A stretch of 64,000 nt of DNA from Arthrobacter sp. C2 (lineage in GTDB: Bacteria; Actinomycetota; Actinomycetes; Actinomycetales; Micrococcaceae), in NCBI GenBank assembly GCA_024207135.1, contig CP042428.1, forward strand, positions 2,480,001 through 2,544,000, written 5' to 3'. Shown here in pieces: positions 1 to 64,000 of the stretch. The notes below the pieces were generated by a model, which was given only the letters and a program-made list of their open reading frames with translations, was not told the DNA's origin and searched no databases. Positions within the stretch are counted from its first letter, which is position 1. The number at the start of each line of letters is the position of its first letter. Both the position numbers and the translations under genes were made by a program.

Positions 1-1
1 G

Positions 2-430
2 TGGAACGAGCTGCTGCAGGAGATGCGCGTGATGCAGACCGGCGCGCAGATCCTCGCCGCTTTCCTGGTGGTCCTGCCCTTCCAGTCCCGCTTCGACACC
101 CTGGAGGTACCCGATGAACGGTTCTACCTGGTGTTGCTGGTGGCCTCGGCCCTGGTGATCCTGCTGTTGGTCACCCCCGTGGCCGTGCACCGGCACTTCT
201 TCGGCCAGCAGCTCAAGGCCACCACCGTCCACCTGGGCCACATCATTTCCCGGCTCGTGGTCTTGGGGGTGGGGGTGCTGGTGGCCGGGTGCGTCTGGTT
301 CGTCGTCCAGGTGCTGCATGGTTGGCAGATGGGCCTGCTTGTGGGCGGGATCCTGATGGCGGCCGCGCTCTTCCTGCTGCTGGTGCTGCCGCGGATCGTT
401 ACCCCGCGCTCGACGCTCCCGGCGGAATGA
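2..430 (+). CDS. DUF6328 family membrane protein (5' partial)
   Basis: The reading frame is open from the window edge (W-N-E-L-L-Q-E-M...), so the true start lies upstream and the N-terminus is missing. The motif LLQEMRVMQTGAQILAAFL followed by LPFQSRF, and later PVAVHRHFF, is typical of the DUF6328 family. About four hydrophobic segments are visible: one after the amphipathic N-terminal stretch, one near FYLVLLVASALVILLL, one near LVVLGVGVLVAGCVWFVV, and one near the C-terminus. It is therefore an integral inner-membrane protein. The family has no established function. The gene ends about 150 bp before dps; no operon link is visible. Confidence 0.75.
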   Translation, partial: WNELLQEMRVMQTGAQILAAFLVVLPFQSRFDTLEVPDERFYLVLLVASALVILLLVTPVAVHRHFFGQQLKATTVHLGHIISRLVVLGVGVLVAGCVWFVVQVLHGWQMGLLVGGILMAAALFLLLVLPRIVTPRSTLPAE

Positions 431-582
431 ACGACCCCGACGCAGGAATCAACCCGCCGTTGTTTGCCATTCGCGAAATCCCCGGGCGTTTCCTTCCCGG
501 TGCGTGATACGTTGCTGTCACCGCTACATCACATGGATATCCACGGAAGGCTGCGCGGCAGCCGATCATCGAGGAGGCAGTT

Positions 583-1137
583 ATGGCAGCAAAAACCAAC
601 GCAGGATTCACGGTCCCGGGCATGAGCCTGGCCAACGGGCACAAGGTCGCCAATGCGCTGCAGATGCGGATCCACGCATTCAACGACCTGCAGCTGACCC
701 TCAAGCACGCACACTGGAACGTGGTGGGTCGCGACTTCATCGGCGTCCACGAAATGCTTGACCCGCAGATCGATCTGGTCCGGGCCATGATCGACGCCCT
801 GGCCGAACGCATGGCCACCATGGGTGTTTCCCCCAACGGCCTGCCCGGCGCCCTGGTCGCGGCACGCGCCTGGGACGACTACGAGATCGGCCGGGCCAGC
901 ACCACCGAGCACCTTGCAGCCCTGGACCTGGTCTACACCGGGGTCATCACCTCCATGCGCAAGACCATCGAGGAGGTCGGCAAGCTGGACCCGATCACCG
1001 AGGATATCCTCATCGGCCAGACCGGCGAACTGGAGCAGTTCCAGTGGTTCATGCGCTCGCACCTGGAAAACAGCGCCGGGGAGCTGTCCAACAAGGACAC
1101 CCGCACCGAGAAGGGCGCTGCCAAGAAGGCCAAGTAG
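583..1137 (+). CDS. dps: Dps family DNA-binding ferritin-like protein
   Basis: A 184-residue protein of the Dps/miniferritin family, which forms dodecamers that oxidise and store iron and protect DNA in starvation or peroxide stress. The ferroxidase-site pattern is visible in the first helix pair: LKHAHWNVVGRDFIGVHEMLDPQ supplies the H-x3-W, later H, D and E ligand positions. The lysine-rich tail (EKGAAKKAK) is a plausible DNA-binding extension. The start is supported by GAGGAGG about 7 nt upstream. It is a single-gene unit, closed by a strong palindromic terminator just after the stop codon. Confidence 0.93.
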   Translation: MAAKTNAGFTVPGMSLANGHKVANALQMRIHAFNDLQLTLKHAHWNVVGRDFIGVHEMLDPQIDLVRAMIDALAERMATMGVSPNGLPGALVAARAWDDYEIGRASTTEHLAALDLVYTGVITSMRKTIEEVGKLDPITEDILIGQTGELEQFQWFMRSHLENSAGELSNKDTRTEKGAAKKAK

Positions 1138-1158
1138 CGCCGGCCGCACGGCCAGCCA

Positions 1159-1188
1159 GGGGACCCCGGAGCATGCTCCGGGGTCCCC
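1159..1188 (+). terminator. Rho-independent terminator after dps
   Basis: A perfect 15+15 bp inverted repeat (GGGGACCCCGGAGCA and its complement) followed by a T-rich run (TTTCCTTGTCTT). It lies 21 bp after the dps stop codon. Confidence 0.85.
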
Positions 1189-1339
1189 TTTCCTTGTCTT
1201 GCAGCGCCGCGACGCCGGCTCCCCGGGCCGCTGGGCCTCGTTTACCCTTGACCGCCGGATACTGCGCTGGCAGTCTCGTATCCAGGGTGCCGGACGAACC
1301 TCGCCCGGCACATGCCGCCAGGGCGGGAGCGAAAAGAAC

Positions 1340-1975
1340 ATGGAAACAAACCGGGAATCCACCAAGACCGCGGACCTGCGCATCGTGCCGGCCAACCAGG
1401 CCGGCAGCGCGGACCTGGAGAAGGTCTTCGGCTCCAGGGGCACCGCGTGGGATTGCCAGTGCCAGTGGTTCCAGAATCCCGGCAAGAGCTTCGACGCACT
1501 CTCCGTGCAGGAGCGCGCACACGACTTGCGCACCCAGACCCGGTGCGGGATTCCGGATGCGCAGACCACCAGCGGGTTGGTCGCCTACCTCGGGGACGAA
1601 CCGGTGGGCTGGTGCGCCGTCGAGCCGCGCACCGCCTACCCGCGGCTGCGCACCTCGCGCGTGGCCTTTGGCGGCCGCGACGAGGAGGACCGGGAAGATG
1701 CGGGCGTGTGGACGGCGGTCTGCTTTGTCACCCGCACGGGGTTCCGGCGCCGCGGGGTCAGCCGCGCCCTGGCTGCGGCGGCCGTGGACTTCGCCCGGTC
1801 CCGCGGGGCCCGCGCCCTGGAGGGCTACCCGTTGCTGTTGCCCGCGGGCAAGGCCCCGATGTGGGGCGAGCTGTATGTGGGTAGCCGCTCGATCTTTGCC
1901 GACGCCGGCTTCAGGGAGGTCGGCCACCCGACCCCGCGCCGCTTCGTGATGCGCATCGATTTCGGGCAGCCATAG
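1340..1975 (+). CDS. GNAT family N-acetyltransferase
   Basis: A 211-residue protein with the acetyl-CoA binding signature of GNAT enzymes in its C-terminal half: VCFVTRTGFRRRGVSRAL contains the R-R-x-G-x-[GS] pyrophosphate loop after strand 4. The central piece GLVAYLGDEPVGWCAVEPR is the usual strand 2-3 region. The substrate cannot be predicted. The ATG at 1340 is chosen because the domain begins shortly after it; the frame stays open further upstream only as an overlap with dps. It converges on the GH3 gene with a 21-bp gap. Confidence 0.8.
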   Translation: METNRESTKTADLRIVPANQAGSADLEKVFGSRGTAWDCQCQWFQNPGKSFDALSVQERAHDLRTQTRCGIPDAQTTSGLVAYLGDEPVGWCAVEPRTAYPRLRTSRVAFGGRDEEDREDAGVWTAVCFVTRTGFRRRGVSRALAAAAVDFARSRGARALEGYPLLLPAGKAPMWGELYVGSRSIFADAGFREVGHPTPRRFVMRIDFGQP

Positions 1976-1996
1976 CCGGCCGAATCGCCTTTGCTG

Positions 1997-3202
1997 CTAC
2001 TGCCCGACGCGGGTCTGCAACACCTCCAGGGCGGCGGCGTCGATCTTGGCCCGGAAGCTCGGGCTGGCCTTGGCCGCGGAGACCAGCGCCTGGTGGATGG
2101 TCGGGATGGCGGCGGCATTCACGCACAGCATCATGGTGCCGCCGGCGTTGAAGAAGTTCTTCGCGCGGGTCGCGTAGCTCCAGGGCGAGAGCTGCTTCGC
2201 GTTGCACATGTCATCGGAGATCACGATGCCGGTGAACCCCAGGTCGTGGCGCAGCATGGTCTTCATGATCGTCGGGGAGAACGGCCCCACGTGGTACGGG
2301 TCGATCTGCGTGTAGATGGCGTTGGAAACCATGATCCAGCGCGTGCCGTAGGCCATCGCCCGGATGAACGGCCGGCGGTAGACGCTGTACCGGGTGGTGA
2401 TGGTGTCCTTCACGTTGGTGGAGGTGTCGGTGTTCTTGGTGACCCGGCCCAGGCCCGGGAAGTGCTTGGCCACCGGGGCCACACCGCCGGCGCGCATCCC
2501 GGACACGAAGGCCGCGACCTCGTCGGCGACGTGCCAGGAGGTGTACCCGTACTCGCGGTACCAATACCCGATGGGCAGGTTGTAGGGGGCGAAGGCCGCG
2601 GACGGGACGGTGTCGGCGACCGGGGCCAGGTTCACGTTCAGGCCAGCGGCATGCAACTGCTTGCCCCAGGTGGTGGCCGCGGCCTTCAGCGTCGAGGGAG
2701 CCCATGTTCCCTGGTGCAGCGCGGTGGGCATGGTGGAAAAGCCGGGCCCCTTGAGCACCTGGACGTATCCGCCCTCCTGGTCGGTGGCGATGAAGCGTTT
2801 CTGCCCGCCGGTGGTTGCCAGGGACACGGTGGCATTGATCTTGGTGACCACGGCCTTGGTGGCGGTGACCCCGGAGTAGCTGCGGCCCTTGAGGAACACG
2901 TTGCCGATCTTGTTGTGCGTGAGGATGTACAGGTCGGTGGAGCTGGCGCCGGTGGCGGGCACCCCCATCATCAGCACCTGCCCGACGCGTTGGTCAAGAC
3001 TCAGCGTGGCCAAGGTCTGGGACGGGGTCAGCGCGGCGATGTTCACCGCGGCGCGTTGCACGCCGGCGGTCGTGGCGGCCGGGCCGGGCGTTGCCAGGGG
3101 CGGCGAAAATGGAGAGAGGCTCGTCGCCAGCACGAGCGCCAGGGCTCCGGTGAGTGCCGCGCGTGCGGCGGAACGAGGGGTGGAAGATGAATGCCCGCGC
3201 AT
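1997..3202 (-). CDS. Secreted glycoside hydrolase family 3 (NagZ-like) protein
   Basis: A 401-residue protein with an N-terminal signal sequence (hydrophobic AALTGALALVLATSL after an Arg-containing start), so it is probably exported. The body matches the single-domain GH3 fold of beta-N-acetylhexosaminidases: LSLDQRVGQVLMMG at the N-terminus, FIATDQEGGYVQ, the KHFPGLG substrate loop, and GFTGIVISDDM, whose Asp is the nucleophile position. Unusually, the flexible-loop D-[ST]-H triad that carries the NagZ acid/base His reads D-T-S here. It may act in peptidoglycan turnover or on another polymer; activity needs testing given the missing His. Confidence 0.85.
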   Translation of the reverse strand: MRGHSSSTPRSAARAALTGALALVLATSLSPFSPPLATPGPAATTAGVQRAAVNIAALTPSQTLATLSLDQRVGQVLMMGVPATGASSTDLYILTHNKIGNVFLKGRSYSGVTATKAVVTKINATVSLATTGGQKRFIATDQEGGYVQVLKGPGFSTMPTALHQGTWAPSTLKAAATTWGKQLHAAGLNVNLAPVADTVPSAAFAPYNLPIGYWYREYGYTSWHVADEVAAFVSGMRAGGVAPVAKHFPGLGRVTKNTDTSTNVKDTITTRYSVYRRPFIRAMAYGTRWIMVSNAIYTQIDPYHVGPFSPTIMKTMLRHDLGFTGIVISDDMCNAKQLSPWSYATRAKNFFNAGGTMMLCVNAAAIPTIHQALVSAAKASPSFRAKIDAAALEVLQTRVGQ

Positions 3203-3469
3203 GGCGAACGCCTCGATTCGAAGGAAACTGACGCAATTCTAGTCTTCCTCCACACGGTTTGACCCGTCGTTTGCCGTGGATCTTCCGCCGGTTCGCCCGC
3301 CCGCCCGGGCAGGGCAGCCACGTGGACCGGCCGGCGGCAGACGGCCCGAAAACCCCGCATTTCCGCGCCTCTCCCCGATCCCTCCAAGGGTTTTTCCGGG
3401 GTCTTGGCGTTCGGGCGGACGCATCTGGTTTCCGGCCATCTGCAATGATGGGGAAAAAGGAGATGCATC

Positions 3470-4312
3470 TTGGGCAAGATCGACAATCCCGGCGGCGATG
3501 AACCGGTGTCCCGCCCCGTCTATTTCCTCTCGGACAGCACCGGAATCACTGCCGAAACACTGGGCAACACCCTGCTCACCCAGTTCCCCGAAAGCAATTT
3601 CAATCGCACCACCGTACCTTTCATCACGACCGTCGAGCAGGCGCGGTCGGTGGTGAACGCCATCGACGCGATCGCTGCCCGGGGCCTGCCGCCGATCGTG
3701 TTTTCCACGGTGGTGGGCGGGGACATCCGGGCGACGCTGGCCGAATGCCGGGCAACGGTCGTGGACCTGATCGGGACCCACATCGGGCAACTGGAGGGTG
3801 CGCTGGGCACCGCGGCCAGCGGCAAGCCGGGCCAGGCGCACGGCCTGGGAAACGCGGTCCGCTACCAGGCCCGGATGACGGCCGTGGAATATGCCATGGA
3901 GCATGATGACGGGCAGAGCCTGCGGGCCCTGGAGAAGGCCCAGGTCATCCTGGTGGCTCCGTCGCGCTGCGGGAAGACGCCGACCACCATGTACCTGGCG
4001 CTGCAGCACGGGATCTTCGCGGCGAACTTCCCGCTGATCGAGGAGGACTTTGAAAGGGACGGGCTTCCGGTGCCGCTGCGGCCGTTTGCGCAGAAATGTT
4101 TCGGGCTCACCTCAACTCCCCAGCGGCTGAGCCAGATCCGCACCGAACGCCGCCGGGGTTCCTCGTATGCCTCGCTTCAGCAATGCGGCTACGAGCTGCG
4201 CAGTGCCGAACTGCTGTACCTTGCCCACGGGATTCCCTACCTGAATTCGGCCAGCGTGTCCGTGGAAGAGATGTCCGCGACCATCCTGCAGAAAATGCGC
4301 CTGAAGCACTAG
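3470..4312 (+). CDS. ppsR: PEP synthase regulatory protein (kinase/pyrophosphorylase, DUF299)
   Basis: A 280-residue member of the PPDK/PEP-synthase regulatory family. These enzymes inactivate PEP synthase by ADP-dependent threonine phosphorylation and reactivate it by phosphate-dependent dephosphorylation. Visible signatures are RPVYFLSDSTGITAETLG at the N-terminus and the P-loop-like VAPSRCGKTPTTMYLAL near residues 160-176. The start is TTG at 3470: a GGAG lies 7 nt upstream, and the nearby ATG is out of frame. The next gene downstream is ppsA, its presumed target, which favours the PEP-synthase branch over the PPDK branch. Confidence 0.92.
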   Translation: MGKIDNPGGDEPVSRPVYFLSDSTGITAETLGNTLLTQFPESNFNRTTVPFITTVEQARSVVNAIDAIAARGLPPIVFSTVVGGDIRATLAECRATVVDLIGTHIGQLEGALGTAASGKPGQAHGLGNAVRYQARMTAVEYAMEHDDGQSLRALEKAQVILVAPSRCGKTPTTMYLALQHGIFAANFPLIEEDFERDGLPVPLRPFAQKCFGLTSTPQRLSQIRTERRRGSSYASLQQCGYELRSAELLYLAHGIPYLNSASVSVEEMSATILQKMRLKH

Positions 4313-4467
4313 GCAAGGAATCCCGCCAAGTCAATATGGTGCACATCACCTAGTAAGAAACCGCAGGAACCTGTCACAGTGGACAGGAACGTCCCCCCTG
4401 CCCGGCCATCGGCCGCGCACCGGAGGCAGCAGCACCGCATGTCAGCAATTGCAAAGGAGCAATGACC

Positions 4468-6864
<2,397 letters not shown>

Positions 6865-6872
6865 CGACTTCG

Positions 6873-6914
6873 GGCCTCGCCGCCGTCCGGCGGAACCAGG
6901 TCGGAGGCGAGGCC
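6873..6914. terminator. Hairpin between convergent ppsA and IclR genes
   Basis: GGCCTCGCC at 6873-6881 pairs with GGCGAGGCC at 6906-6914. It sits between two converging stop codons and could end transcription in both directions. There is no strong U-tract on either side. Confidence 0.5.
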
Positions 6915-6921
6915 GGCGCCG

Positions 6922-7701
6922 CTAGTTCCTGGCCGCGGTGCGTCCGCCGAAGTCGTCGGCGATGTCCTGGGCGGTCCGGCGCATCAGCGGCAACATCTCC
7001 TCGGTGATCGAGGCGGAGCCGATGCGCCCGGGCTGCACCGAGACGTTCAGCGCGCCGAGCAGTTGCTTGCCGCGGTACACGGGGACCGCCAGCCCGCGCA
7101 GCCCCTCGTCAAGTTCCTGCGCGACCAGGGACCAGCCCTGGGCGCGCACGGTGTCGAGTTCCGCGCGCAGCTCGTCGATGCTCGCCACGGTCTTGGCGGT
7201 GTAGTGGGTGAGCCTGGCCTTGGAGAGGAACTCCTCGCGCGCCGCCTCTGGCAGCTCGGCGACCAGCACCCTGCCCATGGAGGTGGCCCAGGCCGGCAGC
7301 CGGTTGCCGATGGACACGTTCATCGAATGCAGGCGGGGATTGCTGATGCGCTCGACGTAGAGGATGTCCTGGTCGTCGAGCACGCACAGGGCCGTGGTCT
7401 CGGACAGCTCGACGGCCAGCTGCTGCAGGTGCGGGCGTGCCACCTGCGGCAGGGTCAGCCCGGAGAGGTAGGAGGCGCCGATGTCCAGCACCCGCGGGGT
7501 TTGCCGGTAGGCGTTGCCGTCGGTTTCCAGATACCCCAAATCCACCAGGGTCAGCAGGAAGCGGCGGGCCGCGGCGCGCGAGACCGAGATGGCCTCGGCC
7601 ACCTGGGTGACGGTCAGCGCCTGGTGGCCGGCGTCGAACGCCAGCAGCACCGCCAGCGTCTTTTCCGCCGACTTCACGTAGTAGTCAGGCTGCTCGGCCA
7701 T
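6922..7701 (-). CDS. IclR family transcriptional regulator (PcaR/PobR-like)
   Basis: A 259-residue regulator. The N-terminal winged helix has the recognition segment ISVSRAAARRFLLTLVDLGYL (A-A-R-R-F type, as in protocatechuate/4-hydroxybenzoate pathway regulators). The C-terminal effector domain spans about residues 80-250 (MSMGRVLVAELP, LDEGLRGLAVPV). It sits 25 bp downstream of qsuB on the same strand, so it is probably co-transcribed with qsuD-qsuB. It is the natural candidate to bind the tandem operators between qsuD and the permease. The effector is probably an intermediate such as protocatechuate or dehydroshikimate (inference). Confidence 0.88.
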   Translation of the reverse strand: MAEQPDYYVKSAEKTLAVLLAFDAGHQALTVTQVAEAISVSRAAARRFLLTLVDLGYLETDGNAYRQTPRVLDIGASYLSGLTLPQVARPHLQQLAVELSETTALCVLDDQDILYVERISNPRLHSMNVSIGNRLPAWATSMGRVLVAELPEAAREEFLSKARLTHYTAKTVASIDELRAELDTVRAQGWSLVAQELDEGLRGLAVPVYRGKQLLGALNVSVQPGRIGSASITEEMLPLMRRTAQDIADDFGGRTAARN

Positions 7702-7726
7702 GGTCCACCATTCCCCTTGTTCTTCC

Positions 7727-9568
7727 CTAGTACGTCATCAGGCGGTTGCGCTCGAACTGCGCGGCAAGCCGCACCGGGGCGTTCGGTGCCCCGTAGCCGT
7801 CGTAGCCGCCGCGGCGCTGCACGACCTCGAGGAACATGGTGCCCACGGTTTCGGTGTAGAAATGCAGGAATTCGCCGTGCTCGTCGCGGTCGTAGAGCAG
7901 GTTCAGTTCCTGCAACTGCCCCAGCGTGGCCGCGTCCAGCCCGAAGCGTGCCGCCAGGTCCTCATAATAGTTGTTCGGCACGGCCAGGAACTCCATGCCG
8001 GCCCCCACCGCGCGGCGGGCCAAGGCGACGATGTCATCGGTGTGCACCGCGATGTGCTCGGGATAGCCCAGGGCGCGGTCGGTGGTGTTCTCCAACCCGT
8101 GCGGCACGATGTTCAGTGCCAGGCGCACGGCGCCGTCGTCGGTGCGCAGCACCTGGGAGCGGACCAGGCCCATGGGGCTGGGAACCTCGGTGCCCGGGCG
8201 GGCCTGGAGGTTCAGCGTGGAGGTGTAGAAGAGGACCGATTCGTCGAAGGCCTGCCAGGGCTGGGCGAGATTGACGTGGTCGATGCCCGTCACCAGCCCG
8301 GTGTCCGCGGGCTTGCTGCCGTTGCCGAATTCCGGGGCCCAGGCCGGCTCGGAGGAGGTGGTCCCGAAGAAAACCTCGGTCGCGTCCGGGGCGGTGAAGC
8401 CGTGCAGCGGCTGCTCGTCGCTGGTGTGGTGGCGCGGGACGGCCGGGGCCTTCAGCGCGGTGGCCCGCCGGGTGCCCAGGGCGGCGTCGGGGACCTGGAT
8501 GCCGAAGCCGGAGACCTCCGCGGTGATCCCGCGGCTGCGCTGGGTGTTGATGATGATCCGGGCATCCCCGGCGCTCCAGAGGGTGACCGGCTTGCGGCGG
8601 TGCTGGCCGCGGAAGGTGAAGCCCAGCTGGGCCAGCATCCCGGCCACGGCCTCGGGGTCCTCGGTGCGGATCTCGGCGTAGTCGAAGCCGGAGGGCGCCT
8701 GGGCCCCGGGCAGCGCGGCGATCCCCAGCGGGTAGCCGGCCGCGCCGGCACCCAGCAGCGCGATGGCCCGGTCTTGCAGCCAGATCAGCGAGCGCATCCC
8801 GTCCACGGCGGTGCGCTCCACGTTGGACTGGCGGAAGACGTCGTTGAAGATCTCCAGCGAGACGATCCCGTCGTAGCCGGAGCGGACCAGGTGCCCCATG
8901 AACGCGTCGAGCTCGAAGCCGCCCTCGCCGGGGAACACCCGGTAGTGCCGCGACCAGGACAGCACATCCATGGACAGCACCGGGGCGTCGGCCAGCTGGA
9001 CGAAGAAGATCTTCTCGGCCGGGATGTCCGCGATGCCCGCCGGGTCGTCCCCGCGCGAGAGGATGTGGAAGGAATCCAGGCAGAGCCCGACGTTGGGGTG
9101 GTCCACCAGTTCCACGATGCGCCAGGAGTGCAGGTAGGTGTTCACGTATTTGCCCCAGGCCAGGGCCTCGTAGGCGATCTTCACGCCGTAGCCGGCGGCG
9201 AGTTCGGCCAGGGCGCGGATCTGGGTGGCGAACAGTTCGTCGTCGTTGATGGTGGCGGTGCCGACGTTGGAGCACAGCAGGATGGTGTCGATGCCCAGGC
9301 GGTTCATGAGCCGGAACTTGGCCTCGGCGCGGGCCAGGTTTGCGGCCAGCGTTGCCGTATCGACCCCTTCGAAGTCGCGGAAGGGCTGGAAGAGGTCCAG
9401 GGTGAGCCCGAGCCGCTCGGCCAGGGCGCGCACCTCTTCGGGGGACATGGGCGAGACGGTGAGGTCTTGTTCGAAGATCTCGATGCCGTCGAAGCCGGCC
9501 TTGGCGCAGGCGAGCATCTTCTGCTCGAGGGTGCCGGAGATGCAGACGGTGGCGATGGAGGTGCGCAT
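7727..9568 (-). CDS. qsuB: 3-Dehydroshikimate dehydratase, two-domain
   Basis: A 613-residue fusion matching the QsuB/QuiC1 layout. The N-terminal TIM barrel of the AP-endonuclease-2 family converts 3-dehydroshikimate to protocatechuate; its metal ligands are visible at E134, D165, Q191 and E239, with H168 nearby. The C-terminal half is a 4-hydroxyphenylpyruvate-dioxygenase-like double VOC module keeping two His (IDHVNL, HIAVHTDD) and a Glu (TMFLEVVQRR), so it could hold iron. The start codon shares one base with the qsuD stop (TAATG), implying translational coupling. It feeds the protocatechuate branch; the ring-cleavage genes are not in this window. Confidence 0.93.
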   Translation of the reverse strand: MRTSIATVCISGTLEQKMLACAKAGFDGIEIFEQDLTVSPMSPEEVRALAERLGLTLDLFQPFRDFEGVDTATLAANLARAEAKFRLMNRLGIDTILLCSNVGTATINDDELFATQIRALAELAAGYGVKIAYEALAWGKYVNTYLHSWRIVELVDHPNVGLCLDSFHILSRGDDPAGIADIPAEKIFFVQLADAPVLSMDVLSWSRHYRVFPGEGGFELDAFMGHLVRSGYDGIVSLEIFNDVFRQSNVERTAVDGMRSLIWLQDRAIALLGAGAAGYPLGIAALPGAQAPSGFDYAEIRTEDPEAVAGMLAQLGFTFRGQHRRKPVTLWSAGDARIIINTQRSRGITAEVSGFGIQVPDAALGTRRATALKAPAVPRHHTSDEQPLHGFTAPDATEVFFGTTSSEPAWAPEFGNGSKPADTGLVTGIDHVNLAQPWQAFDESVLFYTSTLNLQARPGTEVPSPMGLVRSQVLRTDDGAVRLALNIVPHGLENTTDRALGYPEHIAVHTDDIVALARRAVGAGMEFLAVPNNYYEDLAARFGLDAATLGQLQELNLLYDRDEHGEFLHFYTETVGTMFLEVVQRRGGYDGYGAPNAPVRLAAQFERNRLMTY

Positions 9569-10440
9569 TAGAGACCAGCTTCCAGCATGTCGAGCAGATG
9601 CTTGCGCATCCGGGCGGTGTCCGGGGCGATCCCGGTGATGATGTTGAAGGCGTCGACGGCCTGGCCCACGGCCATGTGCCCGCCGTCGAGGGTGCGGCAG
9701 CCAAGGGCCTGGGCTGCACGGATCAGCTCGGTGTCCACGGGTCGGTAGACCACGTCGGCGACCCAGTGCCCGGGCGTGAGCCCGGCGACGTCGAGGGGCA
9801 GGCCGGGGTGGTGGTGCATGCCGATGGGGCTGGCGTTGAGCACGCCGTCCACGCGCGGCAGCAGCTCCGGGACGGTGTCAGGGGTGCAGGCCAGGATGGT
9901 GCGGTCCGGGAATTGCATGGACAGGGTCGCGGCGCGTTCGGCGGCGCGGGTGGCCTCGGGGTCCACCAGCAGCAGCTCCTTCACCCCGGAGTCCAGCAGC
10001 GCGTAGGCCACCGCGGAACCGGCACCGCCGACGCCCAGCTGCAGCACCGAATCAAGCTCGGCGCCGGGCAGGCCGTTGGCCAGGGCCCAGGCGAAACCGG
10101 AGGCGTCGGTGTTGAACCCGTGGAACTTGCCGTCCTTGATGACGACGGTGTTCACTGCGCCGATGGCGCGGGCCTCGTCGCTGATCTCGTCGAGGTGCTC
10201 GAGCACCAACTGCTTGCAGGGGTGTGTGATGTTGAAGGCGTTGAATCCCAGCATCGCCCCGGCGCGCAGCAGCTCCCCGACGTCCGCGCCCTCTTTGCCG
10301 ATCTCGGTGAGGTCGATGGGCCGGTAGAGGTAGCGCAATCCGTGCGCGTCCGCCTCGGCCTCATGCATCGGCGGGGTCAACGATGGCAGGACCCCGTCCC
10401 CGATCAGGCCTACAAGGTACGACTGCGTGCTGGTGCTCAT
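9568..10440 (-). CDS. qsuD: NAD-type quinate/shikimate dehydrogenase
   Basis: A 290-residue AroE-fold enzyme. The substrate loop reads SLTPPMHEAEADAHG, followed by GFNAFNITHPCKQ (catalytic Lys) and GFNTDASGF (catalytic Asp). The dinucleotide loop is [14 protein letters not shown], and the second strand ends in LLLVDPEATRA. The Asp there, instead of the NRT of biosynthetic NADP-dependent AroE, points to NAD use and a catabolic role. The TPxMHEAE loop resembles the C. glutamicum quinate/shikimate dehydrogenase. It is the first gene of the qsuD-qsuB-iclR unit. Confidence 0.9.
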   Translation of the reverse strand: MSTSTQSYLVGLIGDGVLPSLTPPMHEAEADAHGLRYLYRPIDLTEIGKEGADVGELLRAGAMLGFNAFNITHPCKQLVLEHLDEISDEARAIGAVNTVVIKDGKFHGFNTDASGFAWALANGLPGAELDSVLQLGVGGAGSAVAYALLDSGVKELLLVDPEATRAAERAATLSMQFPDRTILACTPDTVPELLPRVDGVLNASPIGMHHHPGLPLDVAGLTPGHWVADVVYRPVDTELIRAAQALGCRTLDGGHMAVGQAVDAFNIITGIAPDTARMRKHLLDMLEAGL

Positions 10441-10499
10441 GAGTGTTCCAGTCCTTGAGATTTTTCGCGTGCGGATTGTCTTGAATGTGATTTAGCTCT

Positions 10500-10528
10500 A
10501 CCCTAGTGGTTGTACGCAATTCGTACAA
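10500..10528 (-). promoter_or_regulatory. qsuD promoter overlapped by operator 1
   Basis: Read on the minus strand, TTGTAC (10528-10523) and TAGGGT (10505-10500) are spaced 17 bp apart and form a plausible promoter about 60 bp before qsuD. The -35 and most of the spacer lie inside the inverted repeat TTGTACG-N5-CGTACAA, which suggests repression when it is occupied. Confidence 0.6.
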
Positions 10529-10546
10529 CTGTACGCAATACGCACA
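10510..10546. promoter_or_regulatory. Tandem IclR-type operators between qsuD and permease
   Basis: Two 17-bp sites of the form TGTRCG-N5-CGYACA start at 10511 and 10530, a 19-bp repeat distance. Site 1 has perfect 7-bp arms (TTGTACG/CGTACAA, 10510-10528); site 2 has one mismatch (TGTACG/CGCACA). The arrangement recurs upstream of tctC. They lie in the divergent promoter region and probably serve both directions. Confidence 0.7.
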
Positions 10547-10595
10547 ATAGGCCGTTCGCCTCCCCCACAGCCCCAGTCTTACCTAGGAGTATCCG

Positions 10596-11957
10596 ATGCC
10601 AAACACCGAGAACACACCGGCGCAATCCGCGCCCGGCACCGGGGGCAGGACGCCGGTCAAGGCCGCCCTGGCCAGCTTCATGGGCAGTGCCGTGGAATAC
10701 TACGACTTCTTCATCTTCGGCTCCGCCGCCGCACTGATCTTCCCGCACGTGTTCTTCCCCGACGCCGGCGCCAATGCCGCGGTGATGTCGCTGGCGACCT
10801 TCGGCTTCGCCTACGTGGCCCGCCCCATCGGCGCGGTCATCCTGGGACACTTCGGCGACCGGATCGGCCGGCAGAAGGTCTTGATGTTCACCCTGGTGCT
10901 GATGGGAGCCGCCACCTTCGCCATCGGCTGCCTGCCCACCTTCGACCAGATCGGCTGGTGGGCCCCGGCACTGCTGGTGCTGGCGCGCCTGCTGCAGGGC
11001 CTCTCCGCCGCCGGCGAGCAGGCGGGAGCCTCCTCCCTGACCCTGGAACACGCACCGGATGACCGCCGCTCCTTCTTCACTTCCTGGACGCTGACCGGCA
11101 CCCAGGGCGGCCAGATCCTCGCCGCGCTGATCTTCATTCCCGTGGTGGCCATGCCCGACGAGTTCAAGTTCGGCATCGGCTGGCGCATCCCGTTCTGGCT
11201 TTCGGCCGTGGTCGTCATCGTCACCTTCTTCATCCGCCGCTCGCTGCACGAGACCCCGGAGTTCGAAGAGGCCAAGAAGAACAACGAGATCGCCAAGCTG
11301 CCGCTGGGCGTGCTGATCCGCTTCCACTGGCGCGATGTGCTGCGCGTGGTCTTCTGCGCCTTCATCGCCGCGGTCTCCACCGTCTACGGCACCCTGGCCA
11401 TTTCCTATGGCAAGCAAATCGGGCACATGGACGAGTCGGTCACCCTGTGGCTGGTGGTCGCCGGCAACGTCGGGGCGCTGTTCACCCAGCCGTTCTTCGG
11501 GAAGCTGGCCGATCGGATCGGCCGCAAGCCGGTGTTCATCTACGGCGCGCTGTCCTCGGCGGCCTTCATGCCGTTCTACCTGCGCTCGATGGAAACCAGC
11601 AACACCCTGTTGCAGTTCGCACTCTCGGTGCTGGTCTTCTCCTGCGCCTACGCCGCGGCCAACGCCGTCTGGCCCTCCTTCTACGCGGAGATGTTCTCCT
11701 CCCAGGTCCGCTTCTCCGGCCTGGCCATCGGCACCCAGCTCGGCTTCCTGATGGCGGGCTTCGCCCCGTCCATCGTTGCGGCACTGGGCGGCTTGCAGCC
11801 CGGCGGCTGGGTGGTCATCAGCTTCTTCACCCTGGCGATCGCGCTGATCGCCTCGGTCTCCGCGCTGACCGCCAAGGAAACCTACAAGGTGCCCACGCAC
11901 CTTTTGGGCCGCACCGCGCACAAGGTGGAAAGCGCCTCCGGCGCCCACCTGCAGTAG
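10596..11957 (+). CDS. MFS permease of the metabolite:H+ symporter family (shikimate/quinate type)
   Basis: A 453-residue, 12-helix transporter. The SAVEYYDFFIFGSAAALIF signature in helix 1, GHFGDRIGRQKVL in the first cytoplasmic loop and GKLADRIGRKPVF in the middle loop identify the metabolite:H+ symporter subfamily, which includes shikimate, proline/betaine and alpha-ketoglutarate permeases. Its divergent placement against qsuD-qsuB and the shared operators make quinate or shikimate the likely substrate (inference from context). A strong terminator follows. Confidence 0.88.
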   Translation: MPNTENTPAQSAPGTGGRTPVKAALASFMGSAVEYYDFFIFGSAAALIFPHVFFPDAGANAAVMSLATFGFAYVARPIGAVILGHFGDRIGRQKVLMFTLVLMGAATFAIGCLPTFDQIGWWAPALLVLARLLQGLSAAGEQAGASSLTLEHAPDDRRSFFTSWTLTGTQGGQILAALIFIPVVAMPDEFKFGIGWRIPFWLSAVVVIVTFFIRRSLHETPEFEEAKKNNEIAKLPLGVLIRFHWRDVLRVVFCAFIAAVSTVYGTLAISYGKQIGHMDESVTLWLVVAGNVGALFTQPFFGKLADRIGRKPVFIYGALSSAAFMPFYLRSMETSNTLLQFALSVLVFSCAYAAANAVWPSFYAEMFSSQVRFSGLAIGTQLGFLMAGFAPSIVAALGGLQPGGWVVISFFTLAIALIASVSALTAKETYKVPTHLLGRTAHKVESASGAHLQ

Positions 11958-11977
11958 CGCCGCGGCACACCGCACCC

Positions 11978-12019
11978 AAGGCCCCGGTGCCTCCCGATTT
12001 CGGGAGGCGCCGGGGCCTT
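11978..12019. terminator. Strong bidirectional terminator
   Basis: AAGGCCCCGGTGCCTCCCG pairs across an ATTT loop with CGGGAGGCGCCGGGGCCTT, giving 19 bp with one G-T pair, with A- and T-rich ends. It separates the convergent permease and pRiA4b-like genes. Confidence 0.85.
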
Positions 12020-12041
12020 GTCATGCCGGGGTTCAATTACC

Positions 12042-13409
12042 TCAGGAGCGCAGCACGGCCAGGGCGAAGGCCCGTTCGAGCCCGGGCGCGCGGCCCCTAT
12101 TGCCGTTTTCCAGCACCGCCATGCGGAACGCCTTGGTGATGGCGTCGTACCTGTCCCCGAGCCTGTTGAAGTCGTCGTCCTCGATCGTGCGCCCGTCGTG
12201 GTGGACGTATTCCAGCAGCCGCATGCCCTCGTTGGTGCGCGCCGCGATGGCCTTGGATTCCGCGTCGCCCTCCCCGGCGGCAGCCAGCAGGGCCAGCATC
12301 GTCGCGTCGTAGGTGACCTTGTCCCGCACCGAATCCCGGGCACGTTTGGCCAGGTGCGCCCACAGCTTGGCCGGGTCCCGGGCCACGCGCAGCGCGGCGG
12401 GCGTGGCCACCAGCTTCTTGCCCTGGGCCTTGAGCAGGCCGACGTCCATGAGCATCAAGCGGAAATCATGGATGCCGTGCAGGTGCACCTCGGTCTTGCC
12501 GCCGAATTGCACGAAGTCCTCGTGCTCCCAGCCGATCCCCGCGATCACCTCCGGCAGCACGGATGGGGCCAGGTAGCCGGCCGCGGTCAGCGGCAGGCCC
12601 GCGCCCTCGCAGGCGTTGATCCACCACAGGATCGAGGCCATGGCCCGCGGTGCCTCCTCGGGCATTTCCGCCGTCGCCGGGTGTGCGAACACGTCGATTC
12701 CCAGGGTGTGGAGGAATTCGGCCAACACCATGCGGGCATGCACCGGGAGGGTGGAAAGCCACTTGCCGATCGCGGTGGCTTCCGGAATCCCGCCGAGCAG
12801 CAGGCGCACCCGCAGGTTCGCGGCTCCCGCGTCGAAGGCCTCCGGATCCACGGGCGTGAAATAGCCGGCGTGGGCCCTGAACCAATCCACGATGTAGCTT
12901 CGGTCGGGGTTCGCCGAGGGGACCCGGGACAGCTTGAGCATCTCGTACCAGCTGCCCAGTCCCCCGCAGTCTTCCAGCGGGACGCGCAGGGCGCCGTCGA
13001 GCACGCGGGCCTCGGGAACCGCGGGGTCCAGCGGCCGGGAGGATTCCTCGGTGATCAGGTGCATCCAGCTGTCGCCCAGGTCGTACTCGTACCAGAGCGT
13101 GCCTCCGGAGCGGGCCAGCGCTTGGGTCAGGGTGGAGCCGGTTTCGTCCTCGCCCTCCAGCCCGTCCTCGATGCTGCTGGCCATCAGCCAGGTGGTCGGC
13201 TGCTCGCCCGCCGCAACCTGGCCGCGGATGAAGGGATTGCGGTCCATGTACAGGTGCAGGTGGGAGTTGGTCCAGCCCAGCGCACCCTGCAGGACCTCGT
13301 GGAAACGCTCCAACGTCATGGATCCGTCGACCTCGAGGCGCCGCCAGATGGCCGGTTCCGAGCCATGGAGTTGGATGTGCAGCGTGTGTTGGGTACGCAG
13401 GTTCTTCAT
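12042..13409 (-). CDS. Plasmid pRiA4b ORF-3 family protein (IS1096 passenger TnpR-like)
   Basis: A 455-residue protein with the PRiA4_ORF3 domain in the first ~180 residues (HTLHIQLHGSEPAIWRRLEV; FHEVLQGALGWTNSHLHLY; LWYEYDLGDSWMHLI). The remaining ~270 residues form a mostly helical extension with no family I recognise. Despite the TnpR-passenger label, no recombinase or inverted repeats are visible around it. The start at MKNLRTQHTLH (13409) is chosen because the domain begins there; an in-frame ATG six codons earlier has no better ribosome binding site. Function is unknown. Confidence 0.75.
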   Translation of the reverse strand: MKNLRTQHTLHIQLHGSEPAIWRRLEVDGSMTLERFHEVLQGALGWTNSHLHLYMDRNPFIRGQVAAGEQPTTWLMASSIEDGLEGEDETGSTLTQALARSGGTLWYEYDLGDSWMHLITEESSRPLDPAVPEARVLDGALRVPLEDCGGLGSWYEMLKLSRVPSANPDRSYIVDWFRAHAGYFTPVDPEAFDAGAANLRVRLLLGGIPEATAIGKWLSTLPVHARMVLAEFLHTLGIDVFAHPATAEMPEEAPRAMASILWWINACEGAGLPLTAAGYLAPSVLPEVIAGIGWEHEDFVQFGGKTEVHLHGIHDFRLMLMDVGLLKAQGKKLVATPAALRVARDPAKLWAHLAKRARDSVRDKVTYDATMLALLAAAGEGDAESKAIAARTNEGMRLLEYVHHDGRTIEDDDFNRLGDRYDAITKAFRMAVLENGNRGRAPGLERAFALAVLRS

Positions 13410-13511
13410 GGTTCCAGTCTGGTGCATCGGGGGGCCAGCAGGGCTCCCCGGCGCCCTGTCCCCCGATTTTCCTGCGCCGAACCACGGCTTTCGCCGTGCC
13501 GGAGCGACATA

Positions 13512-14582
13512 ATGGCTTCCATGGACACCCCGCGCGGACCGCTGCAGCCGACAGGTGAAGGAACGGCGCACGTGACCCGCTTCGAACCGTCCGATGCGCT
13601 GCGCGAGCTGGTGGTCCACTATTGGCTTCCCACCTGGCAGATCCCTGCCGGAGCCACCCACGAACAGCGCATCCTTTCCTACCCGGGCTGCAACCTGGCC
13701 ATCGAGGACGGCGTCGGCACGCTCTATGGGCCTCTCACGCGGCTCTCGCTCAAGCGGCTGTCCGGCTCGGGCCGCGCATTCGGGGTGCTGTTGCGTCCGG
13801 GCACCGGTGCCCTGCTGTGCAACATTCCCCTTCCGGAGCTGGTGGACGGCTCGATCCCGGCCCTGGACTGCGGGCTGGATCGCGCCGGCGCCATCCACCA
13901 GGCCCTTTTCGCGGAGGGAACCACCGGGCACCGGCAGCGCCGCGCCATCGAAATCTTCGAGGACTGGCTGGTGGAACGGCTCCCGGAGGGCATGGACGAC
14001 GAAGGACTGCTGCTGAACCGGATCTGCGCCGACATCGAGTCCACCCCGGGCATCGGGCGCGTGGCACAGCTGAGCGAGCGCTGGCAGATCGGCGAGCGGG
14101 CGTTGCAGCGGCTGGTGCACGCCCGCATGGGCGTCTCGCCGAAGTGGTTGTTGCAGCGCCGCCGGCTCCAGGAGGCCGCGGCGCTCATGGGCCGGGGCAC
14201 CGGCCCGAACCTGGCTCGCCTGGCCCACGCGCTGGGCTATGCGGACCAGGCGCATTTCACCCGGGATTTCGCCGGCGTCACCGGGATGAGCCCGGGCGAG
14301 TACATCCGGCAGGTCCAGGCCGGGTCCGCCGGCAGCTGCGCCGCGCCGCGGTCCCGCTACGCGGTGCCCGTGGCGTTGAAGGTCTCCAGCCAGGCCGTGA
14401 CCCGGCGCTCGGATTCCTCCCGGGACAGGTCTTCCACGCGGGTCATGACGTTCCAGCGCCGCCCGAACGCATCCACGAAGGTGGCGAAGCGGTCCCCGGA
14501 GACGAAGTCGGCGGGCTGCTCAACGGCGGTGGCGCCGCGTTCCAGCGCACGTGCGAAGACGGCGTCCACGTCCTGCACGTAG
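13512..14582 (+). CDS. AraC family transcriptional regulator with antisense-overlapping tail
   Basis: A 356-residue ORF with GGAG 7 nt before its ATG. Residues 1-170 are a sensing domain of the DUF6597 type (VHYWLPTWQIP, SYPGCNLAIEDG, GVLLRPGTGALL). Residues ~175-275 are an AraC DNA-binding domain (RVAQLSERWQIGERALQRLVHARMGVSPKWLLQRRRLQEAA; LGYADQAHFTRDFAGVTGMSPGEYIRQ). The family normally ends about there, near nucleotide 14350. Here no stop occurs until 14582, so the last ~75 codons run antisense through the VOC gene. The tail is low in recognisable structure and is probably a by-product of a lost stop. Confidence 0.8.
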   Translation: MASMDTPRGPLQPTGEGTAHVTRFEPSDALRELVVHYWLPTWQIPAGATHEQRILSYPGCNLAIEDGVGTLYGPLTRLSLKRLSGSGRAFGVLLRPGTGALLCNIPLPELVDGSIPALDCGLDRAGAIHQALFAEGTTGHRQRRAIEIFEDWLVERLPEGMDDEGLLLNRICADIESTPGIGRVAQLSERWQIGERALQRLVHARMGVSPKWLLQRRRLQEAAALMGRGTGPNLARLAHALGYADQAHFTRDFAGVTGMSPGEYIRQVQAGSAGSCAAPRSRYAVPVALKVSSQAVTRRSDSSRDRSSTRVMTFQRRPNASTKVAKRSPETKSAGCSTAVAPRSSARAKTASTSCT

Positions 14583-14890
14583 ACCGCAAGGGAATTGTTG
14601 GTGTGCTGGGCGTCGGCCGCAACCAGCCCGTACCCCGGCTGCGGGTCCGAGAGCTGCAGGATTCCGTTGCCGAAGTCGAGCTCGGCATGCGAGACGGTGG
14701 GGCTGCCGTCCTCCTTCGGGGCACCTGGCATCACCGAGAGCACGGTGGCGCCGAAGACCTCGCGGTAGAACTCGATGGCTGCCTGCGCCGGCTCGACGAC
14801 GATGAACGGCGTCAGCGCCGTGTAGCCGTGCGGCACCCCGTTGGTCGTGTGCTTGCCGGTTGCTGCCGTGGTTGTTGGTTCCATGGGCAT
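14357..14890 (-). CDS. VOC family protein (PhnB/glyoxalase-like)
   Basis: A 177-residue single-VOC protein: GYTALTPFIVVEPAQAAIEFYREVFGATVL opens the first beta-alpha-beta-beta-beta module, and the second ends with FVDAFGRRWNVMTRVEDL, the DPFGxxW-like closing motif of the PhnB/3-demethylubiquinone branch. The C-terminus (REESERRVTAWLETF) is typical of that branch. Substrate unknown; the family covers isomerases, dioxygenases and antibiotic-binding proteins. AAAGGTGAG precedes the ATG. Its 3' 226 bp are overlapped on the other strand by the AraC ORF. Confidence 0.82.
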   Translation of the reverse strand: MPMEPTTTAATGKHTTNGVPHGYTALTPFIVVEPAQAAIEFYREVFGATVLSVMPGAPKEDGSPTVSHAELDFGNGILQLSDPQPGYGLVAADAQHTNNSLAVYVQDVDAVFARALERGATAVEQPADFVSGDRFATFVDAFGRRWNVMTRVEDLSREESERRVTAWLETFNATGTA

Positions 14891-15100
14891 GGTCTCTCAC
14901 CTTTCAAAGGTCTGGACGGTTGCTTGTCGTTCCATTGAACCCCTCATGCAGGTCCGCGGTCTTGAAGGAATCCGACAGGGTTCCGTGCCTACTCGTATTC
15001 CGGATCGCTGTCCGCCCGCTGGCTCGCCACGACATATCTTCGTGTTCCGGACATTGACGTGGAAGAATCCGATCAACTGCCCAACGAAGGACCTGTTCCA

Positions 15101-16339
15101 TTGACCTTGACCCAACCGAGTCTCCAACGCACCGCCAGCGGCAATGCCGCCTGGATCGTGGTGGTGGTTGCCGGCATCTCCGCCGCCCTGCATATCTGGA
15201 AACTGCCCGCGGCACTTCCAAGGATCCAGGAAGACATGGGCCTGTCCCTGCTTGCCGCCGGGGTGCTGCTGGGCATCGTGCAGGTGGCCGGCATGGTCGG
15301 CGGCCTGGCGGTGTCCCTGTTGGCCGAGGTCATCGGCGAGCGCCGGACCCTGCTGCTGGGATTGCTTTTCCTGAGTGCCGGGTCGATCTTTGGTGCCCTG
15401 TCCATCGGCGCGAACACCCTGCTGGCTTCGCGGGCCATCGAGGGCATCGGCTTCATTGTGGCCACCGTGGTGGGACCGGGCTTGATCCGCCGCCATGCAC
15501 CGTTTCGCCGCGTCAACCTGGCCGTCGGCTGCTGGAGTGCCTACCAGGGCACCGCGACCTTCGTGGGATTGATCGCCAGCGCCTACTTCCTGCAGGTCGG
15601 CACGTGGCAGGCGTGGTGGTGGGTCATGGCCGCCGTCAGCCTGGTGCCGATCCCGCTGGTGCTGCGCATGGTTCCGAAGGACCAACCCGCGGGGGCCGGG
15701 GGTGCCAAGGCGGCCGCCGGACGCATCGGCATCACCGCCCGTTCGCCCAAGGTGTGGCTCGCAGGGGTTGTTTTCGGCTGCTACACCGTCCAGTGGATGG
15801 CCGTGGTGGGATTCCTGCCTACGCTCTACGGGGACAGCGGATTGAGCGGCACGCACGCCGGGGTGTTGTCGGCCGTTGTCGGCGGGCTCAACGGGGTCGG
15901 CGCCATCATCACCGGAATGCTGCTCCAGCGTGGCGCCCCGGCCCGCGCCCTGCTGTTCCTCTCCTTCGTGTTGATGGCCGCGGCCGGCCTGCTGACCTTT
16001 GCCGTTGACTGGTCGCCGGTTCCCGGCGGACTGGCCTGGCAGGTCGCTTGCGTCGGGTTCTTCTCGCTCTCCGGGGCCATGATCCCGGCAACCATGACCC
16101 GGATGGCGGTTGACCTGGCCCCGGAGGGCGGTTCGGCCCCGGCCGCCATGGGCTTGATGCAGCAGATCTACAACGTCGGCAACTTCACCGGCCCGATGAT
16201 CGTGGCCTGGCTGGCCATGAGCACCGGCGGCTGGTCTTCGACCTGGTGGATGACCAGCGTCTTCGCCGTCCTGGGCATTGTCCTGTCCGCGGTTCTCGTC
16301 GGCCGACGCGGCAGCATGCATTTCTCGCACGCCCAGTAA
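15101..16339 (+). CDS. MFS transporter (CynX/NimT-like)
   Basis: A 412-residue transporter with 12 predicted helices. WIVVVVAGISAALHIWKLPAALPRIQEDMGLSLLAAGVLLG and the short loop AEVIGERRTLLL are typical of the CynX/NimT branch. TTG at 15101 is chosen because AAGGA lies 9 nt upstream; an in-frame GTG at 15059 lacks a ribosome binding site. Substrate unknown. Repeat copy 1 starts 17 bp after the stop codon. Confidence 0.8.
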   Translation: MTLTQPSLQRTASGNAAWIVVVVAGISAALHIWKLPAALPRIQEDMGLSLLAAGVLLGIVQVAGMVGGLAVSLLAEVIGERRTLLLGLLFLSAGSIFGALSIGANTLLASRAIEGIGFIVATVVGPGLIRRHAPFRRVNLAVGCWSAYQGTATFVGLIASAYFLQVGTWQAWWWVMAAVSLVPIPLVLRMVPKDQPAGAGGAKAAAGRIGITARSPKVWLAGVVFGCYTVQWMAVVGFLPTLYGDSGLSGTHAGVLSAVVGGLNGVGAIITGMLLQRGAPARALLFLSFVLMAAAGLLTFAVDWSPVPGGLAWQVACVGFFSLSGAMIPATMTRMAVDLAPEGGSAPAAMGLMQQIYNVGNFTGPMIVAWLAMSTGGWSSTWWMTSVFAVLGIVLSAVLVGRRGSMHFSHAQ

Positions 16340-16355
16340 GCGCGCACAACTGCAG

Positions 16356-16500
16356 TCACATGAAACGCGATGCCGTTGCCCATGGAATATCCAGAATGAT
16401 TGCCTAGAGTCGTAGTTGCCTCTTGAAGGTGCGAGTGATGAGAGCACCGGTCGGAAGAATCCCCCCATAATCTTCCGGCCGGTGCTCACCTCTTTAACGG
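16356..16500 (+). repeat. Structured intergenic repeat, copy 1
   Basis: Copy 1 of a 145-151 bp family. Conserved blocks in order: TCACA...AAACG, CATGG, ATCCA, CTAGAGTC (TAGAGT at 16405-16410), CCTCTTGAAGGTGCGAGTGATG, GAGCACCGG, CCGGCCGGTGCTC and TTTAACGG. The final hairpin (16442-16487) has a 17-bp stem, GAGCACCGGTCGGAAGA against TCTTCCGGCCGGTGCTC, with one G-U pair. It is followed by CTCTTTAA, so it should terminate transcription. An upstream GGTGC/GCACC hairpin would compete for the same bases. It lies at the upstream edge of the cre-like cluster. Confidence 0.75.
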
Positions 16501-16828
16501 TCATGTGGACTATGGACGCTCACCGACAGCGGTCCGGCTGCGCCGCGTGCCGGAGTCGCTCGAACAGTTCCTTCGGAACGCGGATGAGTTGGCCGTCCGT
16601 TGGCTCCGTCCGCGCAGACCGACGCCCCGGGAGACGTACCCCGTAGTCCCATTGGAGACGGTCGCAGCCGCCTGGGAAAGCCCCGTTCCCTGTTTGTCGG
16701 ATCGAAGACCAAGATGAACATGCCGAGTCCGGGCACTCCATAATTCCCACGTCCGGCATTAATCAGTGATATCCACCGACGCGAAAACAACCCTTGGGAA
16801 AAACGGGTGCAGGTGCAAGTATGTGCCC
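16501..16828. other. Intergenic region before HD-domain gene
   Basis: No gene is supported here. A minus-strand frame ending at 16520 contains a protein-like stretch (GQLIRVPKELFERLRHA) that might be a degraded gene end, but nothing recognisable surrounds it. Confidence 0.35.
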
Positions 16829-17515
16829 ATGATCAAAGTGCATCCACAGGCCAACCACTTCGGCCTGGACACCTCCAAGCACATCCCACCGCCGATGCCC
16901 GACCTTTTCGAGACCCATCCGCTTCTGGGTGAAATCTGGGGACGGGCCCGGTCCCTGCTGGCCGTGCGGGACAACGATGCCCATACCCTCCTATCCCTGT
17001 CCCTTGCCGCCTCGTTGCTCGATGCACGCCCACAGGCAGAACCGGGAGTGGTGCTGCCGGCCATGATGTTGCATGACATTGGCTGGTCCCAAGTCGAACC
17101 AGGCCTTGTGCTCGCCGCCATCGCCCCCGGCGGGGGGCGTCCGGAACTGGTCCTGCAGCACGAGAAGGAAGGTGCCCGTCTGTCCTCGGAGATCCTCGAG
17201 TCCCTCGGCGTGGATTCACTGGTGATCGAACAAGTCGCGACGATCATCGACGGGCACGACTCCCGCACCCATGCGCTGAACCCCGACGACGAAATCGTCA
17301 AGGACGCCGACAAGCTTTGGCGGCTGACCCCACATGGTCTCGACACCGTCATGGACTGGTTTGGGCTGCATCGCGGACAGGCCCTGCGCCTCTGCTCCTC
17401 ACGGGTGCTTGGAAAGCTCTTCACTCCCGAAGCCACCGTCATGGCCCGTGGGTTGATCGCGCTGGAACAGGCGAACCTTTGGCCCCGAAGCCGGGAACTG
17501 CGCCCGGGCGCCTGA
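16829..17515 (+). CDS. HD domain phosphohydrolase-like protein (CreD-like paralogue)
   Basis: A 228-residue protein with the HD-superfamily pattern: His in NDAHTLLSLSLA, MMLHDIGWSQVE (HD), IIDGHDSR, and Asp in DADKLWRL. It is clearly paralogous to the HD gene at 25472 (IIDGHDTR, MRDADRLWRF), and the two sit at opposite ends of the P450 cluster. By analogy with the cre pathway it could remove the phosphate from aryl phosphates. The start ATG at 16829 is chosen because homology to the paralogue begins near it; a GTG at 16766 is also in frame but has no clear ribosome binding site. Confidence 0.75.
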   Translation: MIKVHPQANHFGLDTSKHIPPPMPDLFETHPLLGEIWGRARSLLAVRDNDAHTLLSLSLAASLLDARPQAEPGVVLPAMMLHDIGWSQVEPGLVLAAIAPGGGRPELVLQHEKEGARLSSEILESLGVDSLVIEQVATIIDGHDSRTHALNPDDEIVKDADKLWRLTPHGLDTVMDWFGLHRGQALRLCSSRVLGKLFTPEATVMARGLIALEQANLWPRSRELRPGA

Positions 17516-17619
17516 AGACACTCCCCCATTCCCATATCCGTTCGGCATCCTCGGCCGGTGCTCGCCTACACTCAAGGATGCACGGCGGATACGTGCAGCT
17601 GAAGGAAGGGGGCCCAACG

Positions 17620-18438
17620 ATGGCCGGTGGAAACCGCGTGCCCGGAAGCACCGTGACTTCCAAGGTCCTTGCCATCATGGAAGTCTTTGAAACCTCGCGG
17701 CGGGCACTGAGCCTGACCGAAATCGCCGAAGCCTCGGGCGTGCCGCTGAGCACCACCCATCGTCTGGTGGGCGAGTTGGTCGATTGGGGCATGCTGAGCC
17801 GCGGGCCCAACGGCGGGATCCAACTGGGGCTGCGACTGTGGGCCATTGCCCAGAATGCGGGGCGCCAACTGCGCGACACCGCCCGCCCCTTCGTCCAGGA
17901 CCTCTTCTCCCTGACCGGGGAGACCAGCCAGCTCGCCGTGCGGGACGGCAACATGGCCCTGTACATCGACCGGGTCTACGGCTCCAAGCGGGTGCCGCGC
18001 GCCTCGCGGGTCGGCGGACGGTTGCCGCTCCATGCCACCGCGGTGGGCAAGGTGATCCTCGCGTACTCCGAGGATTGGGTCACCGATGCCTATCTCGGGC
18101 GCCCGCTGGCCACGGTCACCGGGCACACCCACATCAATCCGACTCGCCTGCGTGCCGAGCTGGCCCAGGTGCGGGAACGGGGCTACGCCACGACCCAGGA
18201 GGAGGTCATCCTGGGCTCGTGCTCGATTGCCGTGCCCGTTTTCCACACCGGTCGCCTGGGTTGCTCGATCGGTCTGGTGGTCTCATCATCCAATGCCGGC
18301 ACCATGACCAGGCACCTGCCCGTGCTCAGGGGTGTATCCCAGCGCATCGAGGCCGCAACGGCACACATCCCGCTGGAAACCCTCTTGGGCAGCGTCACCG
18401 GAGGCGCCCCGCTGCCGCCCATCGACCCCCAGCACTGA
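17620..18438 (+). CDS. IclR family regulator of the P450 cluster
   Basis: A 272-residue IclR protein: winged helix with ALSLTEIAEASGVPLSTTHRLVGELVDWGML (recognition helix S-T-T-H-R-L), then an effector domain with RLPLHATAVGKVILAY and GCSIAVPVFHTGRLGCSIGLVV. GAAGGAAGGGG lies 7 nt before the ATG at 17620; an ATG 14 codons earlier is less well placed. It probably controls the adjacent P450 operon through the inverted repeat at 18445-18460. Its recognition helix matches that of the IclR at 54396, whose sites also end in TGGGAA. Confidence 0.87.
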   Translation: MAGGNRVPGSTVTSKVLAIMEVFETSRRALSLTEIAEASGVPLSTTHRLVGELVDWGMLSRGPNGGIQLGLRLWAIAQNAGRQLRDTARPFVQDLFSLTGETSQLAVRDGNMALYIDRVYGSKRVPRASRVGGRLPLHATAVGKVILAYSEDWVTDAYLGRPLATVTGHTHINPTRLRAELAQVRERGYATTQEEVILGSCSIAVPVFHTGRLGCSIGLVVSSSNAGTMTRHLPVLRGVSQRIEAATAHIPLETLLGSVTGGAPLPPIDPQH

Positions 18439-18444
18439 ACTGTC

Positions 18445-18460
18445 TTCCACTGAGTGGGAA
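18445..18460. promoter_or_regulatory. Putative IclR operator upstream of P450 gene
   Basis: TTCCACTGAGTGGGAA contains a CCACT-G-AGTGG palindrome with outer TTCC/GGAA. It lies 7 bp after the iclR stop and 112 bp before the P450 start. It resembles the sites at 52669 and 54323. Confidence 0.55.
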
Positions 18461-18571
18461 ACTATCCACACGCTTTGCGTGTGTCGTGGGTAACACTTGA
18501 GGCAATGAAAGTTTCGCAGCCCACAATCGGGCGGCGCAACCCCGATCTTCCTTCCTCAAGGAGTCAGTTCC

Positions 18572-19858
18572 ATGTCCAGCAACAACGTCGCAGCGGGGGT
18601 ATGCCCCATGGGTCACGGTGCCGCGGCACCGGCCGACCACCACGGCTATGAACCGTTCACCATGGAAAACCCGTTTCCCTCCTACACGAACCTCCGCAAC
18701 GAACAACCCGTGATGTTCGACGAACGCGTCGGTCTCTACGTGGTCACCCGCTACGACGACGTCAAGGCCGTCTTCGAAGACTGGGAAACCTTCTCCTCGG
18801 AAAACGCCCAGGCCCCCGTGCGCAAGCGCGGCCCGCAGGCCACCAAGATCATGAACGACGGCGGATTCACCACCTACTCCGGGCTCTCGGCCCGCCGTCC
18901 GCCGGAGCACACCCGCATCCGGGCGATCGCGCAAAAGGCCTTCACCCCGCGCCGTTTCAAGGCCCTGGAACCCTCCATCCGCGCCAATGTCATCGATTCG
19001 ATCGAGGTCATGTCGGCCCGCGAATCCGGCACCGGTGACATCGTCAAGGACCTGGCCTATGCCATCCCGACCATCACGATCCTCACCCTCATCGGCGCCG
19101 ATACCTCCCAGGTCGACACCTACAAGCGCTGGAGCGATTCCCGGGCCGCCATGACTTGGGGAGACCTCAGCGACGAGGAACAGATCCCGCACGCCCACAA
19201 CCTCGTCGAGTATTGGGCCGAGTGCCTGCGCCTCGTGGCCCACGCCCACGAGCACGGTGGGGACAACCTCACCGCCGACCTGGTCAAGGCCCAGTCCGAG
19301 GGCGCGGAAATCACCGACCATGAGATCGCCTCGCTGCTCTACTCGCTGCTTTTCGCCGGCCACGAAACCACCACCACGCTGATCTCCAATTGCGTGCGTG
19401 TGCTGCTGTCCCACCGCGAGGCCTGGGAACAGGTGGTGCATAACCCCAAGGCCATCTCCGCGGCTATCGACGAGGTGCTGCGCTACTCCGGATCCATCGT
19501 CGGTTGGCGCCGCAAGGCCCTGAAGGACACCGAGGTCGCCGGGGTCAAGATCCCCGAGGGAGCCGAGCTGTTGTTGCTGATGGGTGCGGCCAACCGCGAC
19601 GAAAACCGTTTCCAGGATCCCGAGGCCTTCGACATCGCCCGGCCCAACGCCCGCGAGCACCTCTCCTTCGGCTTCGGCATCCACTACTGCCTGGGCAACA
19701 TGCTCGCCAAGCTGCAGGCCAAGATCGCCCTGGAGGAACTGACTTCCAGGATCCCGAGCCTGGAGCTCATCGACGGAGAAGGCATCGAGTTCCGCAAGAA
19801 CCTGTCTTTCCGCGTCCCCGAATACGTCAACGTGAGCTGGAAGGAAGCCCAGGCATGA
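18572..19858 (+). CDS. Cytochrome P450 (CreJ-like)
   Basis: A 428-residue soluble bacterial class I P450. Visible motifs: I-helix LFAGHETTTT (oxygen activation), K-helix DEVLR (ExxR), and heme loop FGFGIHYCLGN with axial Cys373. The genes for a [2Fe-2S] ferredoxin and its FAD reductase lie downstream in the same run, giving a complete electron chain. By its company (phosphorylating pair, HD phosphohydrolase, dehydrogenases) it corresponds to CreJ of C. glutamicum, which oxidises the para-methyl group of 4-cresyl phosphate. Exact substrate here is inferred. Its stop overlaps the next start (ATGA). Confidence 0.87.
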   Translation: MSSNNVAAGVCPMGHGAAAPADHHGYEPFTMENPFPSYTNLRNEQPVMFDERVGLYVVTRYDDVKAVFEDWETFSSENAQAPVRKRGPQATKIMNDGGFTTYSGLSARRPPEHTRIRAIAQKAFTPRRFKALEPSIRANVIDSIEVMSARESGTGDIVKDLAYAIPTITILTLIGADTSQVDTYKRWSDSRAAMTWGDLSDEEQIPHAHNLVEYWAECLRLVAHAHEHGGDNLTADLVKAQSEGAEITDHEIASLLYSLLFAGHETTTTLISNCVRVLLSHREAWEQVVHNPKAISAAIDEVLRYSGSIVGWRRKALKDTEVAGVKIPEGAELLLLMGAANRDENRFQDPEAFDIARPNAREHLSFGFGIHYCLGNMLAKLQAKIALEELTSRIPSLELIDGEGIEFRKNLSFRVPEYVNVSWKEAQA

Positions 19859-20949
19859 GTAACAACGACTTCATCGAGTTCTTCAACGGCGGCTCCGAAC
19901 CGAAGCTGGAAAACCTCGGCGGCAAGGGCGCCTCGCTGGTGACCATGACCGCCGCCGGAATGCCGGTTCCGCCCGGATTCGTCGTCACCACCGCGGCGTT
20001 CGACGCCTTCATGGAAGGCGGCATCACTGCTGAAATCAACACCATACTGGCTGGCCTCGACCCAGAGGACGTCAAAGCAGTGGACGCCGCCAGCGCCACG
20101 ATCCGCAAGATGATCACCCAGCGCCCGGTGCCCTCCGCCCTGCGCGAATTCACCAAGGACGCTTACGCCTCGTTGCAGGCGAACTTCGCCCGGGAGGTGC
20201 CCCTGGCGGTGCGTTCCTCGGCCACCGCGGAGGACCTGCCCGACGCCTCTTTCGCCGGGCAGCAGGACACCTACCTCTGGCTCAACGGCTACGCCTCGGT
20301 CACCGAACACATCCGCGCCTGCTGGGCCTCGCTCTACACTTCCCGGGCCATCCTTTACCGACTGAAGAACAACATTCCCGACGAGGGCCTGTCCATGGCG
20401 GTGGTCGTTCAGAAGATGGTCAACTCCGCTGCTTCCGGCGTGGCCATGACCCTGGATCCCACCAACGGAGACCGCTCCAAGATCACCATCGATGCCTCCT
20501 ACGGGGTCGGCGAGATGGTCGTCTCGGGAACCGTCACCCCCGACAACATCCAGCTGGACAAGGTCACCCTGGCCGTCATCACCGAACACATCGGGGCCAA
20601 GCACGCCGAGCTCATCCCGGATCCTGCCACCAACTCCCTGGTGGAGGTCGAGGTCAGCGACGAGCGCCGCGCGGTGCGCTGCCTGTCCGACGTGGACCTC
20701 GCCCTGGTGGCCCAGCTGGCCAAGCGCGCCGAGAAGCATTACGGCTGCCCGCAGGACATCGAGTGGGCGCTGGATGCGGATCTGCCCGAAGGCGAAAACC
20801 TGCTGCTGCTCCAATCCCGCCCGGAGACCGTGCATTCTTCCAAGGCCACCGTGAAGCCGACCGGCAGCGGCTACGCCTCCTCGCTCGGGCTGGGCTCGGG
20901 CTTCAACTTCTCCTCGATCACCTCCTCGTTGTTGAACTCCGCGTCCTAG
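19855..20949 (+). CDS. PEP synthase N-domain homologue (CreI-like, ATP-grasp subunit)
   Basis: A 364-residue protein equal to the N-terminal nucleotide-binding half of PEP synthase: ENLGGKGASLVTM, then [40 protein letters not shown], and QDIEWALD near the end with LLLQSRPETVH closing the domain. It lacks the phosphohistidine and PEP-binding domains. With the next gene it should form a two-subunit enzyme that phosphorylates a phenol with ATP, as CreHI does with 4-cresol and phenylphosphate synthase does with phenol. The last ~30 residues are Gly/Ser-rich. Four-base overlap with the P450 gene. Confidence 0.85.
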   Translation: MSNNDFIEFFNGGSEPKLENLGGKGASLVTMTAAGMPVPPGFVVTTAAFDAFMEGGITAEINTILAGLDPEDVKAVDAASATIRKMITQRPVPSALREFTKDAYASLQANFAREVPLAVRSSATAEDLPDASFAGQQDTYLWLNGYASVTEHIRACWASLYTSRAILYRLKNNIPDEGLSMAVVVQKMVNSAASGVAMTLDPTNGDRSKITIDASYGVGEMVVSGTVTPDNIQLDKVTLAVITEHIGAKHAELIPDPATNSLVEVEVSDERRAVRCLSDVDLALVAQLAKRAEKHYGCPQDIEWALDADLPEGENLLLLQSRPETVHSSKATVKPTGSGYASSLGLGSGFNFSSITSSLLNSAS

Positions 20950-21026
20950 CCGCGTTGCTCCGACCTCCATCGTTTGTCGCTTTTCCCCAACTCCGCAGCA
21001 GCATCTTTTGAAAGGCATCCACCACC

Positions 21027-22892
21027 ATGAGCATGAAATCCTTTCCCAAGCCTTCCGATCTCCAGGTCCCTCCGGGCGCCGAGGGTTGGGAGGAGCTCTA
21101 CCCGTACTACCTGGTGTTCCAGGACGCGCTGAAGGCGGAGGAAGACGAGAAGTTCTGGTTCTGCGATTCGCAGCACTGGCCCACCGTCTTCAAGCCCTTT
21201 GAAACCATTGGCGGGGAATTCGCCGTCAAGTGCCTGGGCCAGTACAACGCCCGCCACCTGATGATCCCCAACGCCAACGGCATCGACTTCCGCATCCACC
21301 TGGGCTACCTCTACATGTCCCCGCTGCCGGTGCCCAGCGAGCAGATCGCCGCCCGTGTCCCGGAATTCGAGGCACGCATCGGCCACTACTTCGCCAACTG
21401 GGATACCCTCCTGGAACAGTGGCACGTGAAGGTCAAGGGCACCATCGCCGAAATGGAAACCCTCACCTTTGAGGCCCTGCCCGACATGGTGCCGATGGCG
21501 GACATCCTCTCCGGCAAGGCCAAGGACGGCTCGGAGGTGCTGCTGGAGAACTACGACCGGCTGATCCAGCTCTGCTACCAGAACTGGCAGTACCACTTCG
21601 AGTTCCTGAACCTGGGCTACATTGCCTACCTGGACTTCTTCAACTTCTGCAAGGAAGTCTTCCCGAACATCCCCGACCAGTCGATCGCCACCATGGTCCA
21701 GGGCGTGGACATGGAACTGTTCAGGCCCGACGACGAGCTCAAGGAACTTGCCGCCCTTGCCGTGGAACTGGACCTTGCCGGCGCGTTCTCCAACACCGAC
21801 GATCCCGCCGCCACCCTTGCCGCGATCGCGGCGTCCCCCGCCGGCGAGCGCTGGCTGGCACGCTGGGAGGAAGCCAAGGACCCGTGGTTCAACTTCACCA
21901 TCGGCAACGGCTTCTACGGGCACGACAAGTACTGGATCGAACACCAGGAGATCCCCCTGGGCTTTATCGCGGACTACATCCACCGCCTGCAGGGCGGGGC
22001 GAACATCATGCGCCCCACCGAGAAGCTGATCGCCGAGAAGGACCGCATCGTCTCCGAGTACCGGGACCTGCTGGATCCCGAAATCCGCGAGGCCTTCGAC
22101 GCCAAGCGCACCCTGGCCGCCACCGCCTACCCCTACGTGGAAAACCACAACTTCTACATCGAGCACTGGACCATGGGCGTGTTCTGGCGCAAGGTCCGCG
22201 AACTGTCCCGCATGCTCCACGCCCAGGGCCTCTGGAACGAACCCGAGGACATGCTCTACCTCGGGCGCAACGAAGTCCGCGACGTGCTCTTCGACCTGGT
22301 CACCTCGTGGGGAATCGGCGCCGGCGACCCGATCGGCAACGTGGTGTGGCCGCAGGAGATCGAGCGCCGCCGCGGCATCGTCGACGCGTTGAAGACCGCC
22401 CGCCCGGCCCCGGCCCTGAACACCCCGCCTTCGGCCATCACCGAACCGTTCACCCGGATGCTCTGGGGCATCACCACCGAACAGGTCCAGCAGTGGCTGG
22501 GCGGGGACGAGGATTCCGAGTCGGGCGTGCTCAAGGGCATGGCCGCATCCCCCGGTCTGGTGGAGGGTATGGCCCGCGTGGTCATGCATGCCGACGACCT
22601 CTCGGAGGTGCAGGCCGGCGAGATCCTGGTCGCCCCGATCACCGCTCCGAGCTGGGGCCCGATCTTCGGCAAGATCAAGGCCACGGTTACGGACATCGGC
22701 GGGATGATGAGCCACGCGGCCATCGTCTGCCGCGAATACGGATTGCCGGCCGTCACCGGGACCGGCAGCGCCTCCACCACCATCCGCACCGGCCAGATGC
22801 TGCGCGTGGACGGTACCAAGGGCACCGTCGAGATCCTCGAGGAGGCTCCCGTGGTCACCGGCCCCGGGGCGCACTCCCACTCGCACGTCTAG
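21027..22892 (+). CDS. PEP-utilising swivelling-domain protein (CreH-like)
   Basis: A 621-residue protein whose C-terminal ~100 residues are the phosphohistidine swivelling domain of PEP synthase: DIGGMMSHAAIVCREYGLPAVTGTG, with catalytic His at about residue 563. The first ~500 residues are an aromatic-rich module not present in PEP synthase; they probably bind the phenolic acceptor, as in CreH and the phenylphosphate synthase alpha-type subunit. It should take the phosphate from ATP via the partner at 19855 and pass it through His563 to the phenol. The start could be either of two nearby ATGs (21027, 21033). Confidence 0.83.
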   Translation: MSMKSFPKPSDLQVPPGAEGWEELYPYYLVFQDALKAEEDEKFWFCDSQHWPTVFKPFETIGGEFAVKCLGQYNARHLMIPNANGIDFRIHLGYLYMSPLPVPSEQIAARVPEFEARIGHYFANWDTLLEQWHVKVKGTIAEMETLTFEALPDMVPMADILSGKAKDGSEVLLENYDRLIQLCYQNWQYHFEFLNLGYIAYLDFFNFCKEVFPNIPDQSIATMVQGVDMELFRPDDELKELAALAVELDLAGAFSNTDDPAATLAAIAASPAGERWLARWEEAKDPWFNFTIGNGFYGHDKYWIEHQEIPLGFIADYIHRLQGGANIMRPTEKLIAEKDRIVSEYRDLLDPEIREAFDAKRTLAATAYPYVENHNFYIEHWTMGVFWRKVRELSRMLHAQGLWNEPEDMLYLGRNEVRDVLFDLVTSWGIGAGDPIGNVVWPQEIERRRGIVDALKTARPAPALNTPPSAITEPFTRMLWGITTEQVQQWLGGDEDSESGVLKGMAASPGLVEGMARVVMHADDLSEVQAGEILVAPITAPSWGPIFGKIKATVTDIGGMMSHAAIVCREYGLPAVTGTGSASTTIRTGQMLRVDGTKGTVEILEEAPVVTGPGAHSHSHV

Positions 22893-22925
22893 GACCGCTC
22901 TCCCCCATAGCGGTTCCGGACGTCC

Positions 22926-22963
22926 GGTGGTGGGCATGGCAACCCAAGGCCCCGCCCACCACC
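22926..22963 (+). terminator. Hairpin between CreH-like and SDR genes
   Basis: GGTGGTGGGC at 22926-22935 pairs with GCCCACCACC at 22954-22963. There is no strong U-tract, so it may be an mRNA-processing or partial attenuation site within the operon. Confidence 0.4.
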
Positions 22964-23021
22964 TCCCCCTAATTCGCCACTCCACAGCATTCGCCCCAGT
23001 GAAAGGCCCCCGGTACAGAAC

Positions 23022-23783
23022 ATGAGCACCGAAGCACACACCCCGCCGGGCACGGTCTTGGTCACCGGCGCCGCAGGAGGCCTCGGCAGGGCCTTCGCCC
23101 TCGGATTCGCCCGGCGCGGCTATGCGGTCGCCGCGGCGGACATCGATCCGGCCGGCACCGCCGAGACCGCAGAAATGGTCCGGGCCGCCGGCGGCCGCGC
23201 CGAGGCCTTCAGCGTCGATGTCACCAGCCCCGCCTCCACCGACGCGCTTGCGGCCCGGGTAGCGGGCTTCGCCGGCGGGCAGGTCCAGGTGCTCATCAAC
23301 AACGCCGCCATCTACGCCACGGTCACCCGCTCGCCCTTCGAGGATATCGACTTCGACGAGTGGGACCGGGTCATGGCGGTGAACCTCAAGGGTCCCTGGA
23401 TGATGGCCCGGGCCCTGAGCCCGCACCTGGGCGCCGGCTCGCGCATCATCAACATGGCCTCGGCCACCGTCTACTCCGGGTCCGAGCAGTGGGCCCACTA
23501 CGTCGCCTCCAAGGGCGGGGTCATCGCCCTGAGCCGGGTCATGGCCAAGGAGCTGGGCCGGCGCGAGATCACCGTCAACACCATCGCCCCGGGCTTCACC
23601 CTCACCGAGGCAAGCTTTGGGCTGATGGAGAACGCCGAAAGCTACGGGGTCGACCGCGGCGCGCTCAAGCGGGCCAGCCAACCCGAAGACATCGTGGGGG
23701 CCGCGCTCTTCCTGGCCGGCCCCGACTCCTCCTTCATCACCGGTCAGACGCTCGTCGTCGACGGTGGCCGCCAGTTCATCTAG
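23022..23783 (+). CDS. SDR family dehydrogenase (CreG-like)
   Basis: A 253-residue classical short-chain dehydrogenase: cofactor loop VTGAAGGLGRAFA, then AADID at the end of strand 2 (Asp favours NAD), INNAAI, catalytic Ser in NMASATVYSG and Y-x3-K in HYVASKGG, and the C-terminal SSFITGQTLVVDGG. In the cre pathway an alcohol dehydrogenase converts the hydroxymethyl aryl intermediate to the aldehyde; this gene fills that slot by position. It may act before or after dephosphorylation. Confidence 0.82.
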   Translation: MSTEAHTPPGTVLVTGAAGGLGRAFALGFARRGYAVAAADIDPAGTAETAEMVRAAGGRAEAFSVDVTSPASTDALAARVAGFAGGQVQVLINNAAIYATVTRSPFEDIDFDEWDRVMAVNLKGPWMMARALSPHLGAGSRIINMASATVYSGSEQWAHYVASKGGVIALSRVMAKELGRREITVNTIAPGFTLTEASFGLMENAESYGVDRGALKRASQPEDIVGAALFLAGPDSSFITGQTLVVDGGRQFI

Positions 23784-23801
23784 AAAGGTAGAACGATCGC
23801 C

Positions 23802-24122
23802 ATGCCTACAGTCCACTTCACCGATGCAGCCGGTGCCACCACCACCATCAACGCCAACACCGGGGACTCGGTCATGGAGACCGCGGTCCGCAACGGCGTC
23901 ACCGCCATCGTCGCCGAATGCGGCGGCTCACTCTCCTGCGCCACCTGCCACGTCTTCGTCGCCGAATCCGACCTGCCGACTCTGGAGCCCATGGGCGAGA
24001 TGGAGGACGAGATGCTCTACGGCACCGCCGTGGACCGCGAGGACAATTCCCGGCTCTCCTGCCAGCTCCGCATGACCGAGGGCCAGGACCTTCACGTAAC
24101 CACACCCGAAACGCAGGTCTAG
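23802..24122 (+). CDS. [2Fe-2S] ferredoxin (CreE-like)
   Basis: A 106-residue adrenodoxin/putidaredoxin-type ferredoxin. The cluster ligands are visible as C-x5-C-x2-C in ECGGSLSCATCHVFV plus a fourth Cys in RLSCQLRM. It should carry electrons from the adjacent reductase to the P450 encoded upstream. It lies 18 bp after the SDR stop and 3 bp before the reductase start, so it is part of the same operon. Confidence 0.9.
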   Translation: MPTVHFTDAAGATTTINANTGDSVMETAVRNGVTAIVAECGGSLSCATCHVFVAESDLPTLEPMGEMEDEMLYGTAVDREDNSRLSCQLRMTEGQDLHVTTPETQV

Positions 24123-24125
24123 GAC

Positions 24126-25424
24126 ATGGAAACGCTCACCGTTCCCTCACTTGCCGGCGCCGACGCGCCGGAGTCGGGGACCGCCACCGGATTGTTGATC
24201 GTCGGAGCCTCCCAGTCCGGGGTGCAACTGGCTATTTCCCTGCGTGCCCTGGGCTACACCGAACACATCACGCTGCTGGGCGACGAGGACCACCGCCCCT
24301 ACCAGCGCCCCGCCCTGTCCAAGGAATTCCTGCAGGACAAGGTCGGTTCCGAGTCCTTGATCTTCCGCACCAACGACTACTGGATCGAACACAACATCAC
24401 CCTCATCAAGGGCGAGCGGATCGAGTCCGTGGACTCAAACACCGACGGCAGCGGGATCGCCCACGGTGCCTCGGGCAGCACCTACCCCTACGCCCGGCTG
24501 GCCCTGACGGTCGGAGCCCGACCGCGCCACCTCGAGGCACCCGGCGCCGAACTGGACGGGGTGGTGTACCTGCGCAACGCCGACGACGCGCTGCGGCTGA
24601 AGGAACTGGCCCCTGCGACCACCGACGTGGTCGTGGTCGGCGGCGGCTTTATCGGCCTGGAGGCCGCCAGCTCGCTGGCCTCCATGGGCAAGCGCGTCAC
24701 GGTGCTTGAATACGGACCGCGGCTGGTGGGCCGGGCGGTTGGCGAGGAAACCAGCGAGTACTTCCTTACCGAACACCGCAAGCGCGGCCTGGACATCCGC
24801 ATCGGCGCCCGCATCGAGCAGATCCTCGATGACGGCCACGGCACCGTGGACGGCGTGCGCCTGGCGGACGGGTCCGGGATCACGGCGCAGATCGTGCTGG
24901 TCGGCATCGGGGTCATCCCCAACACCGAGCTCGGCGAGGCCCTGGGGCTGGAAGTCAACAACGGCATCGTCGTGGACGCCGGGGCGCTCGCCTCCGACGG
25001 CACCACCATCGTCGTCGGCGACGTGGCCAACATGCCCAACCCCGTTCCAGGCGCGCCGAAGGGCGAGCGCATCCGCCTCGAGAGCGTGAACAACGCCATC
25101 GAGCATGCCAAGGTCGCCGCCTATTCGCTCATGGGACGCAGCGAGGAATACGCCGGCATCCCGTGGTTCTGGTCCAACCAGGCGGACATGAAGCTGCAGA
25201 TCGCCGGGCTGTCCACCGGCTTCGATTCCACGGTCATCCGCAAGGATCCCGACAAGGGGAAGTTCACGGTGCTTTACTACCGCAATGGGCGCATCATTGC
25301 TGCCGACGCCGTGAACGCCCCGCTGGATTTCATGGCGGTCAAACAGGCCCTGGCCGCCGGCAAATCCATCGACCCGGTGGCGGCCGCCGATCCGGCCACC
25401 ATGCTCAAGACCCTCATTGCCTAG
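24126..25424 (+). CDS. FAD-dependent ferredoxin reductase (CreF-like)
   Basis: A 432-residue reductase of the putidaredoxin-reductase family. An N-terminal FAD loop (LLIVGASQSGVQLAISLR), a second dinucleotide loop for NAD(P)H (VVVVGGGFIGLEAASSLA), the LVGIGVIPNTEL segment and a C-terminal interface domain (IPWFWSNQADMKLQIAGL) are all present. The first FAD loop reads GASQSG instead of the usual GxGxxG. It should pass electrons from NAD(P)H to the ferredoxin just upstream and on to the P450. Confidence 0.9.
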   Translation: METLTVPSLAGADAPESGTATGLLIVGASQSGVQLAISLRALGYTEHITLLGDEDHRPYQRPALSKEFLQDKVGSESLIFRTNDYWIEHNITLIKGERIESVDSNTDGSGIAHGASGSTYPYARLALTVGARPRHLEAPGAELDGVVYLRNADDALRLKELAPATTDVVVVGGGFIGLEAASSLASMGKRVTVLEYGPRLVGRAVGEETSEYFLTEHRKRGLDIRIGARIEQILDDGHGTVDGVRLADGSGITAQIVLVGIGVIPNTELGEALGLEVNNGIVVDAGALASDGTTIVVGDVANMPNPVPGAPKGERIRLESVNNAIEHAKVAAYSLMGRSEEYAGIPWFWSNQADMKLQIAGLSTGFDSTVIRKDPDKGKFTVLYYRNGRIIAADAVNAPLDFMAVKQALAAGKSIDPVAAADPATMLKTLIA

Positions 25425-25471
25425 CCGCCCTCCCCCACATACTCTCCCTGACGCAAGGAGCCGCACGCGCC

Positions 25472-26176
25472 ATGAACACCCTCACCGACACCGATCCAGG
25501 CGCCGCCTTTGCCGCGGCCTACCCGCAACGTCCCATCCCCGCCCCCGGAAATGTGGACACCACACCGATTTGCCTGACCCCGGGCCTCGAAGCGGACCTG
25601 CTGCCGCTCTGGGCCGCGGTGGTCCCGGAAACCCGGGCGCGCGGCAACGACATCCACCTGCCGATCTCGCTGGCCTTCGCCCGCCGCCTGTGTGACGCCT
25701 ACCCGGAAGCGAACCGCGAGCTGGTGCTCGTGGCAACGCTGCTGCACGACACCGGATGGGCACACGTGGATGAAACCAAGATCATCTCCGAGGGCTTCCG
25801 CGGCGACTGGCGCAAGGCAGGCATCCGCTATGAACACGAACGCCTGGGCTGCGATGTGGCCCGCCGTGTGCTGCCTCCGCTGGGGTACGAGCCCGAATTC
25901 ATCGAGGCGGTCTGCGCCATCATCGACGGGCACGACACCCGCCCGGTGGCCCACTCCTTGGAGGACGCGCTGATGCGCGACGCCGACCGGCTCTGGCGCT
26001 TCGACCACGCCGGCATCGCGCTGGCCGCCGGCTGGTTCTCGCAGCACCCCGCCGCCTATACCGACCGGTTGGAAACCGAGATCATCCCCGAGCTGATCAC
26101 CGAGGCTGCCCTGGACATGGCCTCCACGGACCTGGAACGCTCCCGTGCCCTGCTGCAGACGGCGGTGCTCCGATGA
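25472..26176 (+). CDS. HD domain phosphohydrolase (CreD-like)
   Basis: A 234-residue HD-superfamily protein: ISLAFARRL, TLLHDTGWAHVD (HD motif), IRYEHERLG, CAIIDGHDTR and MRDADRLWRFD give the full set of metal-ligand positions. It sits between the P450 electron chain and the aldehyde dehydrogenase, where the aryl phosphate must be cleaved; the cre pathway uses a phosphohydrolase (CreD) for this step. AAGGAG lies 11 nt before the ATG. Its stop overlaps the aldehyde dehydrogenase start by 4 bp. Confidence 0.8.
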   Translation: MNTLTDTDPGAAFAAAYPQRPIPAPGNVDTTPICLTPGLEADLLPLWAAVVPETRARGNDIHLPISLAFARRLCDAYPEANRELVLVATLLHDTGWAHVDETKIISEGFRGDWRKAGIRYEHERLGCDVARRVLPPLGYEPEFIEAVCAIIDGHDTRPVAHSLEDALMRDADRLWRFDHAGIALAAGWFSQHPAAYTDRLETEIIPELITEAALDMASTDLERSRALLQTAVLR

Positions 26177-27675
26177 GCACCCGGGAGCAACTCGGCGCAG
26201 TGGCCGCTCGTGAGGCGCTTTCTCTTCCCTACCGCCATGTCGACACCCACTTCATCGACGGCGAATGGATTCCCTCCACCTGCGGTGGCCACAACGACGT
26301 CACCGACCCGGCCACCGGGTCGGTGTGGGGTTCGGTCGCCGACGGCACCACCGAAGACCTCGAGAAGGCGGTTCGCTCGGCACGGGCGGCCTTCGACACG
26401 GGTCCTTGGCCGCGGCTGGCCCCGTCCGAACGCGCCGCGGTGTTGCTGCGCATCGCCGATCAGGTCGAGGCCCGCACCACCGAACTGTCACTGACCAACA
26501 CCCTGGAAAACGGCTCCCCGGTCTCCGAGACCCAGGGCGCGGCGGCCAACGCCGCATCCATCTTCCGCTATTTCGCCTCGCTGGCCCCGCTGCTCGAATC
26601 CGAGGACATCCGCCCCTTCCCCAATGGTGCCGGCGAGTCACTGGTGCGCCGGGATCCGGTGGGTGTGTGCGGGTTGATTGCCCCGTGGAACTTCCCGATC
26701 AACCTCATGGTCATCAAGCTGGCTCCCGCGCTGCTGGCCGGGTGCACCGTGGTGATGAAGCCGGCCTCCCCCACTCCGTTGTCATTCAGGATCATCATGG
26801 ATGCGCTGGCCGCCGCCGGCGTTCCGGCCGGTGTGGCAAACCTGGTCACCGGATCCGGCCGCCTGGGCGATGCGCTGGTGCGGCATCCCCAAGTCAACAA
26901 GGTCGCGTTCACCGGATCCACGCCCGTGGGACGCAAGATCGCCGCCGCCTGCGGGGAACTGCTGCGACCGGTGACCTTGGAACTCGGCGGCAAGTCCAGC
27001 GCGCTGGTGCTGCCCGACGCGGACCTGGACGCCATGGGGAACAACCTGATTCGCTCCTGCATGCGCAACACCGGGCAGACCTGCTACATCTCCACGCGCA
27101 TCCTGGCTCCCTCCGAGCGCTACGACGAGGTCGTGGAGCTGGTGACGAACACAATTGCCGCAGCTCCCCAGGGTGATCCGCTGGATCCCGCCACGGTCTT
27201 TGGCCCCTCGGCCACTGCAAGCCAGTACCGGACGGTGCTCGAGTACATCGAGTCGGGCCGGGCCGAGGGTGCCCGCGCCACCACAGGCGGGCACAAGGCG
27301 CAGCTGGGCGGCGACCTGGATGCCGGTTACTTCATTGCCCCGACGGTGTTTGCTGACGTGTTGCCCGGCATGCGGATTTCCCGGGAGGAGATCTTCGGAC
27401 CGGTGGTCTCGATCCTGCGCTACGACGGGATCGATGAGGGCCTCTCGCTGGCGAACAACACCGAGTTCGGTTTGGGCGGCCTCGTCTTTGGCACCGACAT
27501 CGATGCCGCGCAGGCAGCGGCCGAGCGTATGGATACCGGCAGCGTTGGCATCAACTTCTTTGCGTCCAACCACGCCGCGCCCTTCGGCGGGCGGAACGAC
27601 TCCGGCTTGGGTACCGAATACGGTCCCGAGGGGCTGGCCGCGTACCTGAGCTACAAGTCGATTCATCGGCGCTGA
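26173..27675 (+). CDS. Aldehyde dehydrogenase (CreC-like)
   Basis: A 500-residue NAD(P)-dependent aldehyde dehydrogenase. Visible motifs: GLIAPWNFPINL (cofactor), FTGSTPVGRKIAAACG, the catalytic Glu in LELGGKSSALV, the nucleophile Cys in NTGQTCYISTRI, and EEIFGPVVSI. As the last gene of the operon it probably oxidises the para-formyl intermediate to 4-hydroxybenzoate or its phosphate. Repeat copy 2 begins 68 bp after its stop. Confidence 0.87.
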   Translation: MSTREQLGAVAAREALSLPYRHVDTHFIDGEWIPSTCGGHNDVTDPATGSVWGSVADGTTEDLEKAVRSARAAFDTGPWPRLAPSERAAVLLRIADQVEARTTELSLTNTLENGSPVSETQGAAANAASIFRYFASLAPLLESEDIRPFPNGAGESLVRRDPVGVCGLIAPWNFPINLMVIKLAPALLAGCTVVMKPASPTPLSFRIIMDALAAAGVPAGVANLVTGSGRLGDALVRHPQVNKVAFTGSTPVGRKIAAACGELLRPVTLELGGKSSALVLPDADLDAMGNNLIRSCMRNTGQTCYISTRILAPSERYDEVVELVTNTIAAAPQGDPLDPATVFGPSATASQYRTVLEYIESGRAEGARATTGGHKAQLGGDLDAGYFIAPTVFADVLPGMRISREEIFGPVVSILRYDGIDEGLSLANNTEFGLGGLVFGTDIDAAQAAAERMDTGSVGINFFASNHAAPFGGRNDSGLGTEYGPEGLAAYLSYKSIHRR

Positions 27676-27743
27676 TACAGGCCAGCTGTGTGCCGCCGGG
27701 CGGGTGAAAAGCCAATTGCCCGGTGGCACGATGGACACCGCCT

Positions 27744-27893
27744 TCACACCCAACATCATGGATAGGCACATCAAATCCATAGACACTGGCCCTAGAGTCA
27801 TTACTACCTCATGAAGGTGCGAGTGATGCGAGCACCGGCTGGATAACCGATTCAATCCCCGAATCTTCCGGCCGGTGCTCAAACCTTTAACGG
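27744..27893 (+). repeat. Structured intergenic repeat, copy 2
   Basis: Same family and orientation as the copy at 16356. TAGAGT is at 27793-27798. It shares with copy 3 an upstream block, TCACACC...CATGG...GGCACATCAAATCCATAG, at identical spacing (10 nt) from TAGAGT. The terminal hairpin spans 27830-27880: GAGCACCGGCTGGA pairs with TCCGGCCGGTGCTC, with an inner GATTC/GAATC pair absent from copy 1. CCTTTAA follows. It closes the downstream edge of the cre-like cluster. Confidence 0.75.
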
Positions 27894-28070
27894 CATCTTC
27901 CCCGCTTCAAGCCGATGCCGCCCCGGCCGGGAATCGCGAGGGCACCCGGCGACCAGAGGCGCTGCAGCCAAGGGGCCGTCTCGCGGAAATCGCCGGTGCG
28001 TCCCACGAGCGGATCGAGACCGGGGTGCGGGCGGTAGATCCCGGATCGCGCAGGGGGAGGATCCCATGGG
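27887..28070 (-). pseudogene. Possible gene remnant, unidentified
   Basis: A short minus-strand frame reads IYRPHPGLDPLVGRTGDF and then RETAPWLQRLWSPGALAIPG with GC-rich third positions, as in real coding sequence of this genome. It has no clear start and ends inside the last bases of repeat copy 2 (TTTAACGG supplies its stop). I do not recognise the protein. It may be the tail of a gene cut off when the repeat or its neighbour arrived, or a chance frame. Confidence 0.3.
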
Positions 28071-28071
28071 C

Positions 28072-28095
28072 TAGAATTTAGTTGACTCGTCAACT
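28072..28095 (+). promoter_or_regulatory. Promoter with palindromic operator before lipoprotein gene
   Basis: A -10-like TAGAAT (28072-28077) is followed by AGTTGAC-TC-GTCAACT (28080-28095), a palindrome with perfect 7-bp arms at the expected transcription start. Short palindromes of this kind are typical MarR-family sites. The regulator is not in the window. Confidence 0.5.
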
Positions 28096-28129
28096 TTATT
28101 TCTTTCCGGCAACGAACAGGAATCCGACC

Positions 28130-29119
28130 GTGGATAAAAAATCAGCACACCGTGCCGACCGCCTGCGACCCAAGCCAAGAGCGATCACCGTGGTTCTTAC
28201 GGTCCTCGCTTTCGCGCTCGCTGCCTGCGGCACGAACGCCGCGGCCGTCCAAGGCCCCACGTCAAGCGCCCTGGGCCCCGGTCTGCGGATGGGCCCCGTC
28301 GAATTGGTGACGTCGGATCTCGAGGGGCTTCACCGCTTTTACACCGAGGGAGTCGGCCTGACCACACTCAGCAGCGACGAGGATGACGTGATCCTGGGCA
28401 CCGAGGGCACCGAACTTTTCCGCCTGATCGCAGCCGGTTCCCCCGATGCGGCGCCGGATGACTATTCCCAGGCCGGGCTCTACCACTCCGCGTTCCTGTT
28501 CCCGGATGCGACCGAGCTGGCCTCTGCCGTGCTGCGCACAGCGACCCTGAAACCGGACTCGTTCCAGGGTTCCAGCGACCACAAGGTCAGCCATGCATTC
28601 TATTTCGCCGACCCCGAGGGAAACGGTGTGGAACTCTATGCCGATACCCCTGAAGACACGTGGGAGTGGAACGACGGACTCGTGACCATGGGGTCGGCAG
28701 CCCTTGACCCGAACGCCTACATCGCGACGCACCTGGGAAACCGAACGCCAAATGCCAGCGCCAAGGACGTGTCCATGGGACACGTGCACCTGCGCGGCGG
28801 CGACCTGCAGCAAGCCGAGGAGTTCTACGAGGACGGACTTGGATTTGCCGTGACTGCCCGGTCGCAGGGGGCCATCTTCCTGGCGGCCAACGGCTACCAC
28901 CACCACCTTGCCGTCAACACGTGGTCCTCGGCGGGGGCGGGCAAACGCCCCGACTCCCTGGGTCTGCGCACCGTCTCCATCCACGTGGCCGATGTCGCCG
29001 AACTGGATGCCGTCGCTTCCCGTTTGACTGCGCACAAGATCCCGCACGAGCTCGGCAAGGGCACCCTGACGACCCAGGATCCGTGGGGAACCGGGATCAC
29101 GGTGCGCGTCGCGGGCTGA
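28130..29119 (+). CDS. Lipoprotein with two VOC domains (extradiol-dioxygenase-like)
   Basis: A 329-residue protein. A signal peptide with Arg/Lys-rich start, TVVLTVLAFAL core and lipobox LAAC predicts lipid anchoring on the outer face of the membrane. Two VOC modules follow: residues ~45-175 (ELVTSDLEGLHRFYTEGVGL; DPEGNGVELYAD) and ~190-325 (GHVHLRGGDLQQAEEFYEDGLGF; GYHHHLAVNTW). This pattern matches CatE-type catechol 2,3-dioxygenases, which are normally cytoplasmic. Candidate metal ligands include the HVHL and YHS histidines and the Glu of VELY. GTG at 28130 is the start: AGGA lies 8 nt upstream. Confidence 0.78.
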   Translation: MDKKSAHRADRLRPKPRAITVVLTVLAFALAACGTNAAAVQGPTSSALGPGLRMGPVELVTSDLEGLHRFYTEGVGLTTLSSDEDDVILGTEGTELFRLIAAGSPDAAPDDYSQAGLYHSAFLFPDATELASAVLRTATLKPDSFQGSSDHKVSHAFYFADPEGNGVELYADTPEDTWEWNDGLVTMGSAALDPNAYIATHLGNRTPNASAKDVSMGHVHLRGGDLQQAEEFYEDGLGFAVTARSQGAIFLAANGYHHHLAVNTWSSAGAGKRPDSLGLRTVSIHVADVAELDAVASRLTAHKIPHELGKGTLTTQDPWGTGITVRVAG

Positions 29120-29136
29120 CCTCTCGCGCGGACCTC

Positions 29137-29287
29137 TCACACCAAACGCCATGGCCCGGCACATCAAATCCATAGCGTCGCCGCCTAGAGTCGTTACTAC
29201 CTCTTGAAGGTGCGAGTGATGCGAGCACCGGTTGGATACACGATTCCTCCCCCGAATCGTCCGGCCGGTGCTCAAATTTTTAACCGG
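29137..29287 (+). repeat. Structured intergenic repeat, copy 3
   Basis: Third copy, beginning 17 bp after the lipoprotein stop (copy 1 also begins 17 bp after a stop). TAGAGT is at 29186-29191. The terminal hairpin spans 29223-29273: GAGCACCGGTTGGA pairs with TCCGGCCGGTGCTC through two G-U pairs, and an inner CGATTC/GAATCG stem is perfect. AAATTTTTAA follows. The IS30 element begins 15 bp further on. Confidence 0.75.
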
Positions 29288-29335
29288 GCCCCTTGCTGGC
29301 AACTTGAATTCCAGCGTTCGACGCAACACCCGTGG

Positions 29336-30751
29336 TCAGCTTGCTTTTAGTAAATCACGTAGTTGCTCGCCCGGGGTATTCCAACCGAGTGTTTTGCGGG
29401 GTCGTCCGTTGAGTTGCTGAGCGACGCGTTCGAGTTCCTCCGGGCCGTGGACCGACAGGTCGGTTCCCTTGGGGAAGTACTGGCGCAGCAACCCGTTGGT
29501 GTTCTCGTTGGAGCCGCGCTGCCAGGGACTGTGCGGGTCGCAGAAGTAGACATCCATGTCGGTGGCGATGCTGAAGGCCTTGTGCTTGGCCATCTCCACG
29601 CCCTGGTCCCAGGTCAGCGATCCACGCAGGTGCGCCGGCAGGGTGCTCATGGTCTTGATCAGCCCGTCACGCACCGTTGCGGCCGTATGGTCGCCCGGCA
29701 AATGGACGAGCATGACGTAGCGGGTGGTGCGTTCCACGAGGGTGGCGATGGCCGATTGGTTGTGGGCCCCGGTGATGAGGTCGCCCTCCCAATGCCCCGG
29801 GACTGCGCGGTCTTCGACCTCTGCGGGGCGCTCGGAAATGTTGATCATCGGGTCGCGGAACCGACTGGTTCGTTCCTCGGGGTTCTTGTGCTTTTTCCGG
29901 CGCGTGCGTCCTGTGCGCAGTGCGTTGTCGACCTCGCGCTTCAGCCCGCCGCGGGGCTGGTAATAGAGGGCCTGGTAGATCGTTTCGTGGCTCACGCGCA
30001 TCTCGGGGTCATCGGGGAAATCCTTGATCAGGGCATGGGATATTTGTTCCGGGGACCAATACAGTTTCAGCATCGCGACGACGGCGTCGCGCAGCGGCCC
30101 CTGGGCTGCCAGCTTACTGGGCTTGGGCCGGGCCCGGGCCTTGGTGGCGGACCGCTGGGCGCCGTGGGGCTGGTATCCGAGCCTGGGGTGGGAGTTGCGC
30201 TTGATCTCTCGGCTGATGGAGCTGGGGCTTCGTCCCAGTTCCCGGGCGATGGCCCTGATCGACTTCTTGGCGCGGAGCATGTCGGCGATCAGTTCCCGCT
30301 CTTCGTGGGAGAGGTAGCGCGCATCGATGACCAGCTCAAGGTCCTCAATACTCACCGGCGCCGGCGCCGGAAGCTGCAGCGGGGCCGGTGCCGGTGCCGT
30401 GGAGGGCTCCGCATCCGCGGGCGGCTCCGGAGCCGCCAGGAGCCCTTCTCCCGGCTCCGGCACCAGGGCCAGCACCGGAGCCATGGGTGGGGCGGTAGGT
30501 GGCTCCGCAGCGAGCCGGGCCATGGTGTCGGATTCGGCAAAGGCAGTAGTCACCTGACAGTTATACGCGATGCTGGTGTCATCGTTTGCATCGGGTTGGG
30601 CATTGGCCGCGCGGGCGGCCTGGTCCCAGTCGTAGCCGGTGCGCCGGTTGATGCCCACGGCCGCGGAAGCGGCCTTCTGCGTGGCCCCCGCCTCCCGCAA
30701 TCGCATGTATTCCGCCCGCCTGCCGGAGCGGTCCTGCGGGATGTTTTCCAC
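29336..30751 (-). CDS. IS30 family transposase (main catalytic frame)
   Basis: 471 residues from a GTG, though the frame probably starts upstream through a frameshift. It contains an HTH (ATQKAASAAVGINRRTGYDW), a Pro/Ala-rich linker, a second IS30 HTH (LSHEERELIADMLRAKKSIRAIARELGRSPSSISREIKRN), then the DDE core: GHWEGDLITG (D1), TWDQGVEMAKH (D2) and the Glu in GSNENTNGLLRQYFPKGTDL. All catalytic residues are intact, and the protein ends normally (LGWNTPGEQL). Confidence 0.85.
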   Translation of the reverse strand: MENIPQDRSGRRAEYMRLREAGATQKAASAAVGINRRTGYDWDQAARAANAQPDANDDTSIAYNCQVTTAFAESDTMARLAAEPPTAPPMAPVLALVPEPGEGLLAAPEPPADAEPSTAPAPAPLQLPAPAPVSIEDLELVIDARYLSHEERELIADMLRAKKSIRAIARELGRSPSSISREIKRNSHPRLGYQPHGAQRSATKARARPKPSKLAAQGPLRDAVVAMLKLYWSPEQISHALIKDFPDDPEMRVSHETIYQALYYQPRGGLKREVDNALRTGRTRRKKHKNPEERTSRFRDPMINISERPAEVEDRAVPGHWEGDLITGAHNQSAIATLVERTTRYVMLVHLPGDHTAATVRDGLIKTMSTLPAHLRGSLTWDQGVEMAKHKAFSIATDMDVYFCDPHSPWQRGSNENTNGLLRQYFPKGTDLSVHGPEELERVAQQLNGRPRKTLGWNTPGEQLRDLLKAS

Positions 30752-30771
30752 CCCGGCGGCACGCGCCCAGC

Positions 30772-31260
30772 TCAGTCCCTGGGAGGTTTTGATGCCGGCG
30801 TCGCGGGCGGCAACACTGATGTTGCCCCGCGTTCCAGGGCGTCAAGGAACGGAGCCCGCTTCGGTTCGAGCGCCAGCTGCCTGGCCGTCATTGCGGCCTT
30901 GGGCTTCCGTTCGAGCGCCGCGAGCGAGTAGGACCAGTTGAAGGCCGTCTGGGTGTTGATGCCCAGGGCCTTGGCCGCGGCGCTGACGCTGTTCAGACGG
31001 TCCAACAACACGAAGAACTCGTCCTTATGCTCCGCGGTGTAGCTCGTTCCCGGCGCCCGGCCGTCGTCTTTCGTCCACATCCGGCAGGTGGAGGGCGTGA
31101 AGCCCAGTTCCCGGGCTGCGGCCACTCCGGTTCCCAGGCGTTCCTTGGCTTCGAAGAACCGTTCCTTGTCCTGCGGCGAATACTTGCGGTACGTCCGCGG
31201 TGCCGGGGAAGAACCCGATTTTTTCCTTAAGGAAAGACCTTCATTTGATAGTGGATCCAT
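30772..31260 (-). CDS. IS30 transposase N-terminal HTH segment, -1 frame relative to catalytic part
   Basis: 162 residues with two HTH-like repeats (VAAARELGFTPSTCRMWTKD and SVSAAAKALGINTQTAFNW). They resemble the one at the start of the main frame (ATQKAASAAVGINRRTGYDW). Just past E-R-G the sequence leaves frame at a run of four G (plus-strand C's 30825-30828). In the other frame it continues NISVAARDAGIKTSQGLSW, a further repeat of the same kind, leading straight into the catalytic ORF. Either one G was lost or a -1 ribosomal frameshift joins the two. Confidence 0.7.
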   Translation of the reverse strand: MDPLSNEGLSLRKKSGSSPAPRTYRKYSPQDKERFFEAKERLGTGVAAARELGFTPSTCRMWTKDDGRAPGTSYTAEHKDEFFVLLDRLNSVSAAAKALGINTQTAFNWSYSLAALERKPKAAMTARQLALEPKRAPFLDALERGATSVLPPATPASKPPRD

Positions 31261-31455
31261 GGACGTTGAAACTCCCGAATATCGGGGGCGTTGCAACGAT
31301 CACGAGAACTCAAGCAATTCACGGTTGAGGTGGGTAATCGCTAGCTGGATGCCGGCCGGCGCACAGGGTCCGGGCAGCGGTGCGGAAACGCGGCCGGTTG
31401 TCCGATCTGGCGCCGGCGTTCGCAGTGGTCTGCTTCGCGTACCCGCCCGGATCGG

Positions 31456-32037
31456 TCAGCGGCGCACCGAAAAGCGCAGGTGAAGCACCCGGTTGCCCTG
31501 GATCACCACATCGGGATCCCCCAACAGGTGCTGTGCGCGGACCGACCCGAAGTAGCGCTTGCCGGCCCCGAACACGACGGGTGCAACATCCATGCGCACC
31601 TCGTCGACCAGGCCCGCGGCAAGCACCTGGCCGCCGACGTCGCCCGCGGAGACCTCGACGATGCGCTCACCGGCGAGCTCCTGCGCCTTGGCCACGGCTG
31701 CCTCGACGCCGTCGACGAAGTGAAACGGAGCCTCGGGGTCCCACCCCTCGGGCCTCGGGCGGTGCGTCACGACAACCACGTGGGCTACCCCGCCCGGAGG
31801 CTTCCCGTCCCAGCCGTCGGTCATGTCAAAGACGTGGCGGCCGACGATTGTCGCCCCGATCTGGTCCCAGTACGCCCGGGTGTAGTCGAAGGAAACCTGC
31901 GACACCTTCAGCGCGCCGCTCTCGTCCAGTGGAACGTCGCCGCCGGACAACCAGTCGAACAGCGGCCCGGGCTGGTCGTTCCCGTCCGCGATGAAGCCGT
32001 CCACCGACACCGATCCGTACATGACCACCTTGCCCAC
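31456..32037 (-). CDS. Dihydrofolate reductase family protein (RibD C-terminal-like)
   Basis: A 193-residue protein of the RibD-C/DHFR-like reductase family: VVMYGSVSVDGFIADGNDQPG at the N-terminus, GATIVGRHVFDM in the middle, VVVVTHRP, and the closing GKRYFG...LHLRFSVRR. Members are NADPH-dependent reductases of unknown substrate in most cases. GTG at 32037 is chosen: AAGGAG lies 6 nt upstream and the first residues match family N-termini; the frame continues upstream only as an unsupported extension. Confidence 0.82.
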   Translation of the reverse strand: MGKVVMYGSVSVDGFIADGNDQPGPLFDWLSGGDVPLDESGALKVSQVSFDYTRAYWDQIGATIVGRHVFDMTDGWDGKPPGGVAHVVVVTHRPRPEGWDPEAPFHFVDGVEAAVAKAQELAGERIVEVSAGDVGGQVLAAGLVDEVRMDVAPVVFGAGKRYFGSVRAQHLLGDPDVVIQGNRVLHLRFSVRR

Positions 32038-32137
32038 GGTTCTCTCCTTCTGCTTTGGGGTGCCCCACATTAGCAGCCCATCCTTCCTTCGCGAAGGCCC
32101 CATTTCCATGCGAACCCGGCGGGTGCAGAATCGAAGC

Positions 32138-32629
32138 ATGGACAGCATGTCCCAACAGCAGCGATCAGAACTCATGTCGAAGATCCGGGCCAAGGACACC
32201 AAGCCCGAGCTCATCGTGCGCCGGCTGCTGCATGCCGCCGGGTACCGCTACCTGCTTCATGGCCGCATCCCGTCCGGCGCCCTGGTGAAGTTGCACCGAG
32301 AAAATCCCGAGGCCCGGCTGCCCGGCGGCAAGCTACCGGGAACCCCCGACATTGTCTTTCCGGCCCGTCGGCAGGTCGTCTTCGTCAACGGCTGCTTCTG
32401 GCACCTGCACGATTGCCCCGCAGGCCGGCACGCGCCGGCGACCAACGCCCGGTTCTGGGAAGACAAACGCAACCGCACCCGCGAACGCGACGGGCAGAAC
32501 GCCGAGGCGCTCAAGGCCCTGGGCTGGGAATCCTTGGTGCTGTGGGAATGCGACCTCGGGGACCCGCACGCCACCATGGAAACTCTCGCCCGGTTCCTTG
32601 GGCCACCCTCGCGACGCCTGGAATCCTAG
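32138..32629 (+). CDS. vsr: Very short patch repair endonuclease (Vsr)
   Basis: A 163-residue protein with the Vsr/DUF559-type nuclease core: MSKIRAKDTKPELIVRRLLHAAGYRY, LPGTPDIVFPARRQVVFVNGCFWHLHDCP (catalytic Asp in TPDIVF, His in CFWH), and ARFWEDKRNRTRERD. Vsr nicks at T:G mismatches made by deamination of 5-methylcytosine. It is normally next to a C5-cytosine methyltransferase, but none is visible here. It has a weak ribosome binding site; ATG at 32147 is an alternative. Confidence 0.88.
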   Translation: MDSMSQQQRSELMSKIRAKDTKPELIVRRLLHAAGYRYLLHGRIPSGALVKLHRENPEARLPGGKLPGTPDIVFPARRQVVFVNGCFWHLHDCPAGRHAPATNARFWEDKRNRTRERDGQNAEALKALGWESLVLWECDLGDPHATMETLARFLGPPSRRLES

Positions 32630-32744
32630 ATTTCGAAGCATTCCACTTGCTTTGCGGTCAATGGCTCACCTGTCCCGGATTTTTGCCTGCCGATGCACCG
32701 TTGCAAGACCAAGGGTTTTCTTGGGCTGTCCTGCACACAGCAAC

Positions 32745-32789
32745 GGAGCGTCGTGGCTCCACCATGCGATGGTGGGGCCACGACGCTCC
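32745..32789. terminator. Terminator between vsr and VTC-domain gene
   Basis: A 21-bp stem with one G-T pair and a GCG loop (GGAGCGTCGTGGCTCCACCAT and its near-complement), followed on the plus strand by CCTTTGAA. It lies between convergent genes. Confidence 0.75.
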
Positions 32790-32803
32790 TTTGAATCCGG
32801 TGC

Positions 32804-33640
32804 TTAGGCCGACAATTGCCGCGGGGTGCGGTTCCAGCCGAAGTTCTGCCTGAGCAGCCGGCTCCACTTGTTGGCGGCCAGGTGTGGGTGCAGCAGCGCG
32901 ATGCCGAGGCAGTACTTGCTCATGCTCACCGGGCGGATGCCCATCTGCGACAACGCCGAGTCCGCCGCTCCGCGTCCGCTGGCGGTCTTCGTCTCGATCA
33001 CGAACAGGTCCGGGCCGTGCACCGCGGCGTCCTCCCGGGAGTACACCAGGTTCACGTCGCAGGTCAGCCGCTCCTCGTCCAGGGGGTTCACGAAGGTCCC
33101 GCGGACATAATCGCTGCGCATGACCGGCTCCAGGTGCGGCAGTTCCTGGTTGTACTCGGCGCGCAGTTGCGCACGCAGGAACTCGGTCGCCTCGGGGTTG
33201 ATGGCATCGCGCTCGGAAACCTCGTAGGGAATCCGGTGCTTCACGGTCTGCCCGCGCAAACCCTTGAACTTCGCCTCGAACATGCACAACCCGGAATCGG
33301 CGTAGGTGCGTGTGCGGATCTTGTAGCGGCGTCGGCGCCCCTGCTTGTGCGCGGTGAACATCTCCAGGTCGGGGGTGTCGAAGTACACCGATTCGTAGGT
33401 GAACATCCGGCGTCCCTCGATCTCCATGATCCGGAAATCGGGGCCAAGCCGGGACATCAGCTCGGTGAACTGCTCGGCCGAAAGCAAGAACTTCTTATCC
33501 ACCCGGGTCATCAACGCGGCCTCGCTCACGACCTCCTCAAGCGAGATCGGATCCGCCGCCGTGGCAGCCGAGTCCAACGCCCGGGCGCACGATCCTGCCA
33601 GCACCCCGGTCCCGGAACCCTGCGTCGTGGTCATGGTCAT
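32804..33640 (-). CDS. VTC domain protein (polyphosphate-polymerase-like)
   Basis: A 278-residue single-domain member of the VTC/CYTH-like tunnel family: TRVDKKFLLS at the N-terminus, YESVYFDTPDLEMFTAHKQGRRRRYKIRTRTY (basic strand), FEAKFKGLRGQTVKHRIPY and VIETKTASGRGAADSAL carry the alternating Lys/Arg/Glu positions that line the tunnel. In yeast this domain makes polyphosphate; bacterial copies are mostly uncharacterised. It overlaps the upstream DUF4956 gene by 4 bp, a common pairing that suggests a membrane-linked complex. Confidence 0.83.
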   Translation of the reverse strand: MTMTTTQGSGTGVLAGSCARALDSAATAADPISLEEVVSEAALMTRVDKKFLLSAEQFTELMSRLGPDFRIMEIEGRRMFTYESVYFDTPDLEMFTAHKQGRRRRYKIRTRTYADSGLCMFEAKFKGLRGQTVKHRIPYEVSERDAINPEATEFLRAQLRAEYNQELPHLEPVMRSDYVRGTFVNPLDEERLTCDVNLVYSREDAAVHGPDLFVIETKTASGRGAADSALSQMGIRPVSMSKYCLGIALLHPHLAANKWSRLLRQNFGWNRTPRQLSA

Positions 33641-34305
33641 CGCCCCCGGCGCTGGGCAAGGTCCCGTTCGCCGGCGGTGTGCGGCTGCGGCGTGCTTGCC
33701 GGTGTCGGGATCGATTCGATGGACGGCGCGTCAAGGAGCTCGCGACGCTTGCCGGCCACGGTGTTGGCGCGGAAGCGCACGTCCACAATGGTCAGGTCGC
33801 GGACCATGTCCAGCTCGATCACCACGGTGCGCAGCACCTTGGCGTTGAGCAGCTCGGCCAGTGCGGCGTGCAGCTGGTGCTGTTGCGCATAGGCAGTGTC
33901 GAGGGTGACGGTCTGGCGCATGGTGCGTCGGCCGAAGGCCGGGTGGTCGGCGACGAACATGACCAGCACCATGGCCAGGCTCAGCGCCGGAGAAAGCCAG
34001 GCCGGGTCCGGGTGCAGTCCGTTGATTAGGCCGATCGCCAGCGAAATGAAGTAGTAGGCGACCTCTTCCTGGGTCAGGGTATCCGATCGAAGGCGGATGA
34101 TCGACAGGATGCCGAACAGTCCCAGACCCAGGCCGGCTCCGGCTCCGGAACCGTTGAGCAGCATCGTCACCCCGAAGATGCCGAAGTTCAGTGCCAGGTA
34201 TGCCAGTGCAAGGTCCTTGCGGAAGTGCCGGCGGTAGTAGATGCCGCATACCAGGACCAGCATCGCAACCATGTTGGCTGCCAGGGCTATCCAAAAGTTC
34301 TGCAT
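33637..34305 (-). CDS. DUF4956 family membrane protein
   Basis: A 222-residue protein with four or so transmembrane helices in the first ~120 residues (ALAANMVAMLVLVCGIYY; LALAYLALNFGIFGVTMLL; GLGLGLFGILSIIRLRSDTLTQEEVAYYF is the family signature) and a soluble C-terminal domain. The ATG at 34305 is preferred over 34320 because AAGGAG lies 6 nt before it and would otherwise be codons 2-3. It is translationally coupled to the VTC gene. Confidence 0.85.
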   Translation of the reverse strand: MQNFWIALAANMVAMLVLVCGIYYRRHFRKDLALAYLALNFGIFGVTMLLNGSGAGAGLGLGLFGILSIIRLRSDTLTQEEVAYYFISLAIGLINGLHPDPAWLSPALSLAMVLVMFVADHPAFGRRTMRQTVTLDTAYAQQHQLHAALAELLNAKVLRTVVIELDMVRDLTIVDVRFRANTVAGKRRELLDAPSIESIPTPASTPQPHTAGERDLAQRRGR

Positions 34306-34833
34306 ATCGAACTCCTTCATCTCAGGTGTTGTTCATTCACTGTCTGACTAGGACGGTATTGATTCTTTATGAGATGAAAAGGAGTTTTTGATGAGAGGGC
34401 TCTCATGAAGAAGCGGCAAACACTGGATGAACCGCGGATTAACCGGGACCCCACGATCCGGCGGATTCCCGGCGGAAGGTCCCGAACCAGCGGCGCCACA
34501 CACTTGGAGGCAACACCAACAGCCAGCCCCTCAACCAAGACAAGCCTGTGTCCGAAAGCTGAACCCCAGCGGCTGGATCATCTGGGCCGACCATCTCTTC
34601 AGTCGATTTTCCGTCCCCAGGTATTCGACGGCCGCAGCTTAAGGCACCCGAGCCCCTCCCCGCCGGGACTGCCGCACATTGCCGTCCGCAGGCAATCGGA
34701 GGGTTCACAAACCTTCGGGTGTCAAGCCACCTCAACACCGAAACCGAATGGCCACATGCCCCGAACACGGCTGGCGATTCGCCCAAAAAGCGGGCACATC
34801 CACAGGCAATCCCACACCTTCCGCGCAAACCAC
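34306..34833. other. Intergenic region with a 16-bp palindrome
   Basis: No gene is supported. An A/T-rich stretch (34330-34392) probably carries the promoter of the minus-strand DUF4956-VTC pair. ATGAGAG-GG-CTCTCAT at 34391-34406 is a perfect 7-bp-arm palindrome about 86 bp before that gene. The rest (34410-34830) shows nothing recognisable; an open plus-strand frame there lacks coding character. Confidence 0.4.
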
Positions 34834-34863
34834 TTGACGTTGCCACACAAACGGGCATAAAGT
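34834..34863 (+). promoter_or_regulatory. Promoter of the fru operon
   Basis: TTGACG (34834-34839), 18-bp spacer, TAAAGT (34858-34863), upstream of fruR. A good vegetative-type promoter for an actinobacterium. Confidence 0.65.
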
Positions 34864-34870
34864 CATTCAA

Positions 34871-34886
34871 ACACAGATTCATGTGT
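34871..34886. promoter_or_regulatory. Putative FruR operator
   Basis: ACACA-N6-TGTGT starts at about the +1 position of the fru promoter and 27 bp before the fruR start, a fitting place for autorepression. Confidence 0.45.
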
Positions 34887-34912
34887 GGCACGTCACTGGA
34901 TGCGAGGAAGCC

Positions 34913-35689
34913 ATGTTCGCCGAAGAACGGCACCGACTGATCACCGAGATGATCGCCGGCAACGGGAAGGTCACCGTAGCCGAACTCTCGGCGCGCTTCG
35001 AGATCACCCGCGAAACCGTGCGGCGGGACTTGGCCCAGCTCGAATCCGAGGGCACGCTGCGCCGCGTCCATGGCGGGGCCGTGGCCACCCAGGCGGTGAG
35101 CACCCGGGAGGAAAGCCACGACGAACGAACCACCATCCACTCCGAGGCCAAGGCACGCATCGCCCAGGCCGCCCACCTGCTCCTGCCCGCCGAGGGCGTC
35201 TCGGTCATGCTCGACGCCGGAACCACCACCGAGATCCTGGCCGGGCTGATCGCCCGGAACTCGTTCAACACCCCCTCGCTGGTCATCACCCACGCGCTGC
35301 CCATCGCACAGCGCCTGGCCGGAAACCCGCAGATCCCGCTGGAGCTCATCGGTGGCCGGGTGCGCGGTCTGACCAGCGCCGCCACTGGCGCCGGGACCGT
35401 CGAGCAGTTCTCCCGGCTCAGCGCCGACGTGGCCTTCATCGGCACCAACGCCCTGCACTCCAGCTTCGGCCTGAGCACACCCGACCCCATGGAGGCCACG
35501 GTCAAGACCGCCATGGTCGCCAGCGCCCAGCGCGTGATCGTGCTGGCGGATTCCTCCAAATTCGAAAGGCTCACCCTCGTGCAATTCGCGAAACTCGACG
35601 CAATCGACACCCTGGTCACCGACGCCGCCCCGACCGGCGAGCTGGCTGCGGCCCTCGAGGCCGCCGACGTGGAGGTGGTGCTGGCATGA
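34913..35689 (+). CDS. fruR: DeoR family regulator of fructose utilisation
   Basis: A 258-residue DeoR-type repressor: N-terminal HTH (ERHRLITEMIAGNGKVTVAELSARFEITRETVRRDLAQLESEGTLRRVHGGA, the family signature) and a sugar-phosphate-binding domain (VMLDAGTTTEILAGL; ADVAFIGTNALHSSFGLSTPD; VLADSSKF). It is the first gene of fruR-fruK-fruA; a phosphorylated fructose is the likely inducer. GAGG lies 5 nt before the ATG, and the stop overlaps fruK by 4 bp. Confidence 0.88.
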   Translation: MFAEERHRLITEMIAGNGKVTVAELSARFEITRETVRRDLAQLESEGTLRRVHGGAVATQAVSTREESHDERTTIHSEAKARIAQAAHLLLPAEGVSVMLDAGTTTEILAGLIARNSFNTPSLVITHALPIAQRLAGNPQIPLELIGGRVRGLTSAATGAGTVEQFSRLSADVAFIGTNALHSSFGLSTPDPMEATVKTAMVASAQRVIVLADSSKFERLTLVQFAKLDAIDTLVTDAAPTGELAAALEAADVEVVLA

Positions 35690-36666
35690 TCGTCACCCTG
35701 ACCATGAACCCCGCCCTGGACAAGACCATCGAACTGGGCGCCGCACTGGCGCACGGAGACGTGCAGCGCTCGCGCGGCAGCCACCTCCAGGCCGCGGGCA
35801 AGGGCGTGAACGTCTCGCGCGCCATCGCCCAGGCCGGGGTCAAGACCCTGGCGGTGCTGCCCGGGGCCGGCACCGACCCGCTGCTGCGCCAACTGATCCT
35901 GGACGACGTCGACCACCGCTCGGTGCACATCGACCACCTGCTGCGCACCAACATCACCATCACCGACCCCGACGGCACCACCACCAAGATCAATGAACAG
36001 GGCCCGGTGCTCAACTCCGCGGTGCTTCAGGAACTGGTGCGCGTGGTCGTGGAGGTTTCCCGGACCGCGACCTGGCTCGTGCTGGCCGGCTCGCTGCCCC
36101 CGGGCGTGGAACCGGGCTTCTACGCGGAGTTGGTGGCCACGGTCCGCACGGCCCTGGGCGATGCGGCACCGAAGATCGCTGTGGACACCTCCGAGGCCCC
36201 GCTGCGTGCGCTCTTCGCCGACGGCGTCACCACCCTGCCTGACCTGGTCAAGCCCAACGCCGAGGAACTGGCCGAGCTCACCGGCCAGGGCACGGCCGCC
36301 GGCTTCGAGGACTCCCCCATCGCCGCCGCCACCGCAGCCCGGACACTGGTCGACCGCGGGATCGGTGCCGTGCTGGCAACCCTGGGCGCCGGGGGCGCGG
36401 TGCTGGTCACCGACGAGGGAGCGTGGACCGCCAGCCACGCGCCCATCGTCCCGCGCTCCACCGTCGGCGCGGGTGACTCGGCCCTGGCCGGGTACCTGCT
36501 GGCCGATGTCGCCGGATACTCCCCGGCCCACTGCCTGTCCCGTGCCGTGGCCTACGGGTCCGCTGCCGCGTCCCTTCCGGGCTCCGCCATTCCCACCCCC
36601 AACCAGCTGGCTCCCGACGCCGTCACCGTCGCCGAGCTGTCCAACACCCCAAGGACGACGTCATGA
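35686..36666 (+). CDS. fruK: 1-Phosphofructokinase
   Basis: A 326-residue PfkB-family kinase converting fructose 1-phosphate to fructose 1,6-bisphosphate. Visible: MIVTLTMNPALDKTIEL start, GKGVNVSRAIAQAG (substrate loop), LVKPNAEELAELTG, and the C-terminal STVGAGDSALAGYL with the catalytic Asp of the GAGD motif. ATGA overlaps on both sides (fruR and fruA) show tight translational coupling. Confidence 0.92.
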   Translation: MIVTLTMNPALDKTIELGAALAHGDVQRSRGSHLQAAGKGVNVSRAIAQAGVKTLAVLPGAGTDPLLRQLILDDVDHRSVHIDHLLRTNITITDPDGTTTKINEQGPVLNSAVLQELVRVVVEVSRTATWLVLAGSLPPGVEPGFYAELVATVRTALGDAAPKIAVDTSEAPLRALFADGVTTLPDLVKPNAEELAELTGQGTAAGFEDSPIAAATAARTLVDRGIGAVLATLGAGGAVLVTDEGAWTASHAPIVPRSTVGAGDSALAGYLLADVAGYSPAHCLSRAVAYGSAAASLPGSAIPTPNQLAPDAVTVAELSNTPRTTS

Positions 36667-38732
36667 TCGAACTCATCAACCGGGCTCTTGTCAGCCTGGA
36701 CGCAGATCTCGGCACCACCACCGACAACGTGATCGAACACCTCGCGTCCCTGGTCTCGTCCCAGGGCCGGGCCACCGATGCCAGTGCCCTGGCCGCCGAT
36801 GCCAAGGCCCGCGAGGCCAAGACCGCCACCGGCGTGCCCGGCGGCATCGCGATCCCGCACTGCCGTTCGGCCGCGGTGCTTGAGCCCACCCTGGCCATGG
36901 CCCGGCTGGCCCCGGCCGTGGACTTCGGCGCCAAGGACGGCCCTGCCGACCTGGTGTTCTTCATCGCCGCCCCCGAGGGCGCCGACCAGGCCCACCTGAA
37001 GCTGCTCTCCAAGCTCGCCCGCGCACTGGTCAAGAAGTCCTTCACCGCCGCCCTGCGCGCCGCAACCAGCGAGGAAGAGATCGTGGAACTGGTCTCCGCG
37101 GTGATCTCCGACGACCCGGCAGCCGCCGCCGCAGCCGTCGCGGCCACGGAAACCCCGGCTCCCGCCCCGGCAGACGATGCACCTGTGCAGCAGCCCAAGC
37201 CGAAGATCGTCGCGGTCACCGCCTGCCCCACCGGCATCGCCCACACCTACATGGCCGCCGACTCCCTGGCCCAGACCGCCGAGGAGATGGGCGTCGAATT
37301 CGCCGTCGAGACCCAGGGTTCCTCGGGCTCCACCCCGCTGCCCAAGGGAACAATCGACGCGGCCGACGCCGTGATCTTCGCCGTGGACGTGGATGTGCGC
37401 GACCGCTCCCGCTTCGCCGGCAAGCCGCTGATCCAGGTACCGGTCAAGCGCGGCATCGACGAACCGGCCAAGCTCATCAACGACGCCATCGCCGCTTCCA
37501 AGGACCCGCACGCCCGCCGCGTCCCGGCGGGCGCGGGCGCCGAGGAGCCCACCGCATCCGAAGGCAAGGAATCTTTCGGCGGCGGGCTCAAGCGCGCGCT
37601 GCTGACCGGGGTTTCCTACATGATCCCGTTCGTCGCCGGCGGCGGGCTGCTCATGGCCCTGGGCTTCTTGCTCGGCGGCTACGCGATCACCGAGGTCGCC
37701 GACGACGTGCTGGGCTCAAACACCCTGTTCAACCTGCCTGGTGCCGATGTCGTGACGCAGATCGGCGCCCAATTCGGCCCGCTGGGTGTCTACCTGGGTG
37801 CCGTCGCGTTCAAGATCGGCAACCTGTCGATGGCCTTCCTGGTCCCGGCGCTGGCCGGCTACATCGCCTACGCCTACGCGGATCGGCCGGGCATCGCCCC
37901 GGGCTTCACCGCCGGTGCGGTCGCCGGGTTCATGGGCGCCGGCTTCCTCGGCGGCATCGTCGGCGGCGTGCTCGCCGGCCTGGCCGCCCGCTGGATCACC
38001 TCCTGGAAGGTCCCGCGCTTCATGCGCGGGCTGATGCCGGTGGTCATCGTGCCGCTGCTGGCCTCGATCGTCGCCTCCGGGCTGATGTTCTTGCTCTTGG
38101 GCGGGCCAATCGCCAAGCTGACCGTGGCACTGAACGGCTGGCTCTCGGGCATGACCGGCACCGCCGCCATCACCTTGGGACTGATCCTGGGACTCATGAT
38201 GGCCGTGGATTTGGGTGGCCCGGTCAACAAGGTCGCCTACTCCTTCGCCGTGGCCGGGCTGGGTGCCGGCTCGATCGCCGCGAACCCCGCCCCGCTGATG
38301 ATCATGGCGGCGGTCATGGCCGCCGGCATGGTGCCACCGCTGGCCATGGCCCTGGCCACGGTCATCTCGCCGAAGTTGTTCACCGGTGCCGAGCGCGAAA
38401 ACGGCAAGGCCGCCTGGCTGCTGGGCTTCTCGTTCATCTCCGAGGGTGCCATCCCGTTCGCCGCCTCCGACCCGCTGCGTGTCATCCCGGCCTCCATGGT
38501 CGGCGGCGGCATCACCGGGGCCATGATCATGGGCTTCCATGTGCTCTCGCAGGCCCCGCACGGCGGCATTTTCGTCTTCTTCGCCATGAACAACACCTGG
38601 CCGATGTTCCTTCTCTCCACCCTGGTGGGAACCGTGGTCTCGGCGGTCCTGGTGATCGTGCTCAAGAAGTTCGTCCGTAAGCCCGTCACGCAGGCGCCGG
38701 CCGTCGCCGAACCGGTCAAGGTCGCCGCGTAA
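36663..38732 (+). CDS. fruA: PTS fructose transporter subunit IIABC
   Basis: A 689-residue fused permease that imports fructose as fructose 1-phosphate. Order: IIA (residues ~1-150, active His in GGIAIPHCRSAAV), a Pro/Ala-rich linker, IIB (~178-275, phosphocysteine in VTACPTGIAHTYMAADSL), and a membrane IIC domain (~300-675) with GVSYMIPFVAGGGLLMALG, GKAAWLLGFSFISEGAIPFAASDP and many helices. It receives phosphate from HPr encoded 48 bp downstream. Confidence 0.94.
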   Translation: MIELINRALVSLDADLGTTTDNVIEHLASLVSSQGRATDASALAADAKAREAKTATGVPGGIAIPHCRSAAVLEPTLAMARLAPAVDFGAKDGPADLVFFIAAPEGADQAHLKLLSKLARALVKKSFTAALRAATSEEEIVELVSAVISDDPAAAAAAVAATETPAPAPADDAPVQQPKPKIVAVTACPTGIAHTYMAADSLAQTAEEMGVEFAVETQGSSGSTPLPKGTIDAADAVIFAVDVDVRDRSRFAGKPLIQVPVKRGIDEPAKLINDAIAASKDPHARRVPAGAGAEEPTASEGKESFGGGLKRALLTGVSYMIPFVAGGGLLMALGFLLGGYAITEVADDVLGSNTLFNLPGADVVTQIGAQFGPLGVYLGAVAFKIGNLSMAFLVPALAGYIAYAYADRPGIAPGFTAGAVAGFMGAGFLGGIVGGVLAGLAARWITSWKVPRFMRGLMPVVIVPLLASIVASGLMFLLLGGPIAKLTVALNGWLSGMTGTAAITLGLILGLMMAVDLGGPVNKVAYSFAVAGLGAGSIAANPAPLMIMAAVMAAGMVPPLAMALATVISPKLFTGAERENGKAAWLLGFSFISEGAIPFAASDPLRVIPASMVGGGITGAMIMGFHVLSQAPHGGIFVFFAMNNTWPMFLLSTLVGTVVSAVLVIVLKKFVRKPVTQAPAVAEPVKVAA

Positions 38733-38780
38733 GCGGGACCAGGCAACCCCTCAAACCCACCCCAACCCAAGGAGCTCCCC

Positions 38781-39056
38781 ATGGCAGAACGCATCGCCAC
38801 CATCGCCAGCCGCGTGGGCCTGCATGCCCGCCCGGCAGCCATCTTCGCCGAGGCAGCCGGCAACGAGGACCTCGAGGTCACCATCGCCCGCGAGGGAGAG
38901 CCGGCCGAGGACGCACTCGACGCCGCCAGCATCCTGTCGCTGATGGGCTTGGGCGCCGGACACGGCACCAAGGTCGTGCTGCGGGCAGATGGCGAGGGTG
39001 CCGAGTCCGTGCTCGAGACCTTGGCCGCGATTTTGGAAACGGACCACGACGCCTAA
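38781..39056 (+). CDS. ptsH: HPr phosphocarrier protein
   Basis: A 91-residue HPr: the phosphorylated His lies in SRVGLHARPAAIF (about His15), and the Ser region reads DAASILSLMGLGAGHG. It passes phosphate from enzyme I to FruA and other IIA domains. Slightly longer than usual, with an acidic C-terminus (ETDHDA). AAGGAG precedes it. A diverged copy of its last ~22 codons appears again at 39957-40025. Confidence 0.93.
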   Translation: MAERIATIASRVGLHARPAAIFAEAAGNEDLEVTIAREGEPAEDALDAASILSLMGLGAGHGTKVVLRADGEGAESVLETLAAILETDHDA

Positions 39057-39081
39057 GCGTGGTCGCTGCGCTTGAGCCCTG

Positions 39082-39122
39082 TGTCCCGGGTGGAACTTCT
39101 CAAGGAAGTTCCACCCGGGACA
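39082..39122 (+). terminator. Terminator after ptsH
   Basis: An 18-bp perfect stem (TGTCCCGGGTGGAACTTC and its complement) with a TCAAG loop, followed by TTTGCGTTT. Confidence 0.85.
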
Positions 39123-39277
39123 TTTGCGTTTCCGAACAGATCGGCTGCGCACCGCACGAGAGCAGGCGATGCCGGTGCCTTCAACTGCTCAATGCACCTC
39201 GTGCGTGGCGCCGAGGTGTTCCCAATCCAACGTTTGCAGGACAGCTTAAGAGTCGTGCCAGCGAATGATTTGGTCGA

Positions 39278-39317
39278 TGTCAACAGAACCCCAAAGTGGT
39301 ACAATAAAGTCGTACAA
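39278..39317 (+). promoter_or_regulatory. Promoter/operator of the toxin-antitoxin pair
   Basis: TACAAT (39300-39305) is a clear -10, with TGTCAA 16 bp upstream as a weak -35. Two direct GTACAA hexamers (39299-39304, 39312-39317), 13 bp apart and covering the -10, could bind the antitoxin. Confidence 0.5.
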
Positions 39318-39334
39318 CCTTGGAGGTCCAGGCC

Positions 39335-39583
39335 ATGTCGATTTCAGCCAGCGAGGCGCGAAAAACACTATTTCCTCTGATCGATCGCATCAATGAGGAT
39401 CGCATCGCCGTGGAGATTGTTTCCCGCCGCGGCAACGCCGTCCTGATGCCCGCAGATGACTACGCTGCCTGGCAGGAGACAGCCTATTTGTTCCGGTCTC
39501 CGGCCAACGCCCGGCGCCTGTTGGACTCATACGAGCGCGCCACCACGGGAGAGCACTCCGAGCATGAGCTCGATCGCGATTGA
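39335..39583 (+). CDS. YefM/Phd family antitoxin
   Basis: An 82-residue protein: MSISASEARKTLFPLIDRINEDRIAVEIVSRRGNAVLMPADDYAAWQETAYLF is the family's DNA-binding and dimer domain, followed by an acidic toxin-binding tail (SYERATTGEHSEHELDRD). It neutralises the downstream toxin and usually represses its own operon. GGAGG lies 8 nt before the ATG at 39335. Confidence 0.9.
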   Translation: MSISASEARKTLFPLIDRINEDRIAVEIVSRRGNAVLMPADDYAAWQETAYLFRSPANARRLLDSYERATTGEHSEHELDRD

Positions 39584-39586
39584 TCC

Positions 39587-39841
39587 ATGAGACTCGTCTG
39601 GGATCAGTCCGCATGGGAAGACTACGTCCATTGGCAATCAGTCGACCGCAACATTCTCAAACGTATCAACAAGCTCATTGATGCCACCCTGCGCGATCCC
39701 TATGCCGGCATAGGGAAGCCTGAACAACTTAGATACGGCGCACAAGGTTCTTGGTCCCGCCGCATCACCGAAGAACACCGGCTGGTTTACCTCGTGATTC
39801 AAGATGACTTGGTGATTCTTCAAGCCAGATACCACTACTGA
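39587..39841 (+). CDS. Txe/YoeB family toxin
   Basis: An 84-residue RelE-superfamily mRNA interferase that cleaves mRNA in the ribosome. Key features are present: WDQSAWEDYVHWQ, KPEQLRYGAQGSWSRRITEEHRLVYLV (catalytic Glu and Arg region) and the C-terminal ARYHY with the His-Tyr pair. It starts 3 bp after the antitoxin stop. Apparently intact. Confidence 0.9.
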   Translation: MRLVWDQSAWEDYVHWQSVDRNILKRINKLIDATLRDPYAGIGKPEQLRYGAQGSWSRRITEEHRLVYLVIQDDLVILQARYHY

Positions 39842-39939
39842 ACAGTTCTTTCAGCCGCGTTCGTCTTGGACTTGAATGGTCTCGGCCTTCAGCCGTCGCG
39901 GAACAACTTTTCGCAATCCGCGCCCCTCCGGCGCCTTCC

Positions 39940-40025
39940 CCACGGCAGTTTCTGCGGAGGGCCTCGGTGCAGAATCCGTGCTCGAGACCCTGGCCACGAT
40001 CCTGGAAACGGACCACGACGCATAG
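39940..40025 (+). pseudogene. Remnant of an HPr gene 3' end
   Basis: Reads A-E-G-L-G-A-E-S-V-L-E-T-L-A-T-I-L-E-T-D-H-D-A-stop, almost identical to the end of PtsH at 39056 (one difference over the last 19 residues) but with several silent changes. No start or N-terminal half is present. It is followed by its own ptsH-like terminator. So the toxin-antitoxin pair sits between an intact ptsH and a ptsH tail. Confidence 0.75.
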
Positions 40026-40051
40026 GTTCCGCGACTCCTTATATATAGCAA

Positions 40052-40087
40052 CGTCCCGGGCGGGCTTCTTTTCGGCCCACCCGGGAC
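40052..40087 (+). terminator. Terminator after the ptsH remnant
   Basis: CGTCCCGGGCGGGC pairs with GCCCACCCGGGACG (one mismatch) across a T-rich loop. Its outer half resembles the true ptsH terminator at 39082. Confidence 0.7.
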
Positions 40088-40216
40088 GCTTCAGCATATT
40101 GAGGTACTGCTCGGGAACGCGGTTGCCGCCGCGCTCCCGATGGGGAGCAGCACGTGGTGCGACGCTTCTTGGCTCCGCCCCCGGGTTGTCTCCGGTCGCA
40201 GGGGCGGATCACCGCA

Positions 40217-41746
40217 TTACGGCTGCAGCGTCGGAACCTTCTTGCCCTCGTTGGCGGCCTTGCGGCGGCGCACCAACTGGCGCAACGGCGGAAGCGTCAC
40301 GGCCAGCACCGCGATAACCAGCAGCACCACGGCGATCGGGCTGGTGAAGATCGAGGCCCAGCCATCGGTCAGCAATGCGCGGCGCAGGTTCGATTCTGCC
40401 AGCGGGCCCAGGATGAGTCCCAGCACCGCCGGACCCGGAGGGAACCCGAAGCGCAGCATGAACAAACCCACCATGCCGAAGATCAGCATCATGAAGACGT
40501 CGAACACCGAGTTGTTGATCGAGTAGGTGCCGACCATGCAGAACACCAGGATGACGACCCACAGGAAGTGGTCCGGCAGCTCGAGCAGCTTGATGACGCC
40601 CTTCATGCGCAGCAGGCTCAACACCAGGGTGAGCACCGTGGCGATCAGCAGGATGGTCACCAGCGACGCGATCAAATCCGGGTGGCTGCTGAACAGGCCA
40701 GGACCGGGCTGGATGCCCCAGATCATCATCGAGCCGATCATCACGGCCATCACCGAGTCCCCGGGCACGCCCAGGGCCATGGTGGTGGTGATTGATCCGC
40801 CCAGCGTCGCGGTGGAAGAGGTGTCCCCCGCGGTCAGTCCCTCGAGCGAGCCCTTGCCGAATTCGTGCTTCTTCTTCGAGGCCTTGCGGGCGTTGTCCCA
40901 GCCGATGATCCCGGCAATGTCCCCGCCCACGGCGGGAACCAGGCCAATCACCGAACCGGTGGCGGCACCGATGGCCGTGGGCTTGGCCAGGCGCTTGAGC
41001 AGCTTGCCGTCGGGCATCCACTGGCCCATCTGGCTGATGGGCTTGATGCCCTTGCCCTTGCGGTGGGTGAGGATCTGGTTGATGACCTCGGCCAGCCCGA
41101 AGAAGCCGATGATCACCGGAATGAACGGGATTCCGCCGTTCAGTTCCAGGATGCCCATGGTGAAGCGCTGGTCCCCGGTGATGGGATCGCGCCCGACGGT
41201 GGCCAGGAACAACCCGAACGCACCGGCGGCCAGGCCCTTGAAGATCCGTCCCGAGGACACACCCACCATCATGGTCAACCCGAAGACCACCAGCGCAAAC
41301 ATCTCCGCCGGACCGAATTGCATGGCGAAGGCCGAAAGCGGGACCGCAGCGACCGCAAGGATCGCGATGCCGCAGATCATGCCGACCGCCGAGCCCAGCG
41401 CCGAGGTGGTCAGCGCCAGGCCGGCCTTGCCCTGGCGGGCCAGCGGGTAGCCGTCGAACGTGGTGGCTATCGAGGCCGGCGTGCCGGGGGTGTTGATCAG
41501 GATTGCGGGGATCCTGTCCCCGAACTGCGCCGCCACGTAGATGGTCAGCAGCATGGCCAGACCCTGGGTGGGTTCCATGGTGAGGGTGAACCCGGAGGCC
41601 AGGGCCACAGCCATGGTGGCGGTGACCCCGGGGAAGGCCCCGACGAGCATGCCGATGAGGATGCCGATGCCGATAATCATCAGGGTGTCGGGGGCCATCA
41701 CCGCGGCGATGCCGTCGGTGACGGGTGAGGTGAAAACGGTGATCAT
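40217..41746 (-). CDS. tctA: Tripartite tricarboxylate transporter, large permease TctA
   Basis: A 509-residue permease with about 11-12 helices. Family signatures: IGIGILIGMLVGAFPGVTATMAVAL, YVAAQFGDRIPAILINTPGTPASIATTFDGYPLARQGKAGLAL and GGSITTTMALGVPGDSVMAVM. It forms the main channel of a periplasmic-binding-protein-dependent carboxylate importer with TctB and TctC. The ATG at 41746 overlaps the tctB stop by 4 bp. Confidence 0.92.
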   Translation of the reverse strand: MITVFTSPVTDGIAAVMAPDTLMIIGIGILIGMLVGAFPGVTATMAVALASGFTLTMEPTQGLAMLLTIYVAAQFGDRIPAILINTPGTPASIATTFDGYPLARQGKAGLALTTSALGSAVGMICGIAILAVAAVPLSAFAMQFGPAEMFALVVFGLTMMVGVSSGRIFKGLAAGAFGLFLATVGRDPITGDQRFTMGILELNGGIPFIPVIIGFFGLAEVINQILTHRKGKGIKPISQMGQWMPDGKLLKRLAKPTAIGAATGSVIGLVPAVGGDIAGIIGWDNARKASKKKHEFGKGSLEGLTAGDTSSTATLGGSITTTMALGVPGDSVMAVMIGSMMIWGIQPGPGLFSSHPDLIASLVTILLIATVLTLVLSLLRMKGVIKLLELPDHFLWVVILVFCMVGTYSINNSVFDVFMMLIFGMVGLFMLRFGFPPGPAVLGLILGPLAESNLRRALLTDGWASIFTSPIAVVLLVIAVLAVTLPPLRQLVRRRKAANEGKKVPTLQP

Positions 41747-42273
41747 AGCGGGACTCGCAATGCAACGATGAACAGGAAATGGAGGACCGCGGTGGTCACC
41801 GTGGGGAAGGCCAGCACGGCCTTCCAGCTGCGCCCGCCCAGGACCAGGGTGAACAGAGCGAGCGCGACAAAGGTGATAATCCAGAACTGCAGGACGTTCC
41901 ACAGCAGCAGGTAGCCGATGCATACCGCCATCGTCATCCCGAACATCGCCAGCCCCGAGGTGGTGATCCGCTCCGGGACATCGGCCTTGCGGACCCCGCG
42001 CATCACGTTGTTCAGCACGATCACCGCGCCGAAGAGGATCAGTCCGGCCCCGAGCATGTTCGGCCAGAAGACCGGGCCCAGCTCCGCACTGCCGCGCACG
42101 ACGATGCCCTTGCCGGCAACCAGGATCCAGATCCCCAGACCGAGGCAAGCGGCCACGGCGATCAGCTCGCGCAGGCGCACCGGAAGGTCGCGGACCAGTG
42201 GTTCCTCGTGGTGGTGCGCGGACTCGATGGCCGCGTCTTGGTCGATTTCTTCAAGCGGTGGTTGGTCAGTCAT
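41743..42273 (-). CDS. tctB: Tripartite tricarboxylate transporter, small permease TctB
   Basis: A 176-residue, four-helix membrane protein of the TctB family, with an acidic/His-rich cytoplasmic N-terminus (DQDAAIESAHHHEEP) and helices near residues 40, 75, 110 and 150. GCGAGGAG precedes the ATG at 42273. It lies between tctC and tctA in the usual order. Confidence 0.88.
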   Translation of the reverse strand: MTDQPPLEEIDQDAAIESAHHHEEPLVRDLPVRLRELIAVAACLGLGIWILVAGKGIVVRGSAELGPVFWPNMLGAGLILFGAVIVLNNVMRGVRKADVPERITTSGLAMFGMTMAVCIGYLLLWNVLQFWIITFVALALFTLVLGGRSWKAVLAFPTVTTAVLHFLFIVALRVPL

Positions 42274-42317
42274 GCTCTCCTCGCTGACTTTTAGGTGCCC
42301 AGGGACGGGCCAGGGAA

Positions 42318-43304
42318 CTACTTGGTGTTGTTCTTGGCATAGTCGATCCACGGGCCATAGCGCTTGGCCTCGTCCTGGATGAAGGCAGCCATCTCGGTGG
42401 AGTCCTTGAAGGTCGGCACCAGGTTCGAGGACTTGATGACCTCCTGGTAGCTGGCGTCGGCGGTGGCCTTCTCCATGGCGTCGGAGAGCTTCTTCACGGT
42501 GTCCTCGGGGGTGTCCTTCGGCGCCATGATCCCGACCCAGGAGGCGTTTTGCAGGTCCACGCCGGCTTCCTTGGCGGTGGGCACATCCGAGTTGTCCGGA
42601 TCACGCTCGTCGGTGAGCATGGCCAGGTAACGCAGGTGGCCGCCGTCGACCTGGACCTTCTGCGAACCGATGGCGTCAATGGAGAAGTCGACCTTGCCGG
42701 AGGCCGCTGCGGCGATGGCCGGGGCCGACCCGTCAAACGGAACCGAGGTCAGCTTGATGTCGGCCAACTGCTGCAGGCCGGCTGCCGGGGAGTCCCACAC
42801 CGAGCCGATGCCCGGGGAGGAGAAGGTCACTTCGCCCGGCTTGGCCTTGGCCGCGGCAATCAGGTCTTCGAGGGTCTTGAACGGGGAATCCACGGGGACG
42901 GCGATGGCCCCGGGTCCGGCCAGCCCCTGGCCGATCGGCGCGTAGTTCTCGGGTTTGATGTCGTAGTCCATGAACTGCAAGGTAGCGACCTCGACGCCCA
43001 TCATGGCCAGGTTGTAGCCGTCCGGTTCCTGCTCGGCCAGCCAGTTGTAGGCCACCGAACCGTTGGCACCCGGCTTGTTTTCCACGATCACGTTGACGCC
43101 GAGGTCTTTTTCCAGCAGCGGGGCGATGGTGCGTGCGGTCAGGTCGCCGGAGCCACCGGCAGCCCACGGCACGATCAGGCGGACGTCCTTGGACGGGAAG
43201 TCCCCGTCGGCCGTGCCACCGGACTTGGCGTTGGCCGAACAACCGGTGACTGTCAGCAGGCCTGCGGCAATCAGTGCCGCGGAACGGAGGATGGTCTTTT
43301 TCAT
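42318..43304 (-). CDS. tctC: Tripartite tricarboxylate transporter, substrate-binding lipoprotein TctC
   Basis: A 328-residue lipoprotein: signal peptide ending in the lipobox LTVTGC, then the TctC/Bug fold (FPSKDVRLIVPWAAGGSGDLTARTIAPLLEKDLGVNVIVENKPGANGSVAYNW is the family signature loop; LAAIGQ-like and AGVDLQNASWVGIMAPKDTP follow). It captures a carboxylate, possibly an aromatic or hydroaromatic acid given the neighbouring genes. The ATG at 43304 has AGGGGA 6 nt upstream. IclR-type tandem operators lie 135 bp upstream. Confidence 0.9.
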   Translation of the reverse strand: MKKTILRSAALIAAGLLTVTGCSANAKSGGTADGDFPSKDVRLIVPWAAGGSGDLTARTIAPLLEKDLGVNVIVENKPGANGSVAYNWLAEQEPDGYNLAMMGVEVATLQFMDYDIKPENYAPIGQGLAGPGAIAVPVDSPFKTLEDLIAAAKAKPGEVTFSSPGIGSVWDSPAAGLQQLADIKLTSVPFDGSAPAIAAAASGKVDFSIDAIGSQKVQVDGGHLRYLAMLTDERDPDNSDVPTAKEAGVDLQNASWVGIMAPKDTPEDTVKKLSDAMEKATADASYQEVIKSSNLVPTFKDSTEMAAFIQDEAKRYGPWIDYAKNNTK

Positions 43305-43438
43305 GATGGTTCCCCTGGAATTTTGGTGGCCGGGCAGGTGCCCGACGCGGTGCGAATGTATATGTCCTAGCTGGGTGGGCTGGTGGTGCCGGACGGGTTT
43401 CGCCAAGGCTTCCTCGCAGTGCCTGCTCGATCAGTACT

Positions 43439-43474
43439 TGTGCGTAATGCGCACATATGTACTTAATGCGAACA
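43439..43474. promoter_or_regulatory. Tandem IclR-type operators upstream of tctC
   Basis: TGTGCG-TAATG-CGCACA at 43439-43455 is a perfect 6-bp-arm palindrome; TGTACT-TAATG-CGAACA at 43458-43474 is a weaker second copy starting 19 bp later. Motif and 19-bp spacing match the pair at 10511/10530 at the qsu locus. Confidence 0.65.
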
Positions 43475-43783
43475 ACCTGTAACGTAGCGTACTGCATGCT
43501 GTGATGCAAGCCACTGTAAAAATCCGAACTTCAACGGCAGGCATTCGACCGCATTTTCGCACCGACAACACAGCCGATACTTGTTCAAAGTTCCTCAAAA
43601 AACCCCGTTGACAAGGTATTCAAGCTCCATCACCCGGCATCCGAACCGCTCGACAATTGCCCCGTGCGGAATCCTTCCAGGGTTCGGTCAGCGGACGGAC
43701 GGCCGTAACACTTGCGCGCTTTGCGCACGCCGGGGTCAGCTGCTTCAGCCAGGCCACGCGCGCCTGTGGTCCACGGGTGGAGG
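43475..43783. other. Intergenic region between tctC promoter and SDR gene end
   Basis: About 300 bp lower in GC than its surroundings. It probably holds the upstream part of the tctC promoter. No gene, terminator hairpin or RNA motif was recognised. Confidence 0.35.
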
Positions 43784-44554
43784 TCAGGCACTGTTGCGGC
43801 CCCCGCTGAGATCCAGGGTCTGCCCGGTCATGTAACTGGCTTCGGAAGAGAGCAGCCAGGCGGCCAGCGCCGCAAACTCGGTGGGATCGCCTACCCGCCC
43901 CATCGGCACGCGTGAGAGCAGTTCGGCATTGCGTTCCGGACTAAGTGCCGCAAGCAGCGGCGTCTGGAACATGGACGGAGCGACGCAGTTGATGGAGATG
44001 CCATGGCGGGCATTCTCCTTGGCCGCGGTCTTGCCCAGCGCAATCAGACCCGCCTTGGAAACCGAGTAGGCAGCCATGTTCGGGTTGCCTTCCCGCCCCG
44101 CGATCGAGGCGAGCATGACGATCCGTCCGTAACGGGCCTCACGCATCACCGGCAAGACGGCCTGCAACCCGTGGAGGCACCCGGTGAGGTTGATTTCCAA
44201 GGTCCGGTTCCATCCGGCCTGGGGCATCTGGTCCACCGGCGTTTCCGGTCCCTGGAGCCCGTGGCAAAACAGGGCCCCGTCGAGCCGGCCGAAACGCCCC
44301 AGTATCCCCTCCAGCACCTGCGACCATTGCCCCGGATCCGTGACGTCCAGGCTCTGCGACAGCCCGTCATCCCCCGGAGCCTCGACGGGCGCGACCACGT
44401 CGGTGGCCACCACCACTGCGCCCTCCCGGCGCAGCCGTTCCACGGCGGTGGAGCCCAGTCCCCCGCTGGCCCCGGTCACCAGGACCACCCGCTGGGCGAA
44501 GCGGCCCGGCCACGGACTAAAATCTGGCGGGGGTGCCAGTATGGGATCATCCAT
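43784..44554 (-). CDS. SDR family oxidoreductase
   Basis: A 256-residue classical short-chain dehydrogenase: VVLVTGASGGLGSTAVERL (cofactor), VVATDVV (Asp after strand 2, NAD-type), catalytic Ser in MLASIAGREG and Y-x3-K in AAYSVSKAGLIALGK, and SYMTGQTLDLSGG. The ATG at 44554 has AAGGAG 6 nt upstream. It ends the minus-strand island; 153 bp separate it from the FAD protein gene before it. Confidence 0.85.
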   Translation of the reverse strand: MDDPILAPPPDFSPWPGRFAQRVVLVTGASGGLGSTAVERLRREGAVVVATDVVAPVEAPGDDGLSQSLDVTDPGQWSQVLEGILGRFGRLDGALFCHGLQGPETPVDQMPQAGWNRTLEINLTGCLHGLQAVLPVMREARYGRIVMLASIAGREGNPNMAAYSVSKAGLIALGKTAAKENARHGISINCVAPSMFQTPLLAALSPERNAELLSRVPMGRVGDPTEFAALAAWLLSSEASYMTGQTLDLSGGRNSA

Positions 44555-44707
44555 GAGATTCTCCTTGGTGTGCGATACGAGTGTGGAGTCCCGGAAGATA
44601 TCCGGGCCTACAGCTTCGCTCATGGCTTGTGGGCCTTGGGCCCAGGCCATCCATGCAGCAGGTATGCGTTCGGCGGAGCACCTCGGTGCCCCCGGGCATC
44701 TGCGGAA

Positions 44708-46369
44708 TCATGCGCGAACGACCCCTGCGGCGGCCCGCTTTCGTGCACCCTCGGCGGCGATGTGCCTACCCGCAGCAAAGGCACGGGTCACCGCCGAGCC
44801 GAGGGTTGCCCCGCCACCGGGGTAGTTGTTGCGGAACACGCTCGCGGCAACATTCCCCGCCGCGTAGAGCCCCTCGATCGGCTTGCCGTGCCGGTCCAGG
44901 ACCTGCCCGTCGTGGTTGGTGGCCAGCCCGCCCGAGGTGCCGAGCACACCGGCATGCAACGGCACCGCGTAAAACGGTGCGCGCGCCAGCGGTGCCAGAC
45001 AGGGGTTGGGCAGGTTCGACGCATCCCCCAGGTGACGGTCCTGCTCGCTGCCGCCGCGCCCGAACCCGGTGTCCACGCCTTTTTCGGCGTCCAGGTTGAA
45101 GATGCGCACCGTTTCGGCCAGGGCGGCGGCATCGATGCCCAGTGCCCGGCCCAGGTCCTCCAGGGACTCGGCGCTGGTCATCCACTCCTCGGGCACCCCG
45201 GGAGTGGAACCGGCCACCGGGTACTTTTCGAGGTAGTTGGCATCGAACACGAGCCAGGCCGGGTTGTTGGCCTGGTGTGAGGTGTTCGGATCGATGTTGG
45301 CGAAGACCCGCGCGGCATCGTGGTAGTTCAGGGCCTCGTTCACGAAGCGGCGCCCCGAGGCATTGACGGTGATGGAACCCGGCAACGTCATCTCCACGTT
45401 GCCCATGCGGCCCGAGGGCCTGGAGTCGTATTGCTGCGCCGGCGGGGTGATCACCGGCACGCCCCAGACCGCTGTCATGTCCCGCACCGTGGCACCGACG
45501 GCGAGTCCAAGTTCCAGTCCGTCGCCCTCGTTCGACGGGGCGCCGATGGGAGTGACCGGCAGCGGCAAAAACGCCCGGCGCAGCCGCTCGTTCCATTCGA
45601 ACCCGCCCGAGGCGATGACCACCGCATCGGCGCGAACCGCAACCGAGCCGTCCACCGTGAGACGCCATCCCGCGTCTCCGCGCACCATGTCGGTCACCGG
45701 TGCCTCGAGGGCCAAGACCACTCCCAGGTCCAGGGCGGTGGCAGCCAGGGAGCCCACCAGGGCGCCGCCCATGGTGCGCACCCCCGAGGCGGCTCGTTTG
45801 GCGAGCAGCCCCGCGTCGGGGGCCCGCCCGTTGAGGTTGTCGCGCTCGATCATGCTCAGCAGCGGGAAATAGGTTGGCGGGCGCAGCATGGCGCTGAGCC
45901 CGGGGTACCCTTCCCCGGAGAACGGCAGGTTGTCCAGGCTTCGACCGCCGTGCGCGGCGCCGTCCCATTCCATGTGGTAGTCCGGCCGTGCCAGCGGCAC
46001 GAGGTTCACCCGGGTCTGGCCGTCGAGGAACTCGATGGCCTGCGCCGCGGTGTCAACGAACCAGTCGATGTCGGCCTGCTCCACGGCGTGGCCTGCCGCG
46101 GCGTGCAGGTAGGCGGCCCCGGCCGCCTTCGAGTCGGCAAATCCGGCTTCGCGGGCCAGGTGGTTGTTCGGTGCCCAGATCACGCCGCCGCCGGCGGAAC
46201 TGGTTCCGCCCAGCAGCGCGGCCTTCTCCAGCACCAGCACGTTGGCCCCCGCGTGGGCGGCACGCACCGCGGCGGTCAGGCCGGCGGCACCGGACCCGAT
46301 GACCACCACGTCATAGCCGGGCTCCAGCTCGGTGATCGGTGTGGCCGGGGAGGCAAGGGGGGTGTTCAT
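44708..46369 (-). CDS. FAD-binding dehydrogenase (KstD/fumarate-reductase flavoprotein-like), copy 1
   Basis: A 553-residue flavoprotein: N-terminal FAD loop DVVVIGSGAAGLTAAVRAAHAGANVLVLEK, then GGTSSAGGGVIWAPNN, VIASGGFEWN, ITVNASGRRFVNEALNYHD (capping domain) and the closing GLYAAGNVAASVFRNNYPGGGATLGSAVTRAF. This is the layout of 3-ketosteroid-1-dehydrogenase-like enzymes, which introduce double bonds next to a carbonyl. Substrate unknown; the neighbours suggest a cyclic keto-acid. It is the most distant of the three copies in the island. Confidence 0.82.
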   Translation of the reverse strand: MNTPLASPATPITELEPGYDVVVIGSGAAGLTAAVRAAHAGANVLVLEKAALLGGTSSAGGGVIWAPNNHLAREAGFADSKAAGAAYLHAAAGHAVEQADIDWFVDTAAQAIEFLDGQTRVNLVPLARPDYHMEWDGAAHGGRSLDNLPFSGEGYPGLSAMLRPPTYFPLLSMIERDNLNGRAPDAGLLAKRAASGVRTMGGALVGSLAATALDLGVVLALEAPVTDMVRGDAGWRLTVDGSVAVRADAVVIASGGFEWNERLRRAFLPLPVTPIGAPSNEGDGLELGLAVGATVRDMTAVWGVPVITPPAQQYDSRPSGRMGNVEMTLPGSITVNASGRRFVNEALNYHDAARVFANIDPNTSHQANNPAWLVFDANYLEKYPVAGSTPGVPEEWMTSAESLEDLGRALGIDAAALAETVRIFNLDAEKGVDTGFGRGGSEQDRHLGDASNLPNPCLAPLARAPFYAVPLHAGVLGTSGGLATNHDGQVLDRHGKPIEGLYAAGNVAASVFRNNYPGGGATLGSAVTRAFAAGRHIAAEGARKRAAAGVVRA

Positions 46370-46410
46370 GGTTCGGCGCTTTCGTTCGGTGGGACTCGGG
46401 GACGGGGCTC

Positions 46411-47475
46411 TTAGGAGGCCAGGACGCTGGCGGGCATGTCGATGACGATCTTCCCGACGTTTTGCCCGGGATCCAGCATGGTCTCGAAGGCCTGCCCCAG
46501 CTGCTTCAAATCGAAGCTGTGGGTGATCAGCTTGTAGGCGAGGTCGTGGTGCCGGTTGAGCACCTCGAGTGCCTCCGGGATCAGGTTCAGCGAGTTGCGG
46601 CTGCCACGGATGTCAAGTTCCTTGAAGGGGACATCCCTCATGGACAGTGCCGCGGTTGCCGTGGAGATCCCGACCTGGACGATGCGTGCCGTGGGCGCGG
46701 CCAGGCGGACCGCGTTCTCGAAGGAGACCGGAACGCCCGTGGCCTCGATGACCAGCGACGGGCCCGACAGCGGGCACCAGCTCTCGAGTTCGGCCTGCTG
46801 TTCGGGGTTCGGGAATTCGCCGGAGCCGGCCTTCAGCGTGGCCACGGCCCCGAAGGCCCGGGCCAGTTCGAGGCGCGATTCCGAAAGATCCGAGGCGATG
46901 ACCGTGACCCCGCGCTCGGCCAGGAACAAGGTGGCCAGCAGCCCGATCGGCCCGCACCCCAGCACCAGCGCGGTTTCGCCCTCCACCGGGGTTCCCCGGT
47001 TGACGGCCTGCATCGCGATCGAACCGGGCTCCCCGAGGGCGGCCAGCCTCACGGGCATGCCCTCGGGCAGCACATGGAGCTTGCCGACAGGGACGCTGAC
47101 CACTTCGGCCAGCGCGCCGTCCTCGTAGCAGCCCAGGCAGGAAATTGACTGGCAGACGTTGTAGCGCCCGGCCTTGCAGGGACCGCACTCGTTGCAGTAG
47201 ACCATGGGGCTGACCGCCACCGGCGCACCCACCGGAAGCTGCTCTGCTCCCGGCGCTGCCTCGGTGCCAAAGTCGATGGCCTCGATGATGCCGACGAACT
47301 CGTGGCCCTGGACCAGCGGAAGGTCCGTCGGATAGTCGTCGTCCCAGATGTGCAGGTCGGTGCCGCACAGGGCGACGTGCTGGACGCGCACCAGGGCGTG
47401 CCCGGGACGCAGCGCGGGCATGTCCTCGTCGCGGAATTCGATGGTCCGGCGCTTGGTGGTGTGTGCTCTGAGCAT
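46411..47475 (-). CDS. Zinc-dependent alcohol dehydrogenase (MDR family)
   Basis: A 354-residue medium-chain dehydrogenase. Catalytic zinc ligands lie in VALCGTDLH (Cys) and VQGHEFVG (His-Glu); the structural zinc is bound by CNECGPCKAGRYNVC. The cofactor loop is LVLGCGPIGLLATLF with ASDLSE (Asp, NAD-type). Resembles sorbitol/threonine dehydrogenases. It lies 32 bp after the YciI gene and 41 bp before an FAD dehydrogenase gene; probably oxidises a ring or polyol hydroxyl. Confidence 0.86.
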   Translation of the reverse strand: MLRAHTTKRRTIEFRDEDMPALRPGHALVRVQHVALCGTDLHIWDDDYPTDLPLVQGHEFVGIIEAIDFGTEAAPGAEQLPVGAPVAVSPMVYCNECGPCKAGRYNVCQSISCLGCYEDGALAEVVSVPVGKLHVLPEGMPVRLAALGEPGSIAMQAVNRGTPVEGETALVLGCGPIGLLATLFLAERGVTVIASDLSESRLELARAFGAVATLKAGSGEFPNPEQQAELESWCPLSGPSLVIEATGVPVSFENAVRLAAPTARIVQVGISTATAALSMRDVPFKELDIRGSRNSLNLIPEALEVLNRHHDLAYKLITHSFDLKQLGQAFETMLDPGQNVGKIVIDMPASVLAS

Positions 47476-47507
47476 GGTCTTGTCCTCTCCCGTCCGGGCC
47501 GCGAGGC

Positions 47508-47792
47508 CTAGAGCTTGTCCTTGCCGAAGAAGATGTCCCAGCGACGGATGCCGCGCTCGGTGATCAGCCCGGCCTGGGCGAACGGGTCGGCATCCATCAT
47601 GGCCAGCGCGTCGGCCTCGTCGGCGGCGCTGATGATCAGCAGGGCGCCGGCGCCGGAGTCGACGGGACCGCTGACCAACAGGCGGCCTGCCTCGAAGCGG
47701 TCCTTCAGGAACTCGACGTGGGTGGGGCGGACCTCGTCGCGCCTCGAAGCGGTCTCGTCCGAGTAGGTGTAGCTAATGGCGTAGGTGTTCAT
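47508..47792 (-). CDS. YciI family protein
   Basis: A 94-residue YCII-like protein: AISYTYSDETASRRDEVRPTHVEFLKDRFEAGRLLVSGPVDS and DEADALAMMDADPFAQAGLI are typical (His and Asp active-site candidates in RPTHVEFL and DADPF). Small ferredoxin-fold proteins of this family often accompany aromatic degradation genes, for example muconolactone isomerase relatives. Exact role unknown. Confidence 0.82.
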   Translation of the reverse strand: MNTYAISYTYSDETASRRDEVRPTHVEFLKDRFEAGRLLVSGPVDSGAGALLIISAADEADALAMMDADPFAQAGLITERGIRRWDIFFGKDKL

Positions 47793-47844
47793 GGCGTGGT
47801 GCTCCTGGGATGTTGTGTGTTTGGAAATCGGTGGGTGCTGCTAG

Positions 47845-49611
47845 CTAACGGGTGCGATCCTCGAGCGCGGGGGCCTCGGTGCCGTCGTCTTCATAAGCGG
47901 TGGTTCCGGCCATGTCGCGCGCTGCGACGTATCCGAAGGTCAGCGCGGGCCCGAGGTTGATGCCGCCGGCCGGGTAGTGCCCGCCCATGACGCTGGCCTG
48001 GTCGTTGCCCGCCGCGTAGAGCCCGGCGATCACGTTCCCGGACTCGTCGAGCACGCGGGCCGCGGCATCCACGTCGATGCCGGCGAAGGTGCCGAAGGAT
48101 CCGGGCACCACCTTGACCGCGTAGAACGGACCCTTCTCGATCGGGCCGAGCGAGGGGTTGGGGGTGTTTTTCGCGTCCCCGCCATAGCGGTTGAACGCGC
48201 TTTCGCCGCGCCCGAACTCCGGGTCGATGCCCCGGGCCGCGTTGGCGTTGAAGTCAGCCACGGTTGCGGCGAGCTGTGCCGGATCGATGCCGCACTTGGC
48301 CGCCAACTCCTCCAAGGTGCTGCCCTTCACCAGGTAGCCGCTGCGCAGGTACGGGGCCAGCGGCACCGGAAGCGGCTTGGCCATGCCCAGCGGGAAGCGA
48401 CGGACGTAGCGCGAGTCGGCGATCTGCCAGGCCTGCACCGCCTGGCCCTCGCCGCTCGCCTTGATCATGGCGTCGACGTAGTCGTAGTAGCCGTTGGCCT
48501 CGTTGACGAAGCGCTTGCCGTTGGCCAGCACCCCGATGCTGCCTGGCTTGGCGCGGTCCATGATGTGCGGGAAGGTGCCGGTTTTCCCGTTGGGGTACTT
48601 GATCAGAGAGACCGGGCACCATGCGGCAGGGGAGGCCATATCGGTGTTGAAGCGTGCGCCCACGGCCCGCGCCATGTCCAGGCCCGCACCGTTGGCCTCG
48701 GCCGGGGCCAGGGACCAGTGTTCGTTGCCAGTGGGGGTGTGGGGGAAGAGTTCGGCGCGCAGGGCGGCGTTCTGCGGGAAGCCGCCGGTGGCCAGCACCA
48801 CGCCGCGGCGGGCGGCCAGGGTGTAATCGCCGTTCGGGCCGCTGAGCTTAACCCCGGTGACCCGGCCCGCGTCGTCGGTGAGCAGTTGGTGTGCGGCGGT
48901 GGACACGCGGATGTCCACGCCCAGGTCGTCGGCGGACTTCATCAAGCGTGCGGTCAGCGCGGTGCCGTTGACCAGCTGCATGTTCCGGCGGTGCACGGCC
49001 AGGTCGAACAGGTGGGTGGTGACGCGCTTGGCCGCATGCAGGATGCCTGGGATGCTTCCCTGGGAGGCGGAGAGGAACTTGGACAGGTCTTCCCCGGCCA
49101 TGATGCCCATGCCCAGGAAGCTGGTGGCGTAGAGCTGGTGGCGCATCTTGGCCCGCAGCCCGGGCTTGATGTTCCGCGCGTTGTACGGGGCGGGGCCCAC
49201 CGAGCGGTGTCCGGTGCCGGCTCCGGGGGTGTCCCCATAGATGTCGTTGATCTTCGCGCCGGGGGTGAATTGCAGGGAGGTGCGTTGGTGGAAGAAGCCG
49301 ACCATGTGCGGCACCGCTTCGAGGAAGGCGTCCACGCGTGCAGCGTTGTAGCGAGCCCCCAGCCGGTGGCGCAGGTAGGTGCGGAATTCCTCCCGGTCCT
49401 CGTTGACGCCCGCGGCCTTGGCCAGCGGGTTGCCCGGGGTCCAGGCCCAGCCGCCGGACCAGGAGGTGGCTCCGCCGCATACCTCGGCCTTTTCCACCAC
49501 GACCACCTTCAGCCCGTGGTAGGCGGCGGTCACCGCGGCGGACAGTCCGCCGGCGCCGGATCCGACGACAACGACATCGACCTCGGATGCTTGGATGGGA
49601 GTGGTGCTCAT
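47845..49611 (-). CDS. FAD-binding dehydrogenase (KstD-like), copy 2
   Basis: A 588-residue flavoprotein with VDVVVVGSGAGGLSAAVTAAYHGLKVVVVEK, GGATSWSGGWAWTPGN, GVVLATGGFPQN, GVLANGKRFVNEANGYYDYVDAM and [37 protein letters not shown]. The GNDxxSVMGxxYPxxG end is shared with copy 3 at 58496 and is the form seen in KstD-type desaturases. It lies in the middle of the operon that begins with the Gfo/Idh gene. Confidence 0.84.
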   Translation of the reverse strand: MSTTPIQASEVDVVVVGSGAGGLSAAVTAAYHGLKVVVVEKAEVCGGATSWSGGWAWTPGNPLAKAAGVNEDREEFRTYLRHRLGARYNAARVDAFLEAVPHMVGFFHQRTSLQFTPGAKINDIYGDTPGAGTGHRSVGPAPYNARNIKPGLRAKMRHQLYATSFLGMGIMAGEDLSKFLSASQGSIPGILHAAKRVTTHLFDLAVHRRNMQLVNGTALTARLMKSADDLGVDIRVSTAAHQLLTDDAGRVTGVKLSGPNGDYTLAARRGVVLATGGFPQNAALRAELFPHTPTGNEHWSLAPAEANGAGLDMARAVGARFNTDMASPAAWCPVSLIKYPNGKTGTFPHIMDRAKPGSIGVLANGKRFVNEANGYYDYVDAMIKASGEGQAVQAWQIADSRYVRRFPLGMAKPLPVPLAPYLRSGYLVKGSTLEELAAKCGIDPAQLAATVADFNANAARGIDPEFGRGESAFNRYGGDAKNTPNPSLGPIEKGPFYAVKVVPGSFGTFAGIDVDAAARVLDESGNVIAGLYAAGNDQASVMGGHYPAGGINLGPALTFGYVAARDMAGTTAYEDDGTEAPALEDRTR

Positions 49612-49666
49612 GGTGGGTGTTTCCGTTCAGTTCAAAAAGGGAGGGAGGGAAGGTGAAGTCCCGGGC

Positions 49667-50506
49667 CTAATGGCCGTATTCGTCGGAGTCCAGGCGCGGT
49701 CCGGCCCCGGTGTCCAGGGCGTCGATCCCCGCGCGTTCGGCGGGAGTGAGACTGAAGTCGAAGACCTCGAGGTTCTCGCGCTGGCGTGCGTCGCTGGCCG
49801 ACTTCGGCACCGCAAGGCGGCCGGCGTCAAGGTGCCAGCGCAGCACGATTTGGGCCGGGGTCTTGGAGTGTGCGGTTGCCGGGCCGGTGATGGCAGGATC
49901 AAGAAGGAAATCCCCGGCGCGGCCCAGCGGGCTGTAGGCCGCAGTGGCAATGCCGCGTGCCGCGTTGGCCTCCAGCAAGGGTTTCTGCAGGTGCTGCGGG
50001 TCAACCTGGATCTGGTTGATGGCCGGTTTCAGCCCCGCGGCCAGCACCTCGTCCAGGTGGGTGGCCTTGAAGTTGGACACGCCCCAGGCGCGCAGGCGTC
50101 CGGCGTCCACCAGGTCCTGCAGGCCGCGGCAGGCCTCGACGTAGCCGCCGAGTTGCGGGTTGGGCCAATGGACCAAAAACAGGTCCAGGTAGTCCAGGCC
50201 CATGCGCTTCAGCGCCGCATCGTAGCTCTGGATGGCGCCGCCGCGGGAGTGGCCCGGCAGGCTGAGCTTGCTGGTGACCCAGAGCTGTTCGCGGGCCATG
50301 CCGCTGCGGCGAATGCCTTCGCCGACGGCGTCCTCGTTGCCGTACTTCTGCGCGGTGTCGAGGTGGCGGTAGCCGTTGGCGATGCCGCGGGCGACGCTGT
50401 CGGCGGCTTCCTCGCCGAGCAGCGGCCAGGTCCCCAGACCGAGCATGGGGGCCCGCACGCCGGGAGCAATCTCCAGATCCGCTGCCGCGGTGTTGGTGGT
50501 GTTCAT
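49667..50506 (-). CDS. Aldo/keto reductase
   Basis: A 279-residue AKR (family 5-like): GLGTWPLLGEEAADSV, catalytic Asp and Tyr in YRHLDTAQKYGNEDAVG, Lys in LWVTSKLSL, His in YLDLFLVHWPNP, and the NADPH-binding VPKSASDARQRENLEVFDF. ATG at 50506 (GAGAGG 8 nt upstream) is preferred over a GTG 8 codons earlier that overlaps the previous stop. Reduces or oxidises a carbonyl in the pathway. Confidence 0.86.
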   Translation of the reverse strand: MNTTNTAAADLEIAPGVRAPMLGLGTWPLLGEEAADSVARGIANGYRHLDTAQKYGNEDAVGEGIRRSGMAREQLWVTSKLSLPGHSRGGAIQSYDAALKRMGLDYLDLFLVHWPNPQLGGYVEACRGLQDLVDAGRLRAWGVSNFKATHLDEVLAAGLKPAINQIQVDPQHLQKPLLEANAARGIATAAYSPLGRAGDFLLDPAITGPATAHSKTPAQIVLRWHLDAGRLAVPKSASDARQRENLEVFDFSLTPAERAGIDALDTGAGPRLDSDEYGH

Positions 50507-50526
50507 GGTGTTGGCCTCTCGAGACT

Positions 50527-51372
50527 TCACTTGGACTGCGGGAGCAGGGCCGCGGCCCGCAGCGCATTGGCGGCCGCCACGACGGAATCGGCTCCGGCCT
50601 TGAGCGTGTTGGCCCAGCCCTGTTCGCCGAGGCGTGCGAGCGTGGAGTCCGAAGGGGCCTCGACGCTCAATGGGAGATCGGCCGGGAGGGCCGCGACCAT
50701 CTCGGCGAGGCGGAAGTCACCGTCGCCCGGGACCCCGCGCTCGGAGCGCGATTCATGGACCAGGCCGTCACGGTCCGCCGGGGCCACGGCCGGGCCGTCG
50801 CAGAGCTGTAGCATCGGGATCAGCCCGGCGTGTTCAAGCAGCTGCTCGTCGGTGGTGCCGACCCGGCTCAGGTGCAGGGTGTCGCCCACGAGCTTGCAGC
50901 CGGTGTCCCGGGCCAGGTTCGCCGCCAGGGGCAGCGAGTTGACGCTTTGGTAGGAGATGACCTCCAGGGTCGGGACGATGCCGAAGTCGTCACCGTCGCG
51001 GACCATCTGCCCCAGGATTTCGGCCAGCTTGTCGTGGTCGGTGAGCGCGGCGGCGACCGTGAGGCTGTTTGCGCCCAGCGCCTGGCCTGCTTCCATCATT
51101 GCCCGCCAGGCGGTGCGCTGGTCGGTGCCGTCGAGCAGCAGGAATTCGATGTCCATGATCCCGACCCCGGTGTCCTTCACGGCACGCAGCGTTTCGGCGA
51201 GCATCGCCGAACCCGGCTGCAGGTCGTAGGCGCGTTCGGTGGCGGTGACCGGGCGGACCCGGGCGCCGATGAAATCGAAGCCCGCGGTGGCGGCGATGCG
51301 CACCAATTGCGGCGGGGCGGTGCCCACCAGGGAAAGCTGGGCCAGGCCGATCTGCTGGGTTGTGCTTGTCAT
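50527..51372 (-). CDS. Sugar phosphate isomerase/epimerase family protein (TIM barrel)
   Basis: A 281-residue AP-endonuclease-2-fold protein: MDIEFLLLDG (Glu), LGANSLTVAAAL, FGIVPTLEVIS (Glu), KLVGDTLHLSRVG (Asp, His), MLQLCDGP and LSVEAPSDST (Glu) place the metal ligands as in xylose-isomerase-like epimerases and dehydratases. This is the same fold as the QsuB N-domain, so it could be a dehydratase or isomerase of a hydroaromatic acid. The ATG at 51372 is used; a TTG 4 codons earlier is possible. Confidence 0.8.
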   Translation of the reverse strand: MTSTTQQIGLAQLSLVGTAPPQLVRIAATAGFDFIGARVRPVTATERAYDLQPGSAMLAETLRAVKDTGVGIMDIEFLLLDGTDQRTAWRAMMEAGQALGANSLTVAAALTDHDKLAEILGQMVRDGDDFGIVPTLEVISYQSVNSLPLAANLARDTGCKLVGDTLHLSRVGTTDEQLLEHAGLIPMLQLCDGPAVAPADRDGLVHESRSERGVPGDGDFRLAEMVAALPADLPLSVEAPSDSTLARLGEQGWANTLKAGADSVVAAANALRAAALLPQSK

Positions 51373-51417
51373 GTTCTCGCTCAAATCATGGGGGTGGGAA
51401 ACGAATGGGGCCGGGGC

Positions 51418-52572
51418 CTAGGCGCCCGGGGTGATGGAATCGAGCCGGGCCACGACAGCATCGGGGGCCGTGGGGACATTGGTCGGGAATGGTGCGAAGC
51501 GCACCGGCTCCCCGGTGCGTGCCGACTTGTAGATCGCCAGCAGGATGCGCAACGCGTTGGTGGCGTCTTGCCCGGTGACGGCCGGGTCGTGCGAGTGGGT
51601 CACGGCGTGGACGAACTCCGCGATCTGTTCGCGGTGGTGCGGGATCAGCGCGGCGTTGATGCCGGCCAGCCCGACGTTGGCGACGGCGTCGGCCGGGTGC
51701 GCCGGGGTGCTGGCCACCGTGTCGCCCGCGGCCATGATGGTCAGGCGCCCGTCGCTGCCCTCGGGGAATTCACTCAGCTCCGCGGTGGCTCCGGTGGCAC
51801 CGGTGATGCGGATCTGCACCCCGAGTGCCGGGTTTGCGGCGGTGGAGGCGGTCAGCGTGGCGATCGCCCCGCTGGTGAACCTCAGCACCGCGGAGGCCGA
51901 ATCCTCGACTTCGATGTTCGCTGCGTGCTTGAAGGTGTTGATCGCCCCGTAGACCTCGGCGACAGGGCCCATGTACCACTGCAGCAGGTCGATGTAGTGG
52001 ATGGCCTGGGTCATCAGCACCCCGCCGCCGTCATTCGCCCAGGTGCCGCGCCAGGCGTCGGCTGAGTAGTATTCCGGTTCGCGGTGCAGCAGCACCGAGA
52101 CCTGGCCCATGACCGGTGCGCCGAGCGTGCCGTCGTCGATGGCCTCGCGCAGGGCGCGGGCCGCGGGCCAGAAGCGGCGCTGGAAGAGCACACCGAGTTT
52201 GACCCCGGCGGTCGCACAGGCATTGGCCATGCGTTCCGCCGAGGCAACATCCACGGCAATCGGCTTTTCGCACAAGACATTCACGCCCGCAGCCGCGGCG
52301 GCCAGGACCACTTCCTCGTGGGTCGGGTGCGGGGTGCAGACCGAGACGATGTCCAGGCCCAGCGCCAGCAGGGCGTCGACCGAGTCCACCGCGTGGGCGA
52401 GGTTCCAAGACTTGGCGGTGGCCTGCGCGCGGGTGATGTCGACGTCGCAGACCCCGATGACCTCCACATTCCCGAGGGAGGTGAAGGCCTCGAGGTGGTT
52501 GCGGCTGATGTTGCCGCATCCCACGATGCCCACGCGCAAGCGCGGGGTGGATGCGGTGGTGGATCCGGACAT
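51418..52572 (-). CDS. Gfo/Idh/MocA family oxidoreductase
   Basis: A 384-residue NAD(P)-dependent dehydrogenase: RVGIVGCGNISRNHLEAF cofactor loop, then VSVCTPHPTHEEV, CEKPIAVDVASAERM (the conserved EKP lysine) and GGGVLMTQAIHYIDLLQWYMG (catalytic His region). The family oxidises polyols and cyclitols such as myo-inositol. First gene of the eight-gene minus-strand run, with an IclR-type half-palindrome about 97 bp upstream. Confidence 0.85.
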   Translation of the reverse strand: MSGSTTASTPRLRVGIVGCGNISRNHLEAFTSLGNVEVIGVCDVDITRAQATAKSWNLAHAVDSVDALLALGLDIVSVCTPHPTHEEVVLAAAAAGVNVLCEKPIAVDVASAERMANACATAGVKLGVLFQRRFWPAARALREAIDDGTLGAPVMGQVSVLLHREPEYYSADAWRGTWANDGGGVLMTQAIHYIDLLQWYMGPVAEVYGAINTFKHAANIEVEDSASAVLRFTSGAIATLTASTAANPALGVQIRITGATGATAELSEFPEGSDGRLTIMAAGDTVASTPAHPADAVANVGLAGINAALIPHHREQIAEFVHAVTHSHDPAVTGQDATNALRILLAIYKSARTGEPVRFAPFPTNVPTAPDAVVARLDSITPGA

Positions 52573-52668
52573 GGTCCAGGCCTTTCTGTTGGGGTCTGTC
52601 GGGTGCTTCGCGGTTGCCCGCCGTGCATGGATTCAACTCTAGGAAGTGGCGCAGGACACGTGGTCAGG

Positions 52669-52686
52669 TTGCCTGTTGAATGGGAA
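52669..52686. promoter_or_regulatory. Putative IclR operator upstream of Gfo/Idh gene
   Basis: TTGCCTGTTGAATGGGAA matches 14 of 18 positions of the site at 54323-54341 and keeps the ATGGGAA half. It lies 97 bp before the start of the Gfo/Idh operon. Confidence 0.5.
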
Positions 52687-52768
52687 GCACGTTCGAAAAC
52701 ATCGATTCCACTTGCACATTTACTGGTTGCCTCGCCATCCGGCGAGGGGTTGGCGGGCCAGGGTGACG

Positions 52769-54151
52769 CTAGTTGGCGCGTGCCCAGCTGCCGGTGCCCA
52801 GCTCCTCGATCGGGGTGAACGCGGTTTCCCGGGCGGTCATCACGAAGATCGCGGAGACCAGCGCGCAGCTGACGGCGAAGATTGCCACCGGCAGCCAGCC
52901 ATATTCGCCCGGACCGGTCAGCAGGGTGGCCACGGCCGGGGCGAAGCCGGTGAGGACCAGGCCGAACTGGTTGCCGATGGCCATGCCCGAGTAGCGCACG
53001 GGGGCGGCGAACATCTCCGGGAAAAACACCGTCCACACGCCGTTCCAGGCCGAGTAGAAGACCGACATGTTCAGCAGGCCGAAGACGAAGATCAAGACGA
53101 TGTTCTGCTCGCCGATGGCCCAGAAATAACCGAAGATGGTCACGGAGCAGCCCAGCATTCCAATGAGCAGCACCGGCTTGCGCCCGAAGCGGTCCGAAAG
53201 GTGGCCGGCCAGCGGGATGGTGAAGATCGACAGCCCGACTGTCACCGCGCTGATGACCAGCATGGTGGTGCGGTCGATGCCGACCTGCGGGCCGGTGGCA
53301 TAGGCCAGGGCGTAGACGGTGAAAATGGTTTGCATGACGGCGTACATGGTGATGAACACGATGCGCAGCACGTCGCGCCACTGGGTGCGCAGCACGATGA
53401 GGGCCGGGGCCTTCTGCTTGGCACCGGTGCTCTCCGCCTTGACCTCTTCCTCGAAGACCGGGGTCTCATCCAAGTGGGTCCGGACCCAGTAGGCCACGGC
53501 CAGCACGACCACCGAGAGCAGGAACGGGATCCGCCAGCCCCAGCTCATCAGCTGGTCCTCGGGAAGCGCGGCGATGGGGATGAAAACCAGGGTCGAGAGC
53601 ACCATTCCGGAGGCATATCCGGTCATCACGAACGAGGTGTAGAAGCCGCGCTTGCCTTCCGGGGAGTGCTCCACGGTCAGCGTGGAGGCGCCAGCGGCCT
53701 CCGCTCCGGCCGAGAAGCCCTGGGCCAGCCGGCCCAGGATCAGCAGGCCGGTGGCCCACCAGCCGAGCTGTTCGTATGTGGGCAGCAGCCCGATGCCCAG
53801 GGAGGCGACGCCCATGATCAGCAGCGTGATCATCAGTGCCTGCTTGCGTCCCACGCGGTCCCCCACGTGGCTCATCACGATGCCGCCCAGCGGCCGGGCC
53901 AGGTAGCCGACGCCGAAGGTGGCCATCGATCCCAGCAGCGCGACCGCCGGGTCGGCATCCGGGAAGAAGAGCTTGTTGAAGACCAGTGCCGCGGCGGTGC
54001 CGTAGATGAAGAAGTCGTAGTACTCGAGGGTCGATCCCAGGAAGGCCGCCAGGGCGGCCTTGCGCGGGCTGCGCAACGGTTCCGGTGCCACAACCTCATC
54101 GCTGGCGCGATCCGGGACGTGGGCGGCGGGGTCATTCTGTGTGCGGGGCAT
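52769..54151 (-). CDS. MFS permease, metabolite:H+ symporter type
   Basis: A 460-residue, 12-helix transporter with the same signature as the qsu permease: [35 protein letters not shown] and GHLSDRFGRKPVL. It has long charged N- and central loops. It lies just upstream of the Gfo/Idh operon and downstream of the IclR gene, so it probably imports the compound the operon degrades. An IclR-type palindrome lies about 170 bp upstream of its start. Confidence 0.86.
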   Translation of the reverse strand: MPRTQNDPAAHVPDRASDEVVAPEPLRSPRKAALAAFLGSTLEYYDFFIYGTAAALVFNKLFFPDADPAVALLGSMATFGVGYLARPLGGIVMSHVGDRVGRKQALMITLLIMGVASLGIGLLPTYEQLGWWATGLLILGRLAQGFSAGAEAAGASTLTVEHSPEGKRGFYTSFVMTGYASGMVLSTLVFIPIAALPEDQLMSWGWRIPFLLSVVVLAVAYWVRTHLDETPVFEEEVKAESTGAKQKAPALIVLRTQWRDVLRIVFITMYAVMQTIFTVYALAYATGPQVGIDRTTMLVISAVTVGLSIFTIPLAGHLSDRFGRKPVLLIGMLGCSVTIFGYFWAIGEQNIVLIFVFGLLNMSVFYSAWNGVWTVFFPEMFAAPVRYSGMAIGNQFGLVLTGFAPAVATLLTGPGEYGWLPVAIFAVSCALVSAIFVMTARETAFTPIEELGTGSWARAN

Positions 54152-54322
54152 GGGAGCCCTCCTGAGGAACGTAGGAAAATTCGGGGTGTCTGCGCGGTGG
54201 CATCAGCGGCGACGGCCGGGGTGTGGGTCGCGGGAGCTGCCTGGCTCGTTGAAGGTGCTTGTGATGCCCATCTCGTGCGCTGGATTACAACCTTAGGAAG
54301 CTTCCGAACCCCGCCGCCACAT

Positions 54323-54341
54323 TTTCCCGTCCAATGGGAAA
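54323..54341. promoter_or_regulatory. Putative IclR operator upstream of MFS gene
   Basis: TTTCCC-N7-GGGAAA, a perfect 6-bp-arm inverted repeat between the iclR stop and the MFS start. Confidence 0.6.
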
Positions 54342-54395
54342 GTTCCCTCGGCCGCGACAGGCAGGGCGCATTCCCTGCGGCCTTGCTGCGTGCCG

Positions 54396-55196
54396 CTACT
54401 TGCCCCGGGGAAGCCAGCTGCGCGACCCGTAGGGACGCTGTTCGGCACCCATGGAGCGCGAGAGCGAACGCCCGGCGGCCACCAGCACCGGGATGATCAG
54501 GTTGGGGTCTTCCTCGAGAAGCGGGGTGACCACGGTGATCGCCCCGATGATCTCGTTGCCCATGCCGAACACCGGCACGGAGTAGGCGGCGTTCTCCTTG
54601 ACCAGGACTCCGGCCAGCCGGGAAAAGCCTCGTTCGCGGATCTGTGCCAGGTGCGCCCGGACGCGGCCCGGGTTGGTCTCCGTGTGCGGGGTCGACTGCG
54701 CCAACGTGCCGGCCAGGAGCTCGTCCTGGATCCGGTGCGGCGCATGCGCCACCATGCACAACCCGGCGGAGGTCGAGTGCATGTCCAACCGCCCCGCGAC
54801 CTCGGCAAGGTTGACCGCGGCACCCAGCTTGTCCAGGCGCTCCAGGTAGAGCACCGTGAAGTCCTCGAAGCTGGGGATGGACAGCGAGACGTGTTGCCGA
54901 ACCGCCTCATGGATGCCCTCGAGCACCGGCAGGCCGCGGCGGCGGAATTCCTCCACCGGGTTGGAACGGGCGGCCAGCTCCCACATTTTCACCCCGATGC
55001 CGAAGCGGCCCTCTTCGTCGCGGTCCAGGAAGCCGGCAGCCAGCAACTCGCCGGCCAGCCGGTGGGTGGTGCTGGTGGGCAGATCGGTGGCGCGGGAGAG
55101 CTCGCTCATCGTCAATGCCGGGGTGGAGCGCTCAAAGGCACTGAGCAGCTTCACGATCCGGTCGACGACCGATTCCCCGGAACGGGAATTCGCCAT
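54396..55196 (-). CDS. IclR family transcriptional regulator
   Basis: A 266-residue IclR protein: HTH with ALTMSELSRATDLPTSTTHRLAGELLAAGFL (recognition helix S-T-T-H-R-L, identical to the regulator at 17620) and effector domain with VAGRLDMHSTSAGLCMVAHAP and AAYSVPVFGMGNEIIGAITVV. Probably controls the MFS and Gfo/Idh operons downstream through the TTTCCC/GGGAAA-type sites. It ends 244 bp before the MFS start. Confidence 0.87.
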   Translation of the reverse strand: MANSRSGESVVDRIVKLLSAFERSTPALTMSELSRATDLPTSTTHRLAGELLAAGFLDRDEEGRFGIGVKMWELAARSNPVEEFRRRGLPVLEGIHEAVRQHVSLSIPSFEDFTVLYLERLDKLGAAVNLAEVAGRLDMHSTSAGLCMVAHAPHRIQDELLAGTLAQSTPHTETNPGRVRAHLAQIRERGFSRLAGVLVKENAAYSVPVFGMGNEIIGAITVVTPLLEEDPNLIIPVLVAAGRSLSRSMGAEQRPYGSRSWLPRGK

Positions 55197-55250
55197 GATC
55201 CCTCCATTTCCCTCGTGACCACCAAAGACCAGTCTACAAACGTGCAGCCG

Positions 55251-56129
55251 TTACGGTTTCGCCGAGGCCAGCAGGCCCGCAAGCCGCTCGCGCATCCTCT
55301 CCCGCCGCGGCGAACGGCCGGTGACCAGCTCGAAGGTGTCGGCGGCCTGCTCGACGAGCATGGCGGTGCCGTGAACCACCGGTGAGCCAAGGTCCGCCGC
55401 CGCGGCGAGAAGACCGGTCACCACAGGCCGGTAGATGACATCGGCCACCCACTGCGATCCGGTCAGCCACGAGAGGTCAAACGGGGTCCCGGGGATGTGC
55501 TCCATCCCGATCGGGGTTGCGTTCACGACCCCTTGCGCCTCGCCCACCCAGGCCTCGGCCATGTCGGTGCCCGCGATCTCGACGGTCGCGGCGCTGCCCT
55601 CGGGCAAGCTTCGCACCAGCAGCCGGTGCAGCTGCTCCCGCCGCCCATGGTCGGTGTCGATGATCCGCAGCCGGCCCACGCCGTAATCCAGCAGCGCGGC
55701 GGCGACGGCCGAGCCCGCCCCGCCGGCCCCGAAGAGCACCACCGTTTGGCGTGCGGTGCTCTCGGGCAGGCTGCGGCGCAGCCCGGCCAGGAACCCCGTC
55801 CTGTCGGTGTTGTGGCCCACCAACCGGCCGTTCTCGATCACCACGGTGTTGACCGCGCCCAGGGCTGCGGCGTCCGGGGCGACGGCGTCCAGGAACGGGA
55901 TGATCGCCTGCTTGTGCGGGTGGGTGATGTTGAAACCGGTGAACCCGTCGGCGATGGCGGTTGCCAGCACCCGGCCGAGGTCAGGCTCCGGGATCCCTGC
56001 CAGGTCGATGGCCTCGTAGCTGAAGCCGGCCAGGCCCAGCGCGGCGGCCTCCGCCTGGTGGATCTCCGGGGACAGCGAGGTTCCCAGATCGTTGCCGATC
56101 AGCCCGACGCGGTGCGTGCGGACGCTCAC
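55251..56129 (-). CDS. NAD-type shikimate/quinate dehydrogenase, second copy
   Basis: A 292-residue AroE-fold protein: [28 protein letters not shown] (catalytic Lys), [10 protein letters not shown] (Asp), [19 protein letters not shown] and [14 protein letters not shown]. As in qsuD, an Asp follows strand 2 where biosynthetic AroE has the NADP motif NRT, pointing to an NAD-linked catabolic enzyme. GTG start at 56129, overlapping the stop of the permease before it (GTGA). Substrate may be shikimate, quinate or a relative. Confidence 0.87.
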
Positions 56130-57475
56130 TTGTTCCCTAGCGCACTGCGTTCGGCGCGGGTCATGCCCAGCTGTGCGGTGGGGATCTTGTAGGTCTCCGG
56201 TCCTGTGGCGAAGGCAATCGCCGAGAGCACCGAGAATCCTGCGCACATGATGGCCACCGGCATCCAGTTGGAGGTGTCGCCGGCCGTCATCATGGTGCCG
56301 ACGGCCGGGGTGAAGCCCGAGACCAGCAGGCCCAGCATCAGGCCGATGGCCATGCCGGAGTAGCGGACGGTGGCGGGGAACTGTTCCGGGAAGGATGCCA
56401 TGTAGGAACCGTTCGGCGCGGCATACAGCCCGCCCATGAGGATGATCGAGGAAATGAAGATCAGTGCCACGTTGCCGGTGCCGATGGCGTTGAAAAAGAC
56501 GAAGATCATGGCCCCGGCACCCAGGACGCCGCCGATGAAGACGGGTTTGCGCCCGATCTTGTCGGCCAGGTGTCCATAGAGCGGTTGGGTCAGCACTGCG
56601 GCGAAGTTTGCGGCGGCAATCGCGGCGAGCATGGTGGTGCGTTCGATGCCGTTGTGCTCCACGGCGAAGGCCAGGGCGAAGACGTTGACGATGGTGTTGA
56701 TCATCGCGAAGGTCGAGGAGAACATGACCCGGACAACGGCGGTCCAATGGTTCTTGAAGAGCTCGACGAAGGGGATCTTGGCAACTTCGTGGGCTTCCTT
56801 GGCCTCCTCGAAGACCTCCGGCTCTTCAAGGTGGCGGCGGATCCAGAACGCGAAGAAGGTCAGGAAGATGCTGATCCAGAACGGGATGCGCCAGCCCCAG
56901 CTCCACAGCTGCTCGTCGGGCATCGAGGCGACCGGGATGAAGACCAGGGTTGCCAGCACGATGCCGAACATGATCCCGCTCATGGTGAAGCTGGCGAAGA
57001 ACGACCGGCGGTCGTCCGGCGCGTGCTCCATGGACAGGGACGCGGCGCCCGGGGACTCGCCGCCGGCGGACAGGCCCTGGAAGAGGCGCAGGAGCACCAA
57101 CAGGATCGGGGCGAAGATGCCGATCTGGTTGTAGCTTGGCAGGCAACCGATCAGGAAGGTGGACACGCCCATGAGCACCAGCACCGCCATCAGCGTGTTT
57201 TTCCGGCCGAACTTGTCGCCCAGGTGACCCCAGATGACCGCTCCCAGCGGGCGGGCGACGTACGCGACGCCAAGGGTGGAAATGGAAAGCAGGACCGCGT
57301 TCGCTCCATCCGCCGGGAAGAAGACGTGGGAGAAAACCAGGGCGGCGGCGGAGCCGTAGATGAAGAAGTCGTAGTACTCAAGTGTGCTGCCCAGGAATCC
57401 TGAGAGCGCTGCGCGTCGAGCCTGCGGCCCGGCCTTGGGCCGGGCAACTCGGGCGGTGGGGGTCGTGGTGTTCAT
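56126..57475 (-). CDS. MFS permease, metabolite:H+ symporter type, second in island
   Basis: A 449-residue transporter: [40 protein letters not shown] and [13 protein letters not shown]. It is closer in signature to the qsu permease at 10596 ([12 protein letters not shown] versus [12 protein letters not shown]) than to the one at 52769. The ATG at 57475 has AAAGGA 6 nt upstream. Translationally coupled to the second shikimate-type dehydrogenase, so likely imports its substrate. Confidence 0.87.
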
Positions 57476-57552
57476 GATGATCCTTTCTCTCCCCCGATGG
57501 AGGAACTTCATCAAGTGTGACCCCACGCACTTATTATGTCCACGACCTAATT

Positions 57553-57569
57553 ACACATAGACAATGTGT
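57553..57569. promoter_or_regulatory. Putative LysR-type binding site upstream of MFS-dehydrogenase pair
   Basis: ACACAT-N5-ATGTGT, perfect arms, in an A/T-rich gap between the lysR stop and the MFS start. Size and spacing suit a LysR-family site. Confidence 0.5.
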
Positions 57570-57574
57570 GAAAA

Positions 57575-58477
57575 CTACACAATCATTTCCGGTGATGGGA
57601 GCACCTTCTCGCTCAGTTCAAGGAAGGCCTCGCGGGCCAGGGACCCCGGTCTGGTCGACCAGGCCAGCCCGTGGTTCATGTAGCGGGGGACGCCGCTCAG
57701 CGGAACGTACACGGCTCCGGGCGGCACGAAGGCGGCGATGCCCTCGGGCAGCAGGGCGACGCCGATGCCGGCAGCCACCAGCATCATGATCATGTAGGGA
57801 TCACTGACCTCCTGGGCCACCTGCGGATAGAATCCGGCATCGGCGCAGGCCCTGATGGTGGATTCGTGCAGGGCCGAACCCGCAGCCAATGGCGGCGTGA
57901 TGAATTGGTCGTCCGCAAGGTCGGTCAGGTCCACGGCGGCCCCCGAAACCAGCGGATGGTCGGTTGGGAGCACCACCCCGAAGGCCTCCTGGGCCAGCAA
58001 CCTGGAATTGATCCGGGTCGAGTCCACCGGCAGCCCGACAAAGGCAAGATCAAGGGCCCCTGAATCCAGTTGGTGCACTGCATCCTGGGTCATCACCCGC
58101 CCCACCAGGGTGAGTTCGATGTCCGGGTACGTCTTGCGCAGGGCGCGGGTCAGGGGCGGCAGGGAGAGGTGGTTGAGCACCCCGGTGAACCCGAGGGCCA
58201 GGCTTCCGTATACCCGTCCCTCGGGCACCTTGACGGCCTGTGCCGCGATGCGCAATTGCTCAAGGACTTCGCGGGCATGCGGAAGCAATGCATGCCCTGC
58301 AGTGGTCAGCTCCACGGAGCGGGTACTGCGCACAAAGAGCTCGGCACCCAATGAGCGCTCGAGCTTGCGAATAGTCTGGCTCAGGGGCGACTGGGCCATG
58401 CGAAGCCGCACTGCCGCGTTGCCAAAGTGCAATTCCTCGGCAACCGCGATAAAGGCTTCCAACCACCGAATTTCCAT
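57575..58477 (-). CDS. LysR family transcriptional regulator
   Basis: A 300-residue LysR protein: N-terminal HTH (WLEAFIAVAEELHFGNAAVRLRMAQSPLSQTIRKLERSLGAELFVRSTRSVELT is the standard signature) and a CatM/BenM-like effector domain (LALGFTGVLNHLSLPPLTRALRKTYPDIEL; GIGVALLPEGIAAFVPPGAVYVPL). Regulators of this branch sense aromatic or hydroaromatic acids; QsuR of C. glutamicum is of this type. Lies between the FAD dehydrogenase and the MFS pair, in the same orientation. Confidence 0.87.
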   Translation of the reverse strand: MEIRWLEAFIAVAEELHFGNAAVRLRMAQSPLSQTIRKLERSLGAELFVRSTRSVELTTAGHALLPHAREVLEQLRIAAQAVKVPEGRVYGSLALGFTGVLNHLSLPPLTRALRKTYPDIELTLVGRVMTQDAVHQLDSGALDLAFVGLPVDSTRINSRLLAQEAFGVVLPTDHPLVSGAAVDLTDLADDQFITPPLAAGSALHESTIRACADAGFYPQVAQEVSDPYMIMMLVAAGIGVALLPEGIAAFVPPGAVYVPLSGVPRYMNHGLAWSTRPGSLAREAFLELSEKVLPSPEMIV

Positions 58478-58495
58478 GTCGACCTCCGCGCGTTC

Positions 58496-60259
58496 CTACT
58501 TGGCCTTGAGCTTCTCCAGACTACCCGCAGCACGGTCGCCGCCAGCCGCGTGGCGTGCGGCGGCCCAGCCGAAGGCCATGCCGGCGCCCACCTGGACCCC
58601 GGCCCCGGGATATTCCGATCCCATGACCGAGGCGGCGTCGTTTCCGGCGGCGTAGAGCCCGGCGACCGGCTCGTCCTCCGCATTCAGCGCCTGCCCGTTT
58701 GCGTTGGTTTCGATGCCGAAGGAGGTGGCCAGCGGGGTCGGCACCACGGCCATCGCATAGAACGGGCCCTTGGCCACCGGGCCGATGTTCGGGTTCGGGC
58801 CGTGGGCGGGGTCCCCGGCCACCTGGCCGAAGAGCAGCTCGCCCTTGTGGAAGTCCTCGTCGACGCCCGTGGCGGCAAAGCCGTTGTAGCGCTGCACCGT
58901 GGCTTCAAGGCCCATGGCGTCCACGCCGATCTGCCGGGCCAAATCGCCCAGGGTTGGGGCCTCGTAGAGGTAACCGTCGTTGATGTAGCGCCGCAGGGCG
59001 GCACGGGGCAGGTGCGGCATGGTGATCATGCCCAGCCCGTACTTGGCCAGGGTGCGCGAGTCGACGACCAACCAGGCCGGCACGGCCTCGGCTTCCGGGG
59101 ACTCGAACATGGCGCGCACGAAGCGATGGTAGGAGACGGACTCGTCCACGAAACGCGTGCCGGCGGCCCCCACGGCGATGACGCCGGGCTTGGCCCGGTC
59201 CCAGATGTGCGGGAAGACCACCTCGGAACCGTCCGCGCGTCGGCCGATGGAGCTGGGGAACCACAGCGCGTTTTCCCCGTCGTCCCGCCCCAGCACGGCG
59301 CCGGCCTTCTCGGCGAGCGCCAGGGTGTCGCCCGTGGCGCCTTCCCCGGCCCTCGAGTAGCGCGGGGTGGGCTTGGGCATGAGCTTTTCGCGCAGTGCCG
59401 GATTGTGGGAGAAGCCTCCCGCCGCCAGCACCACACCCTGGCGGGCGCGGATGCGCAGAGTCTTGCCGTTGTGCACGACCACGGCCCCGATGACGGTTCC
59501 GGCCTCGGTGATCAGCTCTGTGGTGTGGGCTCCAAAGAGGAATTGTGCACCGCGGTTCCGGGATTCGTGGAAAAGCCGGGCCACCAGCCCGTTGCCCATG
59601 ACCAGCCGGGTGCCGCGAGGGCGGGTCAGCCGGTCGAGGGCCCATTGGAACCCGAGCTTGGCGGCCAGCATCACGGCTTTGCCGCGCTCGGCCAGCGAGC
59701 CGGTGTAGAGCTTGAGCAACGCGGCGACGTCGGGGCGGCGCAGCATCAGCGTCCCGCCCATGAGCGCAAACTCCGGCACCGGGGGGCGGACGCGGCGGAA
59801 GTCGGAGGCGCTCAGTTGACGTCCGTCGAACGGCTCTGGTTCCAGAGCGCGGCCGGTCTGTCCGGTTTCGGGCATTTCCGAGTGGTAGTCGACGACTGCC
59901 GGGGAGCGCAGGAACCTGACCCCGAGGTCGTGCATCTCGTCAAGCATCTTGGGTGCGGCGTCCAGGTAGGCCATGCGGCTCTCGCGCGGGGCTTTGTCCC
60001 CCACCACGGCATCGAGGTAGCGCACGGCGCGCGCGTGGTCGTCCAGGTTTCCGTCTTCGCGCTGGTAGCGGTTGTTGGGCACCCAGCAGGTGCCGGCTGA
60101 ATAGGCCGTCGTTCCGCCGAGGTATTCGGTCTTTTCCAGCGCCAAAACCCTTGAGCCTTGCGCCGCGGCGGTCAACGTCGCCGAAAGGCCTGCCGCTCCG
60201 GTCCCAAGGACCAGGAGATCCACTTCCTGGTCCCACTTGCTGTCCGGATTCTGGTTCAT
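58496..60259 (-). CDS. FAD-binding dehydrogenase (KstD-like), copy 3
   Basis: A 587-residue flavoprotein: [84 protein letters not shown] and [37 protein letters not shown]. Same architecture as copy 2 at 47845. Its start is in an A/T-rich promoter region; lysR follows 18 bp after its stop, so the two are probably co-transcribed. Could dehydrogenate or aromatise a ring made by the neighbouring shikimate-type dehydrogenase (inference). Confidence 0.84.
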
Positions 60260-60354
60260 GGTTCTCCTTCACGGCACAGGTGCTGTGCGTCACTGGCTTT
60301 TCCTCCCCTCATTATGAGATGTGAATCTATGTACTGTCCATGACAAATTCGATC

Positions 60355-60372
60355 ATTGATTATGTGTTCAAT
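60355..60372. promoter_or_regulatory. Inverted repeat in the promoter region of the FAD-lysR unit
   Basis: ATTGA-N8-TCAAT about 96 bp before the FAD gene start, inside an A/T-rich stretch (60310-60385). Possible autoregulatory LysR site; the regulator is unproven. Confidence 0.35.
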
Positions 60373-60810
60373 CGATACAATTATCGTCGCAAGCCGAATC
60401 TCGGGCCGTGCCACCCCGAGCGGCCCCCGCCCTGGCACGGATACGACGAACCCGGATGGGCGCGCCCACGACCGCGGCCGACACCTGACGGTCCGCGGTG
60501 TCGGACAACACCGGATGCACCGTGCTGAACCTCAAAGCCGACGGCAGTGGCTCACTGCTCCGGAGTCCACCCTGGCGGTCGCGTAACAATCGCACTATTC
60601 ATCCCCCTGGGGCAGTGCGTGGCTTGGCGATTGTTTCCTTGGATGAAGTCCCACGACCTCCCGCGTCGTCCTTCTCGAACCGCTGCCCCAAAGGGTGCAA
60701 ACATTGGCAGCATGGCCGCCACCAGGGGGCCCGCACCCCCTGCACACCGAACAGTCGAAACGGCCACCGGTAACGGCAAACACGGTTCGAGACGACGACG
60801 AGGAGACACC
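60373..60810. other. Intergenic region before DUF1684 gene
   Basis: About 440 bp with no supportable gene. An open frame running into the DUF1684 gene lacks coding character (many Arg/Pro, no homology). No terminator or RNA motif recognised. Confidence 0.35.
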
Positions 60811-61653
60811 ATGGCTACCCCGACGCTCGCCCCCATCGTGCCGGATAAACGTGATGTCGCCGGATTTGCCACGGACTGGCGCAGCTGGCACCAACACCGC
60901 CTGCAGTCGCTGTCGGCGCCCTTCGGGTTCCTTGCAGTCACCGCCCTGCACTGGGTCACCGGCGAAGCCACGCGCTTCGAGGGCCTGCCGGGACAGTGGT
61001 GGGTCCACGACGACTGGCTCTATGTGGGCCTGGCCCAGGGCGAGACCCTGCTCTTCAACGGCGCCACGGTCACCGGCGTGCAAAGGCTTGGCAGCATCGC
61101 CGAACACGAAGGCTTTGACGTGGGCCACGGCGAAACCGTCATCGAAGCGGCCAAGCGTGGCGGCAGGTACATCCTGCGCCCCCGGCACCCGCAGAACCCG
61201 CTGCTGCAGGACTTCAAGGGCGTCCCGACCTATGCACCGGATGCGCGGTGGCGCGTGCGCGGTACCTTCCGCCGTTTCGCCGAACCCCGCCCGACGCGGG
61301 TTGGCGCGGCGGTCGAGGGCATCGAGCATGTCTATCAGGCTCCCGGCGAAGTCGTCTTCGAACTCGACGGCACCACCCACGTCCTCACCGCCTTCAACGG
61401 GCACGCGGACGGATCGCTGAACGTGTTGTTCACCGATGCCACCTCGGGCAAGACCACCTATGCCGCCAACCGCTCGTTGCGTGTCGGGGCGCCGGGCCCC
61501 GACGGCAGCGTTGTCCTGGACTTCAACCGGGCGGTGAACCTGCCCTGCGCGTTCACCGACCTGGCCACCTGCCCGCTGCCGCCGGCGGAGAATCGATTGA
61601 AGGTCGCCATTGAGGCCGGGGAAAAGATCCCCTACGAGCGATTCGCCACGTAA
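60811..61653 (+). CDS. DUF1684 domain-containing protein
   Basis: A 280-residue cytoplasmic protein of the DUF1684 family: WRSWHQHRLQSLSAPFGFLAVTALHWVTGEATRFEGLPGQWW at the start, RYILRPRHPQNPLLQDFKGVPTYAPDARWRVRGTFRRF in the middle, and the conserved end LDFNRAVNLPCAFTDLATCPLPPAENRLKVAIEAGEK. The family has no firmly established function. GAGGAG lies 5 nt before the ATG at 60811. Confidence 0.85.
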   Translation: MATPTLAPIVPDKRDVAGFATDWRSWHQHRLQSLSAPFGFLAVTALHWVTGEATRFEGLPGQWWVHDDWLYVGLAQGETLLFNGATVTGVQRLGSIAEHEGFDVGHGETVIEAAKRGGRYILRPRHPQNPLLQDFKGVPTYAPDARWRVRGTFRRFAEPRPTRVGAAVEGIEHVYQAPGEVVFELDGTTHVLTAFNGHADGSLNVLFTDATSGKTTYAANRSLRVGAPGPDGSVVLDFNRAVNLPCAFTDLATCPLPPAENRLKVAIEAGEKIPYERFAT

Positions 61654-61690
61654 CCAGGCATTCGGTCCTGCCCGACCGACGGCCCTGCGG

Positions 61691-64000
61691 TTACCCGGCC
61701 GGACGAATCCTGCCGGCCACGGATTCCAGGCGCTGCTCGCGCACCGCGAGTTCCAACCCCTGCTGCAGCGCTGCCGAAACCTTCTCGGTCATGCGCCCGT
61801 ACCCCAGGATCCCCATGGCCTCGCGTTTGAGCTCCTCGACGCCGGATTCCCCGGTGAGAGATGCCAGCGCACACATGAGGTTGGAGATCTCCCGGGGGCT
61901 GATCTCCTCGATGCCCGGTACGTGCGCCGCGAATCCGGTCCGGTAATCGATCCACCGGGCTGGTTCCTGCTTGGCCGGCCAGATGAACCCGTCGGCATCA
62001 ATGGTGTGGGATTTTTTGTCCAGTGCCGCCAGCATCGATTTTTCCCGGGCCGCGGACACCCTGCCCAGGCCGTAGGCGTTGATGGCCAGCCTGGCCAGCC
62101 GCCGTTGCTGGATCGGTCCTTCCGCTTCCACGATCTCGGCCAGCAGTGCGGCGGCCTTCCGCTTGCCCGCGGCCCTCTTCAACTCGTCGAGTTCATCGAC
62201 GGTTCCCGCCAGGCGGGCAGCCCACGGCGTGAACGGTACGGCCTTTCCCGGATAACCGCGCGGCTGCACCTCGGTTTCCGCCTCAAGAGCGTCCTTTGCC
62301 ACCGAGGCCGCGGTTTCGGTTTTTCGCTTGTTCGGGGAAACCTTGCGTGGCGCCGTTTCCCTGGCCGCCCGGACCTTGGAAGCCTTTGCCAGTTCGGCAT
62401 CGATGGAGGCGAGGACCGATTCGGAATCCTGGAGCCAGGCCGGCAACCAGATCCGCACCACGGATTCCCAGCCCAACAGGTTCCGCAGGATCTCCTGCGG
62501 CAAGCCGTCGCGGTCCCCCACGGTCTTGCGCGCGGCCCAGGGTTCGCCATCGAGCAGGATCGCCATCAATGGCTCGTCAGGGCGCTCGGGCAGCGCCACC
62601 GTCGCATCGATCCTGAAGTCCGAAAGCCCGAGGTTCGTTTCCACCCGGTGCCCGCGTGCCCGCAGGGCGGCTGCCACCTGCTCGCGGTGCCGGTCGCGCG
62701 CGATCACGGCCAGCGAGCCGTTGCCCAGGGCGTGGGTGCCCTCGGCTGCCAGGTCCAGGTAGGCGCGCAGGTGCTTGATGCCCAGCGCCGAGGAATCCTC
62801 GGCGCGCAGGTCGGCTGGGTCGAAGCTGGTGAACACCATGACCTGGCGCCGGGCGCGGGTCACCGCAACGTTCAAGCGGCGTTCCCCGCCGATGTTGTTC
62901 AGCGGGCCGAAGTTCAACGGCAGCCGTCCGCGCTCGTTGGCGCTGAAGGCGGTGGAAAACAGGATCACGTCCCGCTCGTCGCCCTGGACGTTTTCCAGGT
63001 TCTTCACGAACAGGCCTTCCTCCTGTGCATCCAACGCGGCACCCAGGCGTTCGTCCGCATGGTCGCGCAGCAGGGACTCGACCAGGTCGCGCTGCGGGGC
63101 GTTGAACGTGACCACGCCGATGGAGGGGACCGCTTCCGGTGAGGCATCAAAGCGCGCCTTGATCTCCGCGACGATGTGCCCGGCCTCCACCGGGTTGGTG
63201 CGCAGGATGCCGGCGGCACCCGTGCGGTGGAAGGTGCCCTGGACCCGGCGAAGGGAAATGCCGTAACCGTCCGGACCCGTGCGTGCGGCCCCGTTGCGCG
63301 GGGAGGGGAAGGAGGAGAGCTTGCCGGCGTAGTAATGCTTGTTGCTGAAGGCGATCAGGGACTCGTCCTGGCTGCGGTAGTGCCAGGACAGCCAGCGGCG
63401 GTCCACCCGGGCCATGACCGCCTCGGAGAGGATCGATTCCTCGTCGGCGACCAGCAGCTCGGATTCCTCATCGTCCTGCGGGTCGATGGACACCTCGGCA
63501 AAGGAATTGGGCGGCATCTGCTTGGAGTCCCCCACAATGACCGCCGACTTGGCCCGGCCCAGGGTGCCGATGGCGTCGGCGACGCGGATCTGCGAGGCCT
63601 CGTCGAAGACCACGATGTCGAATTCCCCGGCCCGCGGCGGGAAGAACCGGGCGGCGGAGTCGGGGCTGACCAGTACGCAGGGCAGGATACTGGTGACCAG
63701 GTCCCCGTAGGAATCCATGAGCCTGCGCACGCTCAGCCCTCCGCGGCGGCGCTCGAGCTGCCGCGCCAGCTCCCCCATGCGGCTCTCGGCCCTCTTCAGT
63801 TTTTCCGCACGTTGCCGGCTGATCGCCTCGGGCAGGGACTTGCCCACGTGCTTGCGCAAGGCCGTCGATGAGGAGGCGAACCGTTGGATGGCCCGCGCCT
63901 GGGCCTCGGAGTTGAAGGCATCGAATCCGTTGGCCGCAAGCCTTTCGGCCAGGGCGGATTCGGCGGTGCCGCGCACGAATCCGCGCAGCGCATCACCTGC
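61691..64000 (-). CDS. DUF3320-containing superfamily I helicase-like protein (5' partial)
   Basis: At least 769 residues; the frame is open to the window edge, so the N-terminal part is missing. The visible part has the end of an AAA_11/AAA_12 helicase: FDIVVFDEASQIRVADAIGTLGRAKSAVIVGDSKQMPPNSF (Walker B DEAS and motif III), WLSWHYRSQDESLIAFSN (motif IV), VQGDERDVILFSTAFS and LNVAVTRARRQVMVF (motifs V/VI). A Vsr-like nuclease segment (VIARDRHREQVAAALRARGHRVETNLGLSDFRID) and a C-terminal DUF3320 region follow. Such large proteins are linked to DNA repair or phage defence; role here unknown. Confidence 0.85.
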   Translation of the reverse strand, partial: AGDALRGFVRGTAESALAERLAANGFDAFNSEAQARAIQRFASSSTALRKHVGKSLPEAISRQRAEKLKRAESRMGELARQLERRRGGLSVRRLMDSYGDLVTSILPCVLVSPDSAARFFPPRAGEFDIVVFDEASQIRVADAIGTLGRAKSAVIVGDSKQMPPNSFAEVSIDPQDDEESELLVADEESILSEAVMARVDRRWLSWHYRSQDESLIAFSNKHYYAGKLSSFPSPRNGAARTGPDGYGISLRRVQGTFHRTGAAGILRTNPVEAGHIVAEIKARFDASPEAVPSIGVVTFNAPQRDLVESLLRDHADERLGAALDAQEEGLFVKNLENVQGDERDVILFSTAFSANERGRLPLNFGPLNNIGGERRLNVAVTRARRQVMVFTSFDPADLRAEDSSALGIKHLRAYLDLAAEGTHALGNGSLAVIARDRHREQVAAALRARGHRVETNLGLSDFRIDATVALPERPDEPLMAILLDGEPWAARKTVGDRDGLPQEILRNLLGWESVVRIWLPAWLQDSESVLASIDAELAKASKVRAARETAPRKVSPNKRKTETAASVAKDALEAETEVQPRGYPGKAVPFTPWAARLAGTVDELDELKRAAGKRKAAALLAEIVEAEGPIQQRRLARLAINAYGLGRVSAAREKSMLAALDKKSHTIDADGFIWPAKQEPARWIDYRTGFAAHVPGIEEISPREISNLMCALASLTGESGVEELKREAMGILGYGRMTEKVSAALQQGLELAVREQRLESVAGRIRPAG

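Follow-up and report, generated by a model that had tools for sequence, protein, structure and literature searches.

Apart from mycobacteria, corynebacteria and Streptomyces, actinobacteria have, to our knowledge, had few of their small RNAs catalogued. Among the described families, 6C RNA (RF01066) is an actinobacterial small RNA with two hairpins that carry C-rich loops. In proteobacteria, sibling RNAs aimed at Shine-Dalgarno (SD) sites, as in Neisseria or the alphaproteobacterial CUCCUCCC-type, occur as near-identical C-rich copies. Promoters with a pho box do without a -35 element. In the case of Mycobacterium tuberculosis PhoP, the motif is given as a TCACAGC-N4 direct repeat, and binding to three and four successive motifs is reported (PMC4832192). 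Four small RNAs are reported for Arthrobacter oxidans KQ11 (PMC6696678).

The window analysed here, 64,000 nucleotides of Arthrobacter sp. C2, contains three repeats with the appearance of a short regulatory RNA gene in triplicate, each repeat having a predicted promoter and terminator, and the three elements are, on sequence grounds, members of a small-RNA gene family. On balance we favour the reading that they are sibling trans-acting small RNAs under PhoP/OmpR-type control that would pair with ribosome-binding sites and in this way probably tune protein synthesis. The further copies in the genome, the spread through the Micrococcaceae, the phased promoter units and the subtype with a perfect anti-SD sequence, all described below, go beyond an earlier note that was confined to the window.

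Relation to described RNA families

The earlier note on this DNA had recognized no named RNA family, and indeed none of the 4227 families of Rfam 15 reaches its gathering score in the window; among open-licence papers, searched by title and the openings of abstracts, none was found that names this RNA. The likeness to 6C RNA consists in being a small actinobacterial RNA with C-rich hairpin loops, and long variants in other genera often combine two C-rich loops with the 5′ domain described below. The present family differs from 6C RNA, however, in being multi-copy with a conserved 5′ domain, and its window copies do not show two hairpins with C-rich loops. RF01066 was rejected as an assignment, with no gathering-score match in the window, no place among the sub-threshold matches at copies 1 and 3, and no match at an E value of 0.001 or better in 15 genomes of the genus; four 6C matches in other genomes (L110–L113) are without the 5′ domain. 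ctRNA_pGA1 (RF00236) likewise has a hairpin followed by a terminator hairpin, but the elements here are chromosomal, and its scores of 18.0 and 19.1 bits at copies 1 and 3 lie below the gathering score of 45. With the proteobacterial sibling RNAs the family shares several homologous copies per genome, a predicted promoter for each and C-rich sequence, a likeness by general features across different phyla for which no sequence relation is claimed.

Organization of the three elements

The three copies (16356–16500, 27744–27893 and 29137–29287) were all recovered in the window sequence where the earlier note had placed them, each with the TAGAGT box and the long GAGCACCGG...CCGGTGCTC hairpin it had described. 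The string it had reported as shared, CCTCTTGAAGGTGCGAGTGATG, is exact in copies 1 and 3 and reads CCTCATGAAGG in copy 2; similarly, U does follow the hairpin, but the supposed U-rich run is weak, with just 3–5 U (CTCTTTAA, ACCTTTAA, ATTTTTAA). In the features below, the promoter region spans -62 to -23, counted from the core's (A/G)CCUC, and the predicted RNA of copy 1 would start about 5 nt past the -10 box and end after the TTTAA tail.

16356–16395, + strand: copy 1, promoter region with the TCACAG-like units of the family at 11-bp pitch, degenerate in this copy
16405–16410, + strand: copy 1, -10 box TAGAGT, by the family placement of TAnnnT
16415–16499, + strand: copy 1, predicted small RNA (covariance model, 96.1 bits), both ends putative
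16418–16440, + strand: copy 1, conserved 5′ domain GCCTCTTGAAGGTGCGAGTGATG, from the family alignment
16442–16487, + strand: copy 1, terminator-like hairpin with loop ATCCCCCCATAA, from folding and family covariation
27744–27783, + strand: copy 2, promoter region with degenerate 11-bp-phased units, from family periodicity
27793–27798, + strand: copy 2, -10 box TAGAGT, by the family placement of TAnnnT
27803–27892, + strand: copy 2, predicted small RNA with putative ends (covariance model, 106.6 bits)
27806–27828, + strand: copy 2, conserved 5′ domain ACCTCATGAAGGTGCGAGTGATG, from the family alignment
27830–27880, + strand: copy 2, terminator-like hairpin with loop AATCCCC, from folding and family covariation
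29137–29176, + strand: copy 3, promoter region with degenerate 11-bp-phased units, from family periodicity
29186–29191, + strand: copy 3, -10 box TAGAGT, by the family placement of TAnnnT
29196–29285, + strand: copy 3, predicted small RNA with putative ends (covariance model, 108.7 bits)
29199–29221, + strand: copy 3, conserved 5′ domain ACCTCTTGAAGGTGCGAGTGATG, from the family alignment
29223–29273, + strand: copy 3, terminator-like hairpin with loop CTCCCCC, then AAATTTTTAA, from folding and family covariation

The elements begin 17–18 bp (copies 1 and 3) or 69 bp (copy 2) after the stop codon of the upstream open reading frame. Neighbouring genes vary from copy to copy: on the same strand, an HD-domain frame (16766–17515), which is likely the neighbour of copy 1, and a glyoxalase-domain frame (28082) lie 3′ of copies 1 and 2, and a transposase gene on the opposite strand lies 3′ of copy 3.

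Distribution in the Micrococcaceae

The genome harbours five copies, the three of the window and two about 0.4 Mb away (L001, 1487–1584 and 1930–2026). A covariance-model search of related genomes, the check that the earlier note had proposed, located members in 181 of the 197 Micrococcaceae genomes searched, covering 31 of 32 genera, with 1–10 matches per positive genome and a single match in many of them. The counts given here use 114 copies, that is 127 covariance-model matches less 13 antisense ones, or 95 copies after removal of those with near-identical promoters (de-duplicated), or 94 where one copy without the standard core is left out as well; the genus is Paeniglutamicibacter, the inferred genus of the window genome, represented by 15 genomes. 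A copy of the type-B subtype, defined below by its terminator region, adjoins an aldo-keto reductase gene in each of the 15 genomes of the genus, and the same arrangement occurs in two further genera (L080, L086).

Outside the family, a pattern search over 273 genomes of the order matched 3, and these were rejected as members upon inspection by eye, since one match falls inside a reading frame, a second sits where a gene may start and the third adjoins an unrelated palindrome. The model search gave five weak matches (E 0.0008–0.008) in at most 388 genomes of the class, an upper bound as the 364 matchless genomes may include Micrococcaceae; the three matches inspected lack the core and were equally discarded. 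The six inspected out-of-family matches thus look like chance expectation.

Promoter architecture and candidate regulators

The proposal that each element possesses a -10 box of its own is borne out by the family: in 113 of 114 copies TAnnnT is no more than 2 nt from where it is expected, and in 85 it is exactly there, an exact placement seen at 0.06% of 5000 random window positions. Upstream, the family consensus consists of degenerate TCACAG-like units phased at 11 bp, direct repeats which end about 10 bp before the -10 box and which are degenerate in single copies. The self-match of the promoters at lag 11 is 0.355 versus 0.214–0.275 at the other lags from 5 to 17 (95 de-duplicated copies), and reaches 0.39 in the 47 non-genus copies; the AG of the unit is found at -25 in 73 and at -36 in 43 of the 114 copies.

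TCACAG-like units and the same 11-bp pitch are what these promoters have in common with those of M. tuberculosis PhoP, while here the units are degenerate and the regulator is a matter of candidates chosen by sequence (PMC4832192). Nine OmpR-type DNA-binding domains are encoded in the window genome, two of them with a PhoP-like recognition helix. These helices, IVESYISYLRRK in L234 and NIVELYISYLRKK in L237, resemble the contact residues given for PhoP (PMC4832192) and make the two proteins the candidate regulators. A strict pattern of two CACAG units plus the -10 box has 0 sites in the 15 genus genomes with the known copies included; because the small-RNA copies themselves fail this pattern, the regulon null is uninformative. 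A phosphate pho box, on the other hand, was rejected: 6 of 17 genus pstS loci bear a TTCACC/GTTAC-type repeat, which differs from the TCACAG unit, and an exact CACAG pair occurs in 0 of the 17, one pstS locus of the window genome included.

Structure of the predicted RNA

The minimum free energies of copies 1, 2 and 3 lie well below those of dinucleotide shuffles (z -4.58, -6.30 and -6.07), with 0 of 200 shuffles as good in each case. The window copies are predicted to form two hairpins: the 5′ one closes a CUCWUGA-type loop, and the loop of the other, the terminator hairpin, is rich in C. The earlier note had argued for selection on RNA structure from an inner stem that changes but stays paired. 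These stems were confirmed. Since GATTC/GAATC is common to copies 2 and 3, however, the three window copies by themselves are thin evidence, and compensatory change is upheld because the family alignment supplies it: each of the 13 terminator-stem pairs has changed on both sides. Over the whole structure 97.0% of cells are paired as against 30–47% in slid controls, and 258 cells are double-changed as against 28–71. Copies of other genera retain both the TAnnnT box and compensatory changes, the loss of which, according to the earlier note, would leave a dispersed repeat or terminator; the small-RNA reading thus passes this part of the refutation test that the note had set. The 5′ domain, UACCUC-loop-AGGUGCGAGUGAUGA, is near-invariant; its hairpin has no pair with double changes in the family alignment, and its pairing is therefore unproven by covariation. 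Within it, folding predictions put ACCU mostly in pairs (mean unpaired 0.27–0.35 in 94 copies).

Anti-Shine-Dalgarno sequence and possible mode of action

The CCUC element resembles an anti-SD sequence, as had been suggested. Type B extends this resemblance to CCUCCUU, a perfect anti-SD sequence: 13 of 15 de-duplicated copies have CCTCCTT in the terminator region, where it is kept while the surrounding stems change between genera, though in many copies it is partly paired in the minimum-energy fold. In type A, 71 of 80 de-duplicated copies carry C4 or CCTCC in the terminator region and 9 do not, with some C4 runs within stems; CCC falls within the loop picked by script in 52 of 94 copies. The core was also tried as a pairing partner for the 16S tail and discarded in this role, as 136 and 91 of 1000 shuffles did as well.

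The sequences themselves show a gene-like anatomy, conservation, covariation in the terminator stem, a periodic promoter, several copies spread through the family and an anti-SD sequence. From these features we infer that the element is transcribed and where its RNA begins and ends, the kind of regulator, the pairing with SD sites and the direction of the effect. The element would be a complete small-RNA gene of about 85–125 nt, usually present as several siblings, at which an OmpR/PhoB-family response regulator with PhoP-like specificity would bind the 11-bp-phased TCACAG-like units and activate transcription from the TAnnnT -10 box, presumably in pho-box style without a -35. The predicted RNA would begin a few bases past this box with the near-invariant 5′ domain and end at the terminator hairpin, often exposing C-rich or CCUCCUU sequence. 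The RNA would act in trans with no long unique seed of its own; through ACCUC and the C-rich loop it may pair with mRNA SD sequences and so lower the translation of target mRNAs. A bolder version, which we hold to be rather doubtful, is that a single response regulator turns on a whole set of sibling RNAs, of which one subtype copies the anti-SD tail (CCUCCUU) while the shared ultraconserved 5′ domain binds a partner, so that jointly they would set translation initiation on a global scale in Micrococcaceae.

The promoter points to one kind of regulator and the family is found in most sampled Micrococcaceae, often in several copies; control and targets are therefore directly testable in harmless soil bacteria. 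With its two paralogous types, of which type B carries a perfect anti-SD sequence, the family offers a natural test of target choice by actinobacterial small RNAs, and its alignment is a ready seed for Rfam.

Alternative explanations

Conservation of the 5′ domain extends over more bases than a seed for SD pairing would require, and the ultraconserved AGGUGCGAGUGAU has no evident conserved complement beyond the small-RNA copies, exact or with one mismatch, in the 15 genus genomes, because of which simple antisense pairing leaves the longest conserved stretch unexplained. Both observations would suit an RNA whose 5′ domain titrates an RNA-binding protein or mimics the ribosome to capture a related factor, the terminator loop being secondary; we judge this unlikely. 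Nine bases, GAAGGTGCG, recur 28 nt upstream of the 3′ end of 16S, and genus type-B copies repeat the 16S tail CACCTCCTT, but the resemblance is weak and was picked post hoc, and shuffles (5000 each) matched the 16S alignment score 82 and 60 times for two type-A variants, 17 times for type B and 942 times for a variant without the G. With 22–103 of 2130 window segments scoring equally in addition to these 17 to 942 shuffles, mimicry of 16S helix 45 was rejected. It is quite improbable that the copies are a dispersed repeat or plain transcription terminators without an RNA of their own. Their start shortly after an upstream stop codon, the strong hairpin with a short U-tail and the several copies in many genomes would fit, but a plain terminator has no need of a TAnnnT box upstream, of units phased at 11 bp or of a 5′ domain that hardly varies, and a dispersed repeat accords poorly with near-universal presence in Micrococcaceae, a single match in many genomes and the lack of any blastn match to copy 3 in plasmid and phage collections. 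A REP/MITE-type repeat was set aside on the 1–10 matches per positive genome, the near-universal presence and the conserved type-B neighbours.

The earlier note had also read the element as a cis-acting attenuator with mutually exclusive folds, given that GGTGC is able to pair with GCACC in the window copies. This reading did not hold up and is now very improbable, as GCACC is found in the terminator arm of 35 of 48 de-duplicated genus copies but of just 5 of 47 outside the genus, a transposase gene on the opposite strand follows copy 3 and the genes beside different copies are not the same; at copies 1 and 2, because same-strand genes follow (16766, 28082), position is compatible with attenuation. 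Finally, AAGGUG a few bases before GUGAUG has an SD-like spacing, yet a leader peptide or small protein translated from the GUG/AUG of GAGUGAUG is scarcely credible, since entire subtypes replace AUG by AUC or AUU and frames and stops vary among copies, copies 1–3 included (both by eye).

In the genus, exact complements of AGGUGCGAGUGAU lie mostly at the small-RNA copies. Single complement sites outside the model lists are located at G001:C8:63864, G005:C12:732758 and G004:C287:1289, and the one-mismatch variant ATCACCCGCACCT recurs in several genomes, in the window genome within a reading frame as judged by eye.

Candidate structured RNA genes in the window

The three repeats described in the earlier note are present in the window as candidate small RNA (sRNA) genes, here copies 1 to 3, each with a TAGAGT box preceded by a promoter-like region and followed by a conserved stretch of ~23 nt, a long GC-rich hairpin and a short U-rich tail:

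16356-16500: copy 1; MFS gene upstream, HD-domain frame downstream on the same strand
27744-27893: copy 2; aldehyde dehydrogenase upstream, glyoxalase-domain frame downstream on the same strand
29137-29287: copy 3; glyoxalase-domain frame upstream, opposite-strand transposase facing the copy
29336-30751 (minus strand): this transposase, with HTH_38 and rve domains

All three copies fold far better than shuffled sequence, in agreement with the structured RNA that had been proposed. In line with the earlier note, in which no named family was recognised, Rfam 15 gives no match at the gathering score in the window, and copies 1 and 3, the two tried below threshold, give weak sub-threshold matches only. 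In the genome of strain C2 (4.56 Mb, a single contig), pattern and model searches recovered five strong copies, including the three in the window; copy 4 is located after a thiolase gene and the divergent copy 5 lies 443 bp beyond it, upstream of an aldo-keto reductase gene.

RNA structure and subtypes

The suggested selection on RNA structure is borne out by compensatory change in the terminator stem, where, in an alignment of 111 sequences (107 distinct), 96.5% of the cells are paired and 13 of 13 pairs have changes on both sides. Over the whole structure 258 cells are double-changed, whereas shuffles give 39.6 and slid controls 28-71. Fitting the alignment to the model's own structure biases it towards pairing, yet the values of the slid controls lie far below the observed one. 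In the same alignment the first hairpin has 98.5% pairing and zero double changes, so that its pairing is unproven.

Just after the -10 box comes the 5' domain, (G)UAACUACCUC-loop-AAGGUGCGAGUGAUGA, which hardly varies from ACC onward (114 copies; 95 de-duplicated). Two subtypes can be distinguished. Type A has mostly ACCUC in the 5' domain and is usually C-rich downstream, with 71 of 80 de-duplicated copies showing C4 or CCTCC, partly within stems. In type B the 5' domain reads ACCUU instead, and the terminator region of 13 of 15 de-duplicated copies contains CCUCCUU, the anti-Shine-Dalgarno (anti-SD) sequence of the 16S rRNA of C2; this motif is kept although the flanking stem varies between genera, and is often partly paired in predicted folds. 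Longer variants in several other genera possess an extra hairpin, frequently with a second C-rich loop; at the loci L099, L100, L101, L106, L108, L109 and L120 the longer RNA has two hairpins downstream, in many cases with two C-rich loops.

Distribution

A covariance model built from the five C2 copies (threshold E 0.1) matched 33 of 59 genomes, namely all 15 of the strain's own genus, C2 included, 18 of 22 other Micrococcaceae (three of the 18 at just E 0.03-0.09) and 0 of 22 from other families. A second model, from 111 matches (threshold E 0.01), found the RNA in 181 of 197 Micrococcaceae genomes and 31 of 32 genera, with 1-10 matches per positive genome. The 16 genomes without a match are all 12 sampled of one genus (coded g6), three sampled of a second (g3) and one of a third (g45); the g6 and g3 absences, apparently lineage-specific loss or divergence, could help to reveal the function of the sRNA.

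Across the order, a strict pattern matched 12 of 297 genomes (9/24 of the family and 3/273 others, the latter unrelated as judged by eye). Across the class, the second model matched 10 of 394, five within the family and five weakly outside it; three of these five weak matches were inspected and all three lack the conserved core. When a collection of 84,980 genomes was searched for exact matches to a degenerate 25-base pattern, 67 stretches emerged, of which 66 have record titles naming Micrococcaceae or its genera; family membership was looked up for six genera, the others being counted as Micrococcaceae. The 67th, labelled Vibrio cholerae 35D (WNZI01000012.1), carries the sRNA on a contig of 69% GC that over 5.7 kb shares 84% identity with an Arthrobacter contig, and is therefore a mislabelled or contaminated record.

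Promoter and candidate regulators

Removal of 13 antisense rows from 127 model matches left 114 copies, or 95 without near-identical promoters. Of the 114, 113 have TAnnnT no more than 2 nt from its expected position and 85 have it exactly there, versus exact placement at 0.06% of 5000 random window positions. The region upstream of the -10 box matches itself at a lag of 11 (0.355 versus 0.214-0.275 at other tested lags), as it does in the 47 copies from outside the genus (0.39 versus at most 0.27). When the units are stacked at 11 bp, their consensus across the family reads TCaCA, a weak second unit, CaCAG and CacAG, with the last unit finishing ~10 bp upstream of the -10 box. The units are degenerate in single copies (AG at -25 in 73/114, at -36 in 43/114), and searching the genus genomes with a strict two-unit pattern gave no match.

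According to PMC4832192, PhoP of M. tuberculosis binds direct repeats of TCACAGC with 4 bp between the units, and also arrays of three and of four such motifs; among the nine OmpR-type DNA-binding domains encoded by C2 are two whose recognition helices closely resemble the PhoP contact residues given there. The phosphate regulator is probably not the one acting here, since the pstS loci of the genus carry a different TTCACC/GTTAC-type repeat in 6 of 17 and an exact CACAG pair in 0 of 17; the one pstS locus fetched from C2 has neither. MtrA, with motifs described in PMC5650626 as loosely conserved direct repeats of 5-6 nt, may be an alternative candidate.

Proposed mode of action and identity

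The family combines gene-like anatomy, sequence conservation, compensatory change, phased promoter units and an anti-SD sequence. The sRNA gene would be transcribed upon activation by a PhoP-like regulator, and its product would act in trans through pairing with Shine-Dalgarno sequences. Beyond the sRNA copies themselves, a conserved complement of the ultraconserved AGGUGCGAGUGAU is not evident in the 15 genus genomes, which speaks against a simple antisense model, so that AGGUGCGAGUGAU may have a protein or a different RNA as its partner.

The attenuator with two exclusive folds put forward in the earlier note is not a conserved one. The longer variants look like 6C RNA to which a 5' domain has been joined; 6C RNA itself was ruled out by a search of the genus genomes and comparison with 6C matches. 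A conserved reading frame within the sRNA was rejected by eye, a resemblance to 16S helix 45 was not strong enough to build on, and a search of plasmid and phage collections, at the sensitivity applied, gave no match for copy 3. As it corresponds to no Rfam 15 family and no paper on it emerged from term searches of open-licence PMC, we rate this Micrococcaceae sRNA as a new family within a kind already known, the sibling sRNAs that carry an anti-SD sequence.

Neighbouring genes

The transposase beside copy 3 is, from its domain make-up, presumably IS30-like, and 61 other loci compared hold no similar protein. In C2, ~11 kb (window 16500-27740) separate copies 1 and 2, with genes including HD-domain, IclR-type regulator, cytochrome P450, ferredoxin-reductase-like and aldehyde dehydrogenase; in some relatives (G010, G006) neighbouring copies are just ~1.5-2.2 kb apart, and part of this stretch has therefore been gained here or lost there.

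All 15 genus genomes, and two further genera, have a type-B copy next to the aldo-keto reductase gene, usually with a conserved small reading frame on the copy's other flank. At the C2 locus with copies 4 and 5 (L001), an acidic frame of 50 residues (MSEKPIGDEEDV...) lies at 1722-1874 between the two sibling sRNAs; of the loci fetched, 17 have a tblastn match to it (14 from the genus, 3 from other genera), all of them with a type-B copy, and it may encode a small protein.
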